Shown here: positions 1 to 64,000 of the stretch, piece after piece | Layout of the letters: every line of letters starts with the position of its first letter | How positions within the stretch are numbered: the first letter of the stretch is position 1 | Assembly (NCBI RefSeq): GCF_009848505.1 | Contig: NZ_WWDL01000001.1 | Span: 248,001-312,000, forward strand | Length of the DNA stretch: 64,000 bases | Direction: 5' to 3' | Source of the DNA: Muricoccus harenae | GTDB lineage: Bacteria > Pseudomonadota > Alphaproteobacteria > Acetobacterales > Acetobacteraceae | Position numbers and translations under genes: made by a program | The notes under the pieces: generated by a model | Told to the model about the DNA's origin: nothing | The model's input: only the letters and a program-made list of their open reading frames with translations | Databases searched by the model: none

Positions 1-1025
1 CTCTGCTCATAGGCCTCGGAGAGGACGAATTCGGGCTGCATCATGCGCACCGCGTCCTCGGTCATGTTGCCGTATTCGCCCGCGGCGAGGCGGCGGATGG
101 TGATGTCCGTCTGGTGGTCCCCCACCGCCAGCTCGGCGCCGGCCATGATCCGCTGGTAGGACGCATTCACCAGCCGCACGCGCCGGTCTGGCCCATAGAC
201 GCAGACGCCATGTGGCAGGGCGGAGAGCACGCCGTCCAGCAGCGTCGCCCGCTCCTGCGCCGCCTGCTCCGCGTGTGCCAGGGCGGTGACGTCGTTCACC
301 TCGGTCAGCAGGCCGCCTTCCGCAATTGGGCGGGCCCAGACCCGCAGCACCGAGCCATCCGGCCGGCAGCGGGTGAAACTGGCGGTTTCCAGGAGCCCGA
401 GGCGGTGGACTTCTTCCAGCTCCTCCGGGGTAAGGCCACTCAGCGCGTTCGTGTCGTGCAGGTCTTCGGACAGCGCGTAGCGCGTCATGCCGAGGTGCAG
501 CACGCCGGGCTTTGCCCCGAGGAGCTTTCCATAGGCCCCGTTGAAATAAGTCAGGCGAGCACGCTCGTCGCTGACCGAAACGCCGGTATCCAGGCGCTGC
601 AGGATGGCGTCGAGCAGAGCGGCATGTTCCACCGCCTCCGCCTCGGACCGCCGCACGTCGGTGACATCCACCGAAAGGCTCACGAAGCCGCCGCCGGGCA
701 GCGGCATGCTACTCAGGTCGTGCCAGCGGCCGAACTCATTGCGGGCCAGGCGCCGGTGCGGCCGTCGCCGGTCCAGTGCGGCGGCGCCCGCGGCGTGCTC
801 GGCGGGGTCGCCCGGGCCGTAATGCCCGCTACGGGCCAGCAACTCGGCCACCGCGGCCACCGGTGTGCCGGGCGGCAGTGGCGCCAGATCCTGCTGTGCC
901 TGCGCCCAGAGCGCGGGGTTGGCATAGACCAGCCGCGCCTCGCCGTCATAGATCGCGATGCCGGCCGGCAGCACATCCAAGACGGCGCTTGGCAGGGAAT
1001 CGCGGGGCGGTTGGGGCTTGCTCAA
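1..1025 (-). CDS. Multi-PAS sensor protein, 3' part cut by window edge
   Basis: An open frame of 341 codons runs on the minus strand from a TTG at 1025 to the window edge without a stop. I read three successive PAS-like segments: LDVLPAGIAIYDGEARLVYA near the start, LQRLDTGVSVSDERARLTYF around residue 125, and LSALPHGVCVYGPDRRVRLV around residue 245. This is the PAS_7 pattern seen at the front of sensor kinases and cyclic-di-GMP enzymes. The TTG overlaps the stop of the haem A synthase gene as TTGA, which suggests translational coupling; a GTG 17 codons further in is the alternative start. The output domain lies outside the window, so whether this is a histidine kinase or a diguanylate cyclase is unknown. 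Confidence 0.75.
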   Translation of the reverse strand, partial: MSKPQPPRDSLPSAVLDVLPAGIAIYDGEARLVYANPALWAQAQQDLAPLPPGTPVAAVAELLARSGHYGPGDPAEHAAGAAALDRRRPHRRLARNEFGRWHDLSSMPLPGGGFVSLSVDVTDVRRSEAEAVEHAALLDAILQRLDTGVSVSDERARLTYFNGAYGKLLGAKPGVLHLGMTRYALSEDLHDTNALSGLTPEELEEVHRLGLLETASFTRCRPDGSVLRVWARPIAEGGLLTEVNDVTALAHAEQAAQERATLLDGVLSALPHGVCVYGPDRRVRLVNASYQRIMAGAELAVGDHQTDITIRRLAAGEYGNMTEDAVRMMQPEFVLSEAYEQ

Positions 1026-2116
1026 GCGGGTAGTCGCATGCGGGGCCGGCGCAGCGCGTGCAGCAGGATCAGCGCGGCGCCTAGCACGGCCACGGCCACC
1101 GTCTGGTGCAGCGTGCCGAGCCAGACGGGCACGACATGCAGCAGCGTGGCGACCCCGAGCCCGTATTGCAGCATCACCACCCCCGTGAACCCCATGGCAG
1201 CCGCCCGCGCGGTGCCGGCGGGCAGCCGAAGCAGGGCAAGGACGCCCAGCGCCAACACCGCCAGCCCGGCCAGCGTCGCGAGCAGACGGTGGTTGAACTG
1301 CACGGCAGCGACGTTCGCAACAAGGTTGCGCGAGAATGGCGTCAGCGCGCCATAGCCTTCCGGCACGATCCGGCCGCCCATTAGCGGAAAGGTGTTGTAG
1401 TCGAGCCCCGCCTTGATCCCGGCGACGAAGCCGCCGGCCAGCATTGCCAGCACGACGAGCCCCGCGGCAGCATGGGCGAGGGGGCGCAGCGCCCGCGCAC
1501 CGGGCAGGTCACCCCCCGATTCGGGCCGCGGCCGCAGCAGGGAGAGGGCGGTCCAGAGCAGCATGGCGAAGAGCAGCAGCGCCAGGCCCAGATGGATCAC
1601 CAGCCGCCAAGGGGAGACCGCGGTCCGGTCTGCCTCAAAGCCAGAGGCGACCATGAACCAGCCCACCGCTCCCTGCAGCCCGCCCAGCGCCAGCAGCAGC
1701 AGGAGCCGCTTGCCGTAGCCCTTCGGAATGGCGCCGCGCAGCCAGAACCATGCGAGCCCAACCGCATAGACGAGGCCGATCAGCCGCCCCCAGAGCCGGT
1801 GGGTCCACTCCAGCCAGAAGATGCCCTTGAAGCCCTCCAGCCCGAAGCCGCGGTTCACCAGCTCATATTGCGGGATGGTGCGGTACAGCTCGTAGAGGCG
1901 GTGCCACTCCGCCTCGCTCATCGGCGGCAGGGTGCCGCGCAGCGGGGCCCATTCCATGATGGACAGGCCTGAGCCGGTCAGGCGCGTTGCGCCGCCGAGC
2001 GCGACCATCACCCAGACCATGAGCGCGACGGCGAGCAGCCACCAGGCCACGGCGCGGGTGCGGCCGGCTGGGGTGGCAGCGGTGCTGAGATAGGAGGGCT
2101 GGGCGTCGAGGGGCAT
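1022..2116 (-). CDS. ctaA: Haem A synthase (CtaA/COX15 family)
   Basis: An integral membrane protein of 364 residues that converts haem O to haem A for aa3-type cytochrome oxidase. The family hallmarks are visible: GGATRLTGSGLSIMEW in the first periplasmic loop, and four histidines in helices at EWTHRLWGR, VIHLGLAL, QFNHRLLA and TLHQTVAV, which in COX15 proteins ligate the two haems. About eight hydrophobic helices are present. I chose the ATG at 2116 (MPLDAQPSYL); an upstream ATG at 2179 would add a hydrophilic leader with no family counterpart. The gene is transcribed away from the glycosyltransferase at 2290 and its stop overlaps the PAS gene start. Confidence 0.92.
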   Translation of the reverse strand: MPLDAQPSYLSTAATPAGRTRAVAWWLLAVALMVWVMVALGGATRLTGSGLSIMEWAPLRGTLPPMSEAEWHRLYELYRTIPQYELVNRGFGLEGFKGIFWLEWTHRLWGRLIGLVYAVGLAWFWLRGAIPKGYGKRLLLLLALGGLQGAVGWFMVASGFEADRTAVSPWRLVIHLGLALLLFAMLLWTALSLLRPRPESGGDLPGARALRPLAHAAAGLVVLAMLAGGFVAGIKAGLDYNTFPLMGGRIVPEGYGALTPFSRNLVANVAAVQFNHRLLATLAGLAVLALGVLALLRLPAGTARAAAMGFTGVVMLQYGLGVATLLHVVPVWLGTLHQTVAVAVLGAALILLHALRRPRMRLPA

Positions 2117-2289
2117 GGTGTCCGGCAGATGGGGGCAGCCACGGGCGGCGCGCAACCGCAGGGAAGTATGGTCCGGCATGCTGGGCAAGGGGCGGATGTC
2201 CGCGGGTCCGCCGGGCACTTGTGGCGTCTTAACGGCTTTGGGGCCAGCGCTGGACGTGCCCCCCGCCCCCTGCTACCCCCCGCCGCCGC

Positions 2290-3096
2290 ATGTCCCCGCC
2301 CCTTTCTCCGCCCGACCGCCAGGCGCACGGCGCCCCGGCCGCCGGCGGGCCGCCGGCCGATGCCCTGGCCGGCCCCCTGATCAGCGTGGTCGTGCCGGTG
2401 CGGAACGAGGCGCCGAACGTGGCCCCGCTCGTGGCCGAGATCACCGCCGCCCTGGCCGGCGTGCCGCATGAGATCATCTATGTGGATGACGGCTCGACCG
2501 ACGGCACCGCCGAGGCCGTGTACGCCGCCCCGGCACCGGTGCGGCTGCTCCGCCACGCCGCCTCCTGCGGCCAGTCGGCGGCCATTGTCACCGGCATCCG
2601 CGCGGCACAGGCTCCCTGGATCGCCACGCTGGATGGCGACGGGCAGAACGACCCGGCCGACATCCCCCGCCTCTGGGCCCGTGCCCAGGTGGAGGGCGGC
2701 GACACTCTGGTGGCCGGCTGGCGCACCACGCGGAAGGACACGGCCACGAAGCGTTTCACCAGCCGCATCGCAAACCGTGTGCGGGCGCGGCTGCTGGGGG
2801 ATGCCACCCCGGATACGGGCTGCGGGCTGAAGGTCTTCCCGCGCGAGCTGTTCCTGGCGCTTCCGCATTTCGACCATATGCACCGCTTCCTGCCCGCGCT
2901 GGTTCTGCGCGGCGGTGGGCGGGTCGTGAGCGAGCCGGTGGGCCATCGCCCGCGCACGCGGGGCGTTTCGAAATACGGTACGCTGGACCGGCTGGCGGTC
3001 GGCATCGTGGACCTCTTCGGCATGATCTGGCTGCAGCGCCGCTGGACGCGTCCGCGCCTTCTGCCGGACGAGCCCGCCGCCCGGGGGCCGGGGTGA
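2290..3096 (+). CDS. Family 2 glycosyltransferase (DPM1-like)
   Basis: A 268-residue GT-A fold glycosyltransferase. ISVVVPVRNEAPNV opens the nucleotide-sugar binding domain, followed by YVDDGSTDGT and the DxD-type metal site LDGDGQNDP. KRFTSRIANR and the RTRGVSKYG segment match dolichol/undecaprenyl-phosphate sugar transferases. There is no C-terminal membrane domain, unlike ArnC or GtrB, so it is the short DPM1-like form. The likely role is loading a sugar onto a polyprenyl phosphate carrier at the inner face of the membrane; the sugar cannot be told from sequence. Its stop overlaps the next start as GTGA, so it is probably coupled to the VTT-domain membrane protein. Confidence 0.85.
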   Translation: MSPPLSPPDRQAHGAPAAGGPPADALAGPLISVVVPVRNEAPNVAPLVAEITAALAGVPHEIIYVDDGSTDGTAEAVYAAPAPVRLLRHAASCGQSAAIVTGIRAAQAPWIATLDGDGQNDPADIPRLWARAQVEGGDTLVAGWRTTRKDTATKRFTSRIANRVRARLLGDATPDTGCGLKVFPRELFLALPHFDHMHRFLPALVLRGGGRVVSEPVGHRPRTRGVSKYGTLDRLAVGIVDLFGMIWLQRRWTRPRLLPDEPAARGPG

Positions 3097-3809
3097 GGGC
3101 CGCCGTGAGCGCCGCGCGCGGCACGCCGGCCACCCGCACACGCCGCGCCCTGGGTGCCGCCGGGCGGATGGCCGTGCTGGCCGCCGGGCTCGGCGTCGCC
3201 GGGTGGATCATCCGCACGCTCGGCTTGGCGCCGGGCGGCGAGACCGGCATGGAATGGGTGGATCACTGGATCCGCGGCCAGGGGCTGTGGGGCGAGGCGC
3301 TGTTCCTCCTGGCCGGCACAGCCGCCACGGCTGCCGGCCTGCCCCGGCAGGCGGTCGCCTTCCTTGGCGGCTATGCCTTCGGCGCGGCGATCGGCACGGC
3401 CCTGGCCCTGCTGGCGCAGCTTCTCGGCTGCGCGGTCTCCTTCGGCTGGGCGCGGCTGCTGGGGCGGGACTGGGCGGCGCGGCGGCTGGAAGGCCGCTTC
3501 GGCCGGCACCTGCGGCCGCTGCACAACCGGCTGGTCTCGAGTCCCTTTGGCGCCACCCTGGCGCTGCGCCTGCTGCCAGTGGGCAACAACCTGGCCCTGA
3601 ACCTGCTCGCTGGACTCTCCAGCGTGCGGCTCGTGCCCTATCTCGCCGGCTCGGCCCTTGGCTACCTCCCGCAGACCCTGGTCTTTGCGCTGCTCGGTGA
3701 TGGGGTGGCGGTGGACCGGACGGCGCAGCTTATCCTGGGCGCGTTGCTGTTCCTCGTCTCGGTCGCGCTCGGCGTCTGGCTGCTGAAGCGGGAACCGCCG
3801 GCGGGCTAG
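3093..3809 (+). CDS. VTT/DedA-like (TVP38/TMEM64) membrane protein
   Basis: A 238-residue membrane protein starting at a GTG inside the stop of the glycosyltransferase gene. It shows a first helix near residues 22-45, then the VTT-domain pattern with reentrant segments: AVAFLGGYAFGAAIGTALAL and later LRLLPVGNNLALNLLAGLSS and GSALGYLPQTLVFALLGDG, ending in a last helix and LLKREPPAG. VTT/DedA proteins are implicated in transbilayer movement of lipids, including polyprenyl phosphate. That fits a partner glycosyltransferase that needs carrier recycling, but this pairing is inference. The gene converges on the lipoprotein pair downstream. Confidence 0.82.
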   Translation: MRAAVSAARGTPATRTRRALGAAGRMAVLAAGLGVAGWIIRTLGLAPGGETGMEWVDHWIRGQGLWGEALFLLAGTAATAAGLPRQAVAFLGGYAFGAAIGTALALLAQLLGCAVSFGWARLLGRDWAARRLEGRFGRHLRPLHNRLVSSPFGATLALRLLPVGNNLALNLLAGLSSVRLVPYLAGSALGYLPQTLVFALLGDGVAVDRTAQLILGALLFLVSVALGVWLLKREPPAG

Positions 3810-3863
3810 CCCAGATACTGCTGGGCGGGCCGCCCCGGAGCGTGAAGCCGGCCGGGCTGCGCG

Positions 3864-4343
3864 CTAGTGCAGGCTGCCCCAGCGTGCAGTGGCAGGTTCC
3901 GCTGAGGCCCAGCGCCAGCGCTCGCCCTGGCGGCAGGCGGTGGTGAGGAACCACTTCCGTTCCTCGCCATCCTCCACCGAGAACAGCGCCTCGCGGCAGC
4001 GGGCGAGGGCCGTGTCCATCTCGCGCACCAGCCGGACCTCGCCCTGCTGGTTGCCGATCGGGATGTCGTGCTCGATGCGCCAGGGGCGCTGCTCACCGGG
4101 GGTGAGGTCGCCGATCACCTCGGCCACCGCATCCTGCTCCGCGCGCTGCCGGCTCCGCATGACCCAGTTGATGCCGGCCGCTGTCGCTGCCTGGGTTCCC
4201 ACGCCAACGCCATAGCCCACGGCCGGATTGGCGAAGGCGGCGCCGGTGGCGATCCCGGCCACGGCGCCCGTCAGCTCCGCCGCCGAGCCGCAGCCGGCCA
4301 GGGGCAGGAGGAGCAGCGCCGCCAAGGCATGGCGCGCCCTCAC
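3864..4343 (-). CDS. Putative lipoprotein, tandem paralogue B
   Basis: A 159-residue exported protein. From the GTG at 4343 it reads a basic start and a hydrophobic run ending in LLPLAGCGS, a lipobox with Cys as predicted lipidation site. A glycine/alanine-rich segment (IATGAAFANPAVGYGVGVG) follows, which could insert in or lie on a membrane, then a soluble domain ending in the motif RWRWASAEPATARWGSL. The gene to its left in transcription order encodes a clear paralogue with almost the same ending, and the two overlap as GTGA. No known family is recognised. The duplication and lipoprotein signals are seen directly; function is unknown. Confidence 0.75.
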   Translation of the reverse strand: MRARHALAALLLLPLAGCGSAAELTGAVAGIATGAAFANPAVGYGVGVGTQAATAAGINWVMRSRQRAEQDAVAEVIGDLTPGEQRPWRIEHDIPIGNQQGEVRLVREMDTALARCREALFSVEDGEERKWFLTTACRQGERWRWASAEPATARWGSLH

Positions 4344-4909
4344 TGCAGGCTGCCCCAGCGCTCCGTCGCGGGTTCGGCCGAGGCCCAGCGCCAGGCCGTG
4401 CCGTCCCGGCAGATGGTCGCCGTGTAGAAAGCGCGAGGCGGCGGCTCGTTCCGGCTGCCCGGTTCGGGATCGACCGAGAAGACGATCTCCTTGCAAGCGA
4501 TCGGCCCGGCGCCGATCAGCCGCGCCACAGTGACCTGGCCCTGCTCATCCGGCTCGATTGGCACGGAATGGCGGATAGACCAGCGGGCAACGCCGCCCAC
4601 GGGCAGCGGGCCTGCCGCCTCGGCCACCTGGGCCTGAGCCTGGCCATGGGCGCGCCGCTGCGCGTAATGCAACCCGGCCCGAGCCCCGGCCTGCACACCG
4701 AGGCCGATGCCGGTGGTCACGGTGGCGCTGGCGCCAATCGCATCGGCGATGGCCGCGCCCCCGAGACCGGCCGCGGCGGAGGTACCCTCCCCCAGCAGCT
4801 CACTGCAGGCGGGCAGGGTGGTGGCGGCGAGCGCCAGGAGCAGAAAGGCCCGGCAGGGCTTGAACGAATGGCAGCCCGTGATCGGGCCTTCCCGGCTTTC
4901 CTTCGTCAT
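4340..4909 (-). CDS. Putative lipoprotein, tandem paralogue A
   Basis: A 189-residue exported protein, first gene of the tandem pair. Starting at the ATG at 4909 (MTKESREG), a hydrophobic segment FLLLALAATTLPAC ends in a lipobox. A Gly/Ala-rich stretch follows, then a domain with ARWSIRHSVPIEP, where the paralogue has RPWRIEHDIPIG, and the C-terminal motif AWRWASAEPATERWGSL, nearly identical to its neighbour. A start at 4942 would add eleven residues. Cysteines in the C-terminal domain (IACKEI, TICRDG) line up with ARCREA and TACRQG in the paralogue and may form a disulfide. Family and function are not recognised. Confidence 0.75.
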   Translation of the reverse strand: MTKESREGPITGCHSFKPCRAFLLLALAATTLPACSELLGEGTSAAAGLGGAAIADAIGASATVTTGIGLGVQAGARAGLHYAQRRAHGQAQAQVAEAAGPLPVGGVARWSIRHSVPIEPDEQGQVTVARLIGAGPIACKEIVFSVDPEPGSRNEPPPRAFYTATICRDGTAWRWASAEPATERWGSLQ

Positions 4910-4957
4910 GCCCCCCGCATGCCGCATGCTGGCCAGCTTCACAACCGCCGGATGCCC

Positions 4958-5617
4958 TCAAGGCGGATTCAGCAACCCCAGCAGGCGCGTCAGCATGTCC
5001 CTCAGGTCCCATAGGGCGGGCGGGGCGGCCGGTGGGGCGGAGCCCTCTGGCTGGCGGGCCCGGAAACGCGCCAGGGCAGCCGTGGTGTCGGAAAGCCGCA
5101 GTTCCACTGGCTCGCGCATCGCCTGCGCCTCCGGCACGAGCATGCCACCCACCCGCACCAGCACGCGATCCGCCCGCGGCAGCTCGGCGGCGGCCCGTTC
5201 CAGGTCACCATCTCGCGGTGCGCAGACGACGGAGCGCCCCTCCAGCCCACAGGGCAGCTCAAAGAGGCGGTTGGGCGGGAAGCGCAGCTGCACCGTGCCG
5301 GCGATGGCCAGCGCCCCGCGTGCCGCGCCTTCCAGGGACAGGTCGCGCGCCGTCACTACCGGCACCAGCCGGCCGCCGCGATCTGCGATCTCCAGCGCCA
5401 GGGCCGCCAGCCCGGCCGAGGAGGGCTGCACCGGCTGGCTATGCAGCATCCGGCACTCCGAGCGGTCGGTCATCCGGTCCAGCGTGCAGGAGAGCAGCCA
5501 GGGGCCGATCGTCTCGGTGCCCTGGCCGGGCAGGGGGGCCTTGCCCTGGGCCTGGCTGGGGGACTGGGCCAGGCCGGGTGCGGCGAGCAGGAGGAGGAGG
5601 GCGACAAGCCGGATCAT
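4958..5617 (-). CDS. Secreted IalB-like protein
   Basis: A 219-residue periplasmic protein. The ATG at 5617 gives MIRLVALLLLLAAPGLAQSP, a clear signal peptide with an AQ cleavage site. The mature start GPWLLSCTLDRMTDRSECRM resembles the invasion-associated locus B (IalB) family, where a Trp and two cysteines sit in a similar arrangement near the N-terminus. A second Cys pair is in LPCGLEGRSVVCAP. IalB-like proteins are widespread in alphaproteobacteria and usually not virulence factors. Assignment to IalB is by motif resemblance only. The gene is divergent from the aldo/keto reductase, with about 75 bases between the starts. Confidence 0.6.
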   Translation of the reverse strand: MIRLVALLLLLAAPGLAQSPSQAQGKAPLPGQGTETIGPWLLSCTLDRMTDRSECRMLHSQPVQPSSAGLAALALEIADRGGRLVPVVTARDLSLEGAARGALAIAGTVQLRFPPNRLFELPCGLEGRSVVCAPRDGDLERAAAELPRADRVLVRVGGMLVPEAQAMREPVELRLSDTTAALARFRARQPEGSAPPAAPPALWDLRDMLTRLLGLLNPP

Positions 5618-5691
5618 GGCGCCCACATTCGCACGGAACCGCCCGCCTGAGTCGCGCGATCGCGCGAGTGCCGATGCGAAGGAAACCACCG

Positions 5692-6537
5692 ATGCCCCCG
5701 GAGCCCGCGAAGCGCGTCCACCTGCCCGATGGCACGGAAGTCCCCTCCCTCGGCCAGGGCACCTGGCACATGGGCGAGCGCGGCGCCGACCGGCGGGCGG
5801 AGGCGGATGCGCTGCGGCTGGGCCTCGATCTGGGCCTGACCCTGATCGACACGGCGGAGATGTATGCCGATGGCGGCGCCGAGGAGGTGGTGCGCGAGGC
5901 CATCGCGGGGCGGCGGGAGGAGGCTTTCCTGGTCAGCAAGGTCTATCCGCAGAACGCCTCCCGCGCCCGAATGGCCCGCGCCTGCGAGGCGAGCCTGCGC
6001 CGGATGGGTGTGGATGCGATCGACCTTTACCTCCTGCACTGGCGCGGCGGCGTGCCGCTGGCCGAGACAGTGGAGGCCTTCGAGCGGCTGATCGAGGCCG
6101 GGAAGATCCGCCGCTGGGGTGTCTTCAACCTCGATGTGGATGACCTGGAGGAACTGGGTGCCGCCCTGCCGGACTGCGCCACCGACCAGGTGCTCTACAA
6201 TCTCGAGGTGCGGGGGCCGGAATACGACCTGCTGCCCTTCTGCCGGGACCTGGGCATGCCGGTGATGGCCTATTCGCCGGTGGGGCAGGGCGGGCGGCTG
6301 CTGCGGAACCCGGCGCTGAAGGCCGTTGCTGCGCGTCACGGAACCGGCCCGGCCGCCATTGCTCTGGCCTTTACCCTGCGCCAACCGGGAGTGATCGCTA
6401 TACCGAAAGCCAGTGATCCCGCTCATCTGCGCGAGAATGCCGCAGCCCGGGACATTGTCCTGACGGAGCAGGACCTGCGGGATCTGGATGCCGCCTTCCG
6501 GCCGCCGAAGCGCAAACAGGCGCTGGCAATGCTGTAG
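5692..6537 (+). CDS. Aldo/keto reductase
   Basis: A 281-residue cytoplasmic NADPH-dependent oxidoreductase with a (beta/alpha)8 barrel. The catalytic tetrad is visible: Asp and Tyr in LIDTAEMYADG, Lys in FLVSKVYP and His in LYLLHWRGG. The cofactor region is AIPKASDPAHLRENA, with the Lys and Arg/Asn residues typical of the family. Length matches bacterial AKRs. I start at the ATG at 5692 because AAGGA lies about nine bases upstream; an in-frame ATG at 5674 is the alternative. Substrate cannot be deduced, and the neighbours give no pathway context. Confidence 0.9.
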   Translation: MPPEPAKRVHLPDGTEVPSLGQGTWHMGERGADRRAEADALRLGLDLGLTLIDTAEMYADGGAEEVVREAIAGRREEAFLVSKVYPQNASRARMARACEASLRRMGVDAIDLYLLHWRGGVPLAETVEAFERLIEAGKIRRWGVFNLDVDDLEELGAALPDCATDQVLYNLEVRGPEYDLLPFCRDLGMPVMAYSPVGQGGRLLRNPALKAVAARHGTGPAAIALAFTLRQPGVIAIPKASDPAHLRENAAARDIVLTEQDLRDLDAAFRPPKRKQALAML

Positions 6538-6540
6538 TCC

Positions 6541-6927
6541 TCAGTCCGCCGCATAGCCGGAGGTGGGCGAGACCACGCCGAGGCTCCGCATGGCATCCAC
6601 CAGATCCAGGGTCCGGAAGGGTTTGCGCAGGAAGCGCTCCTTCGGGCCGAAATGCCGGTCATTGGCATGGTCCGGGCGGCCGGTGAGATAGATGATCGGC
6701 AGATAGGGATGTCGCGCCTGGGCGGCCTTCGCGGCATCGAAGCCGTTCGGGCCGGGCCCGAGGTCAATATCGGTCAGCAGAAGTTCGCAGCCGCCGGCCG
6801 AATCGATCTGGGCAATGGCATCGTCCGCCGTGGCAGCCGGGCGCACGACGAAGCCCTCGGCCTCCATGATGTCCGTCAGGACATCTCGCACCAGATCGTC
6901 ATCTTCGAGCACCACCACGTTGTGCAT
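6541..6927 (-). CDS. Single-domain response regulator (receiver only)
   Basis: A 128-residue CheY-like receiver. The acidic pocket is EDDD near residues 8-11, the phospho-acceptor is D53 in LLTDIDLGPGPNG, the switch Thr is in IIYLTGRPD and the conserved Lys is in FLRKPF. No output domain follows, so it should act by protein-protein contact or as a phosphotransfer intermediate. No partner kinase is adjacent. An EcfG-like promoter lies 35 bases upstream, which would place it in the general stress regulon. The convergent aldo/keto reductase gene ends three bases away. Confidence 0.88.
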   Translation of the reverse strand: MHNVVVLEDDDLVRDVLTDIMEAEGFVVRPAATADDAIAQIDSAGGCELLLTDIDLGPGPNGFDAAKAAQARHPYLPIIYLTGRPDHANDRHFGPKERFLRKPFRTLDLVDAMRSLGVVSPTSGYAAD

Positions 6928-6961
6928 GGCTCGGTCCTACTTCTATCCGTCGTTCGCCTAA

Positions 6962-6989
6962 GTTAACGCCGCCGGCGCAAAAACGTTCT
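6962..6989 (-). promoter_or_regulatory. Candidate EcfG-type (general stress sigma) promoter
   Basis: Read on the minus strand, AGAAC (6989-6985) is followed after 16 bases by CGTTAAC (6968-6962). The alphaproteobacterial EcfG consensus is GGAAC-N16/17-CGTT, so there is one mismatch in the -35 element. The -10 element lies 35 bases before the ATG of the receiver gene, a sensible distance. The same CGTTAAC occurs in the candidate promoter at 48417-48445. Confidence 0.45.
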
Positions 6990-7068
6990 GCGACAAATTC
7001 CAACCCGTGGGCATGACGCAGGACTGTTGCCGCATATCCACTCCGCAGGACGGCGGCGTTCCGGACGT

Positions 7069-7086
7069 GATTCACCCGGGTGAATC
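7069..7086. promoter_or_regulatory. Perfect 18-bp palindrome, operator candidate
   Basis: GATTCACCCGGGTGAATC is its own reverse complement over all 18 bases. It sits in the 250-base gap between the divergent receiver gene (start 6927) and aspartate dehydrogenase gene (start 7179), about 92 bases upstream of the latter. A perfect two-fold symmetric site without loop or T-tract looks like a dimeric regulator binding site more than a terminator. No regulator gene is adjacent. Confidence 0.55.
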
Positions 7087-7178
7087 GCGCCGGCGGCCAG
7101 GACGGAGGTGACGCGCCCGCGAAAATCTGGTTCTCCGCTCGCCCGGGGCTCGCTCCGGACCGGACGAAAGGAAGCATG

Positions 7179-7985
7179 ATGAGCAGCAGACCGCCCTTGC
7201 GGGTGGCCGTGGCCGGGCTTGGCGCGGTCGGCATGGCGATGGTGGCGGCGCTGGAGGCCGGGCTGCCCGGCTGCGTCCTCGCCGCGGTTTCCGCGCGTGA
7301 CGTCGAGGCAGCGAAGGCGCGGCTGCCGCGCCCCGTCCCGGTCGTGCCGGTGGAGGAGCTGGAGCCCCTGGCCGATATCGTGGTGGAGGCCGCGCCCGCC
7401 GCCCTGCTGCCCGCCATCGCCGAGCCCTTCCTGCGCGCCGGCAAGGGCGTGGTGGTGCTGAGCGCCGGCGCCCTGTTGCGGAACGAGCATCTGATCGATC
7501 TGGCCCGCACGCATGGCGGACAGATCACCGTGCCCACCGGCGCGCTGATCGGGCTGGACGCGGTGGTGGCCGCCGCGGAGGGCACGATCCATTCCGTGCG
7601 CATGGTCACGCGCAAGCCGGTGCGCGGCCTCGTCGGCGCGCCCTATCTCGTCGAGAACAACATTGCCATCGAGGACATCCGCGAGCCGCTGCGGATCTTC
7701 AAGGGCACGCCGCGCGAAGCGGCGATCGGCTTCCCCGCCAATCTGAACGTGGCCGTCGCGCTGTCCCTCGCCGGGATCGGACCGGACCGCACGGAGCTGG
7801 AGATCTGGGCCGATCCGGCGCTGACCCGCAACACGCACCGCATCGAGGTGGAGGCGGATTCCGCGAGTTTCTCTATGTCGATCGAGAACATTCCGAGCGA
7901 GAATCCGAAGACCGGGCGCATCACCGCGCTTTCGGTCATCGCCTGCCTGCGCAAGATGGGCGCGCCGCTGCGGGTCGGGACCTGA
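7179..7985 (+). CDS. nadX: Putative L-aspartate dehydrogenase
   Basis: A 268-residue NAD(P)-dependent oxidoreductase. RVAVAGLGAVGMAMVAAL is a Rossmann dinucleotide-binding motif, VVEAAPAALL and VVVLSAGAL follow as in the family, and VPTGALIGLDAVVAA plus GFPANLNVAVALSLAG match the aspartate dehydrogenase (DUF108) catalytic domain. The enzyme converts L-aspartate to iminoaspartate/oxaloacetate and can feed NAD synthesis, or work in amino-acid breakdown. Two adjacent ATGs (7176, 7179) follow AAGGAAG; the second has the better spacing. The gene converges with a 2-hydroxyacid dehydrogenase gene. Substrate is inferred from family only. Confidence 0.82.
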   Translation: MSSRPPLRVAVAGLGAVGMAMVAALEAGLPGCVLAAVSARDVEAAKARLPRPVPVVPVEELEPLADIVVEAAPAALLPAIAEPFLRAGKGVVVLSAGALLRNEHLIDLARTHGGQITVPTGALIGLDAVVAAAEGTIHSVRMVTRKPVRGLVGAPYLVENNIAIEDIREPLRIFKGTPREAAIGFPANLNVAVALSLAGIGPDRTELEIWADPALTRNTHRIEVEADSASFSMSIENIPSENPKTGRITALSVIACLRKMGAPLRVGT

Positions 7986-7994
7986 CGTCGCGCG

Positions 7995-8035
7995 ACAACT
8001 CCGGGGGAGGCTTCGCCTCTCCCGGAGCGAGTTGT
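7995..8035. terminator. Bidirectional hairpin between convergent genes
   Basis: Arms 7995-8011 and 8015-8035 pair as ACAACT/AGTTGT plus CCGGGGGAGGC/GCCTCTCCCGG with one G-T pair, a short TTC loop and a four-base bulge (8026-8029). It lies between the stops of two convergent genes, so it can serve both. Confidence 0.65.
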
Positions 8036-8058
8036 GGTTCGTGCGGCGCTCGGCGCGA

Positions 8059-9039
8059 TCAGGCGGCCTGGTTCATCAACGGTCGCCCGGCCAGCAAGGC
8101 CTCGAGATTGTCCAGCACCACCTGCTGCTGAACCGCCTGCGCGGACTCGGCATAGGCGCCGATATGCGGCGTCAGCACTGCGGTCGGGATGGCGCGCAGG
8201 CGCTCCGGCACATGCGGCTCCTGCTCGTAGACATCCAGGGCCGCGCCGGCGACGCCCTGGCGCTCCAGCGCGTCGCAGAGGGCTTCCGTATCCACCACGC
8301 TCCCGCGCGAGATGTTCACCACATGCCCCTGCGGCCCCAGCGCGGCGAGCACCCGCGCGTTCACCGCATGGCGGTTCTCCGCCGCCGCGCGCACGGAGAC
8401 CATCAGCACGTCACACCAGCGCGCCAGTGATTCCAGCGAATCGTGGTACTCGTAATGCAGGTCGGGCACCTGCCGGCGGTTGTGGTAGCCGATCTGCATG
8501 CCGAAGGCCGCGGCGCGGGTGGCCACGCGCCGGCCGATGGCGCCGAGCCCATAGATGCCCATGCGCTTGCCCAGCAGGCCGGGTACCAGCGGCATGCGCT
8601 CAATGGCGTTGCCCTTCCAGCGGCCATCGCGGACGTAGCGATCGCCTTCCACGATCTTGCGGCCGGTGGCGAGGGTGAGGCCCATGGCGAATTCCGCCAC
8701 CGTCTCGGCATTCGCATCGCCGGCATTGGTCACCGCCACGCCCCGGCGCCGCGCGGCCTCCAGGTCTACCCCCTCGAAGCCGGTGCCGTAGCAGAGGATG
8801 AGGCCGAGGGAGGGGAGTGCTGCCATCAGCGCATCCGGTGTGCCGTAGGAGCCAAGGGTGATGAGCGCCTTCGCCTCCCGTGCCTCGGGCGGCAGCCCGC
8901 CGGGTTCCAGGCCGGCGATCGGGCCGATCACGGTGTAGTGCTTCTCAAGTCGCTCAATGAAAGATGCGGCAAGGCGCGGAGTCGTCACGATCACGGGCTT
9001 CAAGGCGAGTCGTCCAATAGGGAGTGTGCGCTGCAGCAT
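8059..9039 (-). CDS. D-isomer-specific 2-hydroxyacid dehydrogenase
   Basis: A 326-residue NAD(P)H-dependent reductase of the GyaR/GhrB/hydroxypyruvate reductase type. The cofactor site is GIYGLGAIGRRVA, the catalytic Arg is in MVSVRAAAENRH, the Glu in DVYEQEPHVP and the His in LTPHIGAYAE. Length and domain order (split catalytic domain around a Rossmann domain) are normal. The likely reaction is reduction of glyoxylate, hydroxypyruvate or a similar 2-oxo acid. I keep the ATG at 9039, although a TTG twelve codons in (reading LKPVIVTTPRL) would fit typical N-termini better. It follows a GTPase gene on the same strand after 21 bases and may share its transcript. Confidence 0.9.
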   Translation of the reverse strand: MLQRTLPIGRLALKPVIVTTPRLAASFIERLEKHYTVIGPIAGLEPGGLPPEAREAKALITLGSYGTPDALMAALPSLGLILCYGTGFEGVDLEAARRRGVAVTNAGDANAETVAEFAMGLTLATGRKIVEGDRYVRDGRWKGNAIERMPLVPGLLGKRMGIYGLGAIGRRVATRAAAFGMQIGYHNRRQVPDLHYEYHDSLESLARWCDVLMVSVRAAAENRHAVNARVLAALGPQGHVVNISRGSVVDTEALCDALERQGVAGAALDVYEQEPHVPERLRAIPTAVLTPHIGAYAESAQAVQQQVVLDNLEALLAGRPLMNQAA

Positions 9040-9060
9040 GAGGCGGCCGGACGGCGCGCG

Positions 9061-10512
9061 CTACCCCCGGAAGCGCCCGAGGAAGGCCACCACCTCCTGC
9101 AGGGTGGGCGGTCGCTGCAGCACGGCCCAGCGGTCCTTCAGGAAGGCGAGATAAGCCTGCCCCAGCGCGGTGGTCAGCCCATAGGCCACGGCCGCGTTCA
9201 CTGCCCCACCCGCGACGGTACCCACCCCGGGAACGAATTTCAGCAGCGTGCCGAGGGCGCGCGCCGCCACGCGCCCGCCCATTCCTGCCGCGGCGGGGCC
9301 GAGCAGTGCGGCGGCCACGGCCTTGAGCGGCATCTCCTCGGCTGGCGTGCCCATGCGCATGGTCACGTCCACGATCATCTTGGCCTGTACGCCGAAGAGC
9401 AGCGCGGCATCGGCAAAGGGAATGGGGGTCGCCGACAGGGCCGCGGCGACGCGGGCATGGGCGGCGATGGCGGCCTCCGCCTCGGCGATCTTCGGCCCAA
9501 GCGCCACGAGGTTGGCTGCCGCCGCCGCCGCGCGGCGGCCTTCCGGCAGGGCCGCCACGGTTTCCTCCACCAGCGCCTCCAGCCCCTGCGCCTCCACCCG
9601 CGCGCCACCGTGAAAGAGGCGCGGCGCTGCCACCACGCGCAGCACCGCCCGCGCCTCGGGAAGCAGGGTCCTCGCCGCATCCGAAAGGCGGTCCTCGGCC
9701 CAGGCCTTGGTCAGCACGACGATCACCGGCACGCCCTGACGCGTCAGCAGCGCCGCCAGATCCTGGTCGGCCGGCTCCACCCGCTCCCCCGCCGCGTCGA
9801 TGCAAAGCCAGGCAAGGTGCAGCCGTTCCTCCTCCGGCAGCGTCGCCAGACGCGTCAGCTCCGCCTCCACCGCCTCCCGCGTCTCGCGATAGGCTCCGGG
9901 CTCCAGCCCGCGCGTATCGGCCAGGTGCAGCGGCGCGCAGGGGTGGCGGTACCAGGCAGCGGCGGCGGAAACCGGTGCGCCTTCGCCGGTCTCCGCCACC
10001 ACGCGGCCGAAGACGGCGTTCACCAGCGTGCTCTTGCCCGCGCCGGAGCGCCCGGCGAGCAGCACGTTGCATCGCTGCATCCCGGCCAGCCGCTCCTCCA
10101 CCCCCGGCACGGCGCCGACGACATCATCCAGCACAGTGGCGCCGCGGCCGAGCAACCGCCCGACCCAGCTACCCCGCCGCGGCGCCGGGCGGGTGAAGCC
10201 GCGCACCACCGGTGCCGTATCCCCCAGCGCCGAGAGCTTCCGCACCCGCAGCGCCGTCAGCAGCGCGAGCAGCGCGCCCGGGGCGCCGGCGCCTTCCACC
10301 AGCAGGGGGCGCAGGGCGCTGGCGAGGGGCAGCGGTTCCATCTCCGTCAGCCCTGCGGCGGCTGCGATTTCCTCGCGCTCCCGCCTGGTGCAAAGCAGTA
10401 GGAGGGGCAGAGGATCGCCCCCGGCCACGGCCCGGCGGGCATGGTCCAGCGCGATCTCGATCGGATCCGTCTTGACGGGCTTGCTGCGCATCGGGAGGAG
10501 TCTGCCCAGCAT
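9061..10512 (-). CDS. GTPase with C-terminal DUF697-like membrane-associated domain
   Basis: About 483 residues. An N-terminal region of 145 residues, rich in Leu and Ala and unrecognised, precedes a Ras-like GTPase domain: P-loop GRSGAGKST (154-162), G3 DTRG (199-202), and G4 position TKAW (268-271) instead of the usual NKxD/TKxD. The C-terminal third has the helical, Gly/Ala-rich character of DUF697 (LLKFVPGVGTVAGGAVNAA), seen in YcjF-like and other membrane-linked GTPases. The ATG at 10512 follows GGGAG and shares bases with the divergent gene's ATG at 10511; a start at 10491 is possible. A 2-hydroxyacid dehydrogenase gene follows. The cellular role is unknown. Confidence 0.78.
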   Translation of the reverse strand: MLGRLLPMRSKPVKTDPIEIALDHARRAVAGGDPLPLLLLCTRREREEIAAAAGLTEMEPLPLASALRPLLVEGAGAPGALLALLTALRVRKLSALGDTAPVVRGFTRPAPRRGSWVGRLLGRGATVLDDVVGAVPGVEERLAGMQRCNVLLAGRSGAGKSTLVNAVFGRVVAETGEGAPVSAAAAWYRHPCAPLHLADTRGLEPGAYRETREAVEAELTRLATLPEEERLHLAWLCIDAAGERVEPADQDLAALLTRQGVPVIVVLTKAWAEDRLSDAARTLLPEARAVLRVVAAPRLFHGGARVEAQGLEALVEETVAALPEGRRAAAAAANLVALGPKIAEAEAAIAAHARVAAALSATPIPFADAALLFGVQAKMIVDVTMRMGTPAEEMPLKAVAAALLGPAAAGMGGRVAARALGTLLKFVPGVGTVAGGAVNAAVAYGLTTALGQAYLAFLKDRWAVLQRPPTLQEVVAFLGRFRG

Positions 10513-11227
10513 GGCCGCTCCCGTCCAACCTGAGGCGCCCCGCCTCGCCGCGCCATCCTCGGAGGGCGACAGCGGCTCCCTCATCGCTGCCCTGCTGGCG
10601 GGCAGCGAAGCGGAACTGGCGGCCGAGCTGGAACCGGCCGTGGAGGCCTTCATCGGCAATGCCGTGTTCCGCTACGTCGCCGAGGAGGCGCTGGTCGCGA
10701 TCTCGGTCACGGCGGTCTTCTTCGTGCTGGCGGCTGTCGCGCCCTACCTGCCCAGCATCACCTGGGCGCTGGCCGCGGCCGGGGCGGTGCTGCTCTGGTA
10801 CCTCGTGCATTTCGCGCGGGGCATCGTCTCCGCCTGGCCGCTGGCGCGAGCACTGGTGTTGCTGCGCGGCGCGCCGGTGTTCCGCTTCGCCCTCTTCGTC
10901 ATCGCCCGCTATGCCATCACCCAGCTGGAAGCGAAGATGAACGAGATTGGCCGCGCCGCCTCCCTGGTCCCCCGCCTCGGGCTGCGGCTGGCGCGGGTGG
11001 TCTATCAGGACGACCGGGACCGCGTGGCGCTGGCCTTGGCCGATGCCCTGGGCCGGCAGGTGCGCCGGGAGCTGCTCTGGACCGCGGCCCTTGGCCTGTT
11101 GCCGATGCTGGTGGTCATGTTCGGCTTCCGCTCGGCGCTGATGTGGAAGGCCGGACTCTACGGTGTGGCCCATATGGCGTGGTGGGAGTTGCTGATGCTG
11201 CCCTTCCGCGGCGGCATGGGCGGTTAG
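10511..11227 (+). CDS. Unrecognised membrane protein divergent from the GTPase
   Basis: A 238-residue protein with no family I recognise. GGGAGGAG about ten bases before the ATG at 10511 is a strong ribosome site. After an acidic, Ala-rich first 50 residues (GSEAELAAELEPAVEAF), two hydrophobic helices occur around residues 58-100 (VAISVTAVFFVLAAVAPYL, WALAAAGAVLLWYLVHFA), then an amphipathic region with RLGLRLARVVYQDDRDRVAL, and a hydrophobic C-terminus. Its start codon overlaps the start of the divergent DUF697-type GTPase, so the two are probably co-regulated; a membrane anchor for the GTPase is a guess. Its stop overlaps the convergent DUF1330 gene's stop in TTAG. Confidence 0.7.
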   Translation: MAAPVQPEAPRLAAPSSEGDSGSLIAALLAGSEAELAAELEPAVEAFIGNAVFRYVAEEALVAISVTAVFFVLAAVAPYLPSITWALAAAGAVLLWYLVHFARGIVSAWPLARALVLLRGAPVFRFALFVIARYAITQLEAKMNEIGRAASLVPRLGLRLARVVYQDDRDRVALALADALGRQVRRELLWTAALGLLPMLVVMFGFRSALMWKAGLYGVAHMAWWELLMLPFRGGMGG

Positions 11228-11547
11228 CTCTCCAGGATATCCGTCGCCCGGTGCCCCTCGGCCACGCCATCGACCACGATGGCCTCGCCCAGCGCGTTCC
11301 GGGTGCGCAGGGGCAGGATGGCCTGGTAGGCGGGTGAGGCGTACCAGGCGCGGGCATGGTCGAGATCCGGGAACTCGATGACCACGAGATCCCCGCTCCA
11401 GTCGCCCTCCTTCACCTCCGGCACGCCGCCATGGATCAGGAAGCGGCCGCCATAGGGGCGGAGCGTGTCGTCGATGCGCCGGAGGTATTCGGCGATCTCG
11501 GGACCCATCGAGACATCGCGCAGATGGGCGGCGGCATAGGCAGGCAT
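11224..11547 (-). CDS. DUF1330 family protein
   Basis: A 107-residue protein with the ferredoxin-like (dimeric alpha/beta barrel) pattern of DUF1330: AAHLRDVSMGPEIAEYLR at the start, YGGRFLIHGGVPEVKEGDW, then LVVIEFPDLDHARAWYASPA and a C-terminal AIVVDGV strand. These small cytoplasmic proteins resemble EthD/antibiotic-biosynthesis monooxygenase folds, but no reaction is known. It is convergent with the membrane protein gene, the two stops sharing TTAG. A long perfect inverted repeat lies 50 bases upstream of its start. Confidence 0.9.
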   Translation of the reverse strand: MPAYAAAHLRDVSMGPEIAEYLRRIDDTLRPYGGRFLIHGGVPEVKEGDWSGDLVVIEFPDLDHARAWYASPAYQAILPLRTRNALGEAIVVDGVAEGHRATDILES

Positions 11548-11596
11548 GATCGGTCTCCCTCGTGGACCGGGGCAGCCTGTTCCCCGGGTCGCGGCG

Positions 11597-11621
11597 GTCC
11601 ATGACCTGGGAGGTCATGGAC
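11597..11621. promoter_or_regulatory. Perfect 11-bp inverted repeat upstream of DUF1330 gene
   Basis: Arms GTCCATGACCT (11597-11607) and AGGTCATGGAC (11611-11621) flank GGG. The repeat sits 50-74 bases upstream of the DUF1330 start and 58 bases after the stop of the preceding minus-strand gene. It could be an operator for the DUF1330 gene or a terminator of the upstream gene; the absence of a T-tract favours an operator. Confidence 0.55.
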
Positions 11622-11678
11622 GCTGGTCGCTTCAGCAGGGAAGGGGGTGCGGGTTGCAGGCCGCCGGCTCCGGGAGCC

Positions 11679-12350
11679 TCAGGCGTGGCGCGCGAAGGAG
11701 TAGAAGCGGTGCTCATGCGGGGAGTACCGCTCGGCCAGGACCGAGGCCGGTTCCGACCGATCATGCTCCCAGGTGTCGGCGGTCACCGCCGTCGGCCGCC
11801 AGCCGGCGACCTCGGGCTCGCAGGGATTCCGAAACCCGTCATGGATGCCGATGACGCAGGCGGCGTGCTTCGGCGAGCCGCTGCGGGTGAAGATCCAGAT
11901 GACATCGACCGGCTTCACCCCGGCAGCCTTCAGCACCAGGAAGGTGGCGGCCGCCTGGTACTGGCAGTTTCCGCCGCCCTTGGTGAGGGCGAGATAGCCG
12001 GTGGCCTCGGTCATTTCGACGCGAATCGGGTCCCAGGGCTTCATCGGGTTGCTGAGGTCGATCTTCCAACTGTCGAGGATGGAGTCGATTGCACTGTTGG
12101 CGGAACGCGCATCGAGGACGCGGCTCACCTCCTTGACGAGCGAGCCCAGGCCCAGCGGATCGAATCCCTGCTTGAAGGCACCAGGATCGGAAAGGAAGCG
12201 GTTGCTGGCGCCGTGCGGCATGCGCCGGCGGACGGCCGCCATCGCCGCGCTGCCGGCAAGCATCCAGTTGCCCGCGAGCGGCGCCACGTTGCGCGCCAGA
12301 TCCCGGGCGATCGCCCGCATTTCCTGTTCGTTGATTCCGGCCAGCGCCAT
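11679..12350 (-). CDS. Hypothetical protein, papain/transglutaminase-like fold suspected
   Basis: A 223-residue protein, unrecognised as a family. The ATG at 12350 follows GAGGA at about ten bases. Residues 1-110 are helical with no motif I know. From residue 120 the order GGGNCQYQAAATFLVLKAAG (Cys129), SPKHAACVIGIHDGF (His162) and TADTWEHD (Asp192) follows the Cys-His-Asp layout and helix/strand pattern of papain-like proteins such as transglutaminase-core and C58 families. No signal peptide is seen. It lies between two GTPase genes and is followed by an inverted repeat and the DUF1330 gene. If the triad is real it would be a cysteine protease, amidase or crosslinking enzyme; this is inference. 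Confidence 0.65.
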   Translation of the reverse strand: MALAGINEQEMRAIARDLARNVAPLAGNWMLAGSAAMAAVRRRMPHGASNRFLSDPGAFKQGFDPLGLGSLVKEVSRVLDARSANSAIDSILDSWKIDLSNPMKPWDPIRVEMTEATGYLALTKGGGNCQYQAAATFLVLKAAGVKPVDVIWIFTRSGSPKHAACVIGIHDGFRNPCEPEVAGWRPTAVTADTWEHDRSEPASVLAERYSPHEHRFYSFARHA

Positions 12351-12492
12351 GGATGGACGTTCCTCAGTGATGATCCGGAACGGAATATGCGATGCGCAGC
12401 GGCGCTGGAAGCCGCTCCATCGAGGAGGTGGTATGTTCTGGATGCGGATTGAGATCGTTGTGTGAAACGCAGCGGCCAGCGGTAGGCGGCGG

Positions 12493-13197
12493 TCAGGAAG
12501 CGCCGTGTGTTCCGCCGGGCTCCGCTGCGCCCGCCCAGCGCCGGGCCGTGTCCGGAAGCAACTCCGCCGAAGCCTGCCGCAGCATCTCCAGCCCATGGCG
12601 GGGAATCAGCACGGTGCCATCGGGCGCGCGTGTCGGCTCGGTGTTCACCGCGATGAGCCGTGCATCGCCCATGGTCTGCGCGATCCGCCGGCGCAGCCCG
12701 CTATGCGCGGTGGCGCCCGGCTCCGCATGGGTCAGCACGACCAGCGACGGGATGCCGGCCTTGCGCAGCGTGGTGGCCATGGCGCTCAGCGTTCCCTCCC
12801 CCGAGAAGGCCCGCCCGCCCTCCGCATTCAGCACCAGCCAGACGAGATGTGGCCGGCGTGCCGGGCCAAGGGCTGCCAGCGAGGCTTCCAGCGCCGCCAC
12901 CTGGTCCGCGCTCTCCGCCGCCTCCAGCCCCCGCGTGTCGCCCAGTGCGACCGGCAAGGCGGAGTCCCGCCCGTACCACTGCGTGCCACGGGTCACCGGT
13001 GCGCCGGCGCCAACCGCGGCCACGTCACCGCCGAGCAGCGCGTTCACCAGCGTGCTTTTGCCGGCCCCGCTCGGTCCGACCAGCAGGATCCGCGCATGAT
13101 CCGCCGCCCAGTCCGGCGCGGCGGTGGCCCTGGAACGGGAAAGGCCTGGGATGGCGCCGCGGAGCGCCTCCCAGGCCCTTTGGAGAATCCTCGCCAT
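12493..13197 (-). CDS. Era/MMR-type GTPase, last gene of TRAP operon
   Basis: A 234-residue P-loop GTPase. G1 is GPSGAGKST (41-49), G3 is GDTRGLE (86-92) and the G4 position reads VVLTHAEPG (THAE at 156-159) rather than NKxD or TKxD. It resembles the GTPase domain of the gene at 9061-10512 (shared LLGG or FGR after the P-loop, GAPV, DTRGLE, VVLT) but lacks that protein's N- and C-terminal extensions. The ATG at 13197 lies two bases after the DctM stop, so translation is probably coupled to the transporter. A link to transport regulation is inferred from position only. Confidence 0.78.
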   Translation of the reverse strand: MARILQRAWEALRGAIPGLSRSRATAAPDWAADHARILLVGPSGAGKSTLVNALLGGDVAAVGAGAPVTRGTQWYGRDSALPVALGDTRGLEAAESADQVAALEASLAALGPARRPHLVWLVLNAEGGRAFSGEGTLSAMATTLRKAGIPSLVVLTHAEPGATAHSGLRRRIAQTMGDARLIAVNTEPTRAPDGTVLIPRHGLEMLRQASAELLPDTARRWAGAAEPGGTHGAS

Positions 13198-13199
13198 CC

Positions 13200-14609
13200 T
13201 CAGTTGAAGGTGATGGGGGGCGGCTCCTCGCCCATGTCCGGCATCGGGACCTCGATGCGGACGGTGCTCGGATCCACGCCCGTGCCCCTGTCGATCCAGT
13301 AGGTCACGCTCCCCGGCCAAAGGATCACGACCGCCACCAGCACGATCTGCAGCAGCAGCCAGGGCACCGCGCCCCAGTAGATGTCGCGCGACAGCACGCT
13401 CTTCGGCGCGATGCCGCGCAGGTAGAACAGGGCGAAGCCGAAGGGCGGGTGCATGAAGCTGGTTTGCAGGTTGATGCAGAGCAAGACGCCGAACCACACG
13501 AGGTCGATGCCCAGCTTGGCGGCGACCGGCGCCAGCAGCGGCACGATGATGAAGGCGATTTCGAAGAAGTCGAGGAAGAAGGCCAGGAAGAAGACAAAGA
13601 TGTTGACGAAGACCAGGAAGCCGACCTGCCCGCCCGGCAGATGCGACATCAGGTGCTCCAGCCAAATCCCGCCATCCACCCCCTGGAACACCAGGGAGAA
13701 GACGGTGGCGCCGATCAGGATGAAGATCACCATGGCGGTGATCCGCATCGTGTTGCCCATCGCCTCGCGCAGCAGCTTCCAGGAATAGCGGCCATTGATC
13801 ACCGCCAGCGCGATCGCGCCCACCGTGCCCATGGCGCCGGCTTCCGTCGGCGTGGCAAGGCCCATGAAGATCGTGCCGAGCACGAGGAAGATCAGCACGA
13901 TGGAAGGAACCATGCCCTTCGCCACGCGCCAGTAGAGCGGCCAGCCGCGCACGCCCAGCGCCTCGGGCGGCAGGGGCGGGACCTTGTGCGGCGCGAAGAT
14001 CGAGACGCCCACGATGAACAGGATGAACAGCAGGATCTGCAGGATCGAGGGCCCGATCGCCCCCGCATACATGTCGCCCACCGAGCGGCCGAGCTGGTCA
14101 CCCAGCACGATCAGTACGAGGCTGGGCGGGATCAGCTGGGTGATGGTGCCCGAAGCCGCGATCACGCCCGTGGCGATCCGCATGTCGTAGCCGTAGCGGA
14201 TCATGATCGGCAGGCTGATCATGCCCATGGCGATGACCGAGGCCGCCACCGTGCCGGTGATGGCGCCGAGCACCGCGCCCACCAGGATGACGGCATAGGC
14301 GAGGCCGCCCGGGATCTTGCCGAAGAGCTGCCCGGTTCCCTCCAGCAGGTCCTCCGCCAGCCCGCAGCGCTCCAGGATGGCGCCCATAAGGGTGAAGAAG
14401 GGGATGGAGAGCAGCAGGTCGTTCGACAGGATGCCGAAGACACGCAGCGGCAGGTTGCCAAGATAGGCCGTGGTGAAGAAGCCCAGCTCGATCGAGATGA
14501 AGCCGAAGAACAGTCCCACCGCGGCCAGGGAGAAGGCCACGGGGAAGCCGATGAGCAGGAACACCACCAGCCCGCTGAACATCAGCGGAGGCATCACGTC
14601 CAAGGTCAT
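13200..14609 (-). CDS. dctM: TRAP transporter large permease (DctM)
   Basis: A 469-residue membrane protein with about 12-13 helices, the Na+-coupled translocation subunit of a tripartite ATP-independent periplasmic transporter. Family signatures are present: IPFFTLMGAILERCGLAEDL, GTVAASVIAMGMISLPIM, PPSLVLIVLGDQLGRSVGDM, GLATPTEAGAMGTVGA and the LQTSFMHPPFGFALFYLRG motif near the end. I start at the ATG at 14609 (MTLDVMPPLM). It lies 31 bases after dctQ and directly before a small GTPase gene. Length is usual for the family. Confidence 0.95.
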   Translation of the reverse strand: MTLDVMPPLMFSGLVVFLLIGFPVAFSLAAVGLFFGFISIELGFFTTAYLGNLPLRVFGILSNDLLLSIPFFTLMGAILERCGLAEDLLEGTGQLFGKIPGGLAYAVILVGAVLGAITGTVAASVIAMGMISLPIMIRYGYDMRIATGVIAASGTITQLIPPSLVLIVLGDQLGRSVGDMYAGAIGPSILQILLFILFIVGVSIFAPHKVPPLPPEALGVRGWPLYWRVAKGMVPSIVLIFLVLGTIFMGLATPTEAGAMGTVGAIALAVINGRYSWKLLREAMGNTMRITAMVIFILIGATVFSLVFQGVDGGIWLEHLMSHLPGGQVGFLVFVNIFVFFLAFFLDFFEIAFIIVPLLAPVAAKLGIDLVWFGVLLCINLQTSFMHPPFGFALFYLRGIAPKSVLSRDIYWGAVPWLLLQIVLVAVVILWPGSVTYWIDRGTGVDPSTVRIEVPMPDMGEEPPPITFN

Positions 14610-14640
14610 GAGAAGTTCCGTCCGGTCGTCGTCTGGTGGT

Positions 14641-15189
14641 TCACTGCAGAGGGCGCTCGTAGGCGACGACCGCTTCGCTCGCCGGCCGCAGGCCACGCAG
14701 CAGGGCAATGCGCTTGATCAACTCGGAAAGACCCTGCAGCGCGATCATGAAGAAGCCGAGCGGCAGCAGGATCTTGACCGGCCAGCGCAGCAGGCCGCCC
14801 GCGTTCTGGCTGCCCTCCATGCGCTGCCAGCTGTCCAGGAAGAAGGGCCAGGTCATCCAAGCCAGGAGGATCATCGCCGGAAGGAGGAAGACGATGATCC
14901 CCAGAATGTCGATCCACAGCCGCACCCGCTCCGAGACGCTGCCGAAGACGATATCCACCCGTACATGCTCGTTGCGGAACAGCGTGTAGGACGCCCCCAG
15001 CATCACCATCCCCGCGAAGAGATACCACTGCACCTCCAGCCAGGCATTGGACGAATAGGAGATGCCGTAGCGCATGAAGGCATTGCCCGCGCTGATCAGG
15101 CAGGCCAGCAGCGTCATCCAGTCCGCCGCGCGGCCGAACAGCGCATTGACGTCATCCACCACGCGGGAAAAGGCGAGCAGGGGCTTCAT
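14641..15189 (-). CDS. dctQ: TRAP transporter small permease (DctQ)
   Basis: A 182-residue four-helix membrane protein. AFMRYGISYSSNAWLEVQWY carries the conserved Arg and Glu/Gln-W of DctQ proteins, followed by LFAGMVMLGASYTLFRNEHV and VDI, the typical second-helix exit. It forms the membrane domain with DctM. The gene lies between dctP and dctM in the usual order P-Q-M. A C-terminal hydrophilic tail of about 25 residues (LLRGLRPASEAVVAYERPLQ) is slightly longer than in many homologues. Confidence 0.93.
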   Translation of the reverse strand: MKPLLAFSRVVDDVNALFGRAADWMTLLACLISAGNAFMRYGISYSSNAWLEVQWYLFAGMVMLGASYTLFRNEHVRVDIVFGSVSERVRLWIDILGIIVFLLPAMILLAWMTWPFFLDSWQRMEGSQNAGGLLRWPVKILLPLGFFMIALQGLSELIKRIALLRGLRPASEAVVAYERPLQ

Positions 15190-15228
15190 CGTATTCCTAA
15201 TCCTCGGCCAGGTTCTCTGGGCCGCGCC

Positions 15229-16353
15229 TCAGCGGCGCTGCTGGGCCGCCTGCTGCTGTTCCTGCGCCTGCATCAGGTAGACGAAGCTGTCATAGGAGTT
15301 CTCCGCCACCCGGAACCACTGGAGCTGGGTGTCGCGGAACGCCTTGAAGTGATCGTACACCTTTTTGAAGCGCGGGTTCGCGGCCGCGGTCTCGTCGTAC
15401 AGTTCAAAGGTCGCGCGATAGCAGGCCTGCATCACCTCGCGCGGGAAGGCACGGAGCTGCGTGCCGGCGGCCAGCAGGCGGCGCAGCGCGGCCGGGTTCT
15501 GCGCGTCGTACTTGGCGATGGTCTCGATCGTCGCGTCGCGGCAGGCGCTCTGCAGCGCATCCTTGTAGAGCTGCGGCAGCTCGTCGAACTTCGCCTTGTT
15601 GATGTGGAAGGACAGGTTCAGCCCGCCTTCCCACCAGCCCGGATAGTAGTAGTAGGGCGCGACGCGGTTGAAGCCGAGCTTCTCGTCGTCATGGGGGCCG
15701 ATCCACTCGGCGGCATCGATCGTCCCGCGCTCCAGCGAGGCGTAGATGTCGCCGCCGGCGATCTGCTGCGGCACGGCACCCAGCTTCTGGACCACGTTGC
15801 CGGCGAAGCCGCCGATGCGGAACTTCAGCCCGTTGAGGTCCTGGACGGTCTTGATCTCCTTACGGAACCAGCCGCCCATCTGGGCGCCCGTGTTGCCGGC
15901 CTGGAGGGAGACGATGTTGTAGCCTTCGAAGAACTCGCGCAGCACCTCATGGCCGCCGCCGGCGTTCAGCCAGGCGTTGAGCTGGCGGAAGTTCATGCCG
16001 AAGGGAACGGTGCCATCGAAGGCAAAGGTCGGGTCCTTGCCGGTGAAGTAGTAGGAGGCAGTGTGAGCGCATTCGATGTTGCCCTGCTGCACCGCGTCCA
16101 CCGTCCCGAAGGCCGGCACGATCTCGCCGGCCGCGAACATGCGGATCTGGAACTTGCCGTCGGTCAGCGCGGCGACGCGCTTCGCTACATGCTCGCCTGC
16201 GCCATAGATCGTATCGAGGCTCTTGGGGAAGGAGGAGGCGCAACGCCAGCGGAGTTCCGGCGCGGCCTGGGCCAGGGCAGGGGCAGGGGCAGCAAGCGTG
16301 GTCGCGGCGGCGGCGGCAAGCGGCGCACCCGCGACGAAGCGGCGTCTGTTCAT
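15229..16353 (-). CDS. dctP: TRAP substrate-binding protein, TakP-like (2-oxoacid type)
   Basis: A 374-residue periplasmic receptor. A Tat-like signal NRRRFVAGAPLAAAAATTLA ends near ALAQA. The ligand domain contains LRWRCASSFPKSLDTIYGAG, PQQIAGGDIYASLERGTIDA, AAEWIGPHDDEKLGFNRVAP and YYYYPGWWEGG, a pattern I recognise from TakP, the Na+-dependent 2-oxoacid receptor of Rhodobacter. The ligand here may be a 2-oxoacid or a related aliphatic acid. I start at the ATG at 16353; in-frame ATGs at 16371 and 16407 (the latter after GGAAGG) are alternatives. It heads the P-Q-M-GTPase operon. Confidence 0.9.
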   Translation of the reverse strand: MNRRRFVAGAPLAAAAATTLAAPAPALAQAAPELRWRCASSFPKSLDTIYGAGEHVAKRVAALTDGKFQIRMFAAGEIVPAFGTVDAVQQGNIECAHTASYYFTGKDPTFAFDGTVPFGMNFRQLNAWLNAGGGHEVLREFFEGYNIVSLQAGNTGAQMGGWFRKEIKTVQDLNGLKFRIGGFAGNVVQKLGAVPQQIAGGDIYASLERGTIDAAEWIGPHDDEKLGFNRVAPYYYYPGWWEGGLNLSFHINKAKFDELPQLYKDALQSACRDATIETIAKYDAQNPAALRRLLAAGTQLRAFPREVMQACYRATFELYDETAAANPRFKKVYDHFKAFRDTQLQWFRVAENSYDSFVYLMQAQEQQQAAQQRR

Positions 16354-16574
16354 TCGGATGTTGGCTCCCATTGGCAGCCCGTCGCGCGCGGGCGCTCCCT
16401 TCGCCATTAACCTTCCGAAAGGCTGCTGCCTAGCCGAGATCGCGCCTTCGGGAGCAGGCTATATGTTACGCGCCGTCCATGCCCACGGCGCCGGCTTTCG
16501 CCCTTGCCATGCTGCGGCAGTCCGCTCCTCCGGCGTGCCGGGATGGCTGTACCGGACGCGGCGAGGCGAGAGAC

Positions 16575-16892
16575 ATGAACCCGCGCCGCGATTCATCCTT
16601 CATTCATCACGAACCCGGAATCGTGGGCGGGCCGGAAGAGCCGGCGACCCCTCAGCAAGAGGCCACCCCCGATGGTCACACCGATGCTCCCCGCCGCCCC
16701 ATCCCGTGCGCTGCGCCCCGTCCACTCCGCCGCCATCCTGGAAGGACCAACCGGGTTTCATTGCACCTGCATGGTGCGGATGGCGCTATGACGCAGGTGC
16801 CGCTCACCCTCGCCGCGCTGCGCGAGATCGCTGCCCTGGCCGGTGCCGCCCTGGCAAGCCAGGCCGCGCAGCACCGCCTGCCTGGCCTTTGA
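16575..16892 (+). CDS. Doubtful small hypothetical protein
   Basis: A 105-codon plus-strand frame from an ATG at 16575 preceded by GAGGCGAGAG. The first 70 residues are low in hydrophobics and the codon use is not convincing. The last 35 residues, from a second ATG at 16788 (MTQVPLTLAALREIAALAGA), show strong third-position G/C and could be a short helical protein on their own. No family is recognised. It may be noise in a long intergenic region. Confidence 0.3.
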   Translation: MNPRRDSSFIHHEPGIVGGPEEPATPQQEATPDGHTDAPRRPIPCAAPRPLRRHPGRTNRVSLHLHGADGAMTQVPLTLAALREIAALAGAALASQAAQHRLPGL

Positions 16893-16912
16893 GCAAGCGG
16901 CGGAAGAGACTG

Positions 16913-16931
16913 GGGCCGGGCATTCCGGCCC
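16913..16931 (-). terminator. Hairpin downstream of the chemosensory operon
   Basis: Arms GGGCCGG (16913-16919) and CCGGCCC (16925-16931) with a five-base loop lie just past the stop of the last kinase gene at 16941. There is no clear T-tract on the minus strand, so this is a moderate terminator call. Confidence 0.45.
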
Positions 16932-16940
16932 GCGGCCTGT

Positions 16941-18878
16941 CTAAGCCGCCGTGACGCCCAGCAGCATCGCCACCTGCTCGGCCAGGTCGGCCTGGCGATA
17001 GGGCTTGTGCAGGACAGGAATGCCCGCCGCGAGCTTCGCCAGCTCCGCATAGCCAGTGACGAGCAGGATCGGCAGGTCCGGCCGCATCGCCCGCGCGCGC
17101 TCCGACAACTCGGCCCCGGTCATACGCGGCATGGCGAAATCCGCCACCATCAGCCGCACGGAAGGGTCGGTCTCCAGCACGCGCAGCGCGGCGTCGCCAT
17201 CGGCGGCCTCTACCGTGTCGTGGCCAAGATCGGAGAGAAAGCCCGCCGTCACCTCGCGCACCGTCGCGTCGTCATCCACCACCAGCACGCGCACGGGGTT
17301 CTGCGTGGCGGGCGTCTCTTCCTCGTCCCCGCGCTCCCCGCCCGTCTCCTCGCCGCCGCTGGGCAGGTAGAGGATGACGCGCGTGCCTTCGCCGGGTGCG
17401 CTATCGATCGTCACGCCGCCGCCGGATTGCCGCACCAGCCCATAGACCATGGGCAGGCCCAGCCCGGTGCCCTTGCCGATGTCCTTGGTGGTGAAGAAGG
17501 GTTCGAAGACCCGCGCCAGCACCTCGGGCGTCATCCCCGTGCCGGAATCGGCGACTGAGACGCGGACATAGGATCCGGCCGGCACCTCCGCCACCTCCTC
17601 CGCCTCCAGTTCGACCGTCTGGGTCGTCAGGGTGATCACGCCGCCGCCCGGCATGGCGTCCCGCGCGTTGATGCAGAGGTTGAGCAGCGCCAGCTCCAGC
17701 TGGTCCGGGTCCACCCGCGCGGTGTCCGGATCGGCCGAAAGCCGCCGCCGCAGCTCGACCGTGCCACCGAGGGTCCGGGCCAGCAGGTCGCCCATACCGA
17801 TGATGAGGCGGTTCACGGAGACGGTACGCAGCGCCAGCTCGTTCTGCCGCGAGAAGGAGAGCAGGCGTCGCGTCAGGGCCGATCCACGCTCCGCCGCCAT
17901 GGTGGCGTTGCGCAGCAGGCGTTGCAGGTCGGGCGCGTCCCGCACCCGCCGTCCGGCGAGATGGAGACTGCCGAGGATGGCGGTGAGGAGATTGTTGAAG
18001 TCATGCGCGATGCCGCCGGCCATGGTGCCCAGCGCCTGCATCTTGTCCGCCTGGCGCAGCCGCTGCTCCATCTGCCGCGCCTCGGTGACGTCGCGCGCGA
18101 TGGTGACGAGCACGCCATCGCCGAGGGGGATGCGGCTGGTCTGCATCCAGCGCACCGTGCCGTCTTCGCTGCCATGCTGCTCCACCAACTCCGAGACGGC
18201 GCCTTCCACCGCCGCCGCGCGCTCGGCCCGCGCCAGGCGCTCGGCCTCGGCCGGCGACAGGAACACGTTCTCGCAGCACCCGAGGCAGGCTTCGACCGTG
18301 GAGCCGAGGCTGGCCGCCTTGGCCGCGTTCAGTCGCAGGAACCGGCCGTTGCGGTCCTTGAAGGACAGCTGGTCGGGCAGGTTGTCCAGCAGGCCGCGCA
18401 GCAGGGCGCGTTCCGTCGCCAGCGCCTGGCGCAACCCGTGGCGGTCCCGCGCCGCGGCCACCATGGCGAGCAGCCCGGCCGGCTCCCAGGGCTTGGGTGT
18501 GTAGCCGGCGATGCGGCCGCGATTCAGCGCCCCCACCACTGCGTCCAGCTCGGCATAGCCGGTCAGCAGCAGCGCCTCGGCGTCCGAATAGGCGCGGGCG
18601 CGTTCGAGGAAGGCGTCGCCGGTCAGGCCGGGCATGCGCTGGTCGGAGAGGATCACGGTCGGGCGCAGCCCGCCCGCGAGCATCTTCAGCGCCTGCTCCG
18701 GCCGGGTGGTCGAGACGACCTCGTACTCGTCCTCCAACAGGTCGGTGAGGGCCGTCAGGATCTCCGGCTCGTCGTCGACGAGGAGGATGGTCGCCCTTTC
18801 GCCCTGGCCAGCCTTGGTGCCGGTGCCGGTGCCGGTGCCGGTGCCGGTGCGGATGCCGGTGTCGGTGCCGCCGCTCAC
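16941..18878 (-). CDS. Hybrid histidine kinase REC-PAS-HisKA-HATPase-REC
   Basis: A 645-residue soluble kinase, last gene of the chemosensory operon. Order: a low-complexity TGTGTG leader (10-21), an N-terminal receiver (acceptor D79 in VILSDQRMPG, with KPWEP as in RpfG-like receivers), a PAS domain (DNLPDQLSFKDRNGRF), a HisKA domain with His in GGIAHDFNNLLTAI, a catalytic domain (NLCINARDAMPGGG; SDSGTGMTPE-like VADSGTGMTPEV; GKGTGLGLPMVYG), then a C-terminal receiver (VADFAMPRMTG). The GTG start overlaps the upstream kinase's stop as GTGA. It probably receives phosphate from CheA or from the upstream kinase; no DNA-binding output is present. Confidence 0.9.
   Translation of the reverse strand: MSGGTDTGIRTGTGTGTGTGTKAGQGERATILLVDDEPEILTALTDLLEDEYEVVSTTRPEQALKMLAGGLRPTVILSDQRMPGLTGDAFLERARAYSDAEALLLTGYAELDAVVGALNRGRIAGYTPKPWEPAGLLAMVAAARDRHGLRQALATERALLRGLLDNLPDQLSFKDRNGRFLRLNAAKAASLGSTVEACLGCCENVFLSPAEAERLARAERAAAVEGAVSELVEQHGSEDGTVRWMQTSRIPLGDGVLVTIARDVTEARQMEQRLRQADKMQALGTMAGGIAHDFNNLLTAILGSLHLAGRRVRDAPDLQRLLRNATMAAERGSALTRRLLSFSRQNELALRTVSVNRLIIGMGDLLARTLGGTVELRRRLSADPDTARVDPDQLELALLNLCINARDAMPGGGVITLTTQTVELEAEEVAEVPAGSYVRVSVADSGTGMTPEVLARVFEPFFTTKDIGKGTGLGLPMVYGLVRQSGGGVTIDSAPGEGTRVILYLPSGGEETGGERGDEEETPATQNPVRVLVVDDDATVREVTAGFLSDLGHDTVEAADGDAALRVLETDPSVRLMVADFAMPRMTGAELSERARAMRPDLPILLVTGYAELAKLAAGIPVLHKPYRQADLAEQVAMLLGVTAA
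18816..18869 (-). repeat. Nine-unit hexanucleotide repeat in kinase gene start
   Basis: The plus strand reads GGTGCC nine times in a row, the first five exact and the next four with single changes in three of them (GGTGCG, GATGCC, GGTGTC). In the kinase frame it encodes alternating Gly-Thr at residues 4-21. Because the unit is six bases, gain or loss of units keeps the frame and only changes linker length. Confidence 0.85.
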
Positions 18879-20644
18879 GCCGGGCCCTCCGTCGGGAACT
18901 GGTCCTCGGGCGGGATGCGGCCCTCAAGCGGGACGTGGATGGTGAAGCGGGCGCCACCGCCGGGGGCATCGTCCACCGCGATGCTGCCGTGATGCGCTTC
19001 CACCACCGCATAGGCGATGGACAGGCCCAGCCCCGTGCCGGAGCCGACGGGCTTGGTGGTGAAGAAGGGTTCGAAAATGCGGGCGCGGATCGCCTCGGGC
19101 ACGCCCGGGCCGGTGTCGGAAACCTCGATGACGTAGTCCTCGCCTTCGGTGCGGGTCGCCACGCGGACGCGGCCGGTGCCTTCGATGGCATCCGCCGCAT
19201 TGCCGATAATGTTCATGACCACCTGGTTCAGCAGGGCGGGCGAGCAGCGCAGGATGCGCGGTGCCGCGAAGTGCCGTTCCACCACGATACGGTCGGACAG
19301 CTTGTGCGTCAGCAGCACCAGCACGGTGCTGATGGCTTCCGGCACGTCCACCTCCTGCGCGCCGGCCTCATCCAGTCGGGAGAACTTCCGAAGATTCAGC
19401 ACGAGCTCCTGGATGCGACGCAGGCCAAGCGTCATGGATTCCGCCCGATGCGCGGCCTTCTCCACCGCCTGCCGCGCCTCCGGATCCTCGGCGACGCGCG
19501 GCGCCACCTGCGCGAGCAGGCGCGTCACAGTGCCCTGATGCGCCAGGATGAAGGCGAGCGGATTGTTGATCTCATGCGCGATGCCGGCCACCAACTCGCC
19601 CAGCGACGCCATTTTCGCGGCCTGCACCAGCTTGCCCTGGGTGTCGCGCAACGCCTTGTTGGTCGATTCCAGCTCGGTATTGGCGCGCTCCAGCGCACCT
19701 GTCAGCGCGGCGCGGGCTTCCGCCGAGGCGGCTTCCGCCCGGGCGCGCTCCACCTCGCGCAGCTGCTCGCGCATCGCGACCTCGATGCGCCGGTTCTCCT
19801 CCCGGAGAAGCTTGCGGCGGACCAGGGCGCGCACGCGCAGGCGGATGGCCTCGGCACCCGCTTCGGCCGGTAGCACGTCATCCGCCCCCGCCTCGAAGGC
19901 GGCCGTGGGCGAGGCACGCGCGCCCTCCAGCGCCACGATGCGGAAGCCCGAGCCCTGGGCCCGGATCGCATCCAACCGGCCGCAGAGCGCCAGCCCCTCG
20001 GGTCCCAGACCCGCCAGGTTCACCAGCACCCCGTCCCAGGGATCGTCCAGCCGGAGCGCCGCCGCCTCCGCCTCGGTGCTGCCCACCGCCTCCACGCTGT
20101 CGCCGTCTCCGGCCAGCAGGGAGGAGAGCCAGAGCCGGTGCGTCGGGCTGTCGTCCACGAGCAGCAGGCGGGCACGGCGGAAGGCGGTGCCGGGGGCGTC
20201 GGGCATCGCCTCCGTATCCCCCGCATTGCGGCGAAGCAGGGCCCGCAGGCGCAGCAGGATCAGCTCCCGTCCGGCCGATTTCGGCGCATAGGCATCGGCG
20301 CCGCTTTCCAGTCCCTGGCGCTCCAGGTCGCCGCCATGCGCGCCGCCCTGGGCGTCGGTGAGCATCAGGACGGGCAGGGCGCGGGCGCGGACGTTCAGGC
20401 GGATCCGCCGCACCAGCTCGTCCCCGTTCATGCCGGGCAGGTGGTAGTCGGCGATCACCAGGGCGGGGAGGGGGCCGTTCAGCCCCTCCAGCGCGGCCTC
20501 GGCGGTTGCGGCGCGGGTCACGGCGAAGCCCTCGCCCTCCAGCATCCGACGGAGCTGGAGGGCCTGCGTGTCGGAGTCCTCGACGAGCAGGATGCGCGCG
20601 GCCTCGCCTGTCGTTTCCCTCCGCATTGCCGTCTCGGCGCTCAC
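18875..20644 (-). CDS. REC-REC-histidine kinase, CheS3-like
   Basis: A 589-residue soluble kinase. The first receiver ([10 protein letters not shown]; acceptor Asp in [17 protein letters not shown]) looks functional. The second receiver keeps [11 protein letters not shown] but reads [14 protein letters not shown] where the acceptor Asp should be, so it probably cannot be phosphorylated. A coiled-coil ([20 protein letters not shown]) leads to the HisKA His in [17 protein letters not shown] and a catalytic domain ([34 protein letters not shown]). This layout recalls CheS3 of the Rhodospirillum centenum Che3 cyst-development system. The GTG start overlaps the cheB stop as GTGA. Confidence 0.88.
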
Positions 20645-21696
20645 TCTCGCTTCGCTCCCACGGCCTTCAGCAGACGCGGTCCAATCGCTTCGAGCGGCAG
20701 GGAGGTTGAAACCCCGCCCAGCCTCACGGCCGCCGCTGGCATGCCATAAACCACTGCGCTCGTCTCGTCTTCGGCGAGCGTCAGGCCGCCCGCGTTCCGC
20801 AGGGCGGCAAGGCCTCGTGCCCCATCCTCTCCCATACCGGTCAGCAGAATGCCGAGGCCGCGCGGCCCTACCGCACGGGCCATGGTCTGGAACATGACAT
20901 CCGCCGCCGGGCGTTGGCCGCCCACCGGCGGCGCCTCGCTCACCTGCATCAGCCCGCCAGTGGTCACGCCCAAATGCCGGTCCCCCGGGGCGACATAGAC
21001 ATGGCCGGGGCGGGGAAGCACCATGTTCTCGGCCAGCATCACCCGGGGCTCCACAAGCCCATCCAGCCAGCTAGCAAAGCCTTCCATGAAGGGGGCGCCC
21101 ATATGCTGCACCAGCAGGATGGGTACGGGAAAATCAGCCGGCAGGCTGCCCAGCACGCGAGCCAGGGCCGGCGGTCCGCCGGTGGAGGCGGCGATGCCCA
21201 CCAGCGTGGGACGGGCCGGCAAGGCCAGGTTTTCCTCGGGGTGCGGCGCGGGAGCGCCGGGCCGCTGCGGCGAGCGCTGCCGGATCACGGGCACCTGGCT
21301 CATGATATAAAGCTGCGTGCAGATGGATTCCGCCACCTGCTCCCAGCCCCCGCGCGAGGGGCCGAGTGGCTTCTCCACCACCGAAAGCGCCCCAGCCCGC
21401 AGGGCGTTCATGGAGATCCGCAGGCCCCGCTCCTCCACCGCATCGGCGATCACGACGATCGGGGTGGGGCGCTGGGTCATGATCTGGCGCGTCGCCTCCA
21501 GCCCGTCCATGCCGGGAAGGCGGATGTCCATGGAGATGACGTCGGGCCGGACCCGCTCCAGCTCCGCCAGCGCCTCCTCGGCGGAGGACACCGCGGCCGC
21601 CAGCTCCAGCCGTGAATCGCGCAGGACGATATGCGCCAGCAGCTGCCGCACAACGGCACTGTCCTCGACGATCATCACGCGCACAGGCTTGTTCAA
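20641..21696 (-). CDS. cheB: Chemoreceptor methylesterase CheB
   Basis: A 351-residue two-domain protein. The receiver carries ED at 11-12 and acceptor D57 in ISMDIRLPGMDG, with VVEKP supplying the Lys. The esterase domain has the catalytic Ser171 in GIAASTGGPPAL, His198 in LLVQHMG and Asp291 in LLTGMGEDGARG. It removes methyl groups from receptor glutamates when phosphorylated by CheA. The start appears to be TTG at 21696, eight bases after the cheA stop and without a clear ribosome site, which suggests reliance on coupling. Length is standard. Confidence 0.95.
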   Translation of the reverse strand: MNKPVRVMIVEDSAVVRQLLAHIVLRDSRLELAAAVSSAEEALAELERVRPDVISMDIRLPGMDGLEATRQIMTQRPTPIVVIADAVEERGLRISMNALRAGALSVVEKPLGPSRGGWEQVAESICTQLYIMSQVPVIRQRSPQRPGAPAPHPEENLALPARPTLVGIAASTGGPPALARVLGSLPADFPVPILLVQHMGAPFMEGFASWLDGLVEPRVMLAENMVLPRPGHVYVAPGDRHLGVTTGGLMQVSEAPPVGGQRPAADVMFQTMARAVGPRGLGILLTGMGEDGARGLAALRNAGGLTLAEDETSAVVYGMPAAAVRLGGVSTSLPLEAIGPRLLKAVGAKRE

Positions 21697-21704
21697 GGCA
21701 GGGA

Positions 21705-23933
21705 TCAGATCAGCTGGCCGATGGCCGCCAGCAGTGCCTGCTGGTCGAAGCCCTGCTTCGTCAGATAAGCGGTCGCGCCCAGCTCCATGCCACGCTGCAC
21801 GTCGCCCGGGCTGTCGCGGGAGGTCATCAGAATCACCGGCAGACCCGCGAGATGCGGGTCGGCCCTGATTGCTTCCAGCAAACCGAACCCGTCCATCCGG
21901 GGCATTTCGACGTCGGCGAGGACAAGGTCAATCGCTGCGCCCGGTTCACGCAAAGAGTTGAGGCCGTCCACGCCATCCACCGTCAGGGTCACGCGATAGC
22001 CGCCGGACTCCAGGATGCTGCGCTCCAGCGTACGGGTGGTGATGGAATCATCCACCACCAGCACATGGCGCCGGCGACGTTCCGGCCCGGCACCGGCCGG
22101 GCGGGCGGCGCCGGGGCGGGTGGCCTCGCGCAGCCCGCGCTGGAACAGCCCGTCCGGACGCAGCACCAGCGCCACCGCCTCGCCCTCCAGCAGGGCGGCG
22201 CCGGAGAAGAGGGCGGTGTCCAGCCCCGGCGCGTCCACCTCCGTCACGACCAGGTTGCGCGCGTCGCGCAGGGCCGAAACGGCCAGTGCCAGCCGCGCCC
22301 CGCCCCGGGTGAGCAGCACAGCCTGGATAGACCCGTCCGGTGGAGGCCCTTCCGGCTGGCCGAGCAGGGCGGCAAGCGGCACCAACGGCACCAAGGCTTC
22401 GGCGCCGTTCAGCACCAGCCGTGCGACCGGCCGCCCTTCGGCAGTGGTCATCCTGTCTGGCGCCAGGCGCAGCATCGGGCCGACGGTGACGAGCCCACCC
22501 CCGCCGGGAAGGCCGAGCACCTGTCCCCCCGCCTCCAGCAGCAGCAGGGTCTGCCGTCCTGTGGAGGGCGGCAGGGCGATCACCACCTCGGTCCCGCCGC
22601 CATCCAGGCTGGGGCGCGGGCGCATCGCGGCGCCGCCATGCAGCGCAACGGCGGCCTCCGCCACCACCGAAAGCCCCATGCCGCGCCCGGAAAGGCTGTC
22701 CACCGTGCCTGCCGTGGAGAACCCGGGCTCGAAAACGAGAGAGAGAAGGGCGTCTGGCGGCGGCGGGGCGGCGCCGGGCTGGCGGGGCGCGAGCAGGGCC
22801 CGCCGGATGGCGGTGGCCTCGATAGCCGCGAGGTCAGGCCCAGGCCCGTTGTCCCAGACCATAACGGAAAGCCCGCCGCCGGTCGCGGCCACGCGCAGGC
22901 CGATCTCCGCACGGCGTCCGTCCCGGGGGGCGCCATGGCCGAGGGCATTGCGCAGCAGGTGCAGCACCGGGTCCTTCAGCGCCTGCAGCACGCGGCGTTC
23001 GGCCTGGATTTCCATGCCCTCGGTCCGCACCGTCACCTCGCCCCCGGCCTCGCGGGCCATCTCCCGCGCCGCCGCCGCCAGGGGGGCAAGGATGGTTCCG
23101 GCAGGAACCAGGGCAATGGCCTCCACCTCCTCCCGCAGGGCGCGGGCGGCGCGGTCCATGGCGTCCTCGGCGGCGCGGCCCTGGCGGGCGAGGCCGGAGA
23201 CGCGGCGCACCACCTCTCCCAGGGCCGCATCGAAGCCGCGCAGGCGAGGTGTCAGGGAGGGATCGGGCGGAAGCGCCGCGCGCAGCCCATCCCAGCTGCG
23301 GCGAAGCATGCGCAGCTCGGCCTCCACCTCGCGCAGCCCGGCGCCGGTGGAATCATGGCGCTGGATCAGGGATTTGAGCCCGTACATGGCGGCCGAGAGC
23401 CGCTCCACCCGGCTCGCCTCCACGCGCAGATAGCCTTCGGCGGGAAGTGGGGCCTCGGCCGGTGCCTGGGCCGGACGGGGCGGGGCCGAAACGGCCGGAG
23501 GCGCCTCAGGCACCTGCATTGCCTGCGGAGCTGGGCCAAGCGCGGCATCCAGCGCGGCCAGGGCCACCTCGGGCGGGGGCGGCGCCTGGCCCTCGGCCAC
23601 GGCGGCCGCCTGGGCCTCGATCGCATCCAGCCCGCGATGCAGCAACGCCAGCAACGGCGCTGTCAGCCGCGCCGCGCCGCCGGCGGCCCTATCTGTCTCG
23701 CGCGCCAGCAGCGCCTCCAGCCGATGCGCCACCGCCTCCAATGCGGGCAGGTCCACCGCCCGGGCGGCGCCCTTCAGCGAATGGGCGCGGCGGAACACCT
23801 CGCGCAGCGCGGCGGGCTCGAGCGTGACGGCGCCCGTCTCATCCTCGGCGGACAGGGCCGCGCGGATGGCTGCCAGATGCTCCCGGTGCTCGGCCGCGAA
23901 AGCCGCCAGCAGTTCCGTGCGGAAGTCGGGCAC
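21705..23933 (-). CDS. cheA: CheA-type histidine kinase with C-terminal receiver
   Basis: A 742-residue hybrid CheA. An Hpt domain has the phosphorylated His51 in FRRAHSLKGAARAV. A Pro/Ala-rich linker around 125-165 replaces a P2 domain. The ATP domain shows LRNALGHGAPRDGR, VMVWDNGPGPDL and SLSGRGMGLSVV, followed by a CheW-like domain and a receiver (LVVDDSITTRTL; acceptor Asp in LVLADVEMPRMDG; LTKQG). CheA-REC hybrids occur in Wsp-, Frz- and Che3-type systems rather than flagellar ones. The GTG start at 23933 lies 33 bases after the receptor gene. The attached receiver may act as a phosphate sink or an output. Confidence 0.94.
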   Translation of the reverse strand: MPDFRTELLAAFAAEHREHLAAIRAALSAEDETGAVTLEPAALREVFRRAHSLKGAARAVDLPALEAVAHRLEALLARETDRAAGGAARLTAPLLALLHRGLDAIEAQAAAVAEGQAPPPPEVALAALDAALGPAPQAMQVPEAPPAVSAPPRPAQAPAEAPLPAEGYLRVEASRVERLSAAMYGLKSLIQRHDSTGAGLREVEAELRMLRRSWDGLRAALPPDPSLTPRLRGFDAALGEVVRRVSGLARQGRAAEDAMDRAARALREEVEAIALVPAGTILAPLAAAAREMAREAGGEVTVRTEGMEIQAERRVLQALKDPVLHLLRNALGHGAPRDGRRAEIGLRVAATGGGLSVMVWDNGPGPDLAAIEATAIRRALLAPRQPGAAPPPPDALLSLVFEPGFSTAGTVDSLSGRGMGLSVVAEAAVALHGGAAMRPRPSLDGGGTEVVIALPPSTGRQTLLLLEAGGQVLGLPGGGGLVTVGPMLRLAPDRMTTAEGRPVARLVLNGAEALVPLVPLAALLGQPEGPPPDGSIQAVLLTRGGARLALAVSALRDARNLVVTEVDAPGLDTALFSGAALLEGEAVALVLRPDGLFQRGLREATRPGAARPAGAGPERRRRHVLVVDDSITTRTLERSILESGGYRVTLTVDGVDGLNSLREPGAAIDLVLADVEMPRMDGFGLLEAIRADPHLAGLPVILMTSRDSPGDVQRGMELGATAYLTKQGFDQQALLAAIGQLI

Positions 23934-23966
23934 TGCCCTGTCCCCTCCCGGCCGATGCGGACGCCG

Positions 23967-25637
23967 CTACAGCCGGTACCGCTCGGCGATCCGAACCAGC
24001 CCCTGACTCAGTCCGGCCATGTTCCCCGCAGCCTGGTCAAGCTGCCGGGTGCCGGCGGCGGTCTGCTGGCTTGCCTGCCGGATGTTGGTCAGCGCGCTCA
24101 TCACCTGCTCAATGCCCAACTGCTGCTGGTTGGTGCTGGCGACGATCTGCTGGAAGGTATGCACCGCCTCCTGCATGCGGGCGGTGATCTCGCGGATGGT
24201 GGAATGGCTGGTCGCGGTGCGCTCGCGCCCCGCGGCGGCGCGCTTCACCGCCTCCTCCGTCAGCATCACGGATGAATTGATGCCGCGCTGGATGTCGCCG
24301 AGGATGGCGCGCACCTGCCCGGTGGCCTCTTTCGCCTGGTCGGCCAGCGACTTCATCTCGGCAGCCACGACCGAGAAGCTGCGCCCGGCCTCGCCCGCCG
24401 CCGCCGCCTCGATGGCGGCGTTCAGCGCCAGCAGGTGGCTGCGCTCGGAGATGTCGTTCACCGTCGCGGTGATCTCGCTGATCGCCTGGGTCTTCTCGCT
24501 GAGCGCCACGATGTTCTCGGCCACGCGCTCCGCCTGTTCGCGGATGCCATCCATGGCGCGCACCGTCTCCTCCACGGCGTGCAGCCCATTGTCGCTGGTG
24601 CGCACGGTAGCCTGCGCGGCAGCAATCACCTCCTGCGCGCGCTTGCCGATCTGGGCGCCGGAATGGGTGATCTCGTCCACCGTGGCTGCCGTTTCCTGCA
24701 CGGCGGCGAGCTGCTCCTCCACGCTGGCCGCCTGCTCCTGCGTGCTCGCGCGGATTTCGGCGGTGGCGGCATCCAGCTGATGCGTCGCTTCTTGGCTCTG
24801 GCGGGCAAGGTCCCGCAGGCCGGCCACCATACCGTTCAGCGTCTCCCCCAGCCGGCCGAACTCGTCCCGCCCCTCGCGGGCCGGGCTGCCCGCCAGCTCC
24901 CCGCGCCCGATCCGCTGCACGAATTCCATCAGCCCCTCCAGCGGCCGGGCGATCGCCCGGCGAATGAGATAGGAGACCGGAACAGCGATCAGGGCCGCGA
25001 TGGTGATGCCGCCCAGGATGAGGGTGCGCGCGCGCGCGGTGACGGCGTCCACCTGCTGCTGGCCGATTGCGGAGAGCCGCGCCGTCGCTGCATCGACCCG
25101 CTCCATTGCCTGGTCAACGTCGGCGGCGCTGGCGATGGCGTCGGGATCGGCCGCGATCACCCCGGCGAGGTCATTCGCCTGCAGGAGACGGAGCTTCGAA
25201 TCAACCCGCTCGCGGTAACGGGAGAGGGCAGTACCCACCTGATTCAGCCCGGCAATGACGCCCATCCATGCCCCCTGCCGGTCTTCTGAGATAGACTGGG
25301 TGGATAAGGCCTGCGCGGCGCTGAGCGTCTCATTCAGGCTGGCGGCCATACGGCCGCTGGCACGCTGCCAATCCGAAACATAGTCGGGTCCCGGCCGCGT
25401 GCCAGGCAGGGCGTGCCGACCCAGGAAGCTCACCATGATGCGTTGCCGCACGTCGCGCATCTCGACAAGCGACTCCCGCAGATTTCCGACCTGCCGTGTC
25501 ACGGAGACATCACGGCTGGTGATGAGGCGGCTGGACTCCCGCACCGACTCGAATTGCTCGAGACTCCAGAGGCCAAGGAAGATGGTGAGCAGCGTCAGCG
25601 TCACGAAGCCCAGCAGGGCGCGGTTGGTGATGGACAC
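23967..25637 (-). CDS. mcp: Methyl-accepting chemotaxis protein
   Basis: A 556-residue chemoreceptor. TM1 is LLGFVTLTLLTIFLGLW (residues 8-24), a helical periplasmic domain of about 190 residues follows (four-helix-bundle type), and TM2 is LILGGITIAALIAVPVSYL. A HAMP domain (RRAIARPLEGLMEFVQRIGRG) leads to the signalling coiled coil with the hairpin SERSHLLALNAAIEAAAAG. No C-terminal pentapeptide for CheR tethering is seen. The GTG start lies five bases after the upstream cheW stop. The ligand is unknown. Confidence 0.94.
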   Translation of the reverse strand: MSITNRALLGFVTLTLLTIFLGLWSLEQFESVRESSRLITSRDVSVTRQVGNLRESLVEMRDVRQRIMVSFLGRHALPGTRPGPDYVSDWQRASGRMAASLNETLSAAQALSTQSISEDRQGAWMGVIAGLNQVGTALSRYRERVDSKLRLLQANDLAGVIAADPDAIASAADVDQAMERVDAATARLSAIGQQQVDAVTARARTLILGGITIAALIAVPVSYLIRRAIARPLEGLMEFVQRIGRGELAGSPAREGRDEFGRLGETLNGMVAGLRDLARQSQEATHQLDAATAEIRASTQEQAASVEEQLAAVQETAATVDEITHSGAQIGKRAQEVIAAAQATVRTSDNGLHAVEETVRAMDGIREQAERVAENIVALSEKTQAISEITATVNDISERSHLLALNAAIEAAAAGEAGRSFSVVAAEMKSLADQAKEATGQVRAILGDIQRGINSSVMLTEEAVKRAAAGRERTATSHSTIREITARMQEAVHTFQQIVASTNQQQLGIEQVMSALTNIRQASQQTAAGTRQLDQAAGNMAGLSQGLVRIAERYRL

Positions 25638-25642
25638 GCGGG

Positions 25643-26242
25643 TCAGGCTCCGTGATCTGGAGACAGGGAGGAAGGCGCGAAGGGCCGCAGGAGGCGGTCA
25701 ATGTCGAGCACGGCGAGGATCGTTTCCGCTTCCGGAAGCCGAGCATGAAAGGCGACGGCCCCGCCGGGGCTCGGCGGCGTGCGTTCCGGCGGCAGGGGCA
25801 GCGGCGCCTGGGCCCCGAGCGCGCGGCCTACCCGAAGCGCGAAGCGGCGCGCACCTGTGGCGGATCTCGGATCGCGTCGCAGCAGCACGTCATGGCCGCC
25901 CGACGGGCCCTCCTCCGCCCCGAGGGGCGTGAGGCCGAGCAGGGCGGCGAGGTCCAGCACCGCATGCAGCCGCCCCGCGCGGGCACGCAGGCCGAGGACC
26001 GCAGGAGGGCTGCCGGGCAGGGGATAGGGCGGTTCGGCTGGCAGCACCTCGGCCACCCGCAGCAGGTCCAGCCCGAAGGTCTCGCCGCCCGCCGCCAGCA
26101 GCAGGACGGGCGCCATGGGCAGGGCCGTGGCCGTGACGCCGCGGCGGGCTAGGCGCTCGGCGCGCTCCTCCAGCAGCCGCGCTGCCCGGGTCTCGTCGAG
26201 CCCGTCCAGGAAGCCCGGATCCGGTAGGAAGCGCAGCGGCAT
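25643..26242 (-). CDS. cheW: CheW-type coupling protein (second)
   Basis: A 199-residue CheW-domain protein with an N-terminal extension of about 40 residues (FLDGLDETRAARLLEERAER), the form seen in Wsp/ACF-type second CheWs. The core reads VLLLAAGGETFGLDLLRVAE, then PPAVLGLRARAGRLHAVLDL and LDIDRLLRPF. It should link the receptor to CheA. Its ATG shares one base with the cheR stop (TGATG), and the receptor gene starts five bases later. Confidence 0.88.
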   Translation of the reverse strand: MPLRFLPDPGFLDGLDETRAARLLEERAERLARRGVTATALPMAPVLLLAAGGETFGLDLLRVAEVLPAEPPYPLPGSPPAVLGLRARAGRLHAVLDLAALLGLTPLGAEEGPSGGHDVLLRRDPRSATGARRFALRVGRALGAQAPLPLPPERTPPSPGGAVAFHARLPEAETILAVLDIDRLLRPFAPSSLSPDHGA

Positions 26243-27735
26243 CAGCGGGCGCCGCCCCGTTGGGCAAGGTGGAAGCGCGCCAGGCCGAGAAGGGTGTCAG
26301 CCGTCATTCCATCTCCCTCCTCCAGCAGCGTCGTGCCCGGCAGGGCACGGGCGAGCCGCGCCGCATTGGCGATGCACCGGCGCCCTGCCTCCGCCGCCCC
26401 TCGATCCAACAGCAACAATCCGAGCTGGTAGTGCGCCGCCACGAAGCCCTTGTCGAGGTAGAGGGCCCGGCGCAGCGCCGCCTCGGCCGCCGCTGGTTCA
26501 CCCAGCGCGCGCGACACGAGCCCGTCCAGGTGATGCAGCGCGGCCGTGGTCGGGTGGGCCTGCAGCGCATCGCGCAGCGTCTTCCGCGCCGCCGCCATCG
26601 CGCCCGAATCGGCCTGGGCGCGGGCGCGGTCCACCAGGGTGCGGAGATCGGGGGCCGGGTTCGGCGGGTCAGGCTCGGGCGGGGCGGCCTGCGGTGGGAT
26701 CGGGGAAGCTGCGCGTGGGAGCGGCAGCGTGGCGATCGGCGGGAGAACCGGGGCAGGCGCAGAGTAGGAACCGGGGCACCAGGGCGGGACCGCCATGTCC
26801 GGCGGCACCGCCTGGGCCGGAGGGGAGGCCGGGCACGCATCGCCCGGCGCTTCGGTGGACTTCCCGCTCTCCTGCACTGGCAGCATCGGCCGCCAGGCTG
26901 CGGTCCCGGGCAAGGCGATGGGCCGCAGGAATTGGTTGAAGCTCGGATCGGGCTCCGAATGCCCCAGCAGCAGCCATCCATCCGGCGCGAGCCGGTCCCC
27001 CAGCGCCCGGACCAGCCGCGGCGTTAGCTCACGGTCGAAATAGATCAGCACGTTACGGCACAGGATCAGGTCGAACTCGGTCATGCCGAGCGGCAGGCTG
27101 CCATCCAGCAGGCCAAGCAGATTCTGCCGCTCGAAGCGCACGGTGTTGCGGTGCTCGGGGCGCAACTGCCAGGCGGCGCCGCCCTCCACCGGCAGGAAGT
27201 TTCGCGCGCGCTCGGCCGGGGCCATGCCGCGCAATGCCCAGGGGCTGAACCGGGCCTGGCGCGCGGTGGTCAGCGCTGCCTCGCTGATATCCGTGCCGAG
27301 GATGGTGATGCTCCAGCTCCGGTGGTCCGCGCCCAACAGGTGCTGCAGCAGGATCGCCACCGAATAGGGTTCCGCCCCGGTGGAGCAGCCGGCGGACCAG
27401 ATCCGCAGCCGCCGCTGCCCGGCCCGGCGCGCGACGAGGCTTGGCAGGATGGTGTCCCGCAGCGCGTCGAACTGGCCGGCATCGCGAAAGAAGTAGGTCT
27501 CGCCGATCGTGATCTCGGATTCGAGGACGATCCACTCCTCCTCGCTACCCGCCAGGAGAGAGAGATAGCCCCTGCAGCTTCCCGCGCCCGTTGCCCGGAT
27601 GCGGCGCTGCACCCTCTCCCAGAGGGCGGCGTCCTTGTCCTCATAATAGGTATGGCCGGTGCGCTCGATGATCTGCCGCTTCAGATGCGGGAAGGCGGGA
27701 TCTGGCGCCGGATGTTCCGAGGGCGCGCCCTTCAT
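26242..27735 (-). CDS. cheR: CheR methyltransferase with C-terminal TPR
   Basis: A 497-residue protein. The N-terminal half is CheR: TYYEDKDAALWERVQRRIRA, SEITIGETYFFRDAGQF, SAM-binding RIWSAGCSTGAEPYSVA, LGTDISEAALTTAR, FDLILCRNVLIYFDRE and LLLGHSEPDPSFNQF. A Pro/Ala-rich linker (about 300-360) leads to tetratricopeptide-like helices (ALQAHPTTAALHHLDGLVSR; AALRRALYLDKGFVAAHYQL). TPR-tailed CheR is typical of WspC/FrzF-like systems. The ATG at 27735 overlaps the upstream cheW stop as ATGA, which settles the start. Confidence 0.93.
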   Translation of the reverse strand: MKGAPSEHPAPDPAFPHLKRQIIERTGHTYYEDKDAALWERVQRRIRATGAGSCRGYLSLLAGSEEEWIVLESEITIGETYFFRDAGQFDALRDTILPSLVARRAGQRRLRIWSAGCSTGAEPYSVAILLQHLLGADHRSWSITILGTDISEAALTTARQARFSPWALRGMAPAERARNFLPVEGGAAWQLRPEHRNTVRFERQNLLGLLDGSLPLGMTEFDLILCRNVLIYFDRELTPRLVRALGDRLAPDGWLLLGHSEPDPSFNQFLRPIALPGTAAWRPMLPVQESGKSTEAPGDACPASPPAQAVPPDMAVPPWCPGSYSAPAPVLPPIATLPLPRAASPIPPQAAPPEPDPPNPAPDLRTLVDRARAQADSGAMAAARKTLRDALQAHPTTAALHHLDGLVSRALGEPAAAEAALRRALYLDKGFVAAHYQLGLLLLDRGAAEAGRRCIANAARLARALPGTTLLEEGDGMTADTLLGLARFHLAQRGGAR

Positions 27736-28256
27736 GCCGCGTCGCCGGTGCCCCATCGCGCCAGCCGGCGCTGCGCCTGGCCGGAAAGTTCCTCGAGGAT
27801 CGCTGCCTCCTGCGCCAGGAGCAACCGCGCCGGATCGAGAAGATGCCGGCTGCCGCCCGGCCCCTCGACCTCGCCGGCGATGACGCCGCCAAGTGAGCGC
27901 TCCGCCTCCACCGGGCGAATGGGCAGGCCTTCCGGCACCACGTCCGCCACCCGGTCGACCAGCAGGGCGAGCTTGCCCTTACCTTCGGGCCGGTCGAGCA
28001 GGATCAGGTGGCGATAGGGATGCGGCGCCCCGGGCTCGCCGCCGAGCAGGAGGGCCAGCTCCACCACCGGCACGGCGGTGCCGCCGAGATTCAGGAAGCC
28101 GGCGAGGAGCTCCGGCAGGCCGGGCGGGGAATCCAGGCGCGGCAGGGGCAGCAGGGCGCGCACCGCCTCGCGCGGCAGGGCACAGGGCATGCCACCCATG
28201 GCGAAAAGCACCAGCGGGCCAGCGGCAGGGGCTGGCGGTTCAAGCGGCGTGGCCAT
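27732..28256 (-). CDS. cheW: CheW-type coupling protein (first gene of operon)
   Basis: A 174-residue CheW. Core signatures: LVLFAMGGMPCALPREAVRA, LPELLAGFLNLGGTAVPVVE, LILLDRPEGKGKLALLVDRV and VADVVPEGLPIRPVE. A C-terminal tail of about 35 residues (LSGQAQRRLARWGTGDAA) extends beyond the domain. AGGAGG four bases before the ATG is the strongest ribosome site in the operon, fitting its place as the first gene. The promoter should lie in 28257-28383, where I do not see a clear consensus. Confidence 0.9.
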   Translation of the reverse strand: MATPLEPPAPAAGPLVLFAMGGMPCALPREAVRALLPLPRLDSPPGLPELLAGFLNLGGTAVPVVELALLLGGEPGAPHPYRHLILLDRPEGKGKLALLVDRVADVVPEGLPIRPVEAERSLGGVIAGEVEGPGGSRHLLDPARLLLAQEAAILEELSGQAQRRLARWGTGDAA

Positions 28257-28383
28257 CGATCCTCCTGCCCGTCACTGGCCTCGCTCCCGGGATAGCGAAG
28301 GGCCGAGATCGGTAACACGCGGTCGCCGGAGCGGACAGGAGCAAGGCCGGGTGGCCCTCGCCGAGGACGAACCGGCGAGCCGG

Positions 28384-29142
28384 TTAGGTCCCGCGGCCGC
28401 GCCGGCCGGAGGAGCGCGGTGTGGAGGCGGACGGTAGCGGCTCGGCGCCCGACGGGCGGCCCGCATCGAAGCCGAGGAAGCCGATTTCGGGACGCGGCGC
28501 CCCTCCATCGCCCGCGAAGAGATTGGCGCGGGTGGGAAGGGCGGGGGCAGGGGCGGCCGCGCGGCCGCCCGGCGGTGGCTCGTTCAACGCGCCGGAGATG
28601 CGGCTCGGGCGCTCATCCTGCGGCAGGCGGCCGGTTTCCAGGCTGGAGGGTTCCTCCGGCAAGCGGGCGGCGGAGGGGGCGTCCAGGCTGCCGCCGGTGC
28701 CGGGGCCGCCACGGCCCCGCCGCGCCGACGCGGGTTCGGCCGGAGCCTGGGTCGGGCCGCTGCCGGAGGAGCCGCGCGCCGAGAGGAGATAGAAGACGAT
28801 CTCATTGCGGCCCTGGTCCACGGCGGCGTCCACCGGGGTCAGGCCGAGCTGGTTGCGGGCGTTCAGGTCCGCGCCCCGCGCCATGGCCTCGCGCGCGGCG
28901 CCGAGGTCGCCGCGGTTGATGGCGTCGAACAAGGCGGCGCTGGGCGGAAGGTTCGCGCCGGGCGTTTCGGCCGGAATCGGCTCCACCTGCCGCCGGCCGG
29001 CCAGACCGGGCAGCGCCGCCGGCGGCGGCCGGCCGGCCGAGGGGGCAGTCGGCAATGGCGCGCTCCGTCCGACCCCCTGGGCGAGGACGGGAGCAGCCAG
29101 CAGGGTGCCGGCCAGGACGAGGAGGGGGGTGAGGCGGCGCAT
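28384..29142 (-). CDS. Exported ankyrin-repeat protein
   Basis: A 252-residue protein. The ATG at 29142 gives MRRLTPLLVLAGTLLAAPVL and an AQ cleavage site, a good signal peptide. Residues 70-125 contain about two ankyrin-type units (ALFDAINRGDLGAAREAMAR, GADLNARNQLGLTPVDAAVD, QGRNEIVFYLLSARG). The remaining C-terminal half is Pro/Gly/Arg-rich and probably disordered. Periplasmic ankyrin proteins with few repeats are common in Acetobacteraceae; partner unknown. The same-strand neighbour upstream starts as a lipoprotein. Confidence 0.78.
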   Translation of the reverse strand: MRRLTPLLVLAGTLLAAPVLAQGVGRSAPLPTAPSAGRPPPAALPGLAGRRQVEPIPAETPGANLPPSAALFDAINRGDLGAAREAMARGADLNARNQLGLTPVDAAVDQGRNEIVFYLLSARGSSGSGPTQAPAEPASARRGRGGPGTGGSLDAPSAARLPEEPSSLETGRLPQDERPSRISGALNEPPPGGRAAAPAPALPTRANLFAGDGGAPRPEIGFLGFDAGRPSGAEPLPSASTPRSSGRRGRGT

Positions 29143-29213
29143 GGCGCCATGGCTATAGCCGCCCGGGGCCGCCGCGGCCACTCCCCGATGCGGCGGGGCC
29201 GGGTAGAGCCTTC

Positions 29214-29585
29214 TCAGCCGCAGCCCTGGCCGCGATAGGTGTAGCTCGCGACCCGGCCGTCCCGCAGGGCGAAGGTCACGTCGCATTGCACTGGGGCGTA
29301 GGTTGTGTAGCCCAGGCCGAAGCCGCCGTAATAGCCGCGCCCATAGGGGCCGATCGGCGCCCCGGCGAAGCCGCCCGGCAGGGCGATCGTCCGCTGCTCC
29401 TCGTATTGCAGGAATTTCTGGCCGCCGGTTTCGTAGTTCCGGGTCGGCACGCCCAGGGCTGTCACCAGTTCGAGCTCGGTTCGCCCGACATAGCTGGCGA
29501 GCCGGTCGTCGATCGTGGGGCCGACGGCGCAGGCCGAGAGGGCCAGGACAGGGAGGAGAGGAAGGACGGGAAAGATGCGGGACAT
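29214..29585 (-). CDS. Putative lipoprotein, SmpA-like motif region
   Basis: A 123-residue lipoprotein. From the ATG at 29585: MSRIFPVLPLLPVLALSACA, with Cys in a lipobox. The domain begins DDRLASYVGRTELELVTALG and VPTRNYETGGQKFLQYEE, which resembles the small BamE/SmpA-type fold where a helix-turn-strand follows a GxxxxxVxxxLGxP pattern. A Gly/Tyr-rich insert (YGRGYYGGFGLGYTTYAP) follows, then CDVTFALRDGRVASYTYRGQGC with two cysteines. A GTG at 29639 overlaps the hydroxylase stop and is an alternative, coupled start. Family is not certain. Confidence 0.7.
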   Translation of the reverse strand: MSRIFPVLPLLPVLALSACAVGPTIDDRLASYVGRTELELVTALGVPTRNYETGGQKFLQYEEQRTIALPGGFAGAPIGPYGRGYYGGFGLGYTTYAPVQCDVTFALRDGRVASYTYRGQGCG

Positions 29586-29635
29586 GATCCGGATCTGGGG
29601 TGCCGCGCCAGCCGCGTGAAGACGCAAGGGCGGCC

Positions 29636-30331
29636 TCACGTTTCCGCCCAGCGGCGCAGCAGCGCGGCGCGGGATTTCGCCAGCAGGTCAAAGGCGCGCG
29701 ACTTGCCTTCCCGCGCGAAAACGTCCCGCCGGGCGGTGTCCAGGTCGAACAGAATTTCCCGCGCCGCCGGGTCCCGCACCAGGCTCTGCGCCCAGGTCAC
29801 TGCCACCAGCCGCTTCCCGCGCGTGACGGGGGCGACGCGGTGCAGGGTGCCGGCGGGATAGGCCACCGCCTCCCCGGCGCCGAGGCGCACCGCCATCTCG
29901 CCGGCACTGGTCTCGATCACCAGCTCGCCGCCGTCATAGCTGGCGGGGTCCGAGAGAAAGATCGTGACCGCGATGTCGCCCCTGAGCGGCGCCTCGCCGC
30001 GTGGGTCGGAGGGGGCGCCGCCGCCCATCAGCGCATCGTCCACATGGGTGCCGTAGGTCCTGCCCGGCGCGTAGCGGGCGAAGAGAAAGGGGCGGATCCG
30101 GCGCGGCAGCGCGGCGGCGCGGAACACCTCGTTCGTCTCCAGCGCGGCGGCGGCGATCTCCCCGGCCTCGCGCGTCAGCGGGTCCAGCGGGTCAGCCTGC
30201 TCATTGTCCTTCACGCCGCGGGCATGCCAGCCGGCGGTCGCGGCGCCATCGCCGAAGTGGCAGCGGGCCAGCAGGGACCGCAACTTGCCGAGGGTCTCGG
30301 GTGGAAGCACATTGGGGATGCAAACGATCAT
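29636..30331 (-). CDS. piuC: Fe(II)/2-oxoglutarate PKHD-type hydroxylase (PiuC/YbiX family)
   Basis: A 231-residue cytoplasmic dioxygenase. The iron ligands are the HxD of YGTHVDDALMG and the His of GTLHRVAPVTRGKR, whose Arg binds 2-oxoglutarate. The flanks (FLFARYAPGRTYGTHVDDAL; VTIFLSDPASYDGGELVIE; VAVTWAQSLVRDPAAREILF) match the PiuC/YbiX group, often encoded near TonB siderophore receptors and iron-regulated. No receptor gene is adjacent here. The ATG at 30331 lies close to the divergent plus-strand gene at 30361, so the intergenic region is only 29 bases. Confidence 0.9.
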   Translation of the reverse strand: MIVCIPNVLPPETLGKLRSLLARCHFGDGAATAGWHARGVKDNEQADPLDPLTREAGEIAAAALETNEVFRAAALPRRIRPFLFARYAPGRTYGTHVDDALMGGGAPSDPRGEAPLRGDIAVTIFLSDPASYDGGELVIETSAGEMAVRLGAGEAVAYPAGTLHRVAPVTRGKRLVAVTWAQSLVRDPAAREILFDLDTARRDVFAREGKSRAFDLLAKSRAALLRRWAET

Positions 30332-30360
30332 CGCTCGCAGCCTGCCAGGAGAGAATACCG

Positions 30361-31464
30361 ATGGGGAGTGGTCCGGTGCGTTTTGGCCCGCTGCGGCTTT
30401 GGGTCGGAGTCGGGGCCTTCGCCCTGGCAGGCGCCCCTTTGCCCCCGGCGGCGGCCCAGGCCCCCACTTCGGCTGAGTCGCGGGCTGCTCCGGCCATTCC
30501 GGCGGAGGCGATTCCCGCCCCCGAGCCGCCGCCCGCCGACCTGCCCGTGATGTTCCCCAATGCCGCGCCAGCCGCTGCCCCCGCCCCTGCCGCGCCGGAC
30601 CAGGCAGCGCCCGCCGTCGCTGCACCTGGCCCGGCCGCCCCTGCCCCCGCCCAGCCGCAACCCGCGCCAGCCGTGACGCAGCCGGCCGTGGCTCCCGCCG
30701 CCCCATCTCCTGTGCACGCCGCGCCGTCCCATGCGGGTCATGGTGCCATGGCGGGACAGGGCGGCGAGGGGGGTGAAGGTGGCGAAGGCGGGGAGGGCGC
30801 CGTCCTCTTCGGCGCATCGCCCGATGTCGCCTATGCGGGGCGGCTGATGCTCATCCGCGGCCATCTCGCCATCGGCATGGAGCTGGCGCGGGCCGGCGCA
30901 TGGGATGATGCGGTGGTGCATTTCCTCCACCCGAAGGAGGAGATCTACGACGAGCTTCGCCCCGAGCTCCGCCGCCGCCGAGCGCAGGGCTTCGCCACCA
31001 CGCTCGACACGCTGGCGGCGCGGGTGCGCACCAAGCGCGGCGGGCGCGGGTTGGAATCGGACTACCGCCAGGTTCTGGCGGCGGTGGACCGCGCCTGGAC
31101 GGCCGGCCTGCCCGTGCGCGTCCGCACTTCCCCCGCCTTCGTCGCCGAGGTCGCGGCCCGCGCCATGCGTTCCGCCGCCGCCGAATACGAGGCGGCGATC
31201 GAGGAAGGCCGCTTCGCCAATGTGGTGGAGTACCAGGATGGCCGCGGTTTCCTGCTCGAAACCGATGCGCTGCTGAACCGCAATGCCGCCGCGCTGCGCG
31301 CCGCCCCGGGCGGTGCCGCGGCCTGGAACGAGGCGCAATCCGCCATGTCCGCGCTGCGCCCCGTCTGGCCGACCCCGCGCCCGCCCGAGGCTCCGGTGCT
31401 CGGCATCACCGAAGTGATCGCCGCCGTATCGCGCTTCGAGCGTGCGGCCGTCGCCTGGCGGTGA
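30361..31464 (+). CDS. Unknown exported protein coupled to the peroxidase-cupredoxin gene
   Basis: A 367-residue protein with AGGAG upstream of the ATG. A signal sequence (LRLWVGVGAFALAGAPLPPA, ending AAAQA) is followed by about 90 residues of Ala/Pro low complexity, a His cluster (HAAPSHAGHGAMAGQ), and a Gly-Glu-Gly run (residues about 133-146). The helical C-terminal 220 residues begin YAGRLMLIRGHLAIGMELAR and contain VVHFLHPKEEIYDEL. Conserved-looking His and Glu residues there could bind metal, but I recognise no family. The stop overlaps the di-haem peroxidase start as GTGA, so the two probably work together in the periplasm. Confidence 0.72.
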   Translation: MGSGPVRFGPLRLWVGVGAFALAGAPLPPAAAQAPTSAESRAAPAIPAEAIPAPEPPPADLPVMFPNAAPAAAPAPAAPDQAAPAVAAPGPAAPAPAQPQPAPAVTQPAVAPAAPSPVHAAPSHAGHGAMAGQGGEGGEGGEGGEGAVLFGASPDVAYAGRLMLIRGHLAIGMELARAGAWDDAVVHFLHPKEEIYDELRPELRRRRAQGFATTLDTLAARVRTKRGGRGLESDYRQVLAAVDRAWTAGLPVRVRTSPAFVAEVAARAMRSAAAEYEAAIEEGRFANVVEYQDGRGFLLETDALLNRNAAALRAAPGGAAAWNEAQSAMSALRPVWPTPRPPEAPVLGITEVIAAVSRFERAAVAWR

Positions 31465-32834
31465 CCCGCCGCGCCCTGGATGCGCTGCTGGCGGGGGCGC
31501 TGCTCCTGCTTTCGGCGGCGAGTCTCGGGGCACTGGTTTCCCCGGCGGGCTCGGCGGATCCCGGCTCGGCGGCGGAGGATGCGGTTCTGCGCGCCGCCTA
31601 TCGCCGCCCCGCCGGGCCGCCGCCCACCCCCGCCGACAACCCGACCACGGCGGAGAAGGCGCAGCTTGGCCGGCGGCTTTTCTTTGATCCGTCGCTCTCG
31701 GCCTCCGGCACCATGTCCTGCGCCACCTGCCACGAGCCGGCGCGGGGTTTCACCGATGGGCGGAAGCTCGCGCGCGGCAATGACGGACGGGACCTGCGCC
31801 GCCGCGCGCCCACGCTGTGGAACCTGGCCTGGGCGCCCTTCCTCTTCTGGGACGGGCGTGCCGAGGGGCTGGAGGCCCAGGCCGAGGCCCCTATCGAGGC
31901 GCATGAGGAAATGGGCCAACCGCTCGATGCGCTAGTCGGGCGGATGGGCGCGGATGCAGGCTGGCGCGCCACCTTCGCCACCGCCTTCCCCGGCGAGGCG
32001 CAGCCGGTGACGCGGGAGAACCTCGTCCGCGCGCTGGCCTCCTGGGAACGCACGCTGGTCTCCCCGCGCACGCGCTTCGACGCCTGGGTGGAGGGCGACG
32101 GTTCCGCGCTGACCGCGCAGGAGCGGCGCGGCCTGTCACTGTTCCACGGCACCGCCGGCTGCGCGAATTGCCACGAGGGCTGGGCCTTCACGGACTACGC
32201 CTTCTACGACATCGGCCTGCCCGCCCGCCCCAGCGCCTCCCCCGATCTCGGCCGCGGCCCGGTGCTGGGGCTGGAGCGCGCGGACCATGCCTTCAAGACG
32301 CCGAGCCTGCGGGAGGCGATGCGCCGCGCGCCCTATATGCATGACGGCTCGCTGCCGGATCTCGACGCCGTGCTGGATCATTATGCGCATGGGATCGAGC
32401 CGCGCCCGGACCTGCCGCCGGAGCTGCCGCGCAAGCTGACGCTGGATGCGGCACAGCGCGCCGAGCTGATCGCCTTCCTTGCCACCCTCACCAGCCCGCC
32501 CGATGCGCCGCTGCCGGAGATGGCGATGCCGCCTGCCGCGACGCCCGTGGCCGTTGCAGCCCTGGCGCCCGTTGCGCGTGCCCGCGTCTCCCAGCGGAAC
32601 CGGCAGTTTGCGCCGCTGCGCGCGGCGCTGAGTTCGGGCGGGGTGCTGGAGATCGTCAACGACGACAACACGGCGCACAACATCCGGATCGATTCGCCGG
32701 AGCTGCGGCTGAACAGCGGCATCCAGGACCCGGGGCAGACGGTGAGCTGGCGGATGACGAAGCCGGGGCGCTTCGTGGCCTTTTGCGGGATTCATCCGCG
32801 GATGCGGCTTGAAGTCACGGTGGCCGCGCCGTGA
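31461..32834 (+). CDS. Di-haem cytochrome c peroxidase fused to a cupredoxin domain
   Basis: A 457-residue periplasmic protein. A signal/anchor helix (LLAGALLLLSAASLGALV) is followed by two c-haem sites, CATCH at 87-91 and CANCH at 234-238, in a MauG/bacterial cytochrome c peroxidase fold (LGRRLFFDPSLS; TPSLREAMRRAPYMHDGSL). After a Pro/Ala linker (about 345-375), residues 380-457 form a small blue-copper-like domain with the ligand set His406 (NTAHNIRI), Cys442, His445 and Met448 (FCGIHPRM). A peroxidase with its own copper electron carrier is unusual. GTG start inside the stop of the preceding gene. Confidence 0.9.
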   Translation: MTRRALDALLAGALLLLSAASLGALVSPAGSADPGSAAEDAVLRAAYRRPAGPPPTPADNPTTAEKAQLGRRLFFDPSLSASGTMSCATCHEPARGFTDGRKLARGNDGRDLRRRAPTLWNLAWAPFLFWDGRAEGLEAQAEAPIEAHEEMGQPLDALVGRMGADAGWRATFATAFPGEAQPVTRENLVRALASWERTLVSPRTRFDAWVEGDGSALTAQERRGLSLFHGTAGCANCHEGWAFTDYAFYDIGLPARPSASPDLGRGPVLGLERADHAFKTPSLREAMRRAPYMHDGSLPDLDAVLDHYAHGIEPRPDLPPELPRKLTLDAAQRAELIAFLATLTSPPDAPLPEMAMPPAATPVAVAALAPVARARVSQRNRQFAPLRAALSSGGVLEIVNDDNTAHNIRIDSPELRLNSGIQDPGQTVSWRMTKPGRFVAFCGIHPRMRLEVTVAAP

Positions 32835-32912
32835 GGAAGTAGGCGGGGGGAACTGGCGCGATGGCATGGGCTGGGCCAGCATCGTGCCGCCCACCGAACA
32901 GGACGCGCCGCC

Positions 32913-34193
32913 TTGCCTGATTCCGCCATTCTCGATCGCCTGCGCAACGCCGTGGACCGGAACTTCGAGGCCGAGACGAACTTCCTGGCCGAACTCGTCC
33001 GCTTCCCCAGCCTGCGCGGGCGCGAGGCGCCGTTGCAGGACTGGTTCGCGCGGCAGATGGCGCAGCGGGGCTATGCGGTGGACCGCTACACCCTCGCCGA
33101 CGTGCCGCTGGAGACGCATGAGAAGGCCGCGCCGATGGTGGATGTGGACCCTGCCGCCTCGGTCCAGGTCGTCGCCACCAAGCGCGCGAAGAATGCCGGC
33201 GGCCGCAGCCTAATCCTGCAAGGCCATATCGACGTTGTGCCGGAAGGCCCGACCGAGATGTGGACCCACCCGCCCTATGGCGGGGTGGTGCGCGACGGCT
33301 GGCTTTACGGCCGCGGCGCCAATGACATGAAGGCAGGAGTCGCCGCCATGGTCTTCGCCATGGATGCGCTGCGCGACGCAGGGCTGGTGCCGGCGGGCGA
33401 CATCCACCTCCAGACCGTGACGGAGGAGGAGAGCACCGGCAACGGCGCCCTTTCCACCCTGTTGCGCGGCTACCGCGCCGATGCCTGCCTCATCCCCGAG
33501 CCCACTGCCGGCACCATCACCCGCGCGCATACCGGCACGCTGTGGTTCCGCCTGCGCGTGCGCGGCGTGCCCGTGCATGTCGCGGTAGCGGATGCAGGCA
33601 CGAATGCCATCCTCTCAGCCATGCATCTGATCCGCGCCTTGCAGGACCACACCGTGGCGCTGAACGAACGCGCGAAATCAGATCCCTCCTTCGGTGCGGT
33701 GAAGAACCCGATCAAGTTCAACCCCGGCATCATCCGCGGCGGCGACTGGGCTTCCTCCACCCCCGCCTGGTGCGAGGTGGATTGTCGCATCGGCCTCACC
33801 CCTTCCATGGAGGTGGCGGAGGTGATGAAGGGCGTGGAGAAGGCGGTGGAAGCCGCGCGCGCGGGCGACGCCTTCCTGGCGAACAATCCGCCCGAGATCA
33901 CCTGGCACGGCTTTCAGGCCGATGGCTATGTGCTGGAGCCGGGCAGCGAGGCGGAGCGCCTGCTGGCCGAGGCGCACCGTTCGGCCTTCGGCGCGGAGAT
34001 GGAGGAGCGCCGCTCCACCGCCGTGAACGACACGCGCTATTACGGCCGATACTATGCCATGCCCGCGCTCTGCTACGGCCCGGGCGGTGAGGGCAACCAC
34101 GGCTTCGACGAGCGCACCAATCTCGATTTGCTGCGCAAGACCACGCTTTCGATGGCCGCCTTCATCGCCGATTGGTGCGGCGTGGAGGGCTGA
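32913..34193 (+). CDS. M20 family deacylase/peptidase (ArgE/DapE-like)
   Basis: A 426-residue zinc hydrolase. Metal-site motifs are LILQGHIDVVPEG (His, Asp), YGRGANDMKAGVAAMVFA (bridging Asp) and LQTVTEEESTGNGAL (catalytic Glu pair); GPGGEGNHGFDERTNLD supplies the last His. The dimerisation domain has RVRGVPVHVAVADAGTNAI. Length and layout match acetylornithine deacetylase/succinyl-diaminopimelate desuccinylase relatives, including the formylaminopyrimidine deformylase group. The start is TTG at 32913 with AGGA nine bases upstream. No neighbouring gene fixes the substrate. Confidence 0.88.
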   Translation: MPDSAILDRLRNAVDRNFEAETNFLAELVRFPSLRGREAPLQDWFARQMAQRGYAVDRYTLADVPLETHEKAAPMVDVDPAASVQVVATKRAKNAGGRSLILQGHIDVVPEGPTEMWTHPPYGGVVRDGWLYGRGANDMKAGVAAMVFAMDALRDAGLVPAGDIHLQTVTEEESTGNGALSTLLRGYRADACLIPEPTAGTITRAHTGTLWFRLRVRGVPVHVAVADAGTNAILSAMHLIRALQDHTVALNERAKSDPSFGAVKNPIKFNPGIIRGGDWASSTPAWCEVDCRIGLTPSMEVAEVMKGVEKAVEAARAGDAFLANNPPEITWHGFQADGYVLEPGSEAERLLAEAHRSAFGAEMEERRSTAVNDTRYYGRYYAMPALCYGPGGEGNHGFDERTNLDLLRKTTLSMAAFIADWCGVEG

Positions 34194-34215
34194 CGCGCTT
34201 CGCCTTCTCCGCGCC

Positions 34216-34244
34216 GGCGGCCGCCCGCCAACGGGCGGTCCGCC
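34216..34244. terminator. GC-rich hairpin between convergent genes
   Basis: GGCGG-CCGCCCG (34216-34227) pairs with CGGGCGG-T-CCGCC (34232-34244) around CCAA, with one bulged base. It lies between the stops of the M20 gene and the convergent secreted protein gene, so it can act in both directions; no T-tract. Confidence 0.5.
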
Positions 34245-34253
34245 GGGCTGTGT

Positions 34254-34847
34254 TCAGCGGCGCGGGTTCATCGCCGCCGGATCGAAGGGGCGATATCCCG
34301 CCGGCACGCGGAAGCGCGCAGCATCCTGGCTGGCATAGTCCAGCCGCGTGACGGTGGTGGTCTTGGACGCCTCGCCGCCTTCCATCTCCACCACGCGCAG
34401 CAGAACGCCGTCGGAGGTGACGCAGGCTTCCTTCACCTCAGCCTCGTCCTCCGGATCCTCCTTCGGCGCCTCGATCCGCCAGACGGTGCAGGCATGGCCC
34501 GCGATCCGCTCGCTGCCCTTGCGCGTGACGCGGCTGCCGGGTTCCACCAGCCCGATCCCCGGCCCGTCATCCTTGCCGTCATCGCTTTCGACGAACATGC
34601 GCTGCTCGGTCATCAGAATGGTGGTGCGGCGGCTGCGCGTGTTCTGCAGCAGCGTCCCGCCGGGCGTGTCGATGCGCAGGATGCCCTCGGAGGTGAGCCA
34701 GGACATGCTGAAGTCCTGGTTGTCGCCGCTGTCGGCCCGATAGGTCGCGGTGAAGTCGCGGGTCGGAGACGGCGGCGGGCCGCCCGTCTGTGCCAGTGCG
34801 GAGCCGGCAAGGCCCAGCAGGGCGGCGACGGTGGCGGCAAGGCGCAT
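34254..34847 (-). CDS. Secreted protein of unknown function (DUF4412-like)
   Basis: A 197-residue protein with the signal peptide MRLAATVAALLGLAGSALAQ. The mature part begins RDFTATYRADSGDNQDFSMS, reading like a beta-rich domain of the LolA/DUF4412 type in which a lipoprotein-like strand pattern (ILRIDTPGGTLLQNTRSRR, TTILMTEQRMFVESDD) is followed by a Cys pair (HACTVWRIE, KEACVTSDG). The C-terminal YRPFDPAAMNPRR is typical for proteins of this kind. It is the terminal member of the region before the amidotransferase-like operon. Function unknown. Confidence 0.68.
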   Translation of the reverse strand: MRLAATVAALLGLAGSALAQTGGPPPSPTRDFTATYRADSGDNQDFSMSWLTSEGILRIDTPGGTLLQNTRSRRTTILMTEQRMFVESDDGKDDGPGIGLVEPGSRVTRKGSERIAGHACTVWRIEAPKEDPEDEAEVKEACVTSDGVLLRVVEMEGGEASKTTTVTRLDYASQDAARFRVPAGYRPFDPAAMNPRR

Positions 34848-34941
34848 GGCGATTCCTCTTCGTTACGATGGGCGCGATGTCGCCGCAGAAGCGCGGCCGG
34901 TCAATCGCGACCGCCCATCGATGAGGAAATCAGCCGCCGCC

Positions 34942-37029
34942 CTACCGTCCCTCGCGCCTCCAGGCGACCACCGCCACGCCCAGCACCAGCAGCAGCGCCA
35001 GCCAGGGCGGCAGCAGCGGCAGGGCGGAGATGCCGGTAACGGTATGGTCCTCGCGCCGCACCAGACCAATCCAGCCGGAACCGGCGGCATCGCGCCCCAT
35101 GGAGACGCGGCGAATATCGGGCAGGCCCGAACCATCCCCGATCCAGCGCGCGGCGCCACCGGAGGCCTGCACCACGGCCTGCATCCGCCCGGCATCGGCG
35201 CGAAGATCGGCGATCTCGGGCGGGTTGGCGGCCTCGGCGGCGGCGAAGGCGGTGCGGGTGCCATCGGTCGCGGACCACACGCCGGCCTGGGTGGCGGGAA
35301 GCTCCACCACCGCGCGGCCACCCTCGCGCCGTTCGGGTGACTGACGGGTGGTGGTGCCGTCCGGCGCGGTGATGGTGATCTGCGGCGGCGGCGCATCGGC
35401 GATGCTGCGGCGGGTGACGGTCAGCCGGCCCTGGGCGATGGAGGCGGTCAGGTCCTCCTCCTCCAGCTCCGGCTCCCGCATTAGCCAGTGCGCGATGCGG
35501 CGCAGCAGCTCCGCCTGCGGCCCGCCGCCATCATGCCCGCGCGACCAGAGCCAGATCTGGTCCGACAGCAGCAGCGCCACCCGGCCCTCGCCCACCCGGT
35601 CCAGCAGCAGCAGGGGATTGCCATCGGGGCCGTTCATGACATTGGCGCCGCTTCGCGGCTCGGCGCGCAACATGCGGTACCAGCGGCCCCAGCTCGCCTG
35701 GGCCGCGGCATTCCCGTTGGCGCCCGTCAGCCCCTCCGTCACCGGGTGGCGCAGACCGGTCTCGCTCACCTGCGCGCGGAAGGCGCTTTCCAGCAGCGCC
35801 TGGTTGCCGGGCAGCGGGCGCGCCGGCAGCACGGCGCCGAGCGGCGTGTTGGCGAGGGAGGAGGCGCCGGTGAATTCCGGCCCCACCGACATCAGCAGCG
35901 CGCCGCCCTGGCGCACATGCTCGGCGATGTTGCGCAGGTATTGCGGCGGCAGGATGCCGCGGTTGGAGAAGCGGTCGAAGACGATCAGGTCGAATTCGCG
36001 CAGCTTCTGCTGGAAGAGCTCCCGCACCGGGAAGGCGATCAGCGCCAGCTCGTTCAGCGGCGTCAGGTCGTCCTTCTCGGGCGGGCGCAGGATGGTGAAA
36101 TGCACGAGGTCGACATTGGGATCGGCCTTCAGCAGTCGGCGCCAGGTGCGCTCACCCGCATGGGGCTCGCCCGAGACCAGCAGCACGCGCAGCCGGTCCC
36201 GCACGCCGTTCACGGTGACGATGGCGCTGTTGTTCAGCGTGCTCACCTCGCCTGGCCGTTCCTCGGCGGTGATCTCGATGACGCTCGGGCCGCCGCGCTC
36301 GATGGGCAGGGTGATGCGGTGCTCGCGGCCCGGCACCACGCTTTCGCTGAGCGGCGCGCCGCCATCGCGGCGGATGGAGAGGCGCACCGGGCTGTTCGCG
36401 GCATTCGCCGCGATGCCGAGATCCTCCACCGCCACCCGCAGCTCCACGCTGCGGCCGACAATGCCGAAGCCGGGTGCCTCGATGATACGGAGGCGCCGGT
36501 CCACCTCGCCCGCGCGACCCGGCAGCAGCAGGTGCAGAGGCGCATCCGTGGCGAAGTTCTGCGGCACGTCATGCACCTGGCCGTCGCTCAGCGCGATGAT
36601 GCCGGCCAGCCGCGCGCGCGGGATGTCGGACAGCCCGCGCTCAATGGCGGTGAAGAGGCGCGTGCCCTGACTGCCGCCTTCCTCCGCCGTGACGGTGCGC
36701 AACTCCAGATCCGGCAGGCGCCCGGCGCGTGCCTCGATCTGCGCCCGCGCCGCGGCGATCGCGGCCTCGCGCCCGGCGACGGTGGTGGAGGCGCTGTTGT
36801 CCACCGCCAGCAGCGCGACGTCCGGCCGCATCTCACGCGTCTGCTGCACCAGCCGCGGATTGGCGATGGCGCCGAGGATCAGCAGGAAGGCGAGCGCGCG
36901 CCACCAGGCACCGCGCGCGCGCCGCCAGATCGCCGGCACCAGCGCCAGCACGGCGATGACGGCCAGCGCCGCCAGCAACCAGTGCGGCAGGATGGGTGCG
37001 AGATCGATGGAGGTGAGGGATCGGACCAT
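34942..37029 (-). CDS. Membrane protein with VWA-like and glutamine amidotransferase-like domains
   Basis: A 695-residue protein, last of the MoxR operon. Two N-terminal helices (WLLAALAVIAVLALVPAIW; AFLLILGAIANPRL) precede a periplasmic VWA-like region (DVALLAVDNSASTTVAG; RLAGIIALSDGQVHDVP). A middle class I amidotransferase-like fold follows (VRDRLRVLLVSGEPHAGERT; FDLIVFDRFSNRGILPPQYL; GGALLMSVGPEF) without the catalytic Cys at the nucleophile elbow. A final helix LPPWLALLLVLGVAVVAW anchors the C-terminus. It is a standard partner in alphaproteobacterial MoxR-DUF58-DUF4159 operons. ATG at 37029, 13 bases after the preceding stop. Confidence 0.8.
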   Translation of the reverse strand: MVRSLTSIDLAPILPHWLLAALAVIAVLALVPAIWRRARGAWWRALAFLLILGAIANPRLVQQTREMRPDVALLAVDNSASTTVAGREAAIAAARAQIEARAGRLPDLELRTVTAEEGGSQGTRLFTAIERGLSDIPRARLAGIIALSDGQVHDVPQNFATDAPLHLLLPGRAGEVDRRLRIIEAPGFGIVGRSVELRVAVEDLGIAANAANSPVRLSIRRDGGAPLSESVVPGREHRITLPIERGGPSVIEITAEERPGEVSTLNNSAIVTVNGVRDRLRVLLVSGEPHAGERTWRRLLKADPNVDLVHFTILRPPEKDDLTPLNELALIAFPVRELFQQKLREFDLIVFDRFSNRGILPPQYLRNIAEHVRQGGALLMSVGPEFTGASSLANTPLGAVLPARPLPGNQALLESAFRAQVSETGLRHPVTEGLTGANGNAAAQASWGRWYRMLRAEPRSGANVMNGPDGNPLLLLDRVGEGRVALLLSDQIWLWSRGHDGGGPQAELLRRIAHWLMREPELEEEDLTASIAQGRLTVTRRSIADAPPPQITITAPDGTTTRQSPERREGGRAVVELPATQAGVWSATDGTRTAFAAAEAANPPEIADLRADAGRMQAVVQASGGAARWIGDGSGLPDIRRVSMGRDAAGSGWIGLVRREDHTVTGISALPLLPPWLALLLVLGVAVVAWRREGR

Positions 37030-37042
37030 CAGTTCCCCATCC

Positions 37043-39766
37043 TCAATTGCCGAGCCGCTCCAGGATGGCCGGCACATGCACCTGGTCACCCTTGTAGTTG
37101 CCGGTTAGCGCGTAGATCACGAGGTTGACGCCGAAGCGGTAGGCCAGCGTCCGCTGCCGCGTACCGCCGGGCATGACGGCATAGGGGTTGTTCCCGCGCG
37201 CATCGACGGCCCAGGCCGAGGCCCAGTCATGCCCGCCGATGATGACGGGGCTGACGCTGTCATTCGCCCGGTCCGTGTCGCGCGCCACCCAGACCGGCCC
37301 GCCGGCATAGCGCCCGGGAAGATCGGGCAGCAGGTAGAAGGCGCGCTTCAACACATGGTCCTCGGCGACGGGCGCGAGGGGCGGCACCTGCAGGTTGCGC
37401 GTCAGCCGCCGCAGCGCGGCATCGGCGCCGAGCGAGACGCCCTCGCCCGATCCTTCGTTGCGCGTGTCGAAGACGATGATGCCGCCGTTCCGCATGAAGG
37501 TGTTGAGCGCCTCCGCGGCGGCGGGATCGGGGGCGGGCGCGTCGGGCAGCACCACCCAGTAGAGCAGGGGATAGAAGGAGAGGTCGTCCCGCCCCGGGCG
37601 CAGCGCGACGGGCTCGGCCAGCCCGGCGGCGGTGCGGCGGTTCACATATTCGGACAGGCCCACCAGACCCTGGCGCGAGACCTCGTCGGTCTGCGTGTCG
37701 CCCGTCACGACATAGGCCAGCCGCGTGGCGAGCGCCGCCGCGCCCTCCTGGGCATTCTCTTGTGCGCTTCCCTGTGCGCTTCCCTGGGCCCAGGCAGCGC
37801 CTGGCAGCAGCAGCGCCAGCGCCACAGCCGCCGCGCGCGTCCGCATCCCGAGGCCGCGGCTCTGGAGTGACAGCAGCAGGTCCGCCGCCAGCAGAAGCAG
37901 CGCCGCCGCCAGCAGCCAGGGCCCGAGGTCGCGTTCCGCCGGCACGCCGCCGATCCGCGTCTCCCGCGCGCCAGAGGGCGCGGGTGCCGCCGCGCGCAGG
38001 GCCGGCAGATGGGCGGAGAGGTTGAGGGCGCGGCGCTCCGCGCCTTCACCCGGCGTGCCATACCAGCCGGGCGGATGGCGCGGGCCGGGCTGGGTGGCAT
38101 CGAGCTGCGCGGCGAGGATCGGCCCGGCCGCTGGCGGCGGGGCGCCGAGGCGGCCGAAGCCGTCCAGCGTCTCGAGCGGCGCGAGCGGCGCTTCGCCCTC
38201 GCTTCCCGCGACGCCGGAGGACAGCGCGACGATCCGCCGCAGCATATCGATGTAGAGGCCTGAAAGCGGCAGGTTCGACCAGTCCGCATTGGCCGTGACG
38301 TGGAACAGCACGATCCGCCCGGCGCCGCGGTTCTCGAAGGTGACCAGAGGTGTTCCATCCGAAAGGCGTGCCCAGCTCCGCTCCGCAAGCCGCGGCACCG
38401 GCTCGGCCAGCACCTGGGTGGAAACGGTCACCTCCGCGGGCGGGGTCAGCCCGGCAAAGGGGCTGCCCTCGGGGAAGGAGGCCAGGGTCTGCGGCCGTTC
38501 CCAGGACAGGGCGCTGCCCAGCGCGCGCTCCCCGGCGCGCAGGGGTACGGGCAGAAGGGAGTCACCCTTCTCGGCCAGGCGCGGGCCGGCGAAGCGCAGC
38601 AGCAGCCCGCCTCCCTCCACGAAGCGCGTCACCGCCTCCGTCTCGGCCCCTTCGGCCAGCGGGCGGTCGGCCAGCACCAGAACGGCAAGGCGACGCGAGA
38701 GCAGCTGCTCCAACGTGCCGCGCCGGATCTCGGCGGTGGGGGAAAGGGCGCGGTCCAGGTAGTAGAGCGCGCCGGTCAGCGGCGTGTCGGAGGCCTCCTG
38801 CGCGGCCAGCAGGCCCACGGGTCGGCGGCGGAAGCGCTCATCCAGCAGCACGACGCCGGAGGCGCCGGGCACGTCCCCCTCCAGGGCCAGCTGGGTGATG
38901 CTGTTGCGGATTTCCACGGGCAGTTCCAGCGCCGCCTCGGCCTCCGTGGCCCCCGCCGGGAGTGGCAGCACCGCCCGGCCCAGAGCGCGGCCATCCGGGG
39001 TGAGGGCCAGCACGGCCGCCTCGCCCGCCGGCCCGCCCGGCGCGCGGCGAAGGCCGAGCATCAGCCGGTCCGCCTCCGCCCAGGGCGGCAGCAGCACGCG
39101 GGCGCCGCCGGGCGTGCCGCGCGCCACCTGCAGCGGCCCCACCGCGGCCAGGGCACGCATCAGCGCCGACCCACCATCCTCACCATGCGCCAGCCCGTCG
39201 GTGACATAGAGGCTGGCGAAATCCTCGTTCCGCCAGGATTCCAGCGCAGCCAGGGCCGCCGGGCGATCCGGCGTCCAGGGATGCGGCCGCAGCGCGGCGA
39301 GGCGGGAGCGGGCCTCTTCGGCCGGCATCCAGCCGGTGGGACGGGGGGCGTCGCCGGTCACGCCCGGCGCGGTCGCCAGCAGGGCCACGCGGCGCCCGGC
39401 GCGCGAAGCCGCGTCCAGTGCCGCCCCGGCCGCCGCCATGCGGTCCGGCCAGTCGGACGCCGAGGCCCAGCCGTCATCGACCACGACGAGGAGCGGCGAA
39501 TCCTCGGAGTCCCTCAGTGCCGCGTTCCAGACCGGCCGTGCCAGGCCGAGCACGATCAGCGCGGCGGCGAGGAGGCGCAGCAGCAGCAGCCACCAGGGCG
39601 TGCGGGCGGGGGTCTCCTCCACCGCCGGCAATTCGCGCAGGAAGCGGGCGGGGGGGAAGGATTGCCGGCGCGGCGTCGGCGGCGTGACGCGCAGCAGCCA
39701 GTACAGCGCCGGCAGGGCGGCGAGCGCCACCAGCAGCCAGGGCGCGGCGAAGGAAAGGGCGCCCAT
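37043..39766 (-). CDS. BatA-DUF4159 domain membrane protein
   Basis: A 907-residue protein. The BatA-type N-terminus (FAAPWLLVALAALPALYWLL; WWLLLLRLLAAALIVLGLAR) carries two helices. A VWA-like domain follows with DDGWASASDWPDRMAAA in the MIDAS position, so the metal site is not canonical. A middle amidotransferase-like region and a helix near 615-635 lead to the C-terminal DUF4159 domain (YYPLLYWVVLP-type SFYPLLYWVVLPDAP; GGIIVFDTRNEGSGEG; FGVNLVIYALTGNYKGDQ). A signal-like segment within the protein (ALALLLPGAAWAQGSAQGSA) precedes DUF4159. Probably an envelope assembly factor acting with MoxR; function inferred from operon type. Confidence 0.86.
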   Translation of the reverse strand: MGALSFAAPWLLVALAALPALYWLLRVTPPTPRRQSFPPARFLRELPAVEETPARTPWWLLLLRLLAAALIVLGLARPVWNAALRDSEDSPLLVVVDDGWASASDWPDRMAAAGAALDAASRAGRRVALLATAPGVTGDAPRPTGWMPAEEARSRLAALRPHPWTPDRPAALAALESWRNEDFASLYVTDGLAHGEDGGSALMRALAAVGPLQVARGTPGGARVLLPPWAEADRLMLGLRRAPGGPAGEAAVLALTPDGRALGRAVLPLPAGATEAEAALELPVEIRNSITQLALEGDVPGASGVVLLDERFRRRPVGLLAAQEASDTPLTGALYYLDRALSPTAEIRRGTLEQLLSRRLAVLVLADRPLAEGAETEAVTRFVEGGGLLLRFAGPRLAEKGDSLLPVPLRAGERALGSALSWERPQTLASFPEGSPFAGLTPPAEVTVSTQVLAEPVPRLAERSWARLSDGTPLVTFENRGAGRIVLFHVTANADWSNLPLSGLYIDMLRRIVALSSGVAGSEGEAPLAPLETLDGFGRLGAPPPAAGPILAAQLDATQPGPRHPPGWYGTPGEGAERRALNLSAHLPALRAAAPAPSGARETRIGGVPAERDLGPWLLAAALLLLAADLLLSLQSRGLGMRTRAAAVALALLLPGAAWAQGSAQGSAQENAQEGAAALATRLAYVVTGDTQTDEVSRQGLVGLSEYVNRRTAAGLAEPVALRPGRDDLSFYPLLYWVVLPDAPAPDPAAAEALNTFMRNGGIIVFDTRNEGSGEGVSLGADAALRRLTRNLQVPPLAPVAEDHVLKRAFYLLPDLPGRYAGGPVWVARDTDRANDSVSPVIIGGHDWASAWAVDARGNNPYAVMPGGTRQRTLAYRFGVNLVIYALTGNYKGDQVHVPAILERLGN

Positions 39767-39812
39767 CAGCGATGCGCCCCCATCGAAACGGCACGGACCG
39801 GATCTCCGCGCA

Positions 39813-40677
39813 TCACCGGGCTCCCTGTGGCGCCAGCGCCTGCCACAAGGCCATCAACGCGGCTTCGGGCGGATGGTCGGTGCGGTGCGACAACAGGCGG
39901 AAGCCGAGCGAGCCGGCCAGCGCCGAAAGCCCATCGCGATGCGCGGCCAGGCGTTCCTCATACAGGCCGCGGATGCCTTCCACCCGCGGCACCAGGGCCG
40001 CATCCGTGCCGTCCAGCGGCTCGAAGCGCACCCGTCCGCCGTAAGGGAGCGTCTCCTCCGCCGGATCGAGCAACTCCACCAGCGTTCCCCGCACGCCGGC
40101 GGCAGCCAGCGGCGCCAGCGTCGCGCGCAGCTCTGGCAGCGGCGCCAGGAAGTCGCCGAACAGCACGGCCCTCACATAGCGCGGCAGGGTTTCGTCGCGT
40201 GGCGGGCCGGATTGCCCTTCAAGTCGCATCGCCAGCTCGGGCAGGGCGCCCCGGCCGGACAGGCCGCGCCCTCCGCCCAGCAGCCGCACCCGTTCCCCGC
40301 CGCGCAGCAGGAGCGAGGACAGCGCCAGCAGCAACAGGTCCGCCCGCGCACGCTTGGTGGGGCGGGAGGCGGCACCGGACCAGTCCATGCCCGGGGCGGA
40401 ATCGCGCCAGAGTGCGACGGTCTGGGCGGATTCCCACTCCGTCTCGCGCAGGTACAGGCGGTCGGACTTGGCGCTCTGCCGCCAGTCCACCCGCGCGGCG
40501 TCGTCACCGGGCAGGTAGGGGCGGAACTGCCAGAAGGCGTCGCCCTGACCGGAGCGGCGGCGGCCATGCACGCCCTGCATCACCGTGGCCGCCACGCGCT
40601 CCGCGGCCACAACCAGCGGCGGCAGGCTCGCCGCGGCGGCCTCGGCGCGGAGCGGGAGCGCGGCTTCGGACAGCGTC

Positions 40678-40685
<8 letters not shown>
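39813..40685 (-). CDS. DUF58 domain protein
   Basis: A 290-residue protein with the DUF58 signature GRRRSGQGDAFWQFRPYLPG, DDAARVDWRQSAKSDRLYLR and ETEWESAQTVALWRDSAPGM, a VWA-like fold that interacts with MoxR ATPases. The start is TTG at 40685, inside the end of moxR (eight bases overlap), which indicates tight translational coupling. No membrane helices are visible, so it is the soluble form. Next gene on the strand is the BatA-DUF4159 protein, 46 bases on. Confidence 0.88.
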
Positions 40686-41694
<1,009 letters not shown>

Positions 41695-41812
41695 GCGTGG
41701 CCCCTTTCCATATTGCTCGCGGGTAACACCTGACCCCGCTGTCCATGAACAGATGGAGGCGTGAGGTGTGGATGGCGAGGGTAGGGCCCTTAGATGGCGC
41801 GGAGAAAGTCAC

Positions 41813-42460
41813 ATGGCGCTGGGGATGCATGATGTTACGGGCGGCGCGAAGGCGTCCGCGCCGACCGTTGCCGGCGCCCTGGCGCGCCAGCCGCGCACGA
41901 TCTGCGGCGACTTCCACATGCGGATCGCGCGAGACGGCACCTGGTACTACCAGGGCAGCCCGATCGGCCGGAAGGAGCTGGTCTGCCTCTTCGCCTCGGT
42001 TCTGAAGCGGGAAACGGATGGCAGCTACTGGCTGGAAACCCCCGTCGAGCGTGGCCGGATCGAGGTGGAGGATGCGCCCTTCGTCGCGGTGGAGCTGAAC
42101 TGGGGCCATTGCTGCGGGGAAGGCGGCTGCGAAAACGGCGCACCCTCCCGGCGCCAGGCCCGGCAGTGCCTGACCTTCCGGACCAATCTGGACGAAATGG
42201 TCACGGCCGATGAGCAGCACCCCATTCGGGTGGCGGTCGACCCCGTGACGCGCGAGCCACGCCCCTACATCACGGTCCGTCCCGGCCTCGAGGCCCGGAT
42301 CAGCCGCCCGGTCTTTTATGAGCTCGTCGCTCTGGCCCAGCCCGAGACGATGGATGGGCGCGAGGTGATGGGAGTCTGGAGCCAGGGCTGCTTCTTCGTC
42401 ATCGACGACAGCCCGGCCGATACGGACCTCATCGAGGAATTCGACGACGAAGCGGCGTGA
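41813..42460 (+). CDS. DUF1285 family protein
   Basis: A 215-residue cytoplasmic protein. The ATG at 41813 follows GGAGAAAG. Family signatures: CGDFHMRIARDGTWYYQGSP, IGRKELVCLFASVLKRETDG, YWLETPVERGRIEVEDAPFV, FRTNLDEMVTADEQHPIRV and PRPYITVRPGLEARISRPVF. DUF1285 has a two-domain beta-rich fold of unknown function, present in most alphaproteobacteria next to a Nudix gene. This version has an insert rich in Cys (GHCCGEGGCENGAPSRRQAR, residues about 99-118) that could bind a metal; I do not know it from typical members. Ten bases separate it from the Nudix gene. Confidence 0.88.
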   Translation: MALGMHDVTGGAKASAPTVAGALARQPRTICGDFHMRIARDGTWYYQGSPIGRKELVCLFASVLKRETDGSYWLETPVERGRIEVEDAPFVAVELNWGHCCGEGGCENGAPSRRQARQCLTFRTNLDEMVTADEQHPIRVAVDPVTREPRPYITVRPGLEARISRPVFYELVALAQPETMDGREVMGVWSQGCFFVIDDSPADTDLIEEFDDEAA

Positions 42461-42470
42461 GCACCATGGT

Positions 42471-43076
42471 TTGACCGACAGCCTTCCCGCCCTTCTCCCG
42501 CCGAGCCTCAGCCCTGCGGAGATCGAGGAACGCCTTTCTGATCCCGCCCGCCTTCTCCGCGACGCCTCGGGCGACGCGCCGGCCGAGGGGGCGCGCCGCT
42601 CCGCGGTTCTGGTGCCGATCCTGCTGCACCCGGCGCCCACGGTTCTCCTGACCCTCCGTGCCGCCACCCTTTCTTCCCATGCGGGGCAGGTGGCCTTCCC
42701 GGGCGGTCGTATGGAGCCGGGCGAGACGCCGGAGGCCGCGGCCCTGCGCGAGGCGGCCGAGGAGGTGGGACTCGACCCCCGCCTGCCGCGAATCGCGGGC
42801 CGACTGCCCGCGCTGGTCACCGGAACGGGCTTCCACGTGATCCCGGTGGTCGCCCTGCTGGACCCGCCCGTCGCCCTTACCCCGGCGCCGGCGGAGGTGG
42901 CCGAGGTGTTCGAATACCCACTCTCCCGCCTGCTGGACCCGGCCGGGCCGGAACGGCGCAGCCGCGAGTTCGGTGGGCGGATGCGCCATTTCTGGCTCTG
43001 GCCGCATGAGACGCAGACGATTTGGGGCGCCACAGCCTCAATGCTGCGCAGCCTGGCGCTGGCGCTGCGGGACTGA
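42471..43076 (+). CDS. Nudix hydrolase, CoA pyrophosphatase-like
   Basis: A 201-residue hydrolase. The Nudix box GGRMEPGETPEAAALREAAE continues EVGL and fits Gx5Ex7REUxEExGU; the UPF0035/CoA motif LTLRAATLSSHAGQVAFPGG just before it marks the NudL/YeaB CoA-diphosphatase group. The enzyme would split CoA or acyl-CoA to 4'-phosphopantetheine and ADP. Start is TTG at 42471 with no strong ribosome site, ten bases after the DUF1285 stop. It lies in the usual alphaproteobacterial order before DUF6111 and CCA-transferase genes. Confidence 0.88.
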   Translation: MTDSLPALLPPSLSPAEIEERLSDPARLLRDASGDAPAEGARRSAVLVPILLHPAPTVLLTLRAATLSSHAGQVAFPGGRMEPGETPEAAALREAAEEVGLDPRLPRIAGRLPALVTGTGFHVIPVVALLDPPVALTPAPAEVAEVFEYPLSRLLDPAGPERRSREFGGRMRHFWLWPHETQTIWGATASMLRSLALALRD

Positions 43077-43162
43077 AGCCCGTGGGGGCGGTGGGCATCC
43101 CATCGCCCGAAGCGGTGGGTGCGGCCTACCCGCCACGCCCGCGGAACGCCATAACTCCTTCG

Positions 43163-43483
43163 ATGCCCTATCTCGCCGAGGCGATCCTCTTCCTGTCGCC
43201 CTTCGCCCTCTATGCGATCTGGCTCCGCCTGAACCCTGGCCAGGCGGTGGGGACGCATGTGATCGCCCTAGCCCTGGTGGGTCTGGCCCTCTCGATCGGC
43301 GGGGCGATCTGGTACGGGCTGTCGCGCGGGATGGACCCGAACGCCGCCTATATCCCCCCGCGCGTCACGGAAAGCGGCATCGTGCCCGGCCATGTCGCGC
43401 CCACCCGGCCAACGGCGCCCTGGCCGCCGGTGGCCGATACCCCGGCGCCCCCGCCGCCGCATGAGGGCGCGCCGCGCCGATGA
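43163..43483 (+). CDS. DUF6111 family small membrane protein
   Basis: A 106-residue protein from the ATG at 43163. Two helices (AEAILFLSPFALYAIWLRLN; HVIALALVGLALSIGGAIWYG) are followed by GMDPNAAYIPPRVTESGIVP, the conserved part of DUF6111, and a Pro-rich tail that varies between species. It sits between the Nudix gene and the CCA-transferase gene, overlapping the latter as ATGA. Function unknown; the conserved position suggests a housekeeping role. Confidence 0.8.
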   Translation: MPYLAEAILFLSPFALYAIWLRLNPGQAVGTHVIALALVGLALSIGGAIWYGLSRGMDPNAAYIPPRVTESGIVPGHVAPTRPTAPWPPVADTPAPPPPHEGAPRR

Positions 43484-44760
43484 ACGATCCGCCCATCGCC
43501 CGGATCGACCCACCCGGCTTCCTCGCCGATCCCGCCCCCGCCGCCGTGCTGGCCGCGCTGCCGGGCGCCCGGGCCGTGGGCGGTGCGGTGCGCGATGCGC
43601 TGGCTGGCCGCCCCGTGGCCGATGTGGATGTCGCGGCGCCCTTCCCGCCGGAGGAAATCGCCGCCCGGCTGGCCGCCGCCGGGCTGCGCGTGCATGAGAC
43701 CGGCCTGGCCCATGGCACCGTCACCGCCGTGCTGCGCGGTGAGCCCGTGGAGGTGACCAGCCTGCGCCGCGACGTGCTGACCGATGGCCGCCACGCCGTG
43801 GTGGAATGGACCACCGACTGGCGCGAGGACGCCGCCCGGCGCGACTTCACCATGAATGCCCTGTCGCTCTCGGCCAGGGGCGAGCTCTGGGATTACTTCG
43901 GCGGGCGGGCGGATCTGGAGGCCGGCCGCGTGCGCTTCGTGGGCGACCCGGCAACCCGGCTGGCCGAGGACCATCTCCGCGCTCTGCGCTATTTCCGCTT
44001 CCATGCCCGCTACGGGCGCGGCGAGCCGGACCCGGCAGCGGTGGCGGCGATCCGGGAGGCGGTGGGCAGCCTGTCCCGCTTGTCGGTGGAGCGGATCTGG
44101 ATGGAGTTGAAGAGGCTCCTCGCCGCGCCCGAGCCGGCGGAGGCGGTGGCGCTGATGGAGGAGACGGGGGTGCTGCCCGCCATTCTGGGCCCGGCCTCGC
44201 TCGGCGCCTCGCGCCCTCTGCGCGCCCTCGCCGTGATCGGCGCCCCGCCCGACCCGATGCTGCGCTTCGATGCCCTGCTGACCCATGGCAGCGCCGAAGC
44301 CGCCCGGCGCCTCAAGGCATCGAATGACGAGGTGCAGCGGCTCGTCGCCCGATACCGCGCCGGGCACGACCTGTTGCCGTTGCAGCCCGCCATCGCCGAA
44401 GGCGGGCCGGACGACGACACGTTGCGGCGGCTGCTGGCCGAGCAACTGCCGGAGCGCCTGCTGGATGCCGCTTGGCTTCGGCAGGCGGTGAACCGCGCCT
44501 GGGGCTGGCAGGGGCCGGGTGATGCGGCCTGGGCCCACTTCCGGGAGCGACTGGCCGCGCTGCCGCGCCCGGTTTTTCCGCTCCAGGGCCGGGATGCTCT
44601 GGAAATGGGAGTGAAGCCCGGGCCGGAGATGGGCCGCCTGTTGGCGGAGACGCGGCGCTGGTGGCTGGATGGCGGCTGCACGGCGGATGTGGTGGCCTGC
44701 CGGACACGATTGGCGATGTTGATGAGCGACATTCATGGGAATGCGCTTCCGAAGCGGTGA
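43480..44760 (+). CDS. cca: CCA tRNA nucleotidyltransferase / poly(A) polymerase family
   Basis: A 426-residue enzyme that adds or repairs the 3'-CCA of tRNAs. The class II nucleotidyltransferase motif is ARAVGGAVRDALAGRPVADV followed by DVAAP, giving GGxVRD and the catalytic DxD. RRDFTMNALSLS and LAEDHLRALRYFRFHARYG are the ERxxRDFTxNA and head-domain motifs; the C-terminal body is helical (ELLE-type WWLDGG end). The ATG overlaps the DUF6111 stop. Length is normal for alphaproteobacteria. The first helix region has an N-terminal extension of about 25 residues. Confidence 0.93.
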   Translation: MNDPPIARIDPPGFLADPAPAAVLAALPGARAVGGAVRDALAGRPVADVDVAAPFPPEEIAARLAAAGLRVHETGLAHGTVTAVLRGEPVEVTSLRRDVLTDGRHAVVEWTTDWREDAARRDFTMNALSLSARGELWDYFGGRADLEAGRVRFVGDPATRLAEDHLRALRYFRFHARYGRGEPDPAAVAAIREAVGSLSRLSVERIWMELKRLLAAPEPAEAVALMEETGVLPAILGPASLGASRPLRALAVIGAPPDPMLRFDALLTHGSAEAARRLKASNDEVQRLVARYRAGHDLLPLQPAIAEGGPDDDTLRRLLAEQLPERLLDAAWLRQAVNRAWGWQGPGDAAWAHFRERLAALPRPVFPLQGRDALEMGVKPGPEMGRLLAETRRWWLDGGCTADVVACRTRLAMLMSDIHGNALPKR

Positions 44761-44810
44761 TGTCACAGGTTACGGCTTGTTCACACCCGAATCGGAGGCT
44801 CTGCCCCGCT

Positions 44811-45206
44811 ATGTCATCCAATCTGGCCGTCTGGGCGCCACGCATGCTGTCCGTGCTGCGGATCGTCGCGGCGCTGATTTTCCTGCTGCATGGCACGCAA
44901 AAGCTCTTTGGCTTCCCCGCCCCGCCCGCTTCTGGCCTGCCGCCGGTGATGTCCCTCTTCTGGATCGGCGCCATCCTGGAGCTGGTGGGCGGGCTGCTGC
45001 TGCTGGTCGGCGCCTTCACCCGCCCGGTAGCGTTCATTCTCGCGGGCGAAATGGCCGTGGCCTATTGGATGTTCCACGCGCCGCGGAACCTCTACCCCAC
45101 GTTGAACAACGGCGACGCCTCCATCCTTTACTGCTTCATCTTCCTCTATCTCGTCTTTGCGGGCGCGGGCCCATGGAGCGTGGACGCGGCACGCCGCAGG
45201 GCCTGA
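44811..45206 (+). CDS. DoxX family membrane protein
   Basis: A 131-residue protein with four helices: LRIVAALIFLLHGTQKLFGF (DoxX signature HGxQKLFG), SLFWIGAILELVGGLLLLVG, AFILAGEMAVAYWMFHAP and ILYCFIFLYLVFAGAGPWSV, ending SVDAARRRA as usual. DoxX proteins are quinone-linked or redox membrane subunits of unclear role. I choose the ATG at 44811 because it fits the family start; an ATG at 44760 overlapping the cca stop (TGATG) would add 17 residues and could provide coupling. Confidence 0.88.
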   Translation: MSSNLAVWAPRMLSVLRIVAALIFLLHGTQKLFGFPAPPASGLPPVMSLFWIGAILELVGGLLLLVGAFTRPVAFILAGEMAVAYWMFHAPRNLYPTLNNGDASILYCFIFLYLVFAGAGPWSVDAARRRA

Positions 45207-45217
45207 GGCGGGCCTGA

Positions 45218-45233
45218 AGGGGGCCTGCCCCCT
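45218..45233 (+). terminator. Hairpin after doxX
   Basis: AGGGGGC (45218-45224) and GCCCCCT (45227-45233) form a tight hairpin 11 bases after the DoxX stop and before the ABC exporter gene. No T-tract; similar GGGGGC/GCCCCC hairpins close other genes in the window. Confidence 0.45.
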
Positions 45234-45269
45234 GGCCGTGGCGGGGGCGGTGCTGTAACCGCCCCGCCC

Positions 45270-47039
45270 ATGGCCTCTCCAGCCCAGAAACGGCGCATCG
45301 ACCCGGATGCGACGCGCGCCCTCATCGCCCGGCTCTGGCATGAGGAAGTGCGGCACCATCCCCGCCGCATCTTCGTCGCGCTTCTCTGCACCGGCCTGGT
45401 CGCCGCGCTCACCGCCCTCTATCCGGTGGTGATCCAGCAGGCTTTCGACCTGTTCACGGCCAATGACCAGCGCGTGGTCTGGTTCATCCCGCCCGCCATC
45501 ATCCTGCTGACCACCGCCAAGGCACTGGCCCAATACGGCCAGGCCGTCTCCATTCAATCCACCGTGCTGCGGGTGATCGAGGGGCTGCAGAACCGCCTGT
45601 TCCGCGCGCTGACCCGTGCCGATTTCGCCATGGTGTCGCGCGATGCTCCCGCCCGCCATGCCGCCCGCTTCACCGCTGATGCCGCCGCCATCCGCGAGGC
45701 GCTGACCAAGGCGATCAACGCTGTCGCCGACGTACTGACCGTGGTCGGGCTGGTTGCCTCGATGGTGTGGCTGGACTGGAAGATGTCGCTGGTCGCGGCG
45801 CTGCTCTATCCGGTGGCTGTGGTGCCGATCCTGCGACTGGGCAAGCGCATCCGTCGCGCCTCGGGCGGCATGCAGGAACGCGTCGGCGAGGCTGCCGCCG
45901 CTCTGACGGAAAGCTTCGCCGCCGCCCGCGTGGTGCGCAGCTACCGGCTGGAGGAGGCGGAGGAATCCCGCGCCGCCCGCCTCTTCGCCCATCTCCGCGC
46001 CAGCCTTCTTTCCATCGCGCGCACCCGCGCGAGCCTGGACCCGATGCTGGAGGCGATCGGCGGCGTGGCGGTTGCCGCGATCCTCGCGCTCGTCGGCTGG
46101 CGCGTGTCCCAGGGGGAGGGGACGGTGGGCGAGTTCACCGGCTTCGTCGCCGCCCTGCTGATCGCGGCGCGCCCGGTGCGTGCGCTGGGCAGCCTGAATG
46201 CCGCCCTGCAGGAAGGCCTGGCCGGGCTGGCGCGGGTGAATGCCGTGATCGATGCGCCCCGGCGAATCACCAGCCCGCCCGGCGCGCCCGCGCTGCCTGC
46301 CGGCAAGGGACGCATCGCCTTCGAGGACGTGCACTTCTCCTATGAGGAGGATCGCAGCGCGCTGCATGGCGTGACCTTCGTAGCCGAGCCCGGCCGCACC
46401 GTTGCGCTGGTTGGCCCCTCCGGCGCCGGCAAATCCACCGCCCTGGCCCTAGTACCGCGCCTCTATGATGCAACATCGGGCCACGTGACGCTGGACGGTG
46501 TGGATGTGCGGGATGTCTCGCTGGAGAGCCTGCGCGACGCCATCGCCTATGTCGGCCAGGACGCGACGGTGTTCGACGACACGGCCTACGCCAATATCGC
46601 CTGCGGCCGCCCCAACGCCACCGCCGCCGAGGTGGAGGACGCCGCCCGCGCCGCGGCCGCGCATGACTTCATCGCTGCCTTGCCGCAGGGCTATGACACG
46701 GTGCTCGGCCCCGGCGGCGCGCGGCTTTCGGGCGGGCAGCGGCAGCGCATTTCTCTCGCCCGCGCGCTGCTGCGCAATCCGCGCGTGCTGTTGCTGGACG
46801 AGGCGACGAGCGCGCTGGACACCGGCAGCGAGGCGGCGGTGCAGGCGGCCCTCGCCAAGTTGCGCGCGGGGCGCACCACGCTGGTGGTGGCGCATCGCCT
46901 GTCCACAGTGCGGGATGCGGATCTGATCGTGGTGATGGAGGGTGGCCGGGTCGCGGAATCCGGCACCCATGGCGAGTTGCTGGCGCGGGGCGGGCTTTAC
47001 GCCGCGCTGGTGCGGGCGCAGGCCTTCGCCGTCGCCTAG
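45270..47039 (+). CDS. ABC exporter, fused membrane and ATPase domains (MsbA-like)
   Basis: A 589-residue half-transporter. The membrane domain (about 35-330) has six helices beginning RIFVALLCTGLVAALTALYP. The ATPase domain shows Walker A LVGPSGAGKSTALAL, Q-loop YVGQDATVFDDTAYANI, signature ARLSGGQRQRISLARALLRN, Walker B VLLLDEATSALD and H-loop VVAHRLST. It works as a homodimer exporting lipids or hydrophobic compounds. The organisation matches the MsbA/lipid A exporter group, but substrate is unknown. The next gene starts 31 bases later. Confidence 0.92.
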   Translation: MASPAQKRRIDPDATRALIARLWHEEVRHHPRRIFVALLCTGLVAALTALYPVVIQQAFDLFTANDQRVVWFIPPAIILLTTAKALAQYGQAVSIQSTVLRVIEGLQNRLFRALTRADFAMVSRDAPARHAARFTADAAAIREALTKAINAVADVLTVVGLVASMVWLDWKMSLVAALLYPVAVVPILRLGKRIRRASGGMQERVGEAAAALTESFAAARVVRSYRLEEAEESRAARLFAHLRASLLSIARTRASLDPMLEAIGGVAVAAILALVGWRVSQGEGTVGEFTGFVAALLIAARPVRALGSLNAALQEGLAGLARVNAVIDAPRRITSPPGAPALPAGKGRIAFEDVHFSYEEDRSALHGVTFVAEPGRTVALVGPSGAGKSTALALVPRLYDATSGHVTLDGVDVRDVSLESLRDAIAYVGQDATVFDDTAYANIACGRPNATAAEVEDAARAAAAHDFIAALPQGYDTVLGPGGARLSGGQRQRISLARALLRNPRVLLLDEATSALDTGSEAAVQAALAKLRAGRTTLVVAHRLSTVRDADLIVVMEGGRVAESGTHGELLARGGLYAALVRAQAFAVA

Positions 47040-47070
47040 ATTGGATTGCTGAAGGATGGGGAAAACGGGA

Positions 47071-47670
47071 ATGGTGCCGGCCAGCGTCATCATCCGGGCC
47101 GGCGACCTGCAGCCGCGCCCTTGGCCGAACGGCCTTGGCGTAACCCGCGAGCTGGTCACTGATGAGCGGACGGAGGCGGCATTCGGCTGGCAGATCGGGA
47201 TCGCGGATCTGGCGGGTGAAGCCGCCTTCTCGCATTTCCCCGGCTGCGACCGGATCTTCACCCTGATCGAGGGACCGGGTGCCACGCTGACGCTGGAGGG
47301 CCGCGGGCCTCTGTCCTGCCAGCCCTGGGTGCCCGCCAGCTTTCCCGGCGACGTGCCCACCCATTACCGGCCGGCGGCTGGCCCGGCGCGAGCCTTCAAC
47401 GTGATCGCCGACCGCGAGGCCTTTGAGGCGCGGGTCGCCGTCCGGAGCATCGCCGCGTCGCATCCGCTGCGCTGCGGAGCCGCGGGCGTGGCGATCTTCT
47501 GCGGCCAAGGGACGCTCGAAACTGATGGCGTACGGCTGGAAGCCGGCGACACCATGCTGCATCCGGGTTCGGCGTCGTTTCGCGCCATCGGCCAGGCCGC
47601 CTTGGCCGTGATCGTGGAAATCACGCGCGCAGAGTCCGCCCAGCGCCTCAGCCCAACCCCGCAAGAATAG
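47071..47670 (+). CDS. HutD/Ves family protein
   Basis: A 199-residue cupin-fold protein. Signatures of HutD/Ves: PRPWPNGLGVTRELVTDE, FGWQIGIADLAGEAAFSHFP, GCDRIFTLIEGPGATLTLEG and RAFNVIADREAFEARVAV. HutD is linked to histidine use in some bacteria and Ves to cold response; no hut genes are nearby. I choose the ATG at 47071, preceded by GGGGA, over the ATG at 47056, where the purine run abuts the codon. A terminator follows directly. Confidence 0.85.
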   Translation: MVPASVIIRAGDLQPRPWPNGLGVTRELVTDERTEAAFGWQIGIADLAGEAAFSHFPGCDRIFTLIEGPGATLTLEGRGPLSCQPWVPASFPGDVPTHYRPAAGPARAFNVIADREAFEARVAVRSIAASHPLRCGAAGVAIFCGQGTLETDGVRLEAGDTMLHPGSASFRAIGQAALAVIVEITRAESAQRLSPTPQE

Positions 47671-47675
47671 AAGGC

Positions 47676-47709
47676 GGCCGGGGGGATACCTCCCCCGGCC
47701 TTCTCCTTT
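47676..47709 (+). terminator. Intrinsic terminator after hutD-like gene
   Basis: GGCCGGGGG (47676-47684) pairs with CCCCCGGCC (47692-47700), loop of seven bases, followed by TTCTCCTTTT. This is one of the best-formed terminators in the window and lies between convergent genes. Confidence 0.75.
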
Positions 47710-48372
47710 TCACTCCCGCCGCAGCACCCCATCCACCAGCCGGTCCGCCCAGGCCTGGCTCTGGAATGCCGCCCGCAGTCCTGCCTCGTCATATTCGTCC
47801 CGGACCCAGTCGAGGAAGGGCAGCCGTCCTTCCGCCTGGCGCGCATAGAGCCGGAAGAAGGCGTCCAGGATTCCGGTGCGGGAGGCGCTGACATGGCCAT
47901 GCCGCCAATGGAGCTGACCCAGCGCCGCCTCGCTCGTGCCGCCTTCCAGCAGCAGGAAGACACCCGCCGCCAGCCCCGTGCGGTCGGCGCCCGATTTGCA
48001 GTGGAGCAGGGCGGGTTCGGCCATTTCCGCGAAGATGCCGGCCAGCCGCAGGATCCGGTCCCGGTGCGGGGCGCCGCGACTTTCGAAGGGGGCGTCGACA
48101 TGGGCGAGTCCCAGACGTGCCGCCTCGGCGCGGGAGAGGGCGTCGGAGCCGCAATCCACGCGTTCGCCGCGCAGGTTGATCACGGTCTTCAGCCCAACGC
48201 GCCGGGCTGCGTCGCGCAGCTGCCAGGGGGAGGGGTGGTTGGAGCGGTAGAGCCGCCCTGGAACCACGACGCCCCAGTTGCGCCAGCCCTGGCGCAGGAT
48301 CGCGTGGTCTACGAGGAAGCTGTTCACCAGGGCGGCCCGGCGTCCGGCGGGGGTCGTCAGGTCCTGCGGCAT
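47710..48372 (-). CDS. Dual-specificity/tyrosine phosphatase-like protein
   Basis: A 220-residue phosphatase. The P-loop LLHCKSGADRTGLAAG fits HCx5R with the following Thr/Ser, and the upstream acid is probably in HVDAPFESRGAPH. GVVVPGRLYRSNHPSPWQLR and GLKTVINLRGERVDCGSD are the typical N-terminal DSP-like motifs of bacterial 'protein tyrosine phosphatase' proteins related to Siw14/DUF442. No signal peptide. The ATG at 48372 is chosen over a TTG at 48408 that only adds a Pro/Ser-rich lead. It is divergent from the small stress-type genes. Confidence 0.87.
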   Translation of the reverse strand: MPQDLTTPAGRRAALVNSFLVDHAILRQGWRNWGVVVPGRLYRSNHPSPWQLRDAARRVGLKTVINLRGERVDCGSDALSRAEAARLGLAHVDAPFESRGAPHRDRILRLAGIFAEMAEPALLHCKSGADRTGLAAGVFLLLEGGTSEAALGQLHWRHGHVSASRTGILDAFFRLYARQAEGRLPFLDWVRDEYDEAGLRAAFQSQAWADRLVDGVLRRE

Positions 48373-48416
48373 GGGCGGGAGATAGGGCGAGGAAGGGCGG
48401 AAGGGCAACGCCGGGG

Positions 48417-48445
48417 GGAAACATCCCTTGCCGCCGGGGCGTTAA
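48417..48445 (+). promoter_or_regulatory. Candidate EcfG-type promoter for small hydrophilic genes
   Basis: GGAAAC (48417-48422) is separated by 17 bases from CGTTAA (48440-48445). This is close to the EcfG consensus GGAAC-N16/17-CGTT, with one extra A. Transcription would begin about 25 bases before the ATG at 48478, leaving room for the GAGGAGG ribosome site. Confidence 0.5.
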
Positions 48446-48477
48446 CCTCGCTCCCACGGATGAAGAGGAGGTCCGCC

Positions 48478-48678
48478 ATGTCGAAGGCTCACATGCCGCC
48501 GGTTCCACCCGCCAACCAAGCGCCGCATGGCGGCAACACGCCCGGCCAGGGCGAGGTGAACCCGAAGGAAGCCAAGAACACCGCGGCCAACCGCGCCAAA
48601 TACGATCCGGGACAGCAGGGCCAGACGGGCAGCACCGGCATCAACACCCACCACCAGGGTTACCAGCAGGATCGTTGA
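48478..48678 (+). CDS. Small hydrophilic protein, stress-type
   Basis: A 66-residue protein with a strong ribosome site (GAGGAGG, seven bases before the ATG). It is rich in Gly, Asn, Gln, Pro and His, with almost no hydrophobic residues, and contains NPKEAKNTAANRAKYDPGQQ and GSTGINTHHQGYQQDR. It looks disordered, like small general-stress or hydrophilin-type proteins. No family is recognised. A second protein of the same character starts three bases later. Confidence 0.75.
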   Translation: MSKAHMPPVPPANQAPHGGNTPGQGEVNPKEAKNTAANRAKYDPGQQGQTGSTGINTHHQGYQQDR

Positions 48679-48681
48679 ACC

Positions 48682-48897
48682 ATGCCAAAAGGAAATGCCG
48701 ACACGGATCGCTCCGAAGGCGGGCCGGGGAGCAGCCATCAGGGCGGCGGCCATGGCAGTGCGCATCGGGAAAAGGGCAAGACCGTGCCGGGCCCGGCGAC
48801 CAACAGCAGCAAGAGTCAGGTTTCGGGTGGCGGCGGCGAGCGGGACAGCCACCACACCCATGATCCTGAACTGAAGGGCGATCGCACGGGTTACTGA
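48682..48897 (+). CDS. Second small hydrophilic protein
   Basis: A 71-residue, Gly/Ser/His-rich, very polar protein (MPKGNADTDRSEGGPGSSHQ at the start, DSHHTHDPELKGDRTGY at the end). It lies three bases after the first small protein and is followed by a strong hairpin, so the two form a minimal two-gene operon. It is probably disordered and a candidate stress protectant. The His residues could bind metal. No family is recognised. Confidence 0.68.
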   Translation: MPKGNADTDRSEGGPGSSHQGGGHGSAHREKGKTVPGPATNSSKSQVSGGGGERDSHHTHDPELKGDRTGY

Positions 48898-48902
48898 CGC
48901 GG

Positions 48903-48929
48903 GCGGCCCCGGACGCGTTCCGGGGCCGC
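48903..48929 (+). terminator. Strong hairpin after small hydrophilic genes
   Basis: GCGGCCCCGGA (48903-48913) and TCCGGGGCCGC (48919-48929) pair perfectly around CGCGT, six bases past the stop. It is followed by TTCGGC rather than a long T-run. Confidence 0.65.
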
Positions 48930-49089
48930 TTCGGCGTCCGCGCCGCGCGACATGTCGCGAAAAGGCGCCCTGCTGTTACGGCGGCCCATTCCACATGAAC
49001 GAAGTGTAACCTGCAGATGGGGCAATTGTTGCCTCGTCACACCCTGGGGACTAGCCCGGTTTCATCAAGCGAATTGAGGAAAAACCAGC

Positions 49090-50364
49090 TTGTCCACAGC
49101 CGCTGAAACCGTTGCACCCGCCGAACCGGCCGGACCGCCTCAGGGCATGGCCCGATGGCGCCTGGTGGGACCGGGGATCGTGGTGGCGGTCACGGGCGTC
49201 GGTGCGGGGGACCTGGTGGCCACGCTCATTGCGGGTAACCGCTTCGGCTATGCGCTCATGTGGGCGGCGGTGCTCGGCTGCATTCTCAAGATCGCCATGT
49301 CGGAGGCGGTGGGGCGCTGGCATCTTGCCACCGGCCGAACGATCTTCGAAGGCTGGCGCGAGTTGGGGCGTTGGACCTCGGTCTATTTCCTCATCTACGT
49401 GGTGATCTGGGGCTATGTGTACGGCGCCACCGCCATGTCCTCGACCGGATTGGCGCTTGCGGCCCTGTTCCCGGTCATGAACCTGCACGCCTGGGCGATC
49501 CTCGCCGGGGTGCTGGGCTTCATCTTCGTCGCCTTCAACCGCTACGCGCTGTTCGAGCAGGTGATGAAATTCTTCATCGCGCTGATGTTCGTCACGGTGG
49601 TGTCGCTGGCCGTGCTGGTGGCGCCGAATATTGGCGCGGCGCTTGGCGGGCTGGTGCCGACCCTGCCGGAAGGGGCGGCCATCTACACGCTCGGGCTGAT
49701 CGGCGGGGTGGGCGGCACCATCACCCTTGCCTCCTATGGCTACTGGGTGAATGCCAAGGGATGGCGCACGCCGGGCTGGATCCCGATGATGCGCTTCGAC
49801 AATCGCATCGGCTACATCACCACCGGCATCTTTGTCATCTCTATGATGATCGTGGGCGCCGAGCTGCTGTACAACACGAACATCGCCCTCCAGGGTGGCG
49901 ACCGCGGGCTGCTCGACTTCGACGGCGTGCTGCGGGAGCGCCTCGGCGCCTTCGTCGCCAACATGTTCCTGGTCGGCTTCGCCGCCACCACCTTCTCCTC
50001 GATCCTCGGTGTCTGGCATGGCGTCAGCCTGCTCTTCGCCGATTTTGTGGCCCGGCTGCGCGGCCGGGATCCAAAAGAGCAGGAGCTGGAGCGGAGCTGG
50101 GCCTTCAAGGCCTATCTTTTCTGGCTGACCTTCCCGCCGATTGCCCTGCTGTTCCTCGACCGGCCCTTCGCGCTGGTGGTGGCGTTCGGCGCACTGGGCG
50201 CCTTCTTCATGCCCTTCCTGGCGCTGACCCTGATCTGGCTGCTGAATTCCCGCCGGACCCCGGCGGAATGGCGCAGCGGCTGGGTGAGCAACGGGTTGCT
50301 CCTGCTGGCCACCGCGCTCTTCGTGGTGCTCGCCAGCAACGAAATCATGCGCCTGCTGGATTGA
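49090..50364 (+). CDS. Divergent Nramp-family transporter
   Basis: A 424-residue membrane protein with about 11 helices and the LeuT-like Nramp layout. The start is TTG at 49090 with GAGGA nine bases upstream. Helix 1 reads VGPGIVVAVTGVGAGDLVAT, where canonical Nramps have DPGN, and the helix 6 region reads GGTITLASYGYWVNAKGW, where canonical members have MxPH. Other parts (KIAMSEAVGRWHLATGRTIF; GFAATTFSSILGVWHGVSLL) fit the family. Loss of both metal-binding motifs suggests an altered substrate, as in divergent Nramp-related clades. The hairpin at 50375 closes the gene. Confidence 0.82.
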   Translation: MSTAAETVAPAEPAGPPQGMARWRLVGPGIVVAVTGVGAGDLVATLIAGNRFGYALMWAAVLGCILKIAMSEAVGRWHLATGRTIFEGWRELGRWTSVYFLIYVVIWGYVYGATAMSSTGLALAALFPVMNLHAWAILAGVLGFIFVAFNRYALFEQVMKFFIALMFVTVVSLAVLVAPNIGAALGGLVPTLPEGAAIYTLGLIGGVGGTITLASYGYWVNAKGWRTPGWIPMMRFDNRIGYITTGIFVISMMIVGAELLYNTNIALQGGDRGLLDFDGVLRERLGAFVANMFLVGFAATTFSSILGVWHGVSLLFADFVARLRGRDPKEQELERSWAFKAYLFWLTFPPIALLFLDRPFALVVAFGALGAFFMPFLALTLIWLLNSRRTPAEWRSGWVSNGLLLLATALFVVLASNEIMRLLD

Positions 50365-50374
50365 GGGCGGCGGC

Positions 50375-50390
50375 GGGGGCTTGCGCCCCC
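50375..50390. terminator. Hairpin between Nramp-like and Bug receptor genes
   Basis: GGGGGC (50375-50380) and GCCCCC (50385-50390) enclose TTGC, between the ends of two convergent genes. Its form matches the hairpin at 62819-62834. Confidence 0.5.
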
Positions 50391-50397
50391 ACCGGCG

Positions 50398-51372
50398 CTA
50401 ATCCGCCCGTGCGCCGCTGATCCGCACGGCTTCCTGCCACATCGGCCTTTCCTTGTGGCTGCGCTCGGTCACTGCCTCGGGTGTGGACCACAATGCCTTG
50501 GCGCCTATCTGCTGGAAGCGGCGCTGCACCGACTCATCGGCCGCGACCACCTTCATCGCGGCATTCAGCTTGTCCACGATGGGGCGTGGCGTGCCGGCCG
50601 GGAAGACAAAGGCAGCCCAGGAGGTGACCACGAAGTCAGGGATCCCGGCCTCCGCCATGGTCGGCACGTCAGGCAGGCTGGGCACGCGCTCCGGGCTGGT
50701 CACGGCCAGCGCCCGCATCCGCCCCTCCTGGATGACCGGCACATAGGAGGAGAGGTTGTCGAGCGCGAAGGTCACGTCGCCGGACAACATGGCCGGAATG
50801 GTCTGGGCCGCCCCCCGGAACGGGACGTGATCGGCCGTCAGCCCCGCCCTCGCATTGAACAGCGCGCCCGAGAGATGCGGCGTGGTCCCCACGCCGGGGC
50901 TGCCGAAACTCAGCCCGCCCCGCTTCTGCTTCGCCCAGGCGATGAATTCCTGAAGCGTCTTGGCAGGCACGTGCTGGCTGCTGACGACGAAGGCATTGGG
51001 CAGTTCCCAGGTCAGCGAGATAGGCGCGAAGTCCTTGTCGCTGTCGAAGGACATGCGCGAGTAGAGATACTGGTTTATCGAGAAATGGCCGATCGTCGCG
51101 GAGCCAATCGTGTAGCCGTCATTCTCGGCCTTCGCGACCGCATCCATCCCGATATTGCCACCGGCGCCGGCGCGGTTCTCGATCACGAAGGTTTGGCCAA
51201 GCTGCTGCTGCAGCCGCTCGGCCAGGATTCGCGTCAGCACGTCCGTCGAGCCGGCGGGCGGATAGGGGACGACGATCCGGACCGTCCTGCTCGGCCAGGC
51301 GCCCTGGGCGGCGGCCGGGTGGATGAAGGGAAGGGCGAGCCCTGCCCCGAGAAGGGGGCGGCGTGCGATCAT
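50398..51372 (-). CDS. Tripartite tricarboxylate (Bug) receptor
   Basis: A 324-residue periplasmic binding protein. Signal: ARRPLLGAGLALPFIHPAAA, then WPSRTVRIVVPYPPAGSTDV, the Bug-family opening. The ligand loops show ENRAGAGGNIGMDAVAKAEN, DGYTIGSATIGHFSINQYLY and VPFRGAAQTIPAMLSGDVTF, and the C-terminal SLPDVPTMAEAGIPDFVVTS. Bug proteins usually bind small carboxylates, acidic amino acids or nicotinate and are often orphan receptors, as here: no TctA/TctB genes are present in the window. The ATG at 51372 fits. It lies 65 bases past the hemF stop, on the same strand, in reverse order. Confidence 0.92.
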   Translation of the reverse strand: MIARRPLLGAGLALPFIHPAAAQGAWPSRTVRIVVPYPPAGSTDVLTRILAERLQQQLGQTFVIENRAGAGGNIGMDAVAKAENDGYTIGSATIGHFSINQYLYSRMSFDSDKDFAPISLTWELPNAFVVSSQHVPAKTLQEFIAWAKQKRGGLSFGSPGVGTTPHLSGALFNARAGLTADHVPFRGAAQTIPAMLSGDVTFALDNLSSYVPVIQEGRMRALAVTSPERVPSLPDVPTMAEAGIPDFVVTSWAAFVFPAGTPRPIVDKLNAAMKVVAADESVQRRFQQIGAKALWSTPEAVTERSHKERPMWQEAVRISGARAD

Positions 51373-51437
51373 GGAGGCTCCTCGATGCTTGATGCTTGCC
51401 CCCAGCCTAGCCAGCCCCGCGCCCTGGCGGCCAGCCC

Positions 51438-52358
51438 TCAGGGCCAGCGAACCTCGGGCGGCATGGACATCAGGATCGCCTCCACATTCCCGCCGGTGCG
51501 CAGGCCGAACAGCGTGCCGCGGTCATGCAGCAGGTTGAACTCGACGTAGCGGCCGCGGCGGATGAGCTGGTGCTCGCGCTCCGCCGCCGTCCAGGGCTCG
51601 TGCATCCGGCGGCGGATGATGGCCGGATAGGCCGCCAGGAAGGCCTCGCCCACGTCCCGGGTGAAGGCGAAATGGTCTGGCAAGCGGGTGGCATCGGGGT
51701 CGTCCCGCCCGAGCCAGTCATAGAAGATGCCGCCCAGCCCGCGGGGCTCCCCGCGGTGGGGAAGGAAGAAGTACTCGTCGCACCAGGTTTTGAAGCGGGG
51801 GTAGTAGGCTGGGTCGTGCCGGTCGCAGGCGGTGCGGAAGGCCGCGTGGAAATCGGCGGCATCCGCCTGAGCCTCGGGCGAATCGGGGGTCATGGGGGTG
51901 ATGTCGCCCCCGCCGCCGAACCAGTTGCGGCGCGTGGTGATGAAGCGCGTGTTCAAATGGGCGGCCGGCACGCGGGGTGAGCGCATATGAGCCACCAGCG
52001 ACACGCCGGTGGCCAGGAAGCGTGGATCCTCCTCCGCCCCCGGGATCTGCTTGCGGAAATCCGGGCTGAATTCGCCCCACACCGTGGAGACATTGACCCC
52101 CACCTTCTCGAAGACCCGCCCCTTCATGACCGACATCACGCCGCCGCCGCCCTCCGGCCGGTCCCATGCGGTGCGGACGAAGCGGCCCGGAGGCAGGGCG
52201 GCATGGGGGCCCGTGATGCCCTCGTCCTCGATCGTCTCGAAGACGGCGCAGAGCCGGTCCCGCAGTCCCTCGAACCAGCCGCGGGCCGCGCCGGCGAGGG
52301 GGTGATGGCCGGGATGGGTGGCATCGGCCGGCAGGTCGCTGGTGGGGCTGTGTGTCAT
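51438..52358 (-). CDS. hemF: Oxygen-dependent coproporphyrinogen III oxidase
   Basis: A 306-residue enzyme that oxidatively decarboxylates coproporphyrinogen III to protoporphyrinogen IX in haem synthesis. Conserved segments: [72 protein letters not shown] and [20 protein letters not shown]. The ATG at 52358 ([10 protein letters not shown]) is preferred to a TTG nine bases earlier. It is divergent from the cytochrome bc1 operon, grouping haem synthesis with a haem-using complex. Confidence 0.95.
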
Positions 52359-52582
52359 TCGCGCCAATCGGGGTGTTGCAGCGCATGGGGCGCCGTTGCC
52401 ACCCCACGTTCCGGACCGTTATATGGCCGCGCAACCGGTCTGGCACCGCGTCCCCGCGCCTGCCCGGCCAATGACTTCGCAGACCAACCCGCGCGCCCGG
52501 CCGCAACCCGGGCCCTCGGGGGACGACACAACGGCCTCGCCCGGCGCGCGGGAGGGGGCCGGAGAACAGGACGAGCGATCGA
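52359..52582. other. Divergent promoter region hemF / petABC
   Basis: This 224-base gap separates the starts of hemF (minus) and the Rieske gene (plus). It should contain both promoters. I see no clear -35/-10 pair or inverted repeat; the least GC-rich stretch is GTTATATGG near 52420. Confidence 0.4.
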
Positions 52583-53182
52583 ATGGCCGATGTGCTGGCT
52601 TCCCCACCGAAGACGAGCCCCGCCGAACCCGGCCCCCATCATGCCGACCCGGCGCATGGGGAAGGGCCGGTCCGCCGGGACTTCCTGAAGCTGGCCACCG
52701 GCGCCTTCACCGCGGTGGGCGTGGGCGTGATGGCTTGGCCCTTCATCCACTCTATGAACCCCAGCCAGGACGTGCTGGCGCTGGCCAGCACCGATGTGGA
52801 GTTGGGCCCGATCGCCGTCGGCCAGGCCGTGACGGTGATGTGGCGCGGCAAGCCGGTCTTCGTGCGCCGCCGCACCCCGCAGGAGATCCAGGAGGCCCGC
52901 GCCGTCCCGGTCGGCGAGCTGCCCGACCCGGCCACGGACCAGTCCCGCGTGAAGCCGGGCAAGGATGAGTGGCTGATCGTGATCGGCATCTGCACCCATC
53001 TCGGCTGCGTTCCGCTGGGCCAGAAGCCGACCGATGCGCGCGGCGACTACGGCGGGTGGTTCTGCCCCTGCCATGGCAGCCATTACGATACGTCCGGCCG
53101 CGTCCGCCGGGGCCCGGCCCCGCTGAACCTCGCCCTTCCCGATTATTCCTTTACCTCCGACACCCGCGTCCGGGTCGGCTGA
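52583..53182 (+). CDS. petA: Ubiquinol-cytochrome c reductase Rieske iron-sulfur subunit
   Basis: A 199-residue subunit of complex III. A Tat signal-anchor ([20 protein letters not shown]) precedes the soluble domain. The [2Fe-2S] ligands are Cys137/His139 in GICTHLGC and Cys161/His164 in [10 protein letters not shown], with the disulfide cysteines at 142 and 163. It moves electrons from ubiquinol to cytochrome c1. An N-terminal extension of about 30 residues (Pro/His-rich) is present. It is followed 12 bases on by cytochrome b. Confidence 0.96.
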
Positions 53183-53194
53183 GGAGCGCAGGAC

Positions 53195-54508
53195 ATGGCC
53201 GACAGCCACCACGAAACCAACGAACATAATGACGTCCGCCGCCTGCACGATTCAAAGGTGGCGAATCCGCTCCTACGCTGGATCGACCAGCGCATGCCGG
53301 TCATCTCGATGATCCAGCTGGAGTACGGCAGCTTTCCGACGCCCCGGAACTTCAACTACTTCTGGAACTTCGGCGCGCTGGCGATGGTCACCCTCGCGAT
53401 CATGATCGCGACGGGCGTGGTCCTCTCCATGCAGTATGCCGCCCACACCATGCTGGCCTTCGACAGCGTCGAGCGCATCATGCGCGACGTGAACTACGGC
53501 TGGTTGCTGCGCTACGCGCACGCCAACGGCGCCAGCATGTTCTTCATCGTCACCTACATCCACATGTGGCGATCACTGCATTACGGCTCCTACAAGTCGC
53601 CGCGCGAGCTGCTGTGGATGCTGGGCGTAGTGCTGTTCATCCTGATGATGGCAACCGCCTTCATGGGCTACGTGCTGCCCTGGGGCCAGATGTCCTTCTG
53701 GGGCGCCACCGTCATCACCAACCTGTTCTCCGCCCTGCCGGTGGTGGGACAGAGCATCGTTACCTGGCTGTGGGGCGGCTTCTCGGTGGACAATCCCACC
53801 CTCAATCGCTTCTTCTCGCTCCACTACCTCCTGCCCTTCGTGATCGTGGGCGTGACCTTCCTCCACGTGGTCGCGCTGCACATCACGGGCAGCAACAACC
53901 CGCTGGGCATCGAGCCGAAGACCAAGCAGGACACGATCCCCTTCCACCCGTACTACACGATGAAGGACAGCTTCGGCATCGTCGTGTTCCTGATCGTCTA
54001 TGCGGTCCTGGTGTTCTTCATGCCGAACTACCTGGGCCACCCGGACAACTACATTCCCGCCAACCCGCTGGTGACGCCCGCGCATATCGTGCCCGAGTGG
54101 TACTTCCTGCCCTTCTACGCGATCCTCCGTGCGGTCCCGGACAAGCTGGGCGGCGTGGTGCTGATGGGCGGCGCGTTGGTGATCCTGTTCTTCCTGCCCT
54201 GGCTGGACAGCTCGCCGGTGCGTTCCATGCGCTTCCGCCCGATCACCAGGTGGCTGTTCCTGCTCTGGACGGTGAACTTCTTCGTGCTGGGTTATGTGGG
54301 CGGCAAGCCGGCCGAGCAGCCCTACATCCTGATCGCCCAGATCAGCACGGCCTATTATTTCGCCTATTTCCTGGTGATCCTGCCGTTCCTGTCGAAGTTC
54401 GAGCGTCCCCTGCCGCTGCCCGAGAGCATCGCCCACGCGGTGCTGTCCCGGAGGGGCGGTGGGCCCCTGCCTGCCGGCGCAACCGCCAAGCCGATGGAGA
54501 AGGCGTGA
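53195..54508 (+). CDS. petB: Cytochrome b of the bc1 complex
   Basis: A 437-residue, unsplit cytochrome b. The two haem pairs are His residues in [20 protein letters not shown] and [20 protein letters not shown]. The Qo-site PEWY motif is in [20 protein letters not shown], and [20 protein letters not shown] is another signature. C-terminal helices ([20 protein letters not shown]) end in a 35-residue hydrophilic tail. Start is ATG at 53195. The stop overlaps the cytochrome c1 ATG by one base (TGATG). Confidence 0.97.
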
Positions 54509-55317
54509 TGCGCCGTTTCGTTCCGACCCTGAAGGCGGCCGCCGTCGCGGCCGTCCTCGCCCTGGCACCGGTCGCCTTCGATCAGGGTGCCCGTGCGGCC
54601 GAGGGTGGGCCCGAGAGCGGCCACGACGTGATCAAGATCCCGAACACGGACTTCTCCTTCGACGGGATCTTCGGGACCTTTGATCGTGCCTCCGCCCAGC
54701 GCGGCTTCCAGGTCTATAAGGAGGTGTGCGCCGCCTGCCATTCCATGCGGCATCTCTCCTACCGCCACCTGACCGGGATCGGGCTGACCCCGGCCCAGGT
54801 GCAGGCTTTGGCTTCGCAGTTCCAGGTGCAGGACGGGCCGAACGACAATGGCGAGATGTTCGAGCGGCCGGCGCGCCCCTCGGACCATTTCCGCCGGCCC
54901 TTCGCCAATGACGCGGCGGCCCGTGCCGCCAACAATGGTGCCCTGCCGCCTGACCTGTCTGTGATGGTGAAGGCGCGCGAGGGTGGAGCGGACTACCTCC
55001 ATGCCTTGCTGGTTGGCTATTCCGACCCGCCGGAAGGAATCACCATCGCGGAGGGGATGCACTACAACAAGTACTTTCCCGGCCATCAGATCGCCATGGC
55101 GCCGCCGCTGAACACGGATGGCCAGGTGACCTATGTTGACGGCACCAACGCCACGGTGGACCAGATGGCGACCGATATCGCCACCTTCCTCGCCTGGGCG
55201 GCGGAGCCGGAGTTGGAGCAGCGCCGCGCCATGGGCGTGCGGATGATCATCTTCCTGACCATCCTCGCCGGCCTCGCTTATGCGGTGAAGCGCAAGGTCT
55301 GGTCCGACCTGCACTGA
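54508..55317 (+). CDS. petC: Cytochrome c1
   Basis: A 269-residue subunit. Signal peptide ALAPVAFDQGARA, then PNTDFSFDGIFGTFDRASAQ. The haem site is CAACH (74-78) in YKEVCAACHSMRHLSYR, and the axial Met is in PGHQIAMAPPL. ANNGALPPDLSVMVKAREGG and LLVGYSDPPEG are standard. The C-terminal anchor helix VRMIIFLTILAGLAYAV ends KRKVWSDLH. It is coupled to petB through TGATG and closed by a strong terminator. Confidence 0.97.
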   Translation: MRRFVPTLKAAAVAAVLALAPVAFDQGARAAEGGPESGHDVIKIPNTDFSFDGIFGTFDRASAQRGFQVYKEVCAACHSMRHLSYRHLTGIGLTPAQVQALASQFQVQDGPNDNGEMFERPARPSDHFRRPFANDAAARAANNGALPPDLSVMVKAREGGADYLHALLVGYSDPPEGITIAEGMHYNKYFPGHQIAMAPPLNTDGQVTYVDGTNATVDQMATDIATFLAWAAEPELEQRRAMGVRMIIFLTILAGLAYAVKRKVWSDLH

Positions 55318-55346
55318 CCGGCGGCCTGCGGGCCGCCCCACGGGCC

Positions 55347-55389
55347 AAGGCCCCGTCCCGGTTTCCCGGGGCGGGGCCTTCCTGCTTTC
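55347..55389 (+). terminator. Terminator of the petABC operon
   Basis: AAGGCCCCG (55347-55355) pairs with CGGGGCCTT (55372-55380); a second inner stem TCCCGG/CCGGG shortens the loop. CCTGCTTTC follows. Confidence 0.7.
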
Positions 55390-55573
55390 AGGGTCCCTGC
55401 TTCAGGGCTCGTTATCGTTGCGGGACACGACCGAACGCGGGATACTGTGGAAATACGAGGGGACAGCCTCGCGGGCGGCGAGACGCTGGCTGCCCCGACC
55501 ACACCCTCGTCCTCGCTGCGCTCTCGCCATCCAGGCGGCCGGCCCCTCCGACACGGATGAGGACAGGACGATC

Positions 55574-56626
<1,053 letters not shown>

Positions 56627-56654
56627 GCCCGCCGCGGGGCCAAACGGAGTGGCA

Positions 56655-58466
56655 CTAGGCGTCGATGTGCTGCCCAAGCGCGCCGCGCGCACGCTCGATG
56701 GCGTCCGCCCCGGCTTCCGCGAGCGCGTCCCAGGCCACGGCGCGCGAGAGGAAGAAGCCCTGGGCCCGGTCCACGCCGAGCCGGGCCAGCACCTGCAGCT
56801 GGGCTGCATGCTCCACCCCCTCCGCGACGGCGGGGATCGAGAAGGCCTCGGCCATGCCGGCCACCGCTTCCATGAGCGCCGTGCCCTGGGCGTCGCGCGC
56901 GCAATCCGTCACCAGCGAGCGGTCGATCTTGATCGCGGTGAAGGGGTATTCGCGCACCCGGGCGAGGGTGCTGTGGCCGCCGCCGAAGTCATCCAGCACC
57001 ACGCGCACGCCGATCTGCGCCAGGCCCAGCATGTTGGCGCGCGCGGCATCCGCATCCCCAGCCAGCGCGCCTTCGACCATCTCGATCATCAGCCTTTCGC
57101 CCGCGACGCCGAATTCCTGCAGGATTTGCGCGACCTGGGCATCGAAGCCCGGCATGCCGAAGGTACTGGCCGAGGCATTGACCGACACGGTCCAGGGCGC
57201 GTGCCCCGAGGCAATCAGCCCGCAGGCCTCGCGGAGCACCCAGCGGTCGAGCGCGCCCGAATAGCCCATGCCCTCGATCACCGGCAGCACATCGGCTGGC
57301 TGCAGGGAGAGGCCGGTATCCGTCCTCCAGCGCAGCAGCGCCTCGGCCGAGACGAATTCGCAGGTCTTAAGATCGATAATCGGCTGAAAGACGAGGTGAA
57401 AGGGAACCTTGCCGCCCGGCGCGAAGGCTTCACACAGCTTCTCCTCCAACCTCCCGCGGCCCACTGCCTCGCCGCCCGGCGTGGCGCTGGCCGAGCGGGT
57501 GATGCCGCGCCCGGCGCGCTTCGCGGCGTAAAGCGCCGCATCGGCCCGTTCCACCAGGGCCAGTGCGTCCCGGGCGTGCCAGGGGCCGGCGGCGAAGCCG
57601 ATCGAGACGCGCAGCGGAACCGGGGAACCGTTCAGGATGAACGTATCCGCCAGGGACGCGTGGAGGCGCGTGGCGAGGCCCAGCCCGGCCTCGGGCTGCT
57701 CCACGCCCAGCACCAGCACCATGAATTCGTCGCCGCCCAGCCGGATCACCATGTCCTTGCTGCGCACCGCCTCACGCAGCCGGCGGGCAACCTCGACCAG
57801 CGCCTTGTCGCCGCCGGAATGGCCATAGGTATCGTTGATCGGCTTGAAGCCATCCAGATCGAGCATGAGGATGCCGAGCCCGTTCGGGTCGGCAGCGGCC
57901 AGCGCCTCCTCCATCGCCTTGCGGTTCCCGGCGCCGGTCAGCGGATCCGTCCGCGCCAGCCGGTGCATCTCCCGGACGGCATGGCGGAGCGAGAGCGCCG
58001 CAGAGACGCCGCGCGCCAGGTCCTGCAGCCGCTCCACCACCGCGGGGGAGAGGGTCCGCGGTTCCCGGTCCAGCACGCAAAGTGTGCCCACCGCATGGCC
58101 GCGCGTGCCCCGCAGCGGGGCGCCGGCATAGAAGCGCAGATTAGAGTCGCCCACGACCAGGGGATTGGCACTGAAGCGCGGGTCCGCCTGGAGATCCGGC
58201 ACCACCATCACCTGGTCCGGCTCGAGGATCGCATGGGCGCAAAAGGACGAATCGCGCGGCACGGGCGCCGCGTTCAGCCCTCGGATGGCCAGGAAGGACT
58301 GCTCGTCTTTGCCGACCAGCGAAACGCCCGAGATGGGTGCGCCGACGAGATCGCCCGCCAGGCGCATGAAGGCGCCCAGCAGTTCCTCCGTCGCCTCGTC
58401 GGAGGAGATGTCGGCCACATCGACCAGCCGCTCCGCCTCATCGGCGGACCGTGGTACAGACGTCAT
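56655..58466 (-). CDS. GAF-GGDEF-EAL cyclic-di-GMP protein
   Basis: A 603-residue cytoplasmic protein. An N-terminal GAF domain (residues about 25-160; ISGVSLVGKDEQSFLAIRGL, FYAGAPLRGTRGHAVGTLCV) is followed by GGDEF with an intact active site (VIRLGGDEFMVLVL; TDPLTGAGNRKAME) and EAL with SAEALLRW, VLDDFGGGHSTLARV, IKIDRSLV and IPAVAEGVEHAAQ. Both cyclase and phosphodiesterase motifs look intact; DDFGGGHS replaces the common DDFGTGYS. No receiver-type I-site (RxxD) was confirmed. ATG at 58466; an upstream start at 58517 is less likely. Confidence 0.92.
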   Translation of the reverse strand: MTSVPRSADEAERLVDVADISSDEATEELLGAFMRLAGDLVGAPISGVSLVGKDEQSFLAIRGLNAAPVPRDSSFCAHAILEPDQVMVVPDLQADPRFSANPLVVGDSNLRFYAGAPLRGTRGHAVGTLCVLDREPRTLSPAVVERLQDLARGVSAALSLRHAVREMHRLARTDPLTGAGNRKAMEEALAAADPNGLGILMLDLDGFKPINDTYGHSGGDKALVEVARRLREAVRSKDMVIRLGGDEFMVLVLGVEQPEAGLGLATRLHASLADTFILNGSPVPLRVSIGFAAGPWHARDALALVERADAALYAAKRAGRGITRSASATPGGEAVGRGRLEEKLCEAFAPGGKVPFHLVFQPIIDLKTCEFVSAEALLRWRTDTGLSLQPADVLPVIEGMGYSGALDRWVLREACGLIASGHAPWTVSVNASASTFGMPGFDAQVAQILQEFGVAGERLMIEMVEGALAGDADAARANMLGLAQIGVRVVLDDFGGGHSTLARVREYPFTAIKIDRSLVTDCARDAQGTALMEAVAGMAEAFSIPAVAEGVEHAAQLQVLARLGVDRAQGFFLSRAVAWDALAEAGADAIERARGALGQHIDA

Positions 58467-58639
58467 GCCCGACACCCCATTACCTGCTCCGCGCGGATGT
58501 ATAACGGAGCATGACAATTTGAGGTTGACTCACGCAACCCCGAGTTGCCGCATTCCCGGCGGCCCTGGTGCAGTCTGCCGCCCTCCGCTAGAGCGGGCCG
58601 CCCCCGCCGCCTATCCTGTTCCCTTTAGCGGAGCCTGAC

Positions 58640-59527
58640 ATGCCCGACCAGATCACCCCCGTCATTGGCCTCATTGGCGGTTCCGGCCTGTACGACATCG
58701 ATGGGCTCGAGAACCGCCGCTGGCAGCGGGTGGAGAGCCCCTGGGGCGAGGTGTCGGACGAGTTGCTCTTCGGCACGCTCGCCGGCGTTTCCTGTGTCTT
58801 CCTGCCGCGCCACGGCCGCGGCCATCGCGTGCCGCCGAGCGAGTTGAACTACCGCGCGAATATCGATGCGATGAAGCGCGCCGGCTGCACGGAAATCCTC
58901 TCCCTCTCCGCCGTTGGCAGCCTGAATGCGGACCTGCCGCCCGGCACCTTCGTCATCGTCGATCAGTTCATCGACCGCACCTTCGCACGCAAGAAGTCCT
59001 TCTTCGAGACGGGCTGCGTCGCGCATGTCTCCATGGCGCATCCGCTCTGCCCGCGCCTCGGCGACGCGCTGGAGGATGCGGCGCGAGCGATCAAGCTGAA
59101 GTACAAGCGGGGCGGCACCTATCTCGTGATGGAGGGGCCGCAATTCTCCACCAAGGCCGAGAGCGAGCTGTATCGCGCCTGGGGCTGCGACGTGATCGGC
59201 ATGACGAACATGCCCGAGGCGAAGCTCGCCCGGGAGGCGGAGCTTTGCTACGCGACCGTCGCCATGGTCACCGATTACGACTGCTGGCACCCGGATCATG
59301 ACCACGTCACCGTCGACGCCGTGGTGAAGGTGATGACCGAGAATGCCGACCGCGCCAAGGAACTGGTGCGCACCGTGGTGCCGGCGCTCGGCAAGCCGCG
59401 CGGCCTCTGCCCCTCCGGTTGCGACCGCGCGCTGGATTCCGCGATCGTCACGCCGCCGGAGAAGCGGGACCCAGCGCTGGTGGCGAAGCTGGATGCGGTG
59501 GCTGGGCGGGTGCTGAAGGCGGCCTGA
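58640..59527 (+). CDS. mtnP: S-methyl-5'-thioadenosine phosphorylase
   Basis: A 295-residue enzyme cleaving methylthioadenosine with phosphate in methionine salvage. PNP/MTAP family-2 motifs: VIGLIGGSGLYDIDGLENRR, FLPRHGRGHRVPPSELNYRA, ILSLSAVGSLNADLPPGTFV, GGTYLVMEGPQFSTKAESEL and DVIGMTNMPEAKLAREAELC. YDCWHPDHDHVTVD is the typical C-terminal region. Start ATG at 58640. No other salvage gene is adjacent. A terminator follows. Confidence 0.94.
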   Translation: MPDQITPVIGLIGGSGLYDIDGLENRRWQRVESPWGEVSDELLFGTLAGVSCVFLPRHGRGHRVPPSELNYRANIDAMKRAGCTEILSLSAVGSLNADLPPGTFVIVDQFIDRTFARKKSFFETGCVAHVSMAHPLCPRLGDALEDAARAIKLKYKRGGTYLVMEGPQFSTKAESELYRAWGCDVIGMTNMPEAKLAREAELCYATVAMVTDYDCWHPDHDHVTVDAVVKVMTENADRAKELVRTVVPALGKPRGLCPSGCDRALDSAIVTPPEKRDPALVAKLDAVAGRVLKAA

Positions 59528-59532
59528 GGAAG

Positions 59533-59568
59533 AAAGGCCGGGGAGGATTTCTTTTCCCCAGCCCTTTT
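59533..59568 (+). terminator. Terminator between mtnP and the lyase gene
   Basis: An imperfect stem AAAGGCCGGGGA (59533-59544) with TCCCCAGCCC (59555-59564) is followed by TTTT. It separates convergent genes. Confidence 0.5.
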
Positions 59569-59572
59569 GCTT

Positions 59573-60919
59573 TCAGCGCCCTGCGAGCACCCGGTCTACC
59601 ATCCGCGGCGCGAGCCCGAGGTAATTCGCCGGATCGCAGCGTGCCTCGACGCCCTCGCGCCCGCCAAGCGCCTCCACTACCTCCGGCACTTCGATCAGCG
59701 CCTCGGCGAGCGTGCGCCCCGAAGTGATCGCCGCGCGGCATGCGTCATAGACCACGTCATGCGCATGTTGGCGGCCGAGCGCGGGGGCCGCGGCCATCAT
59801 CACCGCCTCCGCCACGATCAGCCCGCCGGTCATGTCGAGATTGGAGCGCATCCGCGCGGCATCGACAGTGAGGCCGGAGAGGGCGAATTTCGCCTGCTCC
59901 AGGCAGCCGGCGGCGAGGATGAAGCTCTCCGGCAGGGCCAGCCATTCCAGGTGCCAGGGGCCGGTCGCGCGCTCGAAATCCTGCACCATGCCGTCCAGCA
60001 TCAGCGCCACCTGCTGCCGCACCGCCTTTGCCGTCGCCAGCATCAGCTCCGAGGAAATCGGGTTGCGCTTCTGCGGCATGGTGGAGGAAGCGCCGCGCCC
60101 TTTCACGAAGGGCTCCATCACCTCGCCGCCGAACTCGCTCGACATCATCAGCATCATGTCGGTCGCGATCTTCGCGAGGCTGCCGGTGACCAGGCCAAGG
60201 AAGGACACCGCCTCCACCAGCCCATCGCGCGCGACATGCCAGGTGATCGGCGGCTGGTGCAGGCCCAACTCCTCGCAGAAGGCCTGCTGCACGCGGAACC
60301 CATCCTCGCCGAGGGAGGCGAGGGTGCCGGCGGCGCCGGCGAACTGCCCCATCAGCGCGCGCGGGCGCAATTGCTCCAGCCGCTCCGCATGGCGGTCCAT
60401 GGCGGAGAGCCAGATGGCGACCTTGTAGCCAAAGGTGATGGGCAGGGCCTGCTGCAGATGAGTGCGCCCGGCCATGGGCGTGTCGCGGTGCTTTGCGGCC
60501 AGCGCGGCCAGGATGCCGCGCAGCGCCTCGATATCCGCCGCCACCAGATCCAGCGCGGCGCGGAGCTGGAGGACATTGGCCGTGTCCATGATGTCCTGCG
60601 TCGTCGCGCCCCAATGGACGTAGCGTCCGGCTTCGCCGGCTGCCTCCGCCAACTGGTGCACGAGCGCGAGGATCGGATAGCCGACATTCTCCGTCTCGCG
60701 CCGCATCCGCTCCCAGTCGATCGCGATTCCATCCGCCGCGCGGGCAATGGCATCGGCGGCCTCGGGCGGAATGACGCCGCAGCGCGCCTCGGCGCGGGCA
60801 AGCGCCACCTCCACCTCCAGGTAGCGGCCGACGAGGGCTTCGTCGGCGAAGACGGCGCGCATGGCGGCCGTACCGAACATGTCGCGGAACAGGAGGGAAT
60901 CGAGCGGGGTGCTGGGCAT
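59573..60919 (-). CDS. Adenylosuccinate lyase/PcaB-family lyase
   Basis: A 448-residue member of the fumarase/aspartase superfamily. The signature loop is GRGASSTMPQKRNPISSELM, with the catalytic Ser in SST. Other conserved segments: YVHWGATTQDIMDTANVLQL and MAGRTHLQQALPITFGYKVA, which match 3-carboxy-cis,cis-muconate cycloisomerase (PcaB) and adenylosuccinate lyase-like paralogues more than PurB itself. The neighbours, a Bug receptor upstream on the same strand and a divergent GntR regulator, suggest a catabolic operon for an imported carboxylate. The exact substrate is unknown. Confidence 0.85.
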   Translation of the reverse strand: MPSTPLDSLLFRDMFGTAAMRAVFADEALVGRYLEVEVALARAEARCGVIPPEAADAIARAADGIAIDWERMRRETENVGYPILALVHQLAEAAGEAGRYVHWGATTQDIMDTANVLQLRAALDLVAADIEALRGILAALAAKHRDTPMAGRTHLQQALPITFGYKVAIWLSAMDRHAERLEQLRPRALMGQFAGAAGTLASLGEDGFRVQQAFCEELGLHQPPITWHVARDGLVEAVSFLGLVTGSLAKIATDMMLMMSSEFGGEVMEPFVKGRGASSTMPQKRNPISSELMLATAKAVRQQVALMLDGMVQDFERATGPWHLEWLALPESFILAAGCLEQAKFALSGLTVDAARMRSNLDMTGGLIVAEAVMMAAAPALGRQHAHDVVYDACRAAITSGRTLAEALIEVPEVVEALGGREGVEARCDPANYLGLAPRMVDRVLAGR

Positions 60920-60951
60920 GCGGGCTCCGGGGCGGTCGTTCGATCTGGGCT

Positions 60952-61941
60952 TTATTCGGGCTGCACGCCGGCGGCCTGCATCACGCCGCGCCAGCGATCG
61001 ACCTCGGCGGCGAGGAAGCTGCGGGCGCCGGCCTGGTCGGTCCGCGGCATCGGCACGTTGCCGAGTTCCGCCAGCTTCGTGACGAAGGCGGGATCGGCCA
61101 GCACGCGCGCCGTCTCGTCATGCAGCCGACCGAGGATGGGCTGCGGCGTGCCGGCGGGGGCGAGCAGCATGTTCCAGGTCGACATCCGGAAATCGGCCAG
61201 TTCTGGGATGCCGCTTTCGCGCACCGTCGGCAGGTCCGGCAGGAAGGGCACGCGCTCGGCGGAGGTGATCGCGAGTGGGCGCACCATGCCGCCGCGGATG
61301 CTGCCCAGCGCGGTGGTGGAGGTGTCGTTCACCAGCGTCAGCGTGCCCGAGATCAGGTCGGTCATCGCCGGGGCTACGCCGCGATAGACGATGTGGTTCA
61401 TGCGCGTCTTCGTCAGCGACAGGATCTGCACCTGCGAAACATGCGCCGCCGAGCCGTTGCCGGCAGAACCGTAGTCATAGTGGTCCGGCCGCGCGCGCAC
61501 GGCCTCGATCAGCTCGCGCAGGGAGCGGAAAGGTGAATCCGCGCGCACCAGCAGCACCACCGGCCCTTCCATCAGCGTGCTGACCGGCGCGAAATCCCCC
61601 AGCGTATCGAAGGGCATGCGGCGGTAGAGCGACGGATTGATGGAGTGAGAGAGGTTGTTGAACAGCAGCGTGTAGCCGTCCTTCGGCGCTTTCGCGACGA
61701 CATCGGCCCCGATGCTCGATCCGGCGCCGGTGCGGTTCTCCACCAGCACGCGGGCATTCATCTGCTTGCCCAGTGCCTCGGCGAAGACACGGCCGAGCGT
61801 GTCGGTTGGGCCGCCTGCGGCGAAGGGCAGGATCAGCCGGACCGGGCGGTCCGGATAGGCGCCCTGAGCCAGGACGGCGGGCGCCCCGACGGCGGATAGG
61901 AGCGATACTGCAGCCAGGAGGGAACGGCGCGTGGCAGGCAT
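60952..61941 (-). CDS. Tripartite tricarboxylate (Bug) receptor of the lyase operon
   Basis: A 329-residue periplasmic binding protein. Signal TRRSLLAAVSLLSAVGAPAV ends before AQGAYPDRPVRLILPFAAGG. Loops: ENRTGAGSSIGADVVAKAPK, DGYTLLFNNLSHSINPSLYR, IVYRGVAPAMTDLISGTLTL, and the C-terminal PFLPDLPTVRESGIPELADF. It lies 32 bases upstream of the lyase gene and shares its promoter region with the GntR gene, so the ligand is probably the lyase substrate or a relative. Confidence 0.92.
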   Translation of the reverse strand: MPATRRSLLAAVSLLSAVGAPAVLAQGAYPDRPVRLILPFAAGGPTDTLGRVFAEALGKQMNARVLVENRTGAGSSIGADVVAKAPKDGYTLLFNNLSHSINPSLYRRMPFDTLGDFAPVSTLMEGPVVLLVRADSPFRSLRELIEAVRARPDHYDYGSAGNGSAAHVSQVQILSLTKTRMNHIVYRGVAPAMTDLISGTLTLVNDTSTTALGSIRGGMVRPLAITSAERVPFLPDLPTVRESGIPELADFRMSTWNMLLAPAGTPQPILGRLHDETARVLADPAFVTKLAELGNVPMPRTDQAGARSFLAAEVDRWRGVMQAAGVQPE

Positions 61942-61954
61942 GGATCTCTCCCAA

Positions 61955-61985
61955 TGGTTCGGATTTATTTACATGGTACGAACCA
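61955..61985. promoter_or_regulatory. Inverted repeat, candidate GntR operator
   Basis: TGGTTCG (61955-61961) and CGAACCA (61979-61985) are exact inverted repeats separated by 17 bases; the right half also forms the near-palindrome TGGTACGAACCA (61974-61985). The site lies in the AT-rich gap between the divergent Bug receptor (start 61941) and GntR regulator (start 62045). It is the obvious place for the regulator to bind and control both. Confidence 0.6.
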
Positions 61986-62044
61986 ATTGCGCCGCTTGCC
62001 CCGCCTTGTCAACGCGTGTGCGGTGCCTACCCTGGCGGTCTTCC

Positions 62045-62818
62045 ATGTCCCACTCCCCATCCTCGCCCCGCTACGCCGCCCTGGCCCGTGAGATCGCGGG
62101 AGAGATCGCCCGGGGCATCCACCCCGTGGGCAGCCGCCTGCCGACCGAGCTGGAACTCTCCGCCGAGCGCGGGGTGAGCCGCGCCACCGTGCGCTCGGCC
62201 TTACTGCGCCTGGAGGAGCTGGGTCTCGTCTCCCGCCGCCGTCGCGACGGCACGCGCGTGACAGCAGCGCAGCCGGAGGGCCGACCGGGCGCCTATTTCC
62301 AGTCGCTGAATGGGGTCGACGATCTGCTGCAATATGCGGCCGAGGCCACCCGCCGCGTGCTGCATGTGCGTGAGGTGGTGGCGGATGACACGCTGGCTGC
62401 GCAATTCGGCTTGCGGCCCGGCAGCCGCTGGCTGCATGCCCAGAGCCTGCGCGTGCCGCCCACCGGGGAGGGGCCGCCACTCTGCTGGACGGATATCTAT
62501 GCGGATGCGGATTCGGCGCCGCCGGACCTGGCGCGCCGTCTGCGAGACGGCAGCTGCCGCAGTCTGGTCGCGATCGCGGTGGCCGAGGCTTCGGGGCGCC
62601 CGATCGAGGAAGTGCGGCAGGAGCTTCGCGCCGCCGGCATTCCCGCGGGGCCGGTCGCCCAGGCCTTGCAGGCGGAGGCGGGCAGCCACGCGCTGGCGAT
62701 CCTACGCCGCTACCTGGATCCCGCAGGCGCACCGCTGGCGGTGAGCCTCAGCCTCCATCCGGCGGATCGCTTTGCCTATGTGACCCGCCTGCGGCGACGC
62801 CCAGCAGCTGCAGAATAA
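62045..62818 (+). CDS. GntR-family regulator with UTRA domain (HutC type)
   Basis: A 257-residue transcription factor. The winged helix reads RYAALAREIAGEIARGIHPV, GSRLPTELELSAERGVSRAT and VRSALLRLEELGLVSRRRRD. The effector domain (about 85-250) has the UTRA pattern: RVLHVREVVADDTLAAQFGL, RPGSRWLHAQSLRV and SHALAILRRYLDPAGAPLAV. The ATG at 62045 is the first after the divergent promoter region. It probably represses the Bug-lyase operon until a small carboxylate binds. Confidence 0.9.
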   Translation: MSHSPSSPRYAALAREIAGEIARGIHPVGSRLPTELELSAERGVSRATVRSALLRLEELGLVSRRRRDGTRVTAAQPEGRPGAYFQSLNGVDDLLQYAAEATRRVLHVREVVADDTLAAQFGLRPGSRWLHAQSLRVPPTGEGPPLCWTDIYADADSAPPDLARRLRDGSCRSLVAIAVAEASGRPIEEVRQELRAAGIPAGPVAQALQAEAGSHALAILRRYLDPAGAPLAVSLSLHPADRFAYVTRLRRRPAAAE

Positions 62819-62834
62819 GGGGGCTTCAGCCCCC
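62819..62834. terminator. Hairpin between GntR and MarR genes
   Basis: GGGGGC (62819-62824) and GCCCCC (62829-62834) enclose TTCA directly after the GntR stop, before the convergent MarR gene's stop. Confidence 0.5.
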
Positions 62835-62851
62835 GCCTTGGCCTGGGCCGA

Positions 62852-63403
62852 TCAGCCTTCCGTCCGCATCAGCGGCACACGCACCCGCATGTCGTGGTGC
62901 TGCAGCAGCGTGTCGAGCAAGGCGCCCAGGGCCCGAGCCTGATCCGCCGAAAGCGGCTCCAGCAGCCGGCGGCGCGCGCGCTCGGCAGCGGGGCCGATGG
63001 CTTCGAGCAACGCCTCGCCCTGTGGGGTGAGGGTGAGGACGCGCCGGCGCCGGTCGGTCTCGTGCCGGCTTCGCCGCAGCAGGTCCCGCGCCTCCAGCAG
63101 CCCTACGACCATGCCGGTGGTGGAGCGGTCCAGCCCCAGCGCCTGGGCCACGCCGATCTGGTCCATTCCCGGCCGCTCCCGCAGCGCCACCAGGATGCCG
63201 TACTGGGTCGTCGTCACCTCGAAGGCCCGGCATTCCTCGGCGAAGACCGAAAGCGAAATCTGATGCGCGCGGCGCAGCTTGAAGCCAGGGCGCGCATAAA
63301 GGCTGGCCAGCGCCTCAGGCAGGGAGGTCGCCGGCACGGGTTCGGGGCCCGGGATGGTGGCCTGGTCGCTCAGCGGCGGATCCTCGTGCGGAGACGCATC
63401 CAA
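62852..63403 (-). CDS. MarR-family regulator
   Basis: A winged-helix regulator, about 183 residues from a TTG at 63403. Core motifs: ARPGFKLRRAHQISLSVFAE, FEVTTTQYGILVALRERPG, MDQIGVAQALGLDRSTTGMV, GLLEARDLLRRSRHETDRRR and VLTLTPQGEALLEAIGPAAE. MarR proteins of this type answer to aromatic acids or oxidants. The frame stays open upstream through the 16-bp repeats to a TTG at 63541, which would add a repetitive 46-residue leader; GGAG about 11 bases before 63403 favours the shorter form. The start is uncertain. Confidence 0.85.
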   Translation of the reverse strand: MDASPHEDPPLSDQATIPGPEPVPATSLPEALASLYARPGFKLRRAHQISLSVFAEECRAFEVTTTQYGILVALRERPGMDQIGVAQALGLDRSTTGMVVGLLEARDLLRRSRHETDRRRRVLTLTPQGEALLEAIGPAAERARRRLLEPLSADQARALGALLDTLLQHHDMRVRVPLMRTEG

Positions 63404-63426
63404 TGCAGGAAATCGCTCCGCTCTTC

Positions 63427-63554
63427 CAGCCTGAAGCCTTGCCAGCCTGAAGCCTTGCCAGCCTGAAGCCTTGCCAGCCTGAAGCCTTGCCAGCCTGAAG
63501 CCTTGCCAGCCTAAAGCCTTGGCAACCTGAAGCCTTGGCAACCCGAAGCCCTGG
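63427..63554. repeat. Eight tandem 16-bp repeats
   Basis: The unit CAGCCTGAAGCCTTGC is repeated exactly five times (63427-63506), then three diverged copies follow (63507-63554), ending one base before the stop codon of the Bug receptor. It fills the space between that gene and the MarR start. Because 16 is not a multiple of three, a translated array repeats every 16 residues. There are no spacers, so it is not a CRISPR array. Confidence 0.95.
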
Positions 63555-63555
63555 A

Positions 63556-64000
63556 CTAGCCCGCGGTGATCTTCGCCTCACGGATCACCGTCGCCCAGCG
63601 CGCATAGTCCCGCGCCACGAGCTGGCCGAAGGCTTCCGGCGTGGTGGGAGTGGGCGTCATGCCCTGAGCCTTCAGCGCCTCAGCGGTGGCGGGCTCGGCC
63701 AGCCAGGTGTTGAGCTCGGCGTTCAGCCTGCGCACCAGCGGCTCCGGCAGGCCGGCCGGGCCGAGAAGCCCATACCAGAGATCGGCCTGCACGCCGGGGA
63801 AGCCAGCCTCCGCCAGGGTCGGGACATCGGGGGCGGAAGCGGCGCGCGTCTCGCTGCCCACCGCCAGCATCCGGATCTGTCCGGCCTGGACCAGGGGCAG
63901 GGCGGTGTGCACGGGCAGGAACATCGCCGCCACGCGCTTGCCCAGCAGGTCCTGGATGGCCGGCGCCGAGCCGCGATAGGGAATATGGGTCAGCTCCACC
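63556..64000 (-). CDS. Tripartite tricarboxylate (Bug) receptor, 5' part cut by window edge
   Basis: The last 148 or so residues of a Bug receptor. Visible segments: ELTHIPYRGSAPAIQDLLGK, RVAAMFLPVHTALPLVQAGQ, IRMLAVGSETRAASAPDVPT, LAEAGFPGVQADLWYGLLGP and an ordinary helical C-terminus. The N-terminal half lies beyond the window. The next downstream feature on this strand is the 16-bp repeat array and the MarR gene. It is the third Bug receptor in 14 kb. Confidence 0.88.
   Translation of the reverse strand, partial: VELTHIPYRGSAPAIQDLLGKRVAAMFLPVHTALPLVQAGQIRMLAVGSETRAASAPDVPTLAEAGFPGVQADLWYGLLGPAGLPEPLVRRLNAELNTWLAEPATAEALKAQGMTPTPTTPEAFGQLVARDYARWATVIREAKITAG

Follow-up and report, generated by a model that had tools for sequence, protein, structure and literature searches.

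The window analysed here, a 64,000-nucleotide stretch of the Muricoccus harenae genome, contains eight tightly packed genes on the minus strand between positions 28256 and 16941, identified from open reading frames and Pfam matches in the order cheW, cheR, cheW, mcp, cheA-REC, cheB, RRHK and HK2. We use the name RRHK for the REC-REC-histidine kinase and HK2 for the REC-PAS-histidine kinase-REC protein. The initial annotation had proposed an eight-gene operon, and all eight reading frames were recovered on that strand with the same boundaries.

27732..28256, minus strand: cheW-a, coupling protein, first gene (Pfam CheW, 58.1 bits)
26242..27756, minus strand: cheR, MCP methyltransferase with a weak C-terminal TPR (Pfam CheR, 153.4 bits; NCBIfam TPR models)
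25643..26242, minus strand: cheW-b, second coupling protein (Pfam CheW, 45.4 bits)
23967..25637, minus strand: mcp, membrane chemoreceptor with a predicted four-helix-bundle sensor, HAMP and signalling domain (Pfam HAMP, MCPsignal; AlphaFold2)
21705..23933, minus strand: cheA-REC, with Hpt, HATPase, CheW and a C-terminal receiver (Pfam)
20641..21696, minus strand: cheB, receiver-methylesterase (Pfam REC and CheB_methylest)
18875..20644, minus strand: RRHK, with REC1, REC2 (acceptor position Asn), long helix, HisKA and HATPase (Pfam, PleD match, AlphaFold2, Foldseek)
16941..18878, minus strand: HK2, with REC, PAS, HisKA, HATPase and REC, and a CckA-like kinase core (Pfam, PDB sequence match, tree)
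18816..18870, no strand: hexanucleotide repeat (period 6, 9.2 copies) within the first HK2 codons (Tandem Repeats Finder)

By their coordinates, neighbouring genes overlap by 25 nt (cheW/cheR), 1 nt (cheR/cheW) and 4 nt (cheB/RRHK and again RRHK/HK2), or are separated by 5 nt (cheW-mcp), 33 nt (mcp-cheA) and 8 nt (cheA-cheB). The gene set is far beyond chance, since the same order is found in many genomes. A promoter scan, which is uninformative in GC-rich DNA, returned 0 sigma-70-like sites. Pfam assigns CheW, CheR, CheW, HAMP with MCPsignal, Hpt-HATPase-CheW-REC and REC-CheB to the first six products, REC-HisKA-HATPase to RRHK and REC-PAS_4-HisKA-HATPase-REC to HK2. This bears out the initial domain calls, apart from the second receiver of RRHK, for which a PleD profile, an AlphaFold2 model or a homologue is needed, and the TPR of CheR, which is weak, matching NCBIfam TPR-containing models at about residues 369–469 (E 1e-5 to 2e-4) with no Pfam TPR at E 1e-3. 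The AlphaFold2 model of the MCP has four helices in residues 3–244, and mean pairwise identity across 28 rows is 0.28 in the sensor region against 0.74 in the signalling domain.

The operon is an ACF-type chemosensory operon, with a CheA that carries a C-terminal REC, a CheR with a (weak) TPR, a multidomain response-regulator output and no flagellar genes. The content of the first six genes fits the ACF/Wsp/Che3 likeness proposed for them earlier, and the only in-operon outputs found by Pfam are the two soluble kinases, as had been suggested. The operon appears to signal to these two histidine kinases of its own, with neither flagellar motor nor enzyme as the recipient. Pfam finds no CheY, cyclase, DNA-binding or flagellar gene among the eight genes, and no GGDEF in their proteins. 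The reported absence of such genes thus holds within the operon, yet a 128-amino-acid single-domain receiver is encoded 10 kb away (6541–6927, minus strand).

The kinase pair is a recurring operon part in many related bacteria. RRHK and HK2 also occur as a pair in Acetobacteraceae, Methylobacteriaceae and Sphingomonas. Of 20 related Acetobacteraceae regions, 17 have them directly after cheB, or in one case after cheA, so that HK2, initially regarded as a local addition, is instead a recurring partner of RRHK. Two further genomes carry both together on another contig; in L221 the two are still adjacent though separated from the che genes, and in L223 they lie adjacent at the front of the cluster. 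Additionally, the REC-REC module starts fused or exchanged kinases in Hyphomonadaceae, Geminicoccus and Azospirillum clusters, and the forms found behind it vary by lineage: a HisKA pair, a CckA-like fusion, a kinase with REC and Hpt, or a split REC-REC with a separate kinase. One cluster (L137) lacks cheB, cheR and cheW.

At E ≤ 1e-3, Pfam detects a single REC in RRHK. The second was recovered in three ways: by a profile match to PleD residues 2–276 that runs across both receivers, by the AlphaFold2 model, and by homologue P0007, in which Pfam finds two RECs. The acceptor positions in the window are D66 in REC1 and an Asn in REC2. Among the non-Azospirillum rows, the REC1 acceptor Asp is kept in 32/32, and the REC2 position holds Asp in 18/32 and another residue or a gap in 14/32; judged by these residues, REC2 may be more than a mere adaptor in some lineages. 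In three further rows, from Azospirillum, it is the REC2 acceptor that is kept and the REC1 acceptor that is lost, and REC1 is therefore not the target everywhere.

Behind the receivers, the REC2-to-DHp helix is 80, 73 or 69 residues long in all 38 RRHK homologues examined (differences of 0, −7 and −11), with 5 changes on the tree, and keeps its coiled-coil phase in 38/38 rows, as in LvrB-type kinases. These steps would be as expected for a coiled-coil rod. Of four control segments, three show single-residue differences in length, and the fourth, inside REC1, is 50, 52 or 56 residues long. The AlphaFold2 model shows a continuous REC-to-DHp helix, with pLDDT under 50 at residues 339–351. In Foldseek searches with RRHK, the lowest E-value belongs to LvrB (8vc9), whose TM score by query length is only 0.24–0.25, meaning no global superposition; PleD appears at rank 12 over about 287 columns. 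According to Pfam, the kinase itself is HisKA (29.6 bits), not HWE, and RRHK contains no PAS.

In HK2, the kinase core has CckA (5idj, E 2.1e-45) as its best PDB sequence match, and the N-terminal REC is nearest in sequence to HD-hydrolase- and HupR-kind receivers (2rjn, 2jk1). In the H-box, DFNN is kept in 32/32 cluster HK2 rows, as is the Asp of this receiver. The C-terminal REC is missing in 6/32, which means that onward signalling need not always run through it. Mean pairwise identities over 31 sets, with domain borders that we set ourselves, are highest for RRHK REC1 (0.67), RRHK DHp (0.70), HK2 N-terminal REC (0.63) and HK2 DHp (0.69), and lower for RRHK REC2 (0.42), HK2 PAS (0.42) and HK2 C-terminal REC (0.48); the best-kept chain is therefore REC1, DHp, N-terminal REC, DHp.

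Trees of CheA, RRHK and HK2 from 31 genomes are congruent, with distance correlations r of 0.89, 0.93 and 0.95 and 19, 19 and 20 of 28 splits in common, which may stem from joint inheritance of one operon, the compared genes all being operon-linked. Whether the two kinases fall among unrelated sensor kinases, an issue raised by the initial annotation, was tested with trees of both. In a first HK2 tree that includes long-branch paralogs, the cluster HK2 proteins lie on one side of a branch with support of 66, and L042, the fusion from Hyphomonadaceae, falls with the paralogs. In a second tree, of kinase cores only and omitting 6/13 paralogs (mostly long branches) and 5/32 cluster rows with close relatives in the set, the cluster HK2 proteins stand together, apart from the 7 paralogs sampled from the window's genome (support 100/99). 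The first RRHK tree shows long branches meeting. A second was built after removing 11 close relatives and the long rows L168, L170 and L175; there, a 100/100 split places the RRHK cores and two kin kinases apart from 4 HK2 and 8 kinases of the window's genome. These kin kinases of other families, L176 and L177, fall among RRHK, beside its most distant member, L180.

As far as passages of the cited papers describe it, one of the closest systems is Che3 of Rhodospirillum centenum (CheA3-CheS3-CheY3), which governs cyst formation (PMC3868531). Both clusters have two CheW, CheR, CheB, MCP and CheA-REC (PMC3868531, PMC2890560), and a REC-REC-led kinase with an acceptor Asp in the first REC only, CheS3 having D54 in REC1 and A191 in REC2 (PMC3868531). 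From its published description, CheS3 continues with PAS and an HWE kinase, whereas the window RRHK has HisKA without PAS, so the likeness put forward earlier survives for the N-terminal PleD-like REC-REC and goes no further. Also, R. centenum has CheY3 in the cluster, in contrast to the second hybrid kinase and absent CheY of the window operon. CheA3 phosphorylates REC1 of CheS3, a transfer observed when CheA3 had no acceptor in its own REC but not with the wild-type protein; the substrate of CheS3 is in turn a CheY rather than another kinase, and the REC1 phosphate is proposed to inhibit (PMC3868531).

Another relative, in passages on Burkholderia, is a Wsp-type chemosensory operon with a REC-histidine kinase, WspH, in place of the diguanylate cyclase (PMC8552884, PMC4324302). 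WspH is one gene located 5' of its operon, whereas the window has two kinases at the 3' end. The Wsp order, wspA to wspF, starts with mcp, unlike the cheW-first order cheW-cheR-cheW-mcp-cheA-cheB, and Wsp has one output (the diguanylate cyclase WspR, or WspH) as opposed to two kinases and no GGDEF; the same passages report Wsp in beta- and gammaproteobacteria only (PMC8552884, PMC4324302). In CheR-TPR clusters, around 40% of response regulators contain a histidine kinase module, and main-text passages of that survey make no mention of a fixed tandem kinase pair (Munoz-Martinez 2012, PMC3447774). LvrB and PleD (REC-REC-GGDEF) resemble RRHK in domain order and probable coupling logic, and LvrB is activated by REC phosphorylation through coiled-coil formation; however, LvrB has one REC, and its paper mentions neither chemotaxis nor CheA (PMC13269768), whereas RRHK has two RECs and sits in a che operon, and PleD ends in a cyclase, not a kinase. 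Published ACF operons already include some that end in a REC-kinase, and the window holds an ACF-type operon with an RRHK-HK2 pair. No earlier description of the same eight-gene set with a defined output was found in passages of openly licensed PMC full texts, among the matches listed.

We compared the genes around 32 clusters and the window. One flanking family recurs across lineages, in 7/32 loci at scattered positions, and its sole member examined (L120) is an ABC transporter; the next commonest families (7 loci each) are each confined to one lineage. That of acetic acid bacteria resembles a proteasome subunit and neighbours an AAA gene, the two probably being HslV and HslU, and the Methylobacterium member tried had no Pfam match. 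Out of 236 flanking genes (up to 5 on either side of 32 clusters), two match cluster proteins at 1e-3; both lie at the edge of a region, and one is a fragment of an MCP, the other of a kinase. An operon-linked output gene was rejected because no linked regulator recurs in the flanks, a comparison that divergent receivers could escape.

The computed results cover domain content and conservation, the pairing and co-inheritance of the genes, and the helix phase. On this basis we infer every transfer of phosphate, with its sign, and the end target of a cascade that would lead from CheA to RRHK REC1, the RRHK kinase, the HK2 N-terminal REC, HK2 and an unlinked regulator, a reading we hold tentatively, at somewhat less than even confidence. 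The chemoreceptor array would be its sensor, with MCP-CheW-CheA setting CheA phosphorylation, CheR and CheB adapting the array and CheA's own REC probably serving as a phosphate drain. CheA would phosphorylate REC1, which together with REC2, a receiver that is less well conserved and in the window degenerate, may act as a PleD-like dimer switch, shifting the register of the long coiled coil into the RRHK kinase, comparable to the Rec-controlled kinase LvrB. The HK2 N-terminal REC would gain phosphate from RRHK, or give phosphate to it, so switching HK2; the PAS domain would add cytoplasmic input, and HK2 would act on a regulator encoded elsewhere, via its own C-terminal REC where present. The putative transfer from CheA to REC1 is the only one with biochemical precedent, and pairing and co-inheritance give no direction of signal. 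The REC1 effect could have either sign, since REC1 phosphate is proposed to be inhibitory in R. centenum and LvrB is activated.

CheA might instead phosphorylate both RRHK REC1 and the HK2 N-terminal REC, the kinases acting on different or shared regulators with no mutual contact. The acceptor Asp of both first RECs is kept in 32/32 cluster rows each, and both kinase genes follow cheB with 4-nt overlaps, as such parallel outputs would have it; against this, HK2 stays beside RRHK even away from che genes (L221) and its N-terminal REC is nearest to the 2rjn and 2jk1 kinds of receiver, and we consider it rather unlikely. The pair could also oppose each other, as kinase and phosphatase, on one unlinked response regulator. 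Both RRHK and HK2 carry an HE/D-x-x-N motif, a type that occurs in bifunctional kinases. A precedent comes from passages on Myxococcus xanthus, where a Che3 cascade counteracts CrdS on CrdA (PMC3868531). Such a balance is nonetheless improbable, as it leaves the conserved HK2 N-terminal REC without a role and no linked regulator recurs, the two matches in 236 flanking genes being fragments.

The match of the HK2 core to CckA above all other solved structures raises the idea that HK2 is a CckA-like donor to the phosphotransferase ChpT, the array adjusting a CtrA-type relay. ChpT itself is clearly represented once in this genome (57.8 bits), alongside a borderline match, and a single Hpt stands alone in a short frame. 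However, the C-terminal REC needed for this relay is lost in 6/32 HK2 rows, and many other hybrid kinases in the same genome have similar cores, making this even less probable than a balance of activities. That RRHK and HK2 are an independent two-component pair merely sharing a transcript would suit the one genome, L221, where they lie apart from the che genes, but is very improbable: the pair adjoins cheB (or cheA) in 17/20 regions, REC-REC also stands at the head of cluster kinases from Hyphomonadaceae, Geminicoccus and Azospirillum, and the pair is co-inherited with CheA.

For the preferred cascade from CheA through RRHK to HK2, a broader form is conceivable, and held with more hesitation, in which the chemoreceptor array provides the sensory input to three tiers, CheA followed by two response-regulator kinases in succession, and REC-REC is a fixed plug for CheA, the kinase behind it being exchanged among lineages (including HWE, from the literature). 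Chemosensory arrays are usually seen as driving CheY or a cyclase. The RRHK-HK2 operons suggest a recurring alphaproteobacterial design in which the array drives a kinase stack through a conserved receiver plug with exchangeable kinases, and the R. centenum and Burkholderia cases would become parts of this larger pattern. The operon also offers a small, self-contained set of proteins for measuring kinase-to-kinase signalling.

The operon runs from 28256 to 16941 as eight ORFs that overlap or lie at most 33 nt apart, with the following Pfam domains in gene order.

28256 to 16941, minus strand:
CheW
CheR
CheW
HAMP and MCP
Hpt, HATPase, CheW and REC (CheA)
REC and CheB
REC, HisKA and HATPase (RRHK)
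REC, PAS, HisKA, HATPase and REC (HK2)

ORF positions and Pfam bear out the gene order and domain content given by the initial annotation, with the second REC of RRHK, which fell under the Pfam limit used, recovered by profile and model. A profile of 12 RRHK homologues matched PleD across both receivers, as did a REC-REC-only profile of RRHK, and the AlphaFold2 model (mean pLDDT 75.7, pTM 0.48) contains an alpha/beta receiver from about position 159, whose final helix continues into the kinase. Alignment places an Asn at the acceptor position of this REC2. The proposed likeness to CheS3 of Rhodospirillum centenum stands for the REC-REC module, whose REC2 lacks the acceptor Asp, but not for the kinase, which by Pfam is HisKA without PAS. 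Just past the HK2 start, a 6-bp repeat of 9.2 copies (18816-18870) encodes a Thr-Gly tract; the match to L119, a homologue from the same genus, does not cover the first 26 HK2 residues, so the real start may lie further in. Among the flanking genes examined, those on one side encode a TRAP-type transporter; on the other are a protein with ankyrin-repeat matches under Pfam cut-offs and a small protein without Pfam match.

HK2 is not the addition that the initial annotation took it for. A CheA query against 150 genomes, assigned to Acetobacteraceae on the strength of named loci (Crenalkalicoccus, for example), picked out 21, the window's own among them, whose best match reached 38% identity or more across 485 residues or more. 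The pair directly follows cheB in 17 of the 20 other regions, counting L137, where it follows cheA. This reduced cluster (L137, G048:C85:280000-299500) contains mcp, cheA, RRHK and HK2; tblastn across the entire 19.5-kb region found no cheB, cheR or cheW, and it perhaps signals without adaptation, unless those genes sit elsewhere in the genome. In G021 (L221) the pair sits together on a different contig, flanked on either side by other genes, and in G009 (L222) it is at the edge of a different contig, where the separation is probably an assembly break; G138 gave no RRHK match at 1e-40.

Among named CheA loci, a set in which some of these genomes may be counted again, 33 of 80 were mapped, and 15 carry both kinases after cheB: seven Methylobacterium, three Microvirga, two Sphingomonas (RRHK of L114 detected by tblastn only) and one each of Komagataeibacter, Acidisoma and Pseudoroseomonas. 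The remaining 18 are Crenalkalicoccus, L056, a Hyphomonadaceae MAG, Geminicoccus, four Azospirillum and ten more distant loci. Pfam and second-REC alignment show a REC-REC-PAS-HK-REC fusion in the MAG and REC-REC-HK-REC-Hpt in Geminicoccus; the Azospirillum loci have a short REC-REC gene (in L052 a short gene lacking any match) and then a separate kinase, and in eight of the ten distant loci a single large protein (about 980-1240 aa) that matches a receiver comes after cheB. Class-wide, 8 of 385 genomes had RRHK matches at 1e-60 (up to three candidates scored per genome), with the pair inside a che cluster in five, including the window's genome; the system is therefore patchy across the class. 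Of these five, L223 is ordered RRHK-HK2-cheW-cheR-cheW-mcp-cheA-cheB, its HK2 only 33% identical. Among the other three, L181 is a long REC-REC kinase that lies apart from any che cluster of this kind, and the remaining two matches are confined to the kinase core.

Judged by sequence comparison, RRHK and HK2 are a unit. CheA, RRHK and HK2 trees from 31 genomes agree (r 0.89, 0.93 and 0.95, all between linked genes) and have 19, 19 and 20 of 28 splits in common. The view that the two kinases are distinct from unrelated sensor kinases was upheld for HK2 and only partly for RRHK. Cluster HK2 rows fall on one side of a branch from similar kinases of the window's genome (support 66, full tree), a split repeated at 100/99 in a kinase-core tree of 27 cluster rows and seven paralogs, which omitted 6 of 13 paralogs (mostly long branches) and 5 of 32 cluster rows with close relatives present. 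RRHK cores separate from eight own-genome kinases and four HK2 (100/100), but the kin kinases L176 and L177 fall inside the RRHK group, beside L180. The top-scoring relative of RRHK in the window's genome is the HK2 kinase (38%). The Hyphomonadaceae fusion groups with own-genome paralogs in the full HK2 tree, which suggests that its kinase was recruited separately.

Mean pairwise identity (31 sets, except MCP with 28 rows, CheB with 30 and the C-terminal HK2 receiver with 25) is high in RRHK REC1 (0.67) and DHp (0.70), the N-terminal HK2 receiver (0.63) and HK2 DHp (0.69), the CheA (0.65) and CheB (0.67) receivers and the MCP signalling domain (0.74), and low in RRHK REC2 (0.42), HK2 PAS (0.42), the C-terminal HK2 receiver (0.48) and the MCP sensor (0.28). 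The REC1 acceptor Asp is kept in all 32 non-Azospirillum RRHK rows; at the REC2 position, 18 have Asp and 14 another residue or a gap. In stand-alone Azospirillum REC-REC proteins (L050, L051, L059), by contrast, REC1 is decayed and REC2 retains its Asp, opposite to what the window RRHK and CheS3 show. The C-terminal HK2 receiver is missing in 6 of 32 rows, which fall in two separate groups on the HK2 tree.

Between Arg277, where REC2 ends, and kinase His357, all 38 RRHK rows counted (fusion L042, Geminicoccus L058 and Azospirillum excluded) have 80, 73 or 69 residues, that is, 0, -7 or -11. A tree made from the full alignment, helix columns among them, places five such changes. Of four control segments in this alignment, three vary in steps of one residue, and the fourth, within REC1, is 50, 52 or 56 residues long. 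Heptad and hendecad steps preserve coiled-coil phase. The lowest E-value structure match to the RRHK model is LvrB (TM by query length 0.24-0.25), a kinase switched by REC phosphorylation through coiled-coil formation (PMC13269768).

REC-kinase outputs of ACF operons are already known: a kinase module is reported in around 40% of response regulators of CheR-TPR clusters (PMC3447774), and in Burkholderia WspH replaces WspR (PMC8552884, PMC4324302). The R. centenum locus tags (CheS3 RC1_2124, CheA3 RC1_2127, CheY3 RC1_2133; PMC2890560) suggest a layout like that of the window's operon, plus an extra CheY. The tandem-kinase form appears to be a new variation on these known operons: none of the listed full-text literature matches, drawn from openly licensed papers without their supplements, was seen to describe it.

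The window's genome has four further chemosensory loci. A second chemosensory operon, L214 (G000:C1:450000-466000), encodes mcp, a three-CheW-domain frame, cheB, cheR, cheA and a receiver protein, and recalls the R. centenum Che2 cluster in its tripartite CheW. Another CheA-REC operon, L216 (G000:C13:60000-75000), has a seemingly split CheB, with separate REC and methylesterase genes (by BLAST matches only). In the ACF cluster L229 (G245:C1:603000-621000), a receiver-PAS-kinase-REC protein comes after cheB, and behind it one that by eye resembles REC-EAL, which suggests c-di-GMP as a possible output of this related system.

We tentatively propose, at somewhat under even odds, a relay from CheA through the RRHK receivers and kinase to HK2 and an unlinked regulator. 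CheA would phosphorylate RRHK REC1, by analogy with CheA3 and CheS3 REC1, a transfer observed with CheA3 without its own REC acceptor (PMC3868531); the REC1/REC2 module would control the RRHK kinase; RRHK would act on the N-terminal HK2 receiver, as pairing and conservation point to; and HK2 would signal to a regulator encoded away from the operon. Comparison of the genes flanking 32 clusters and the window's operon found no recurring output gene adjoining them. A 128-aa single-domain CheY-like receiver (6541-6927, Pfam REC 47.3 bits) shares the minus strand with HK2, lies 10 kb past it and is a possible HK2 partner. The window's genome also encodes one clear ChpT (57.8 bits), a borderline second match (22.6-23.2 bits, where the cut-off is 22.9) inside a 640-aa frame, and six Hpt matches, of which one sits in a short frame of 125 aa. 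At the input end, the receptor sensor is a predicted four-helix bundle, with only sub-cut-off 4HB_MCP_1 matches in receptor homologues; since the receptor is least conserved here, what it senses may vary from species to species.
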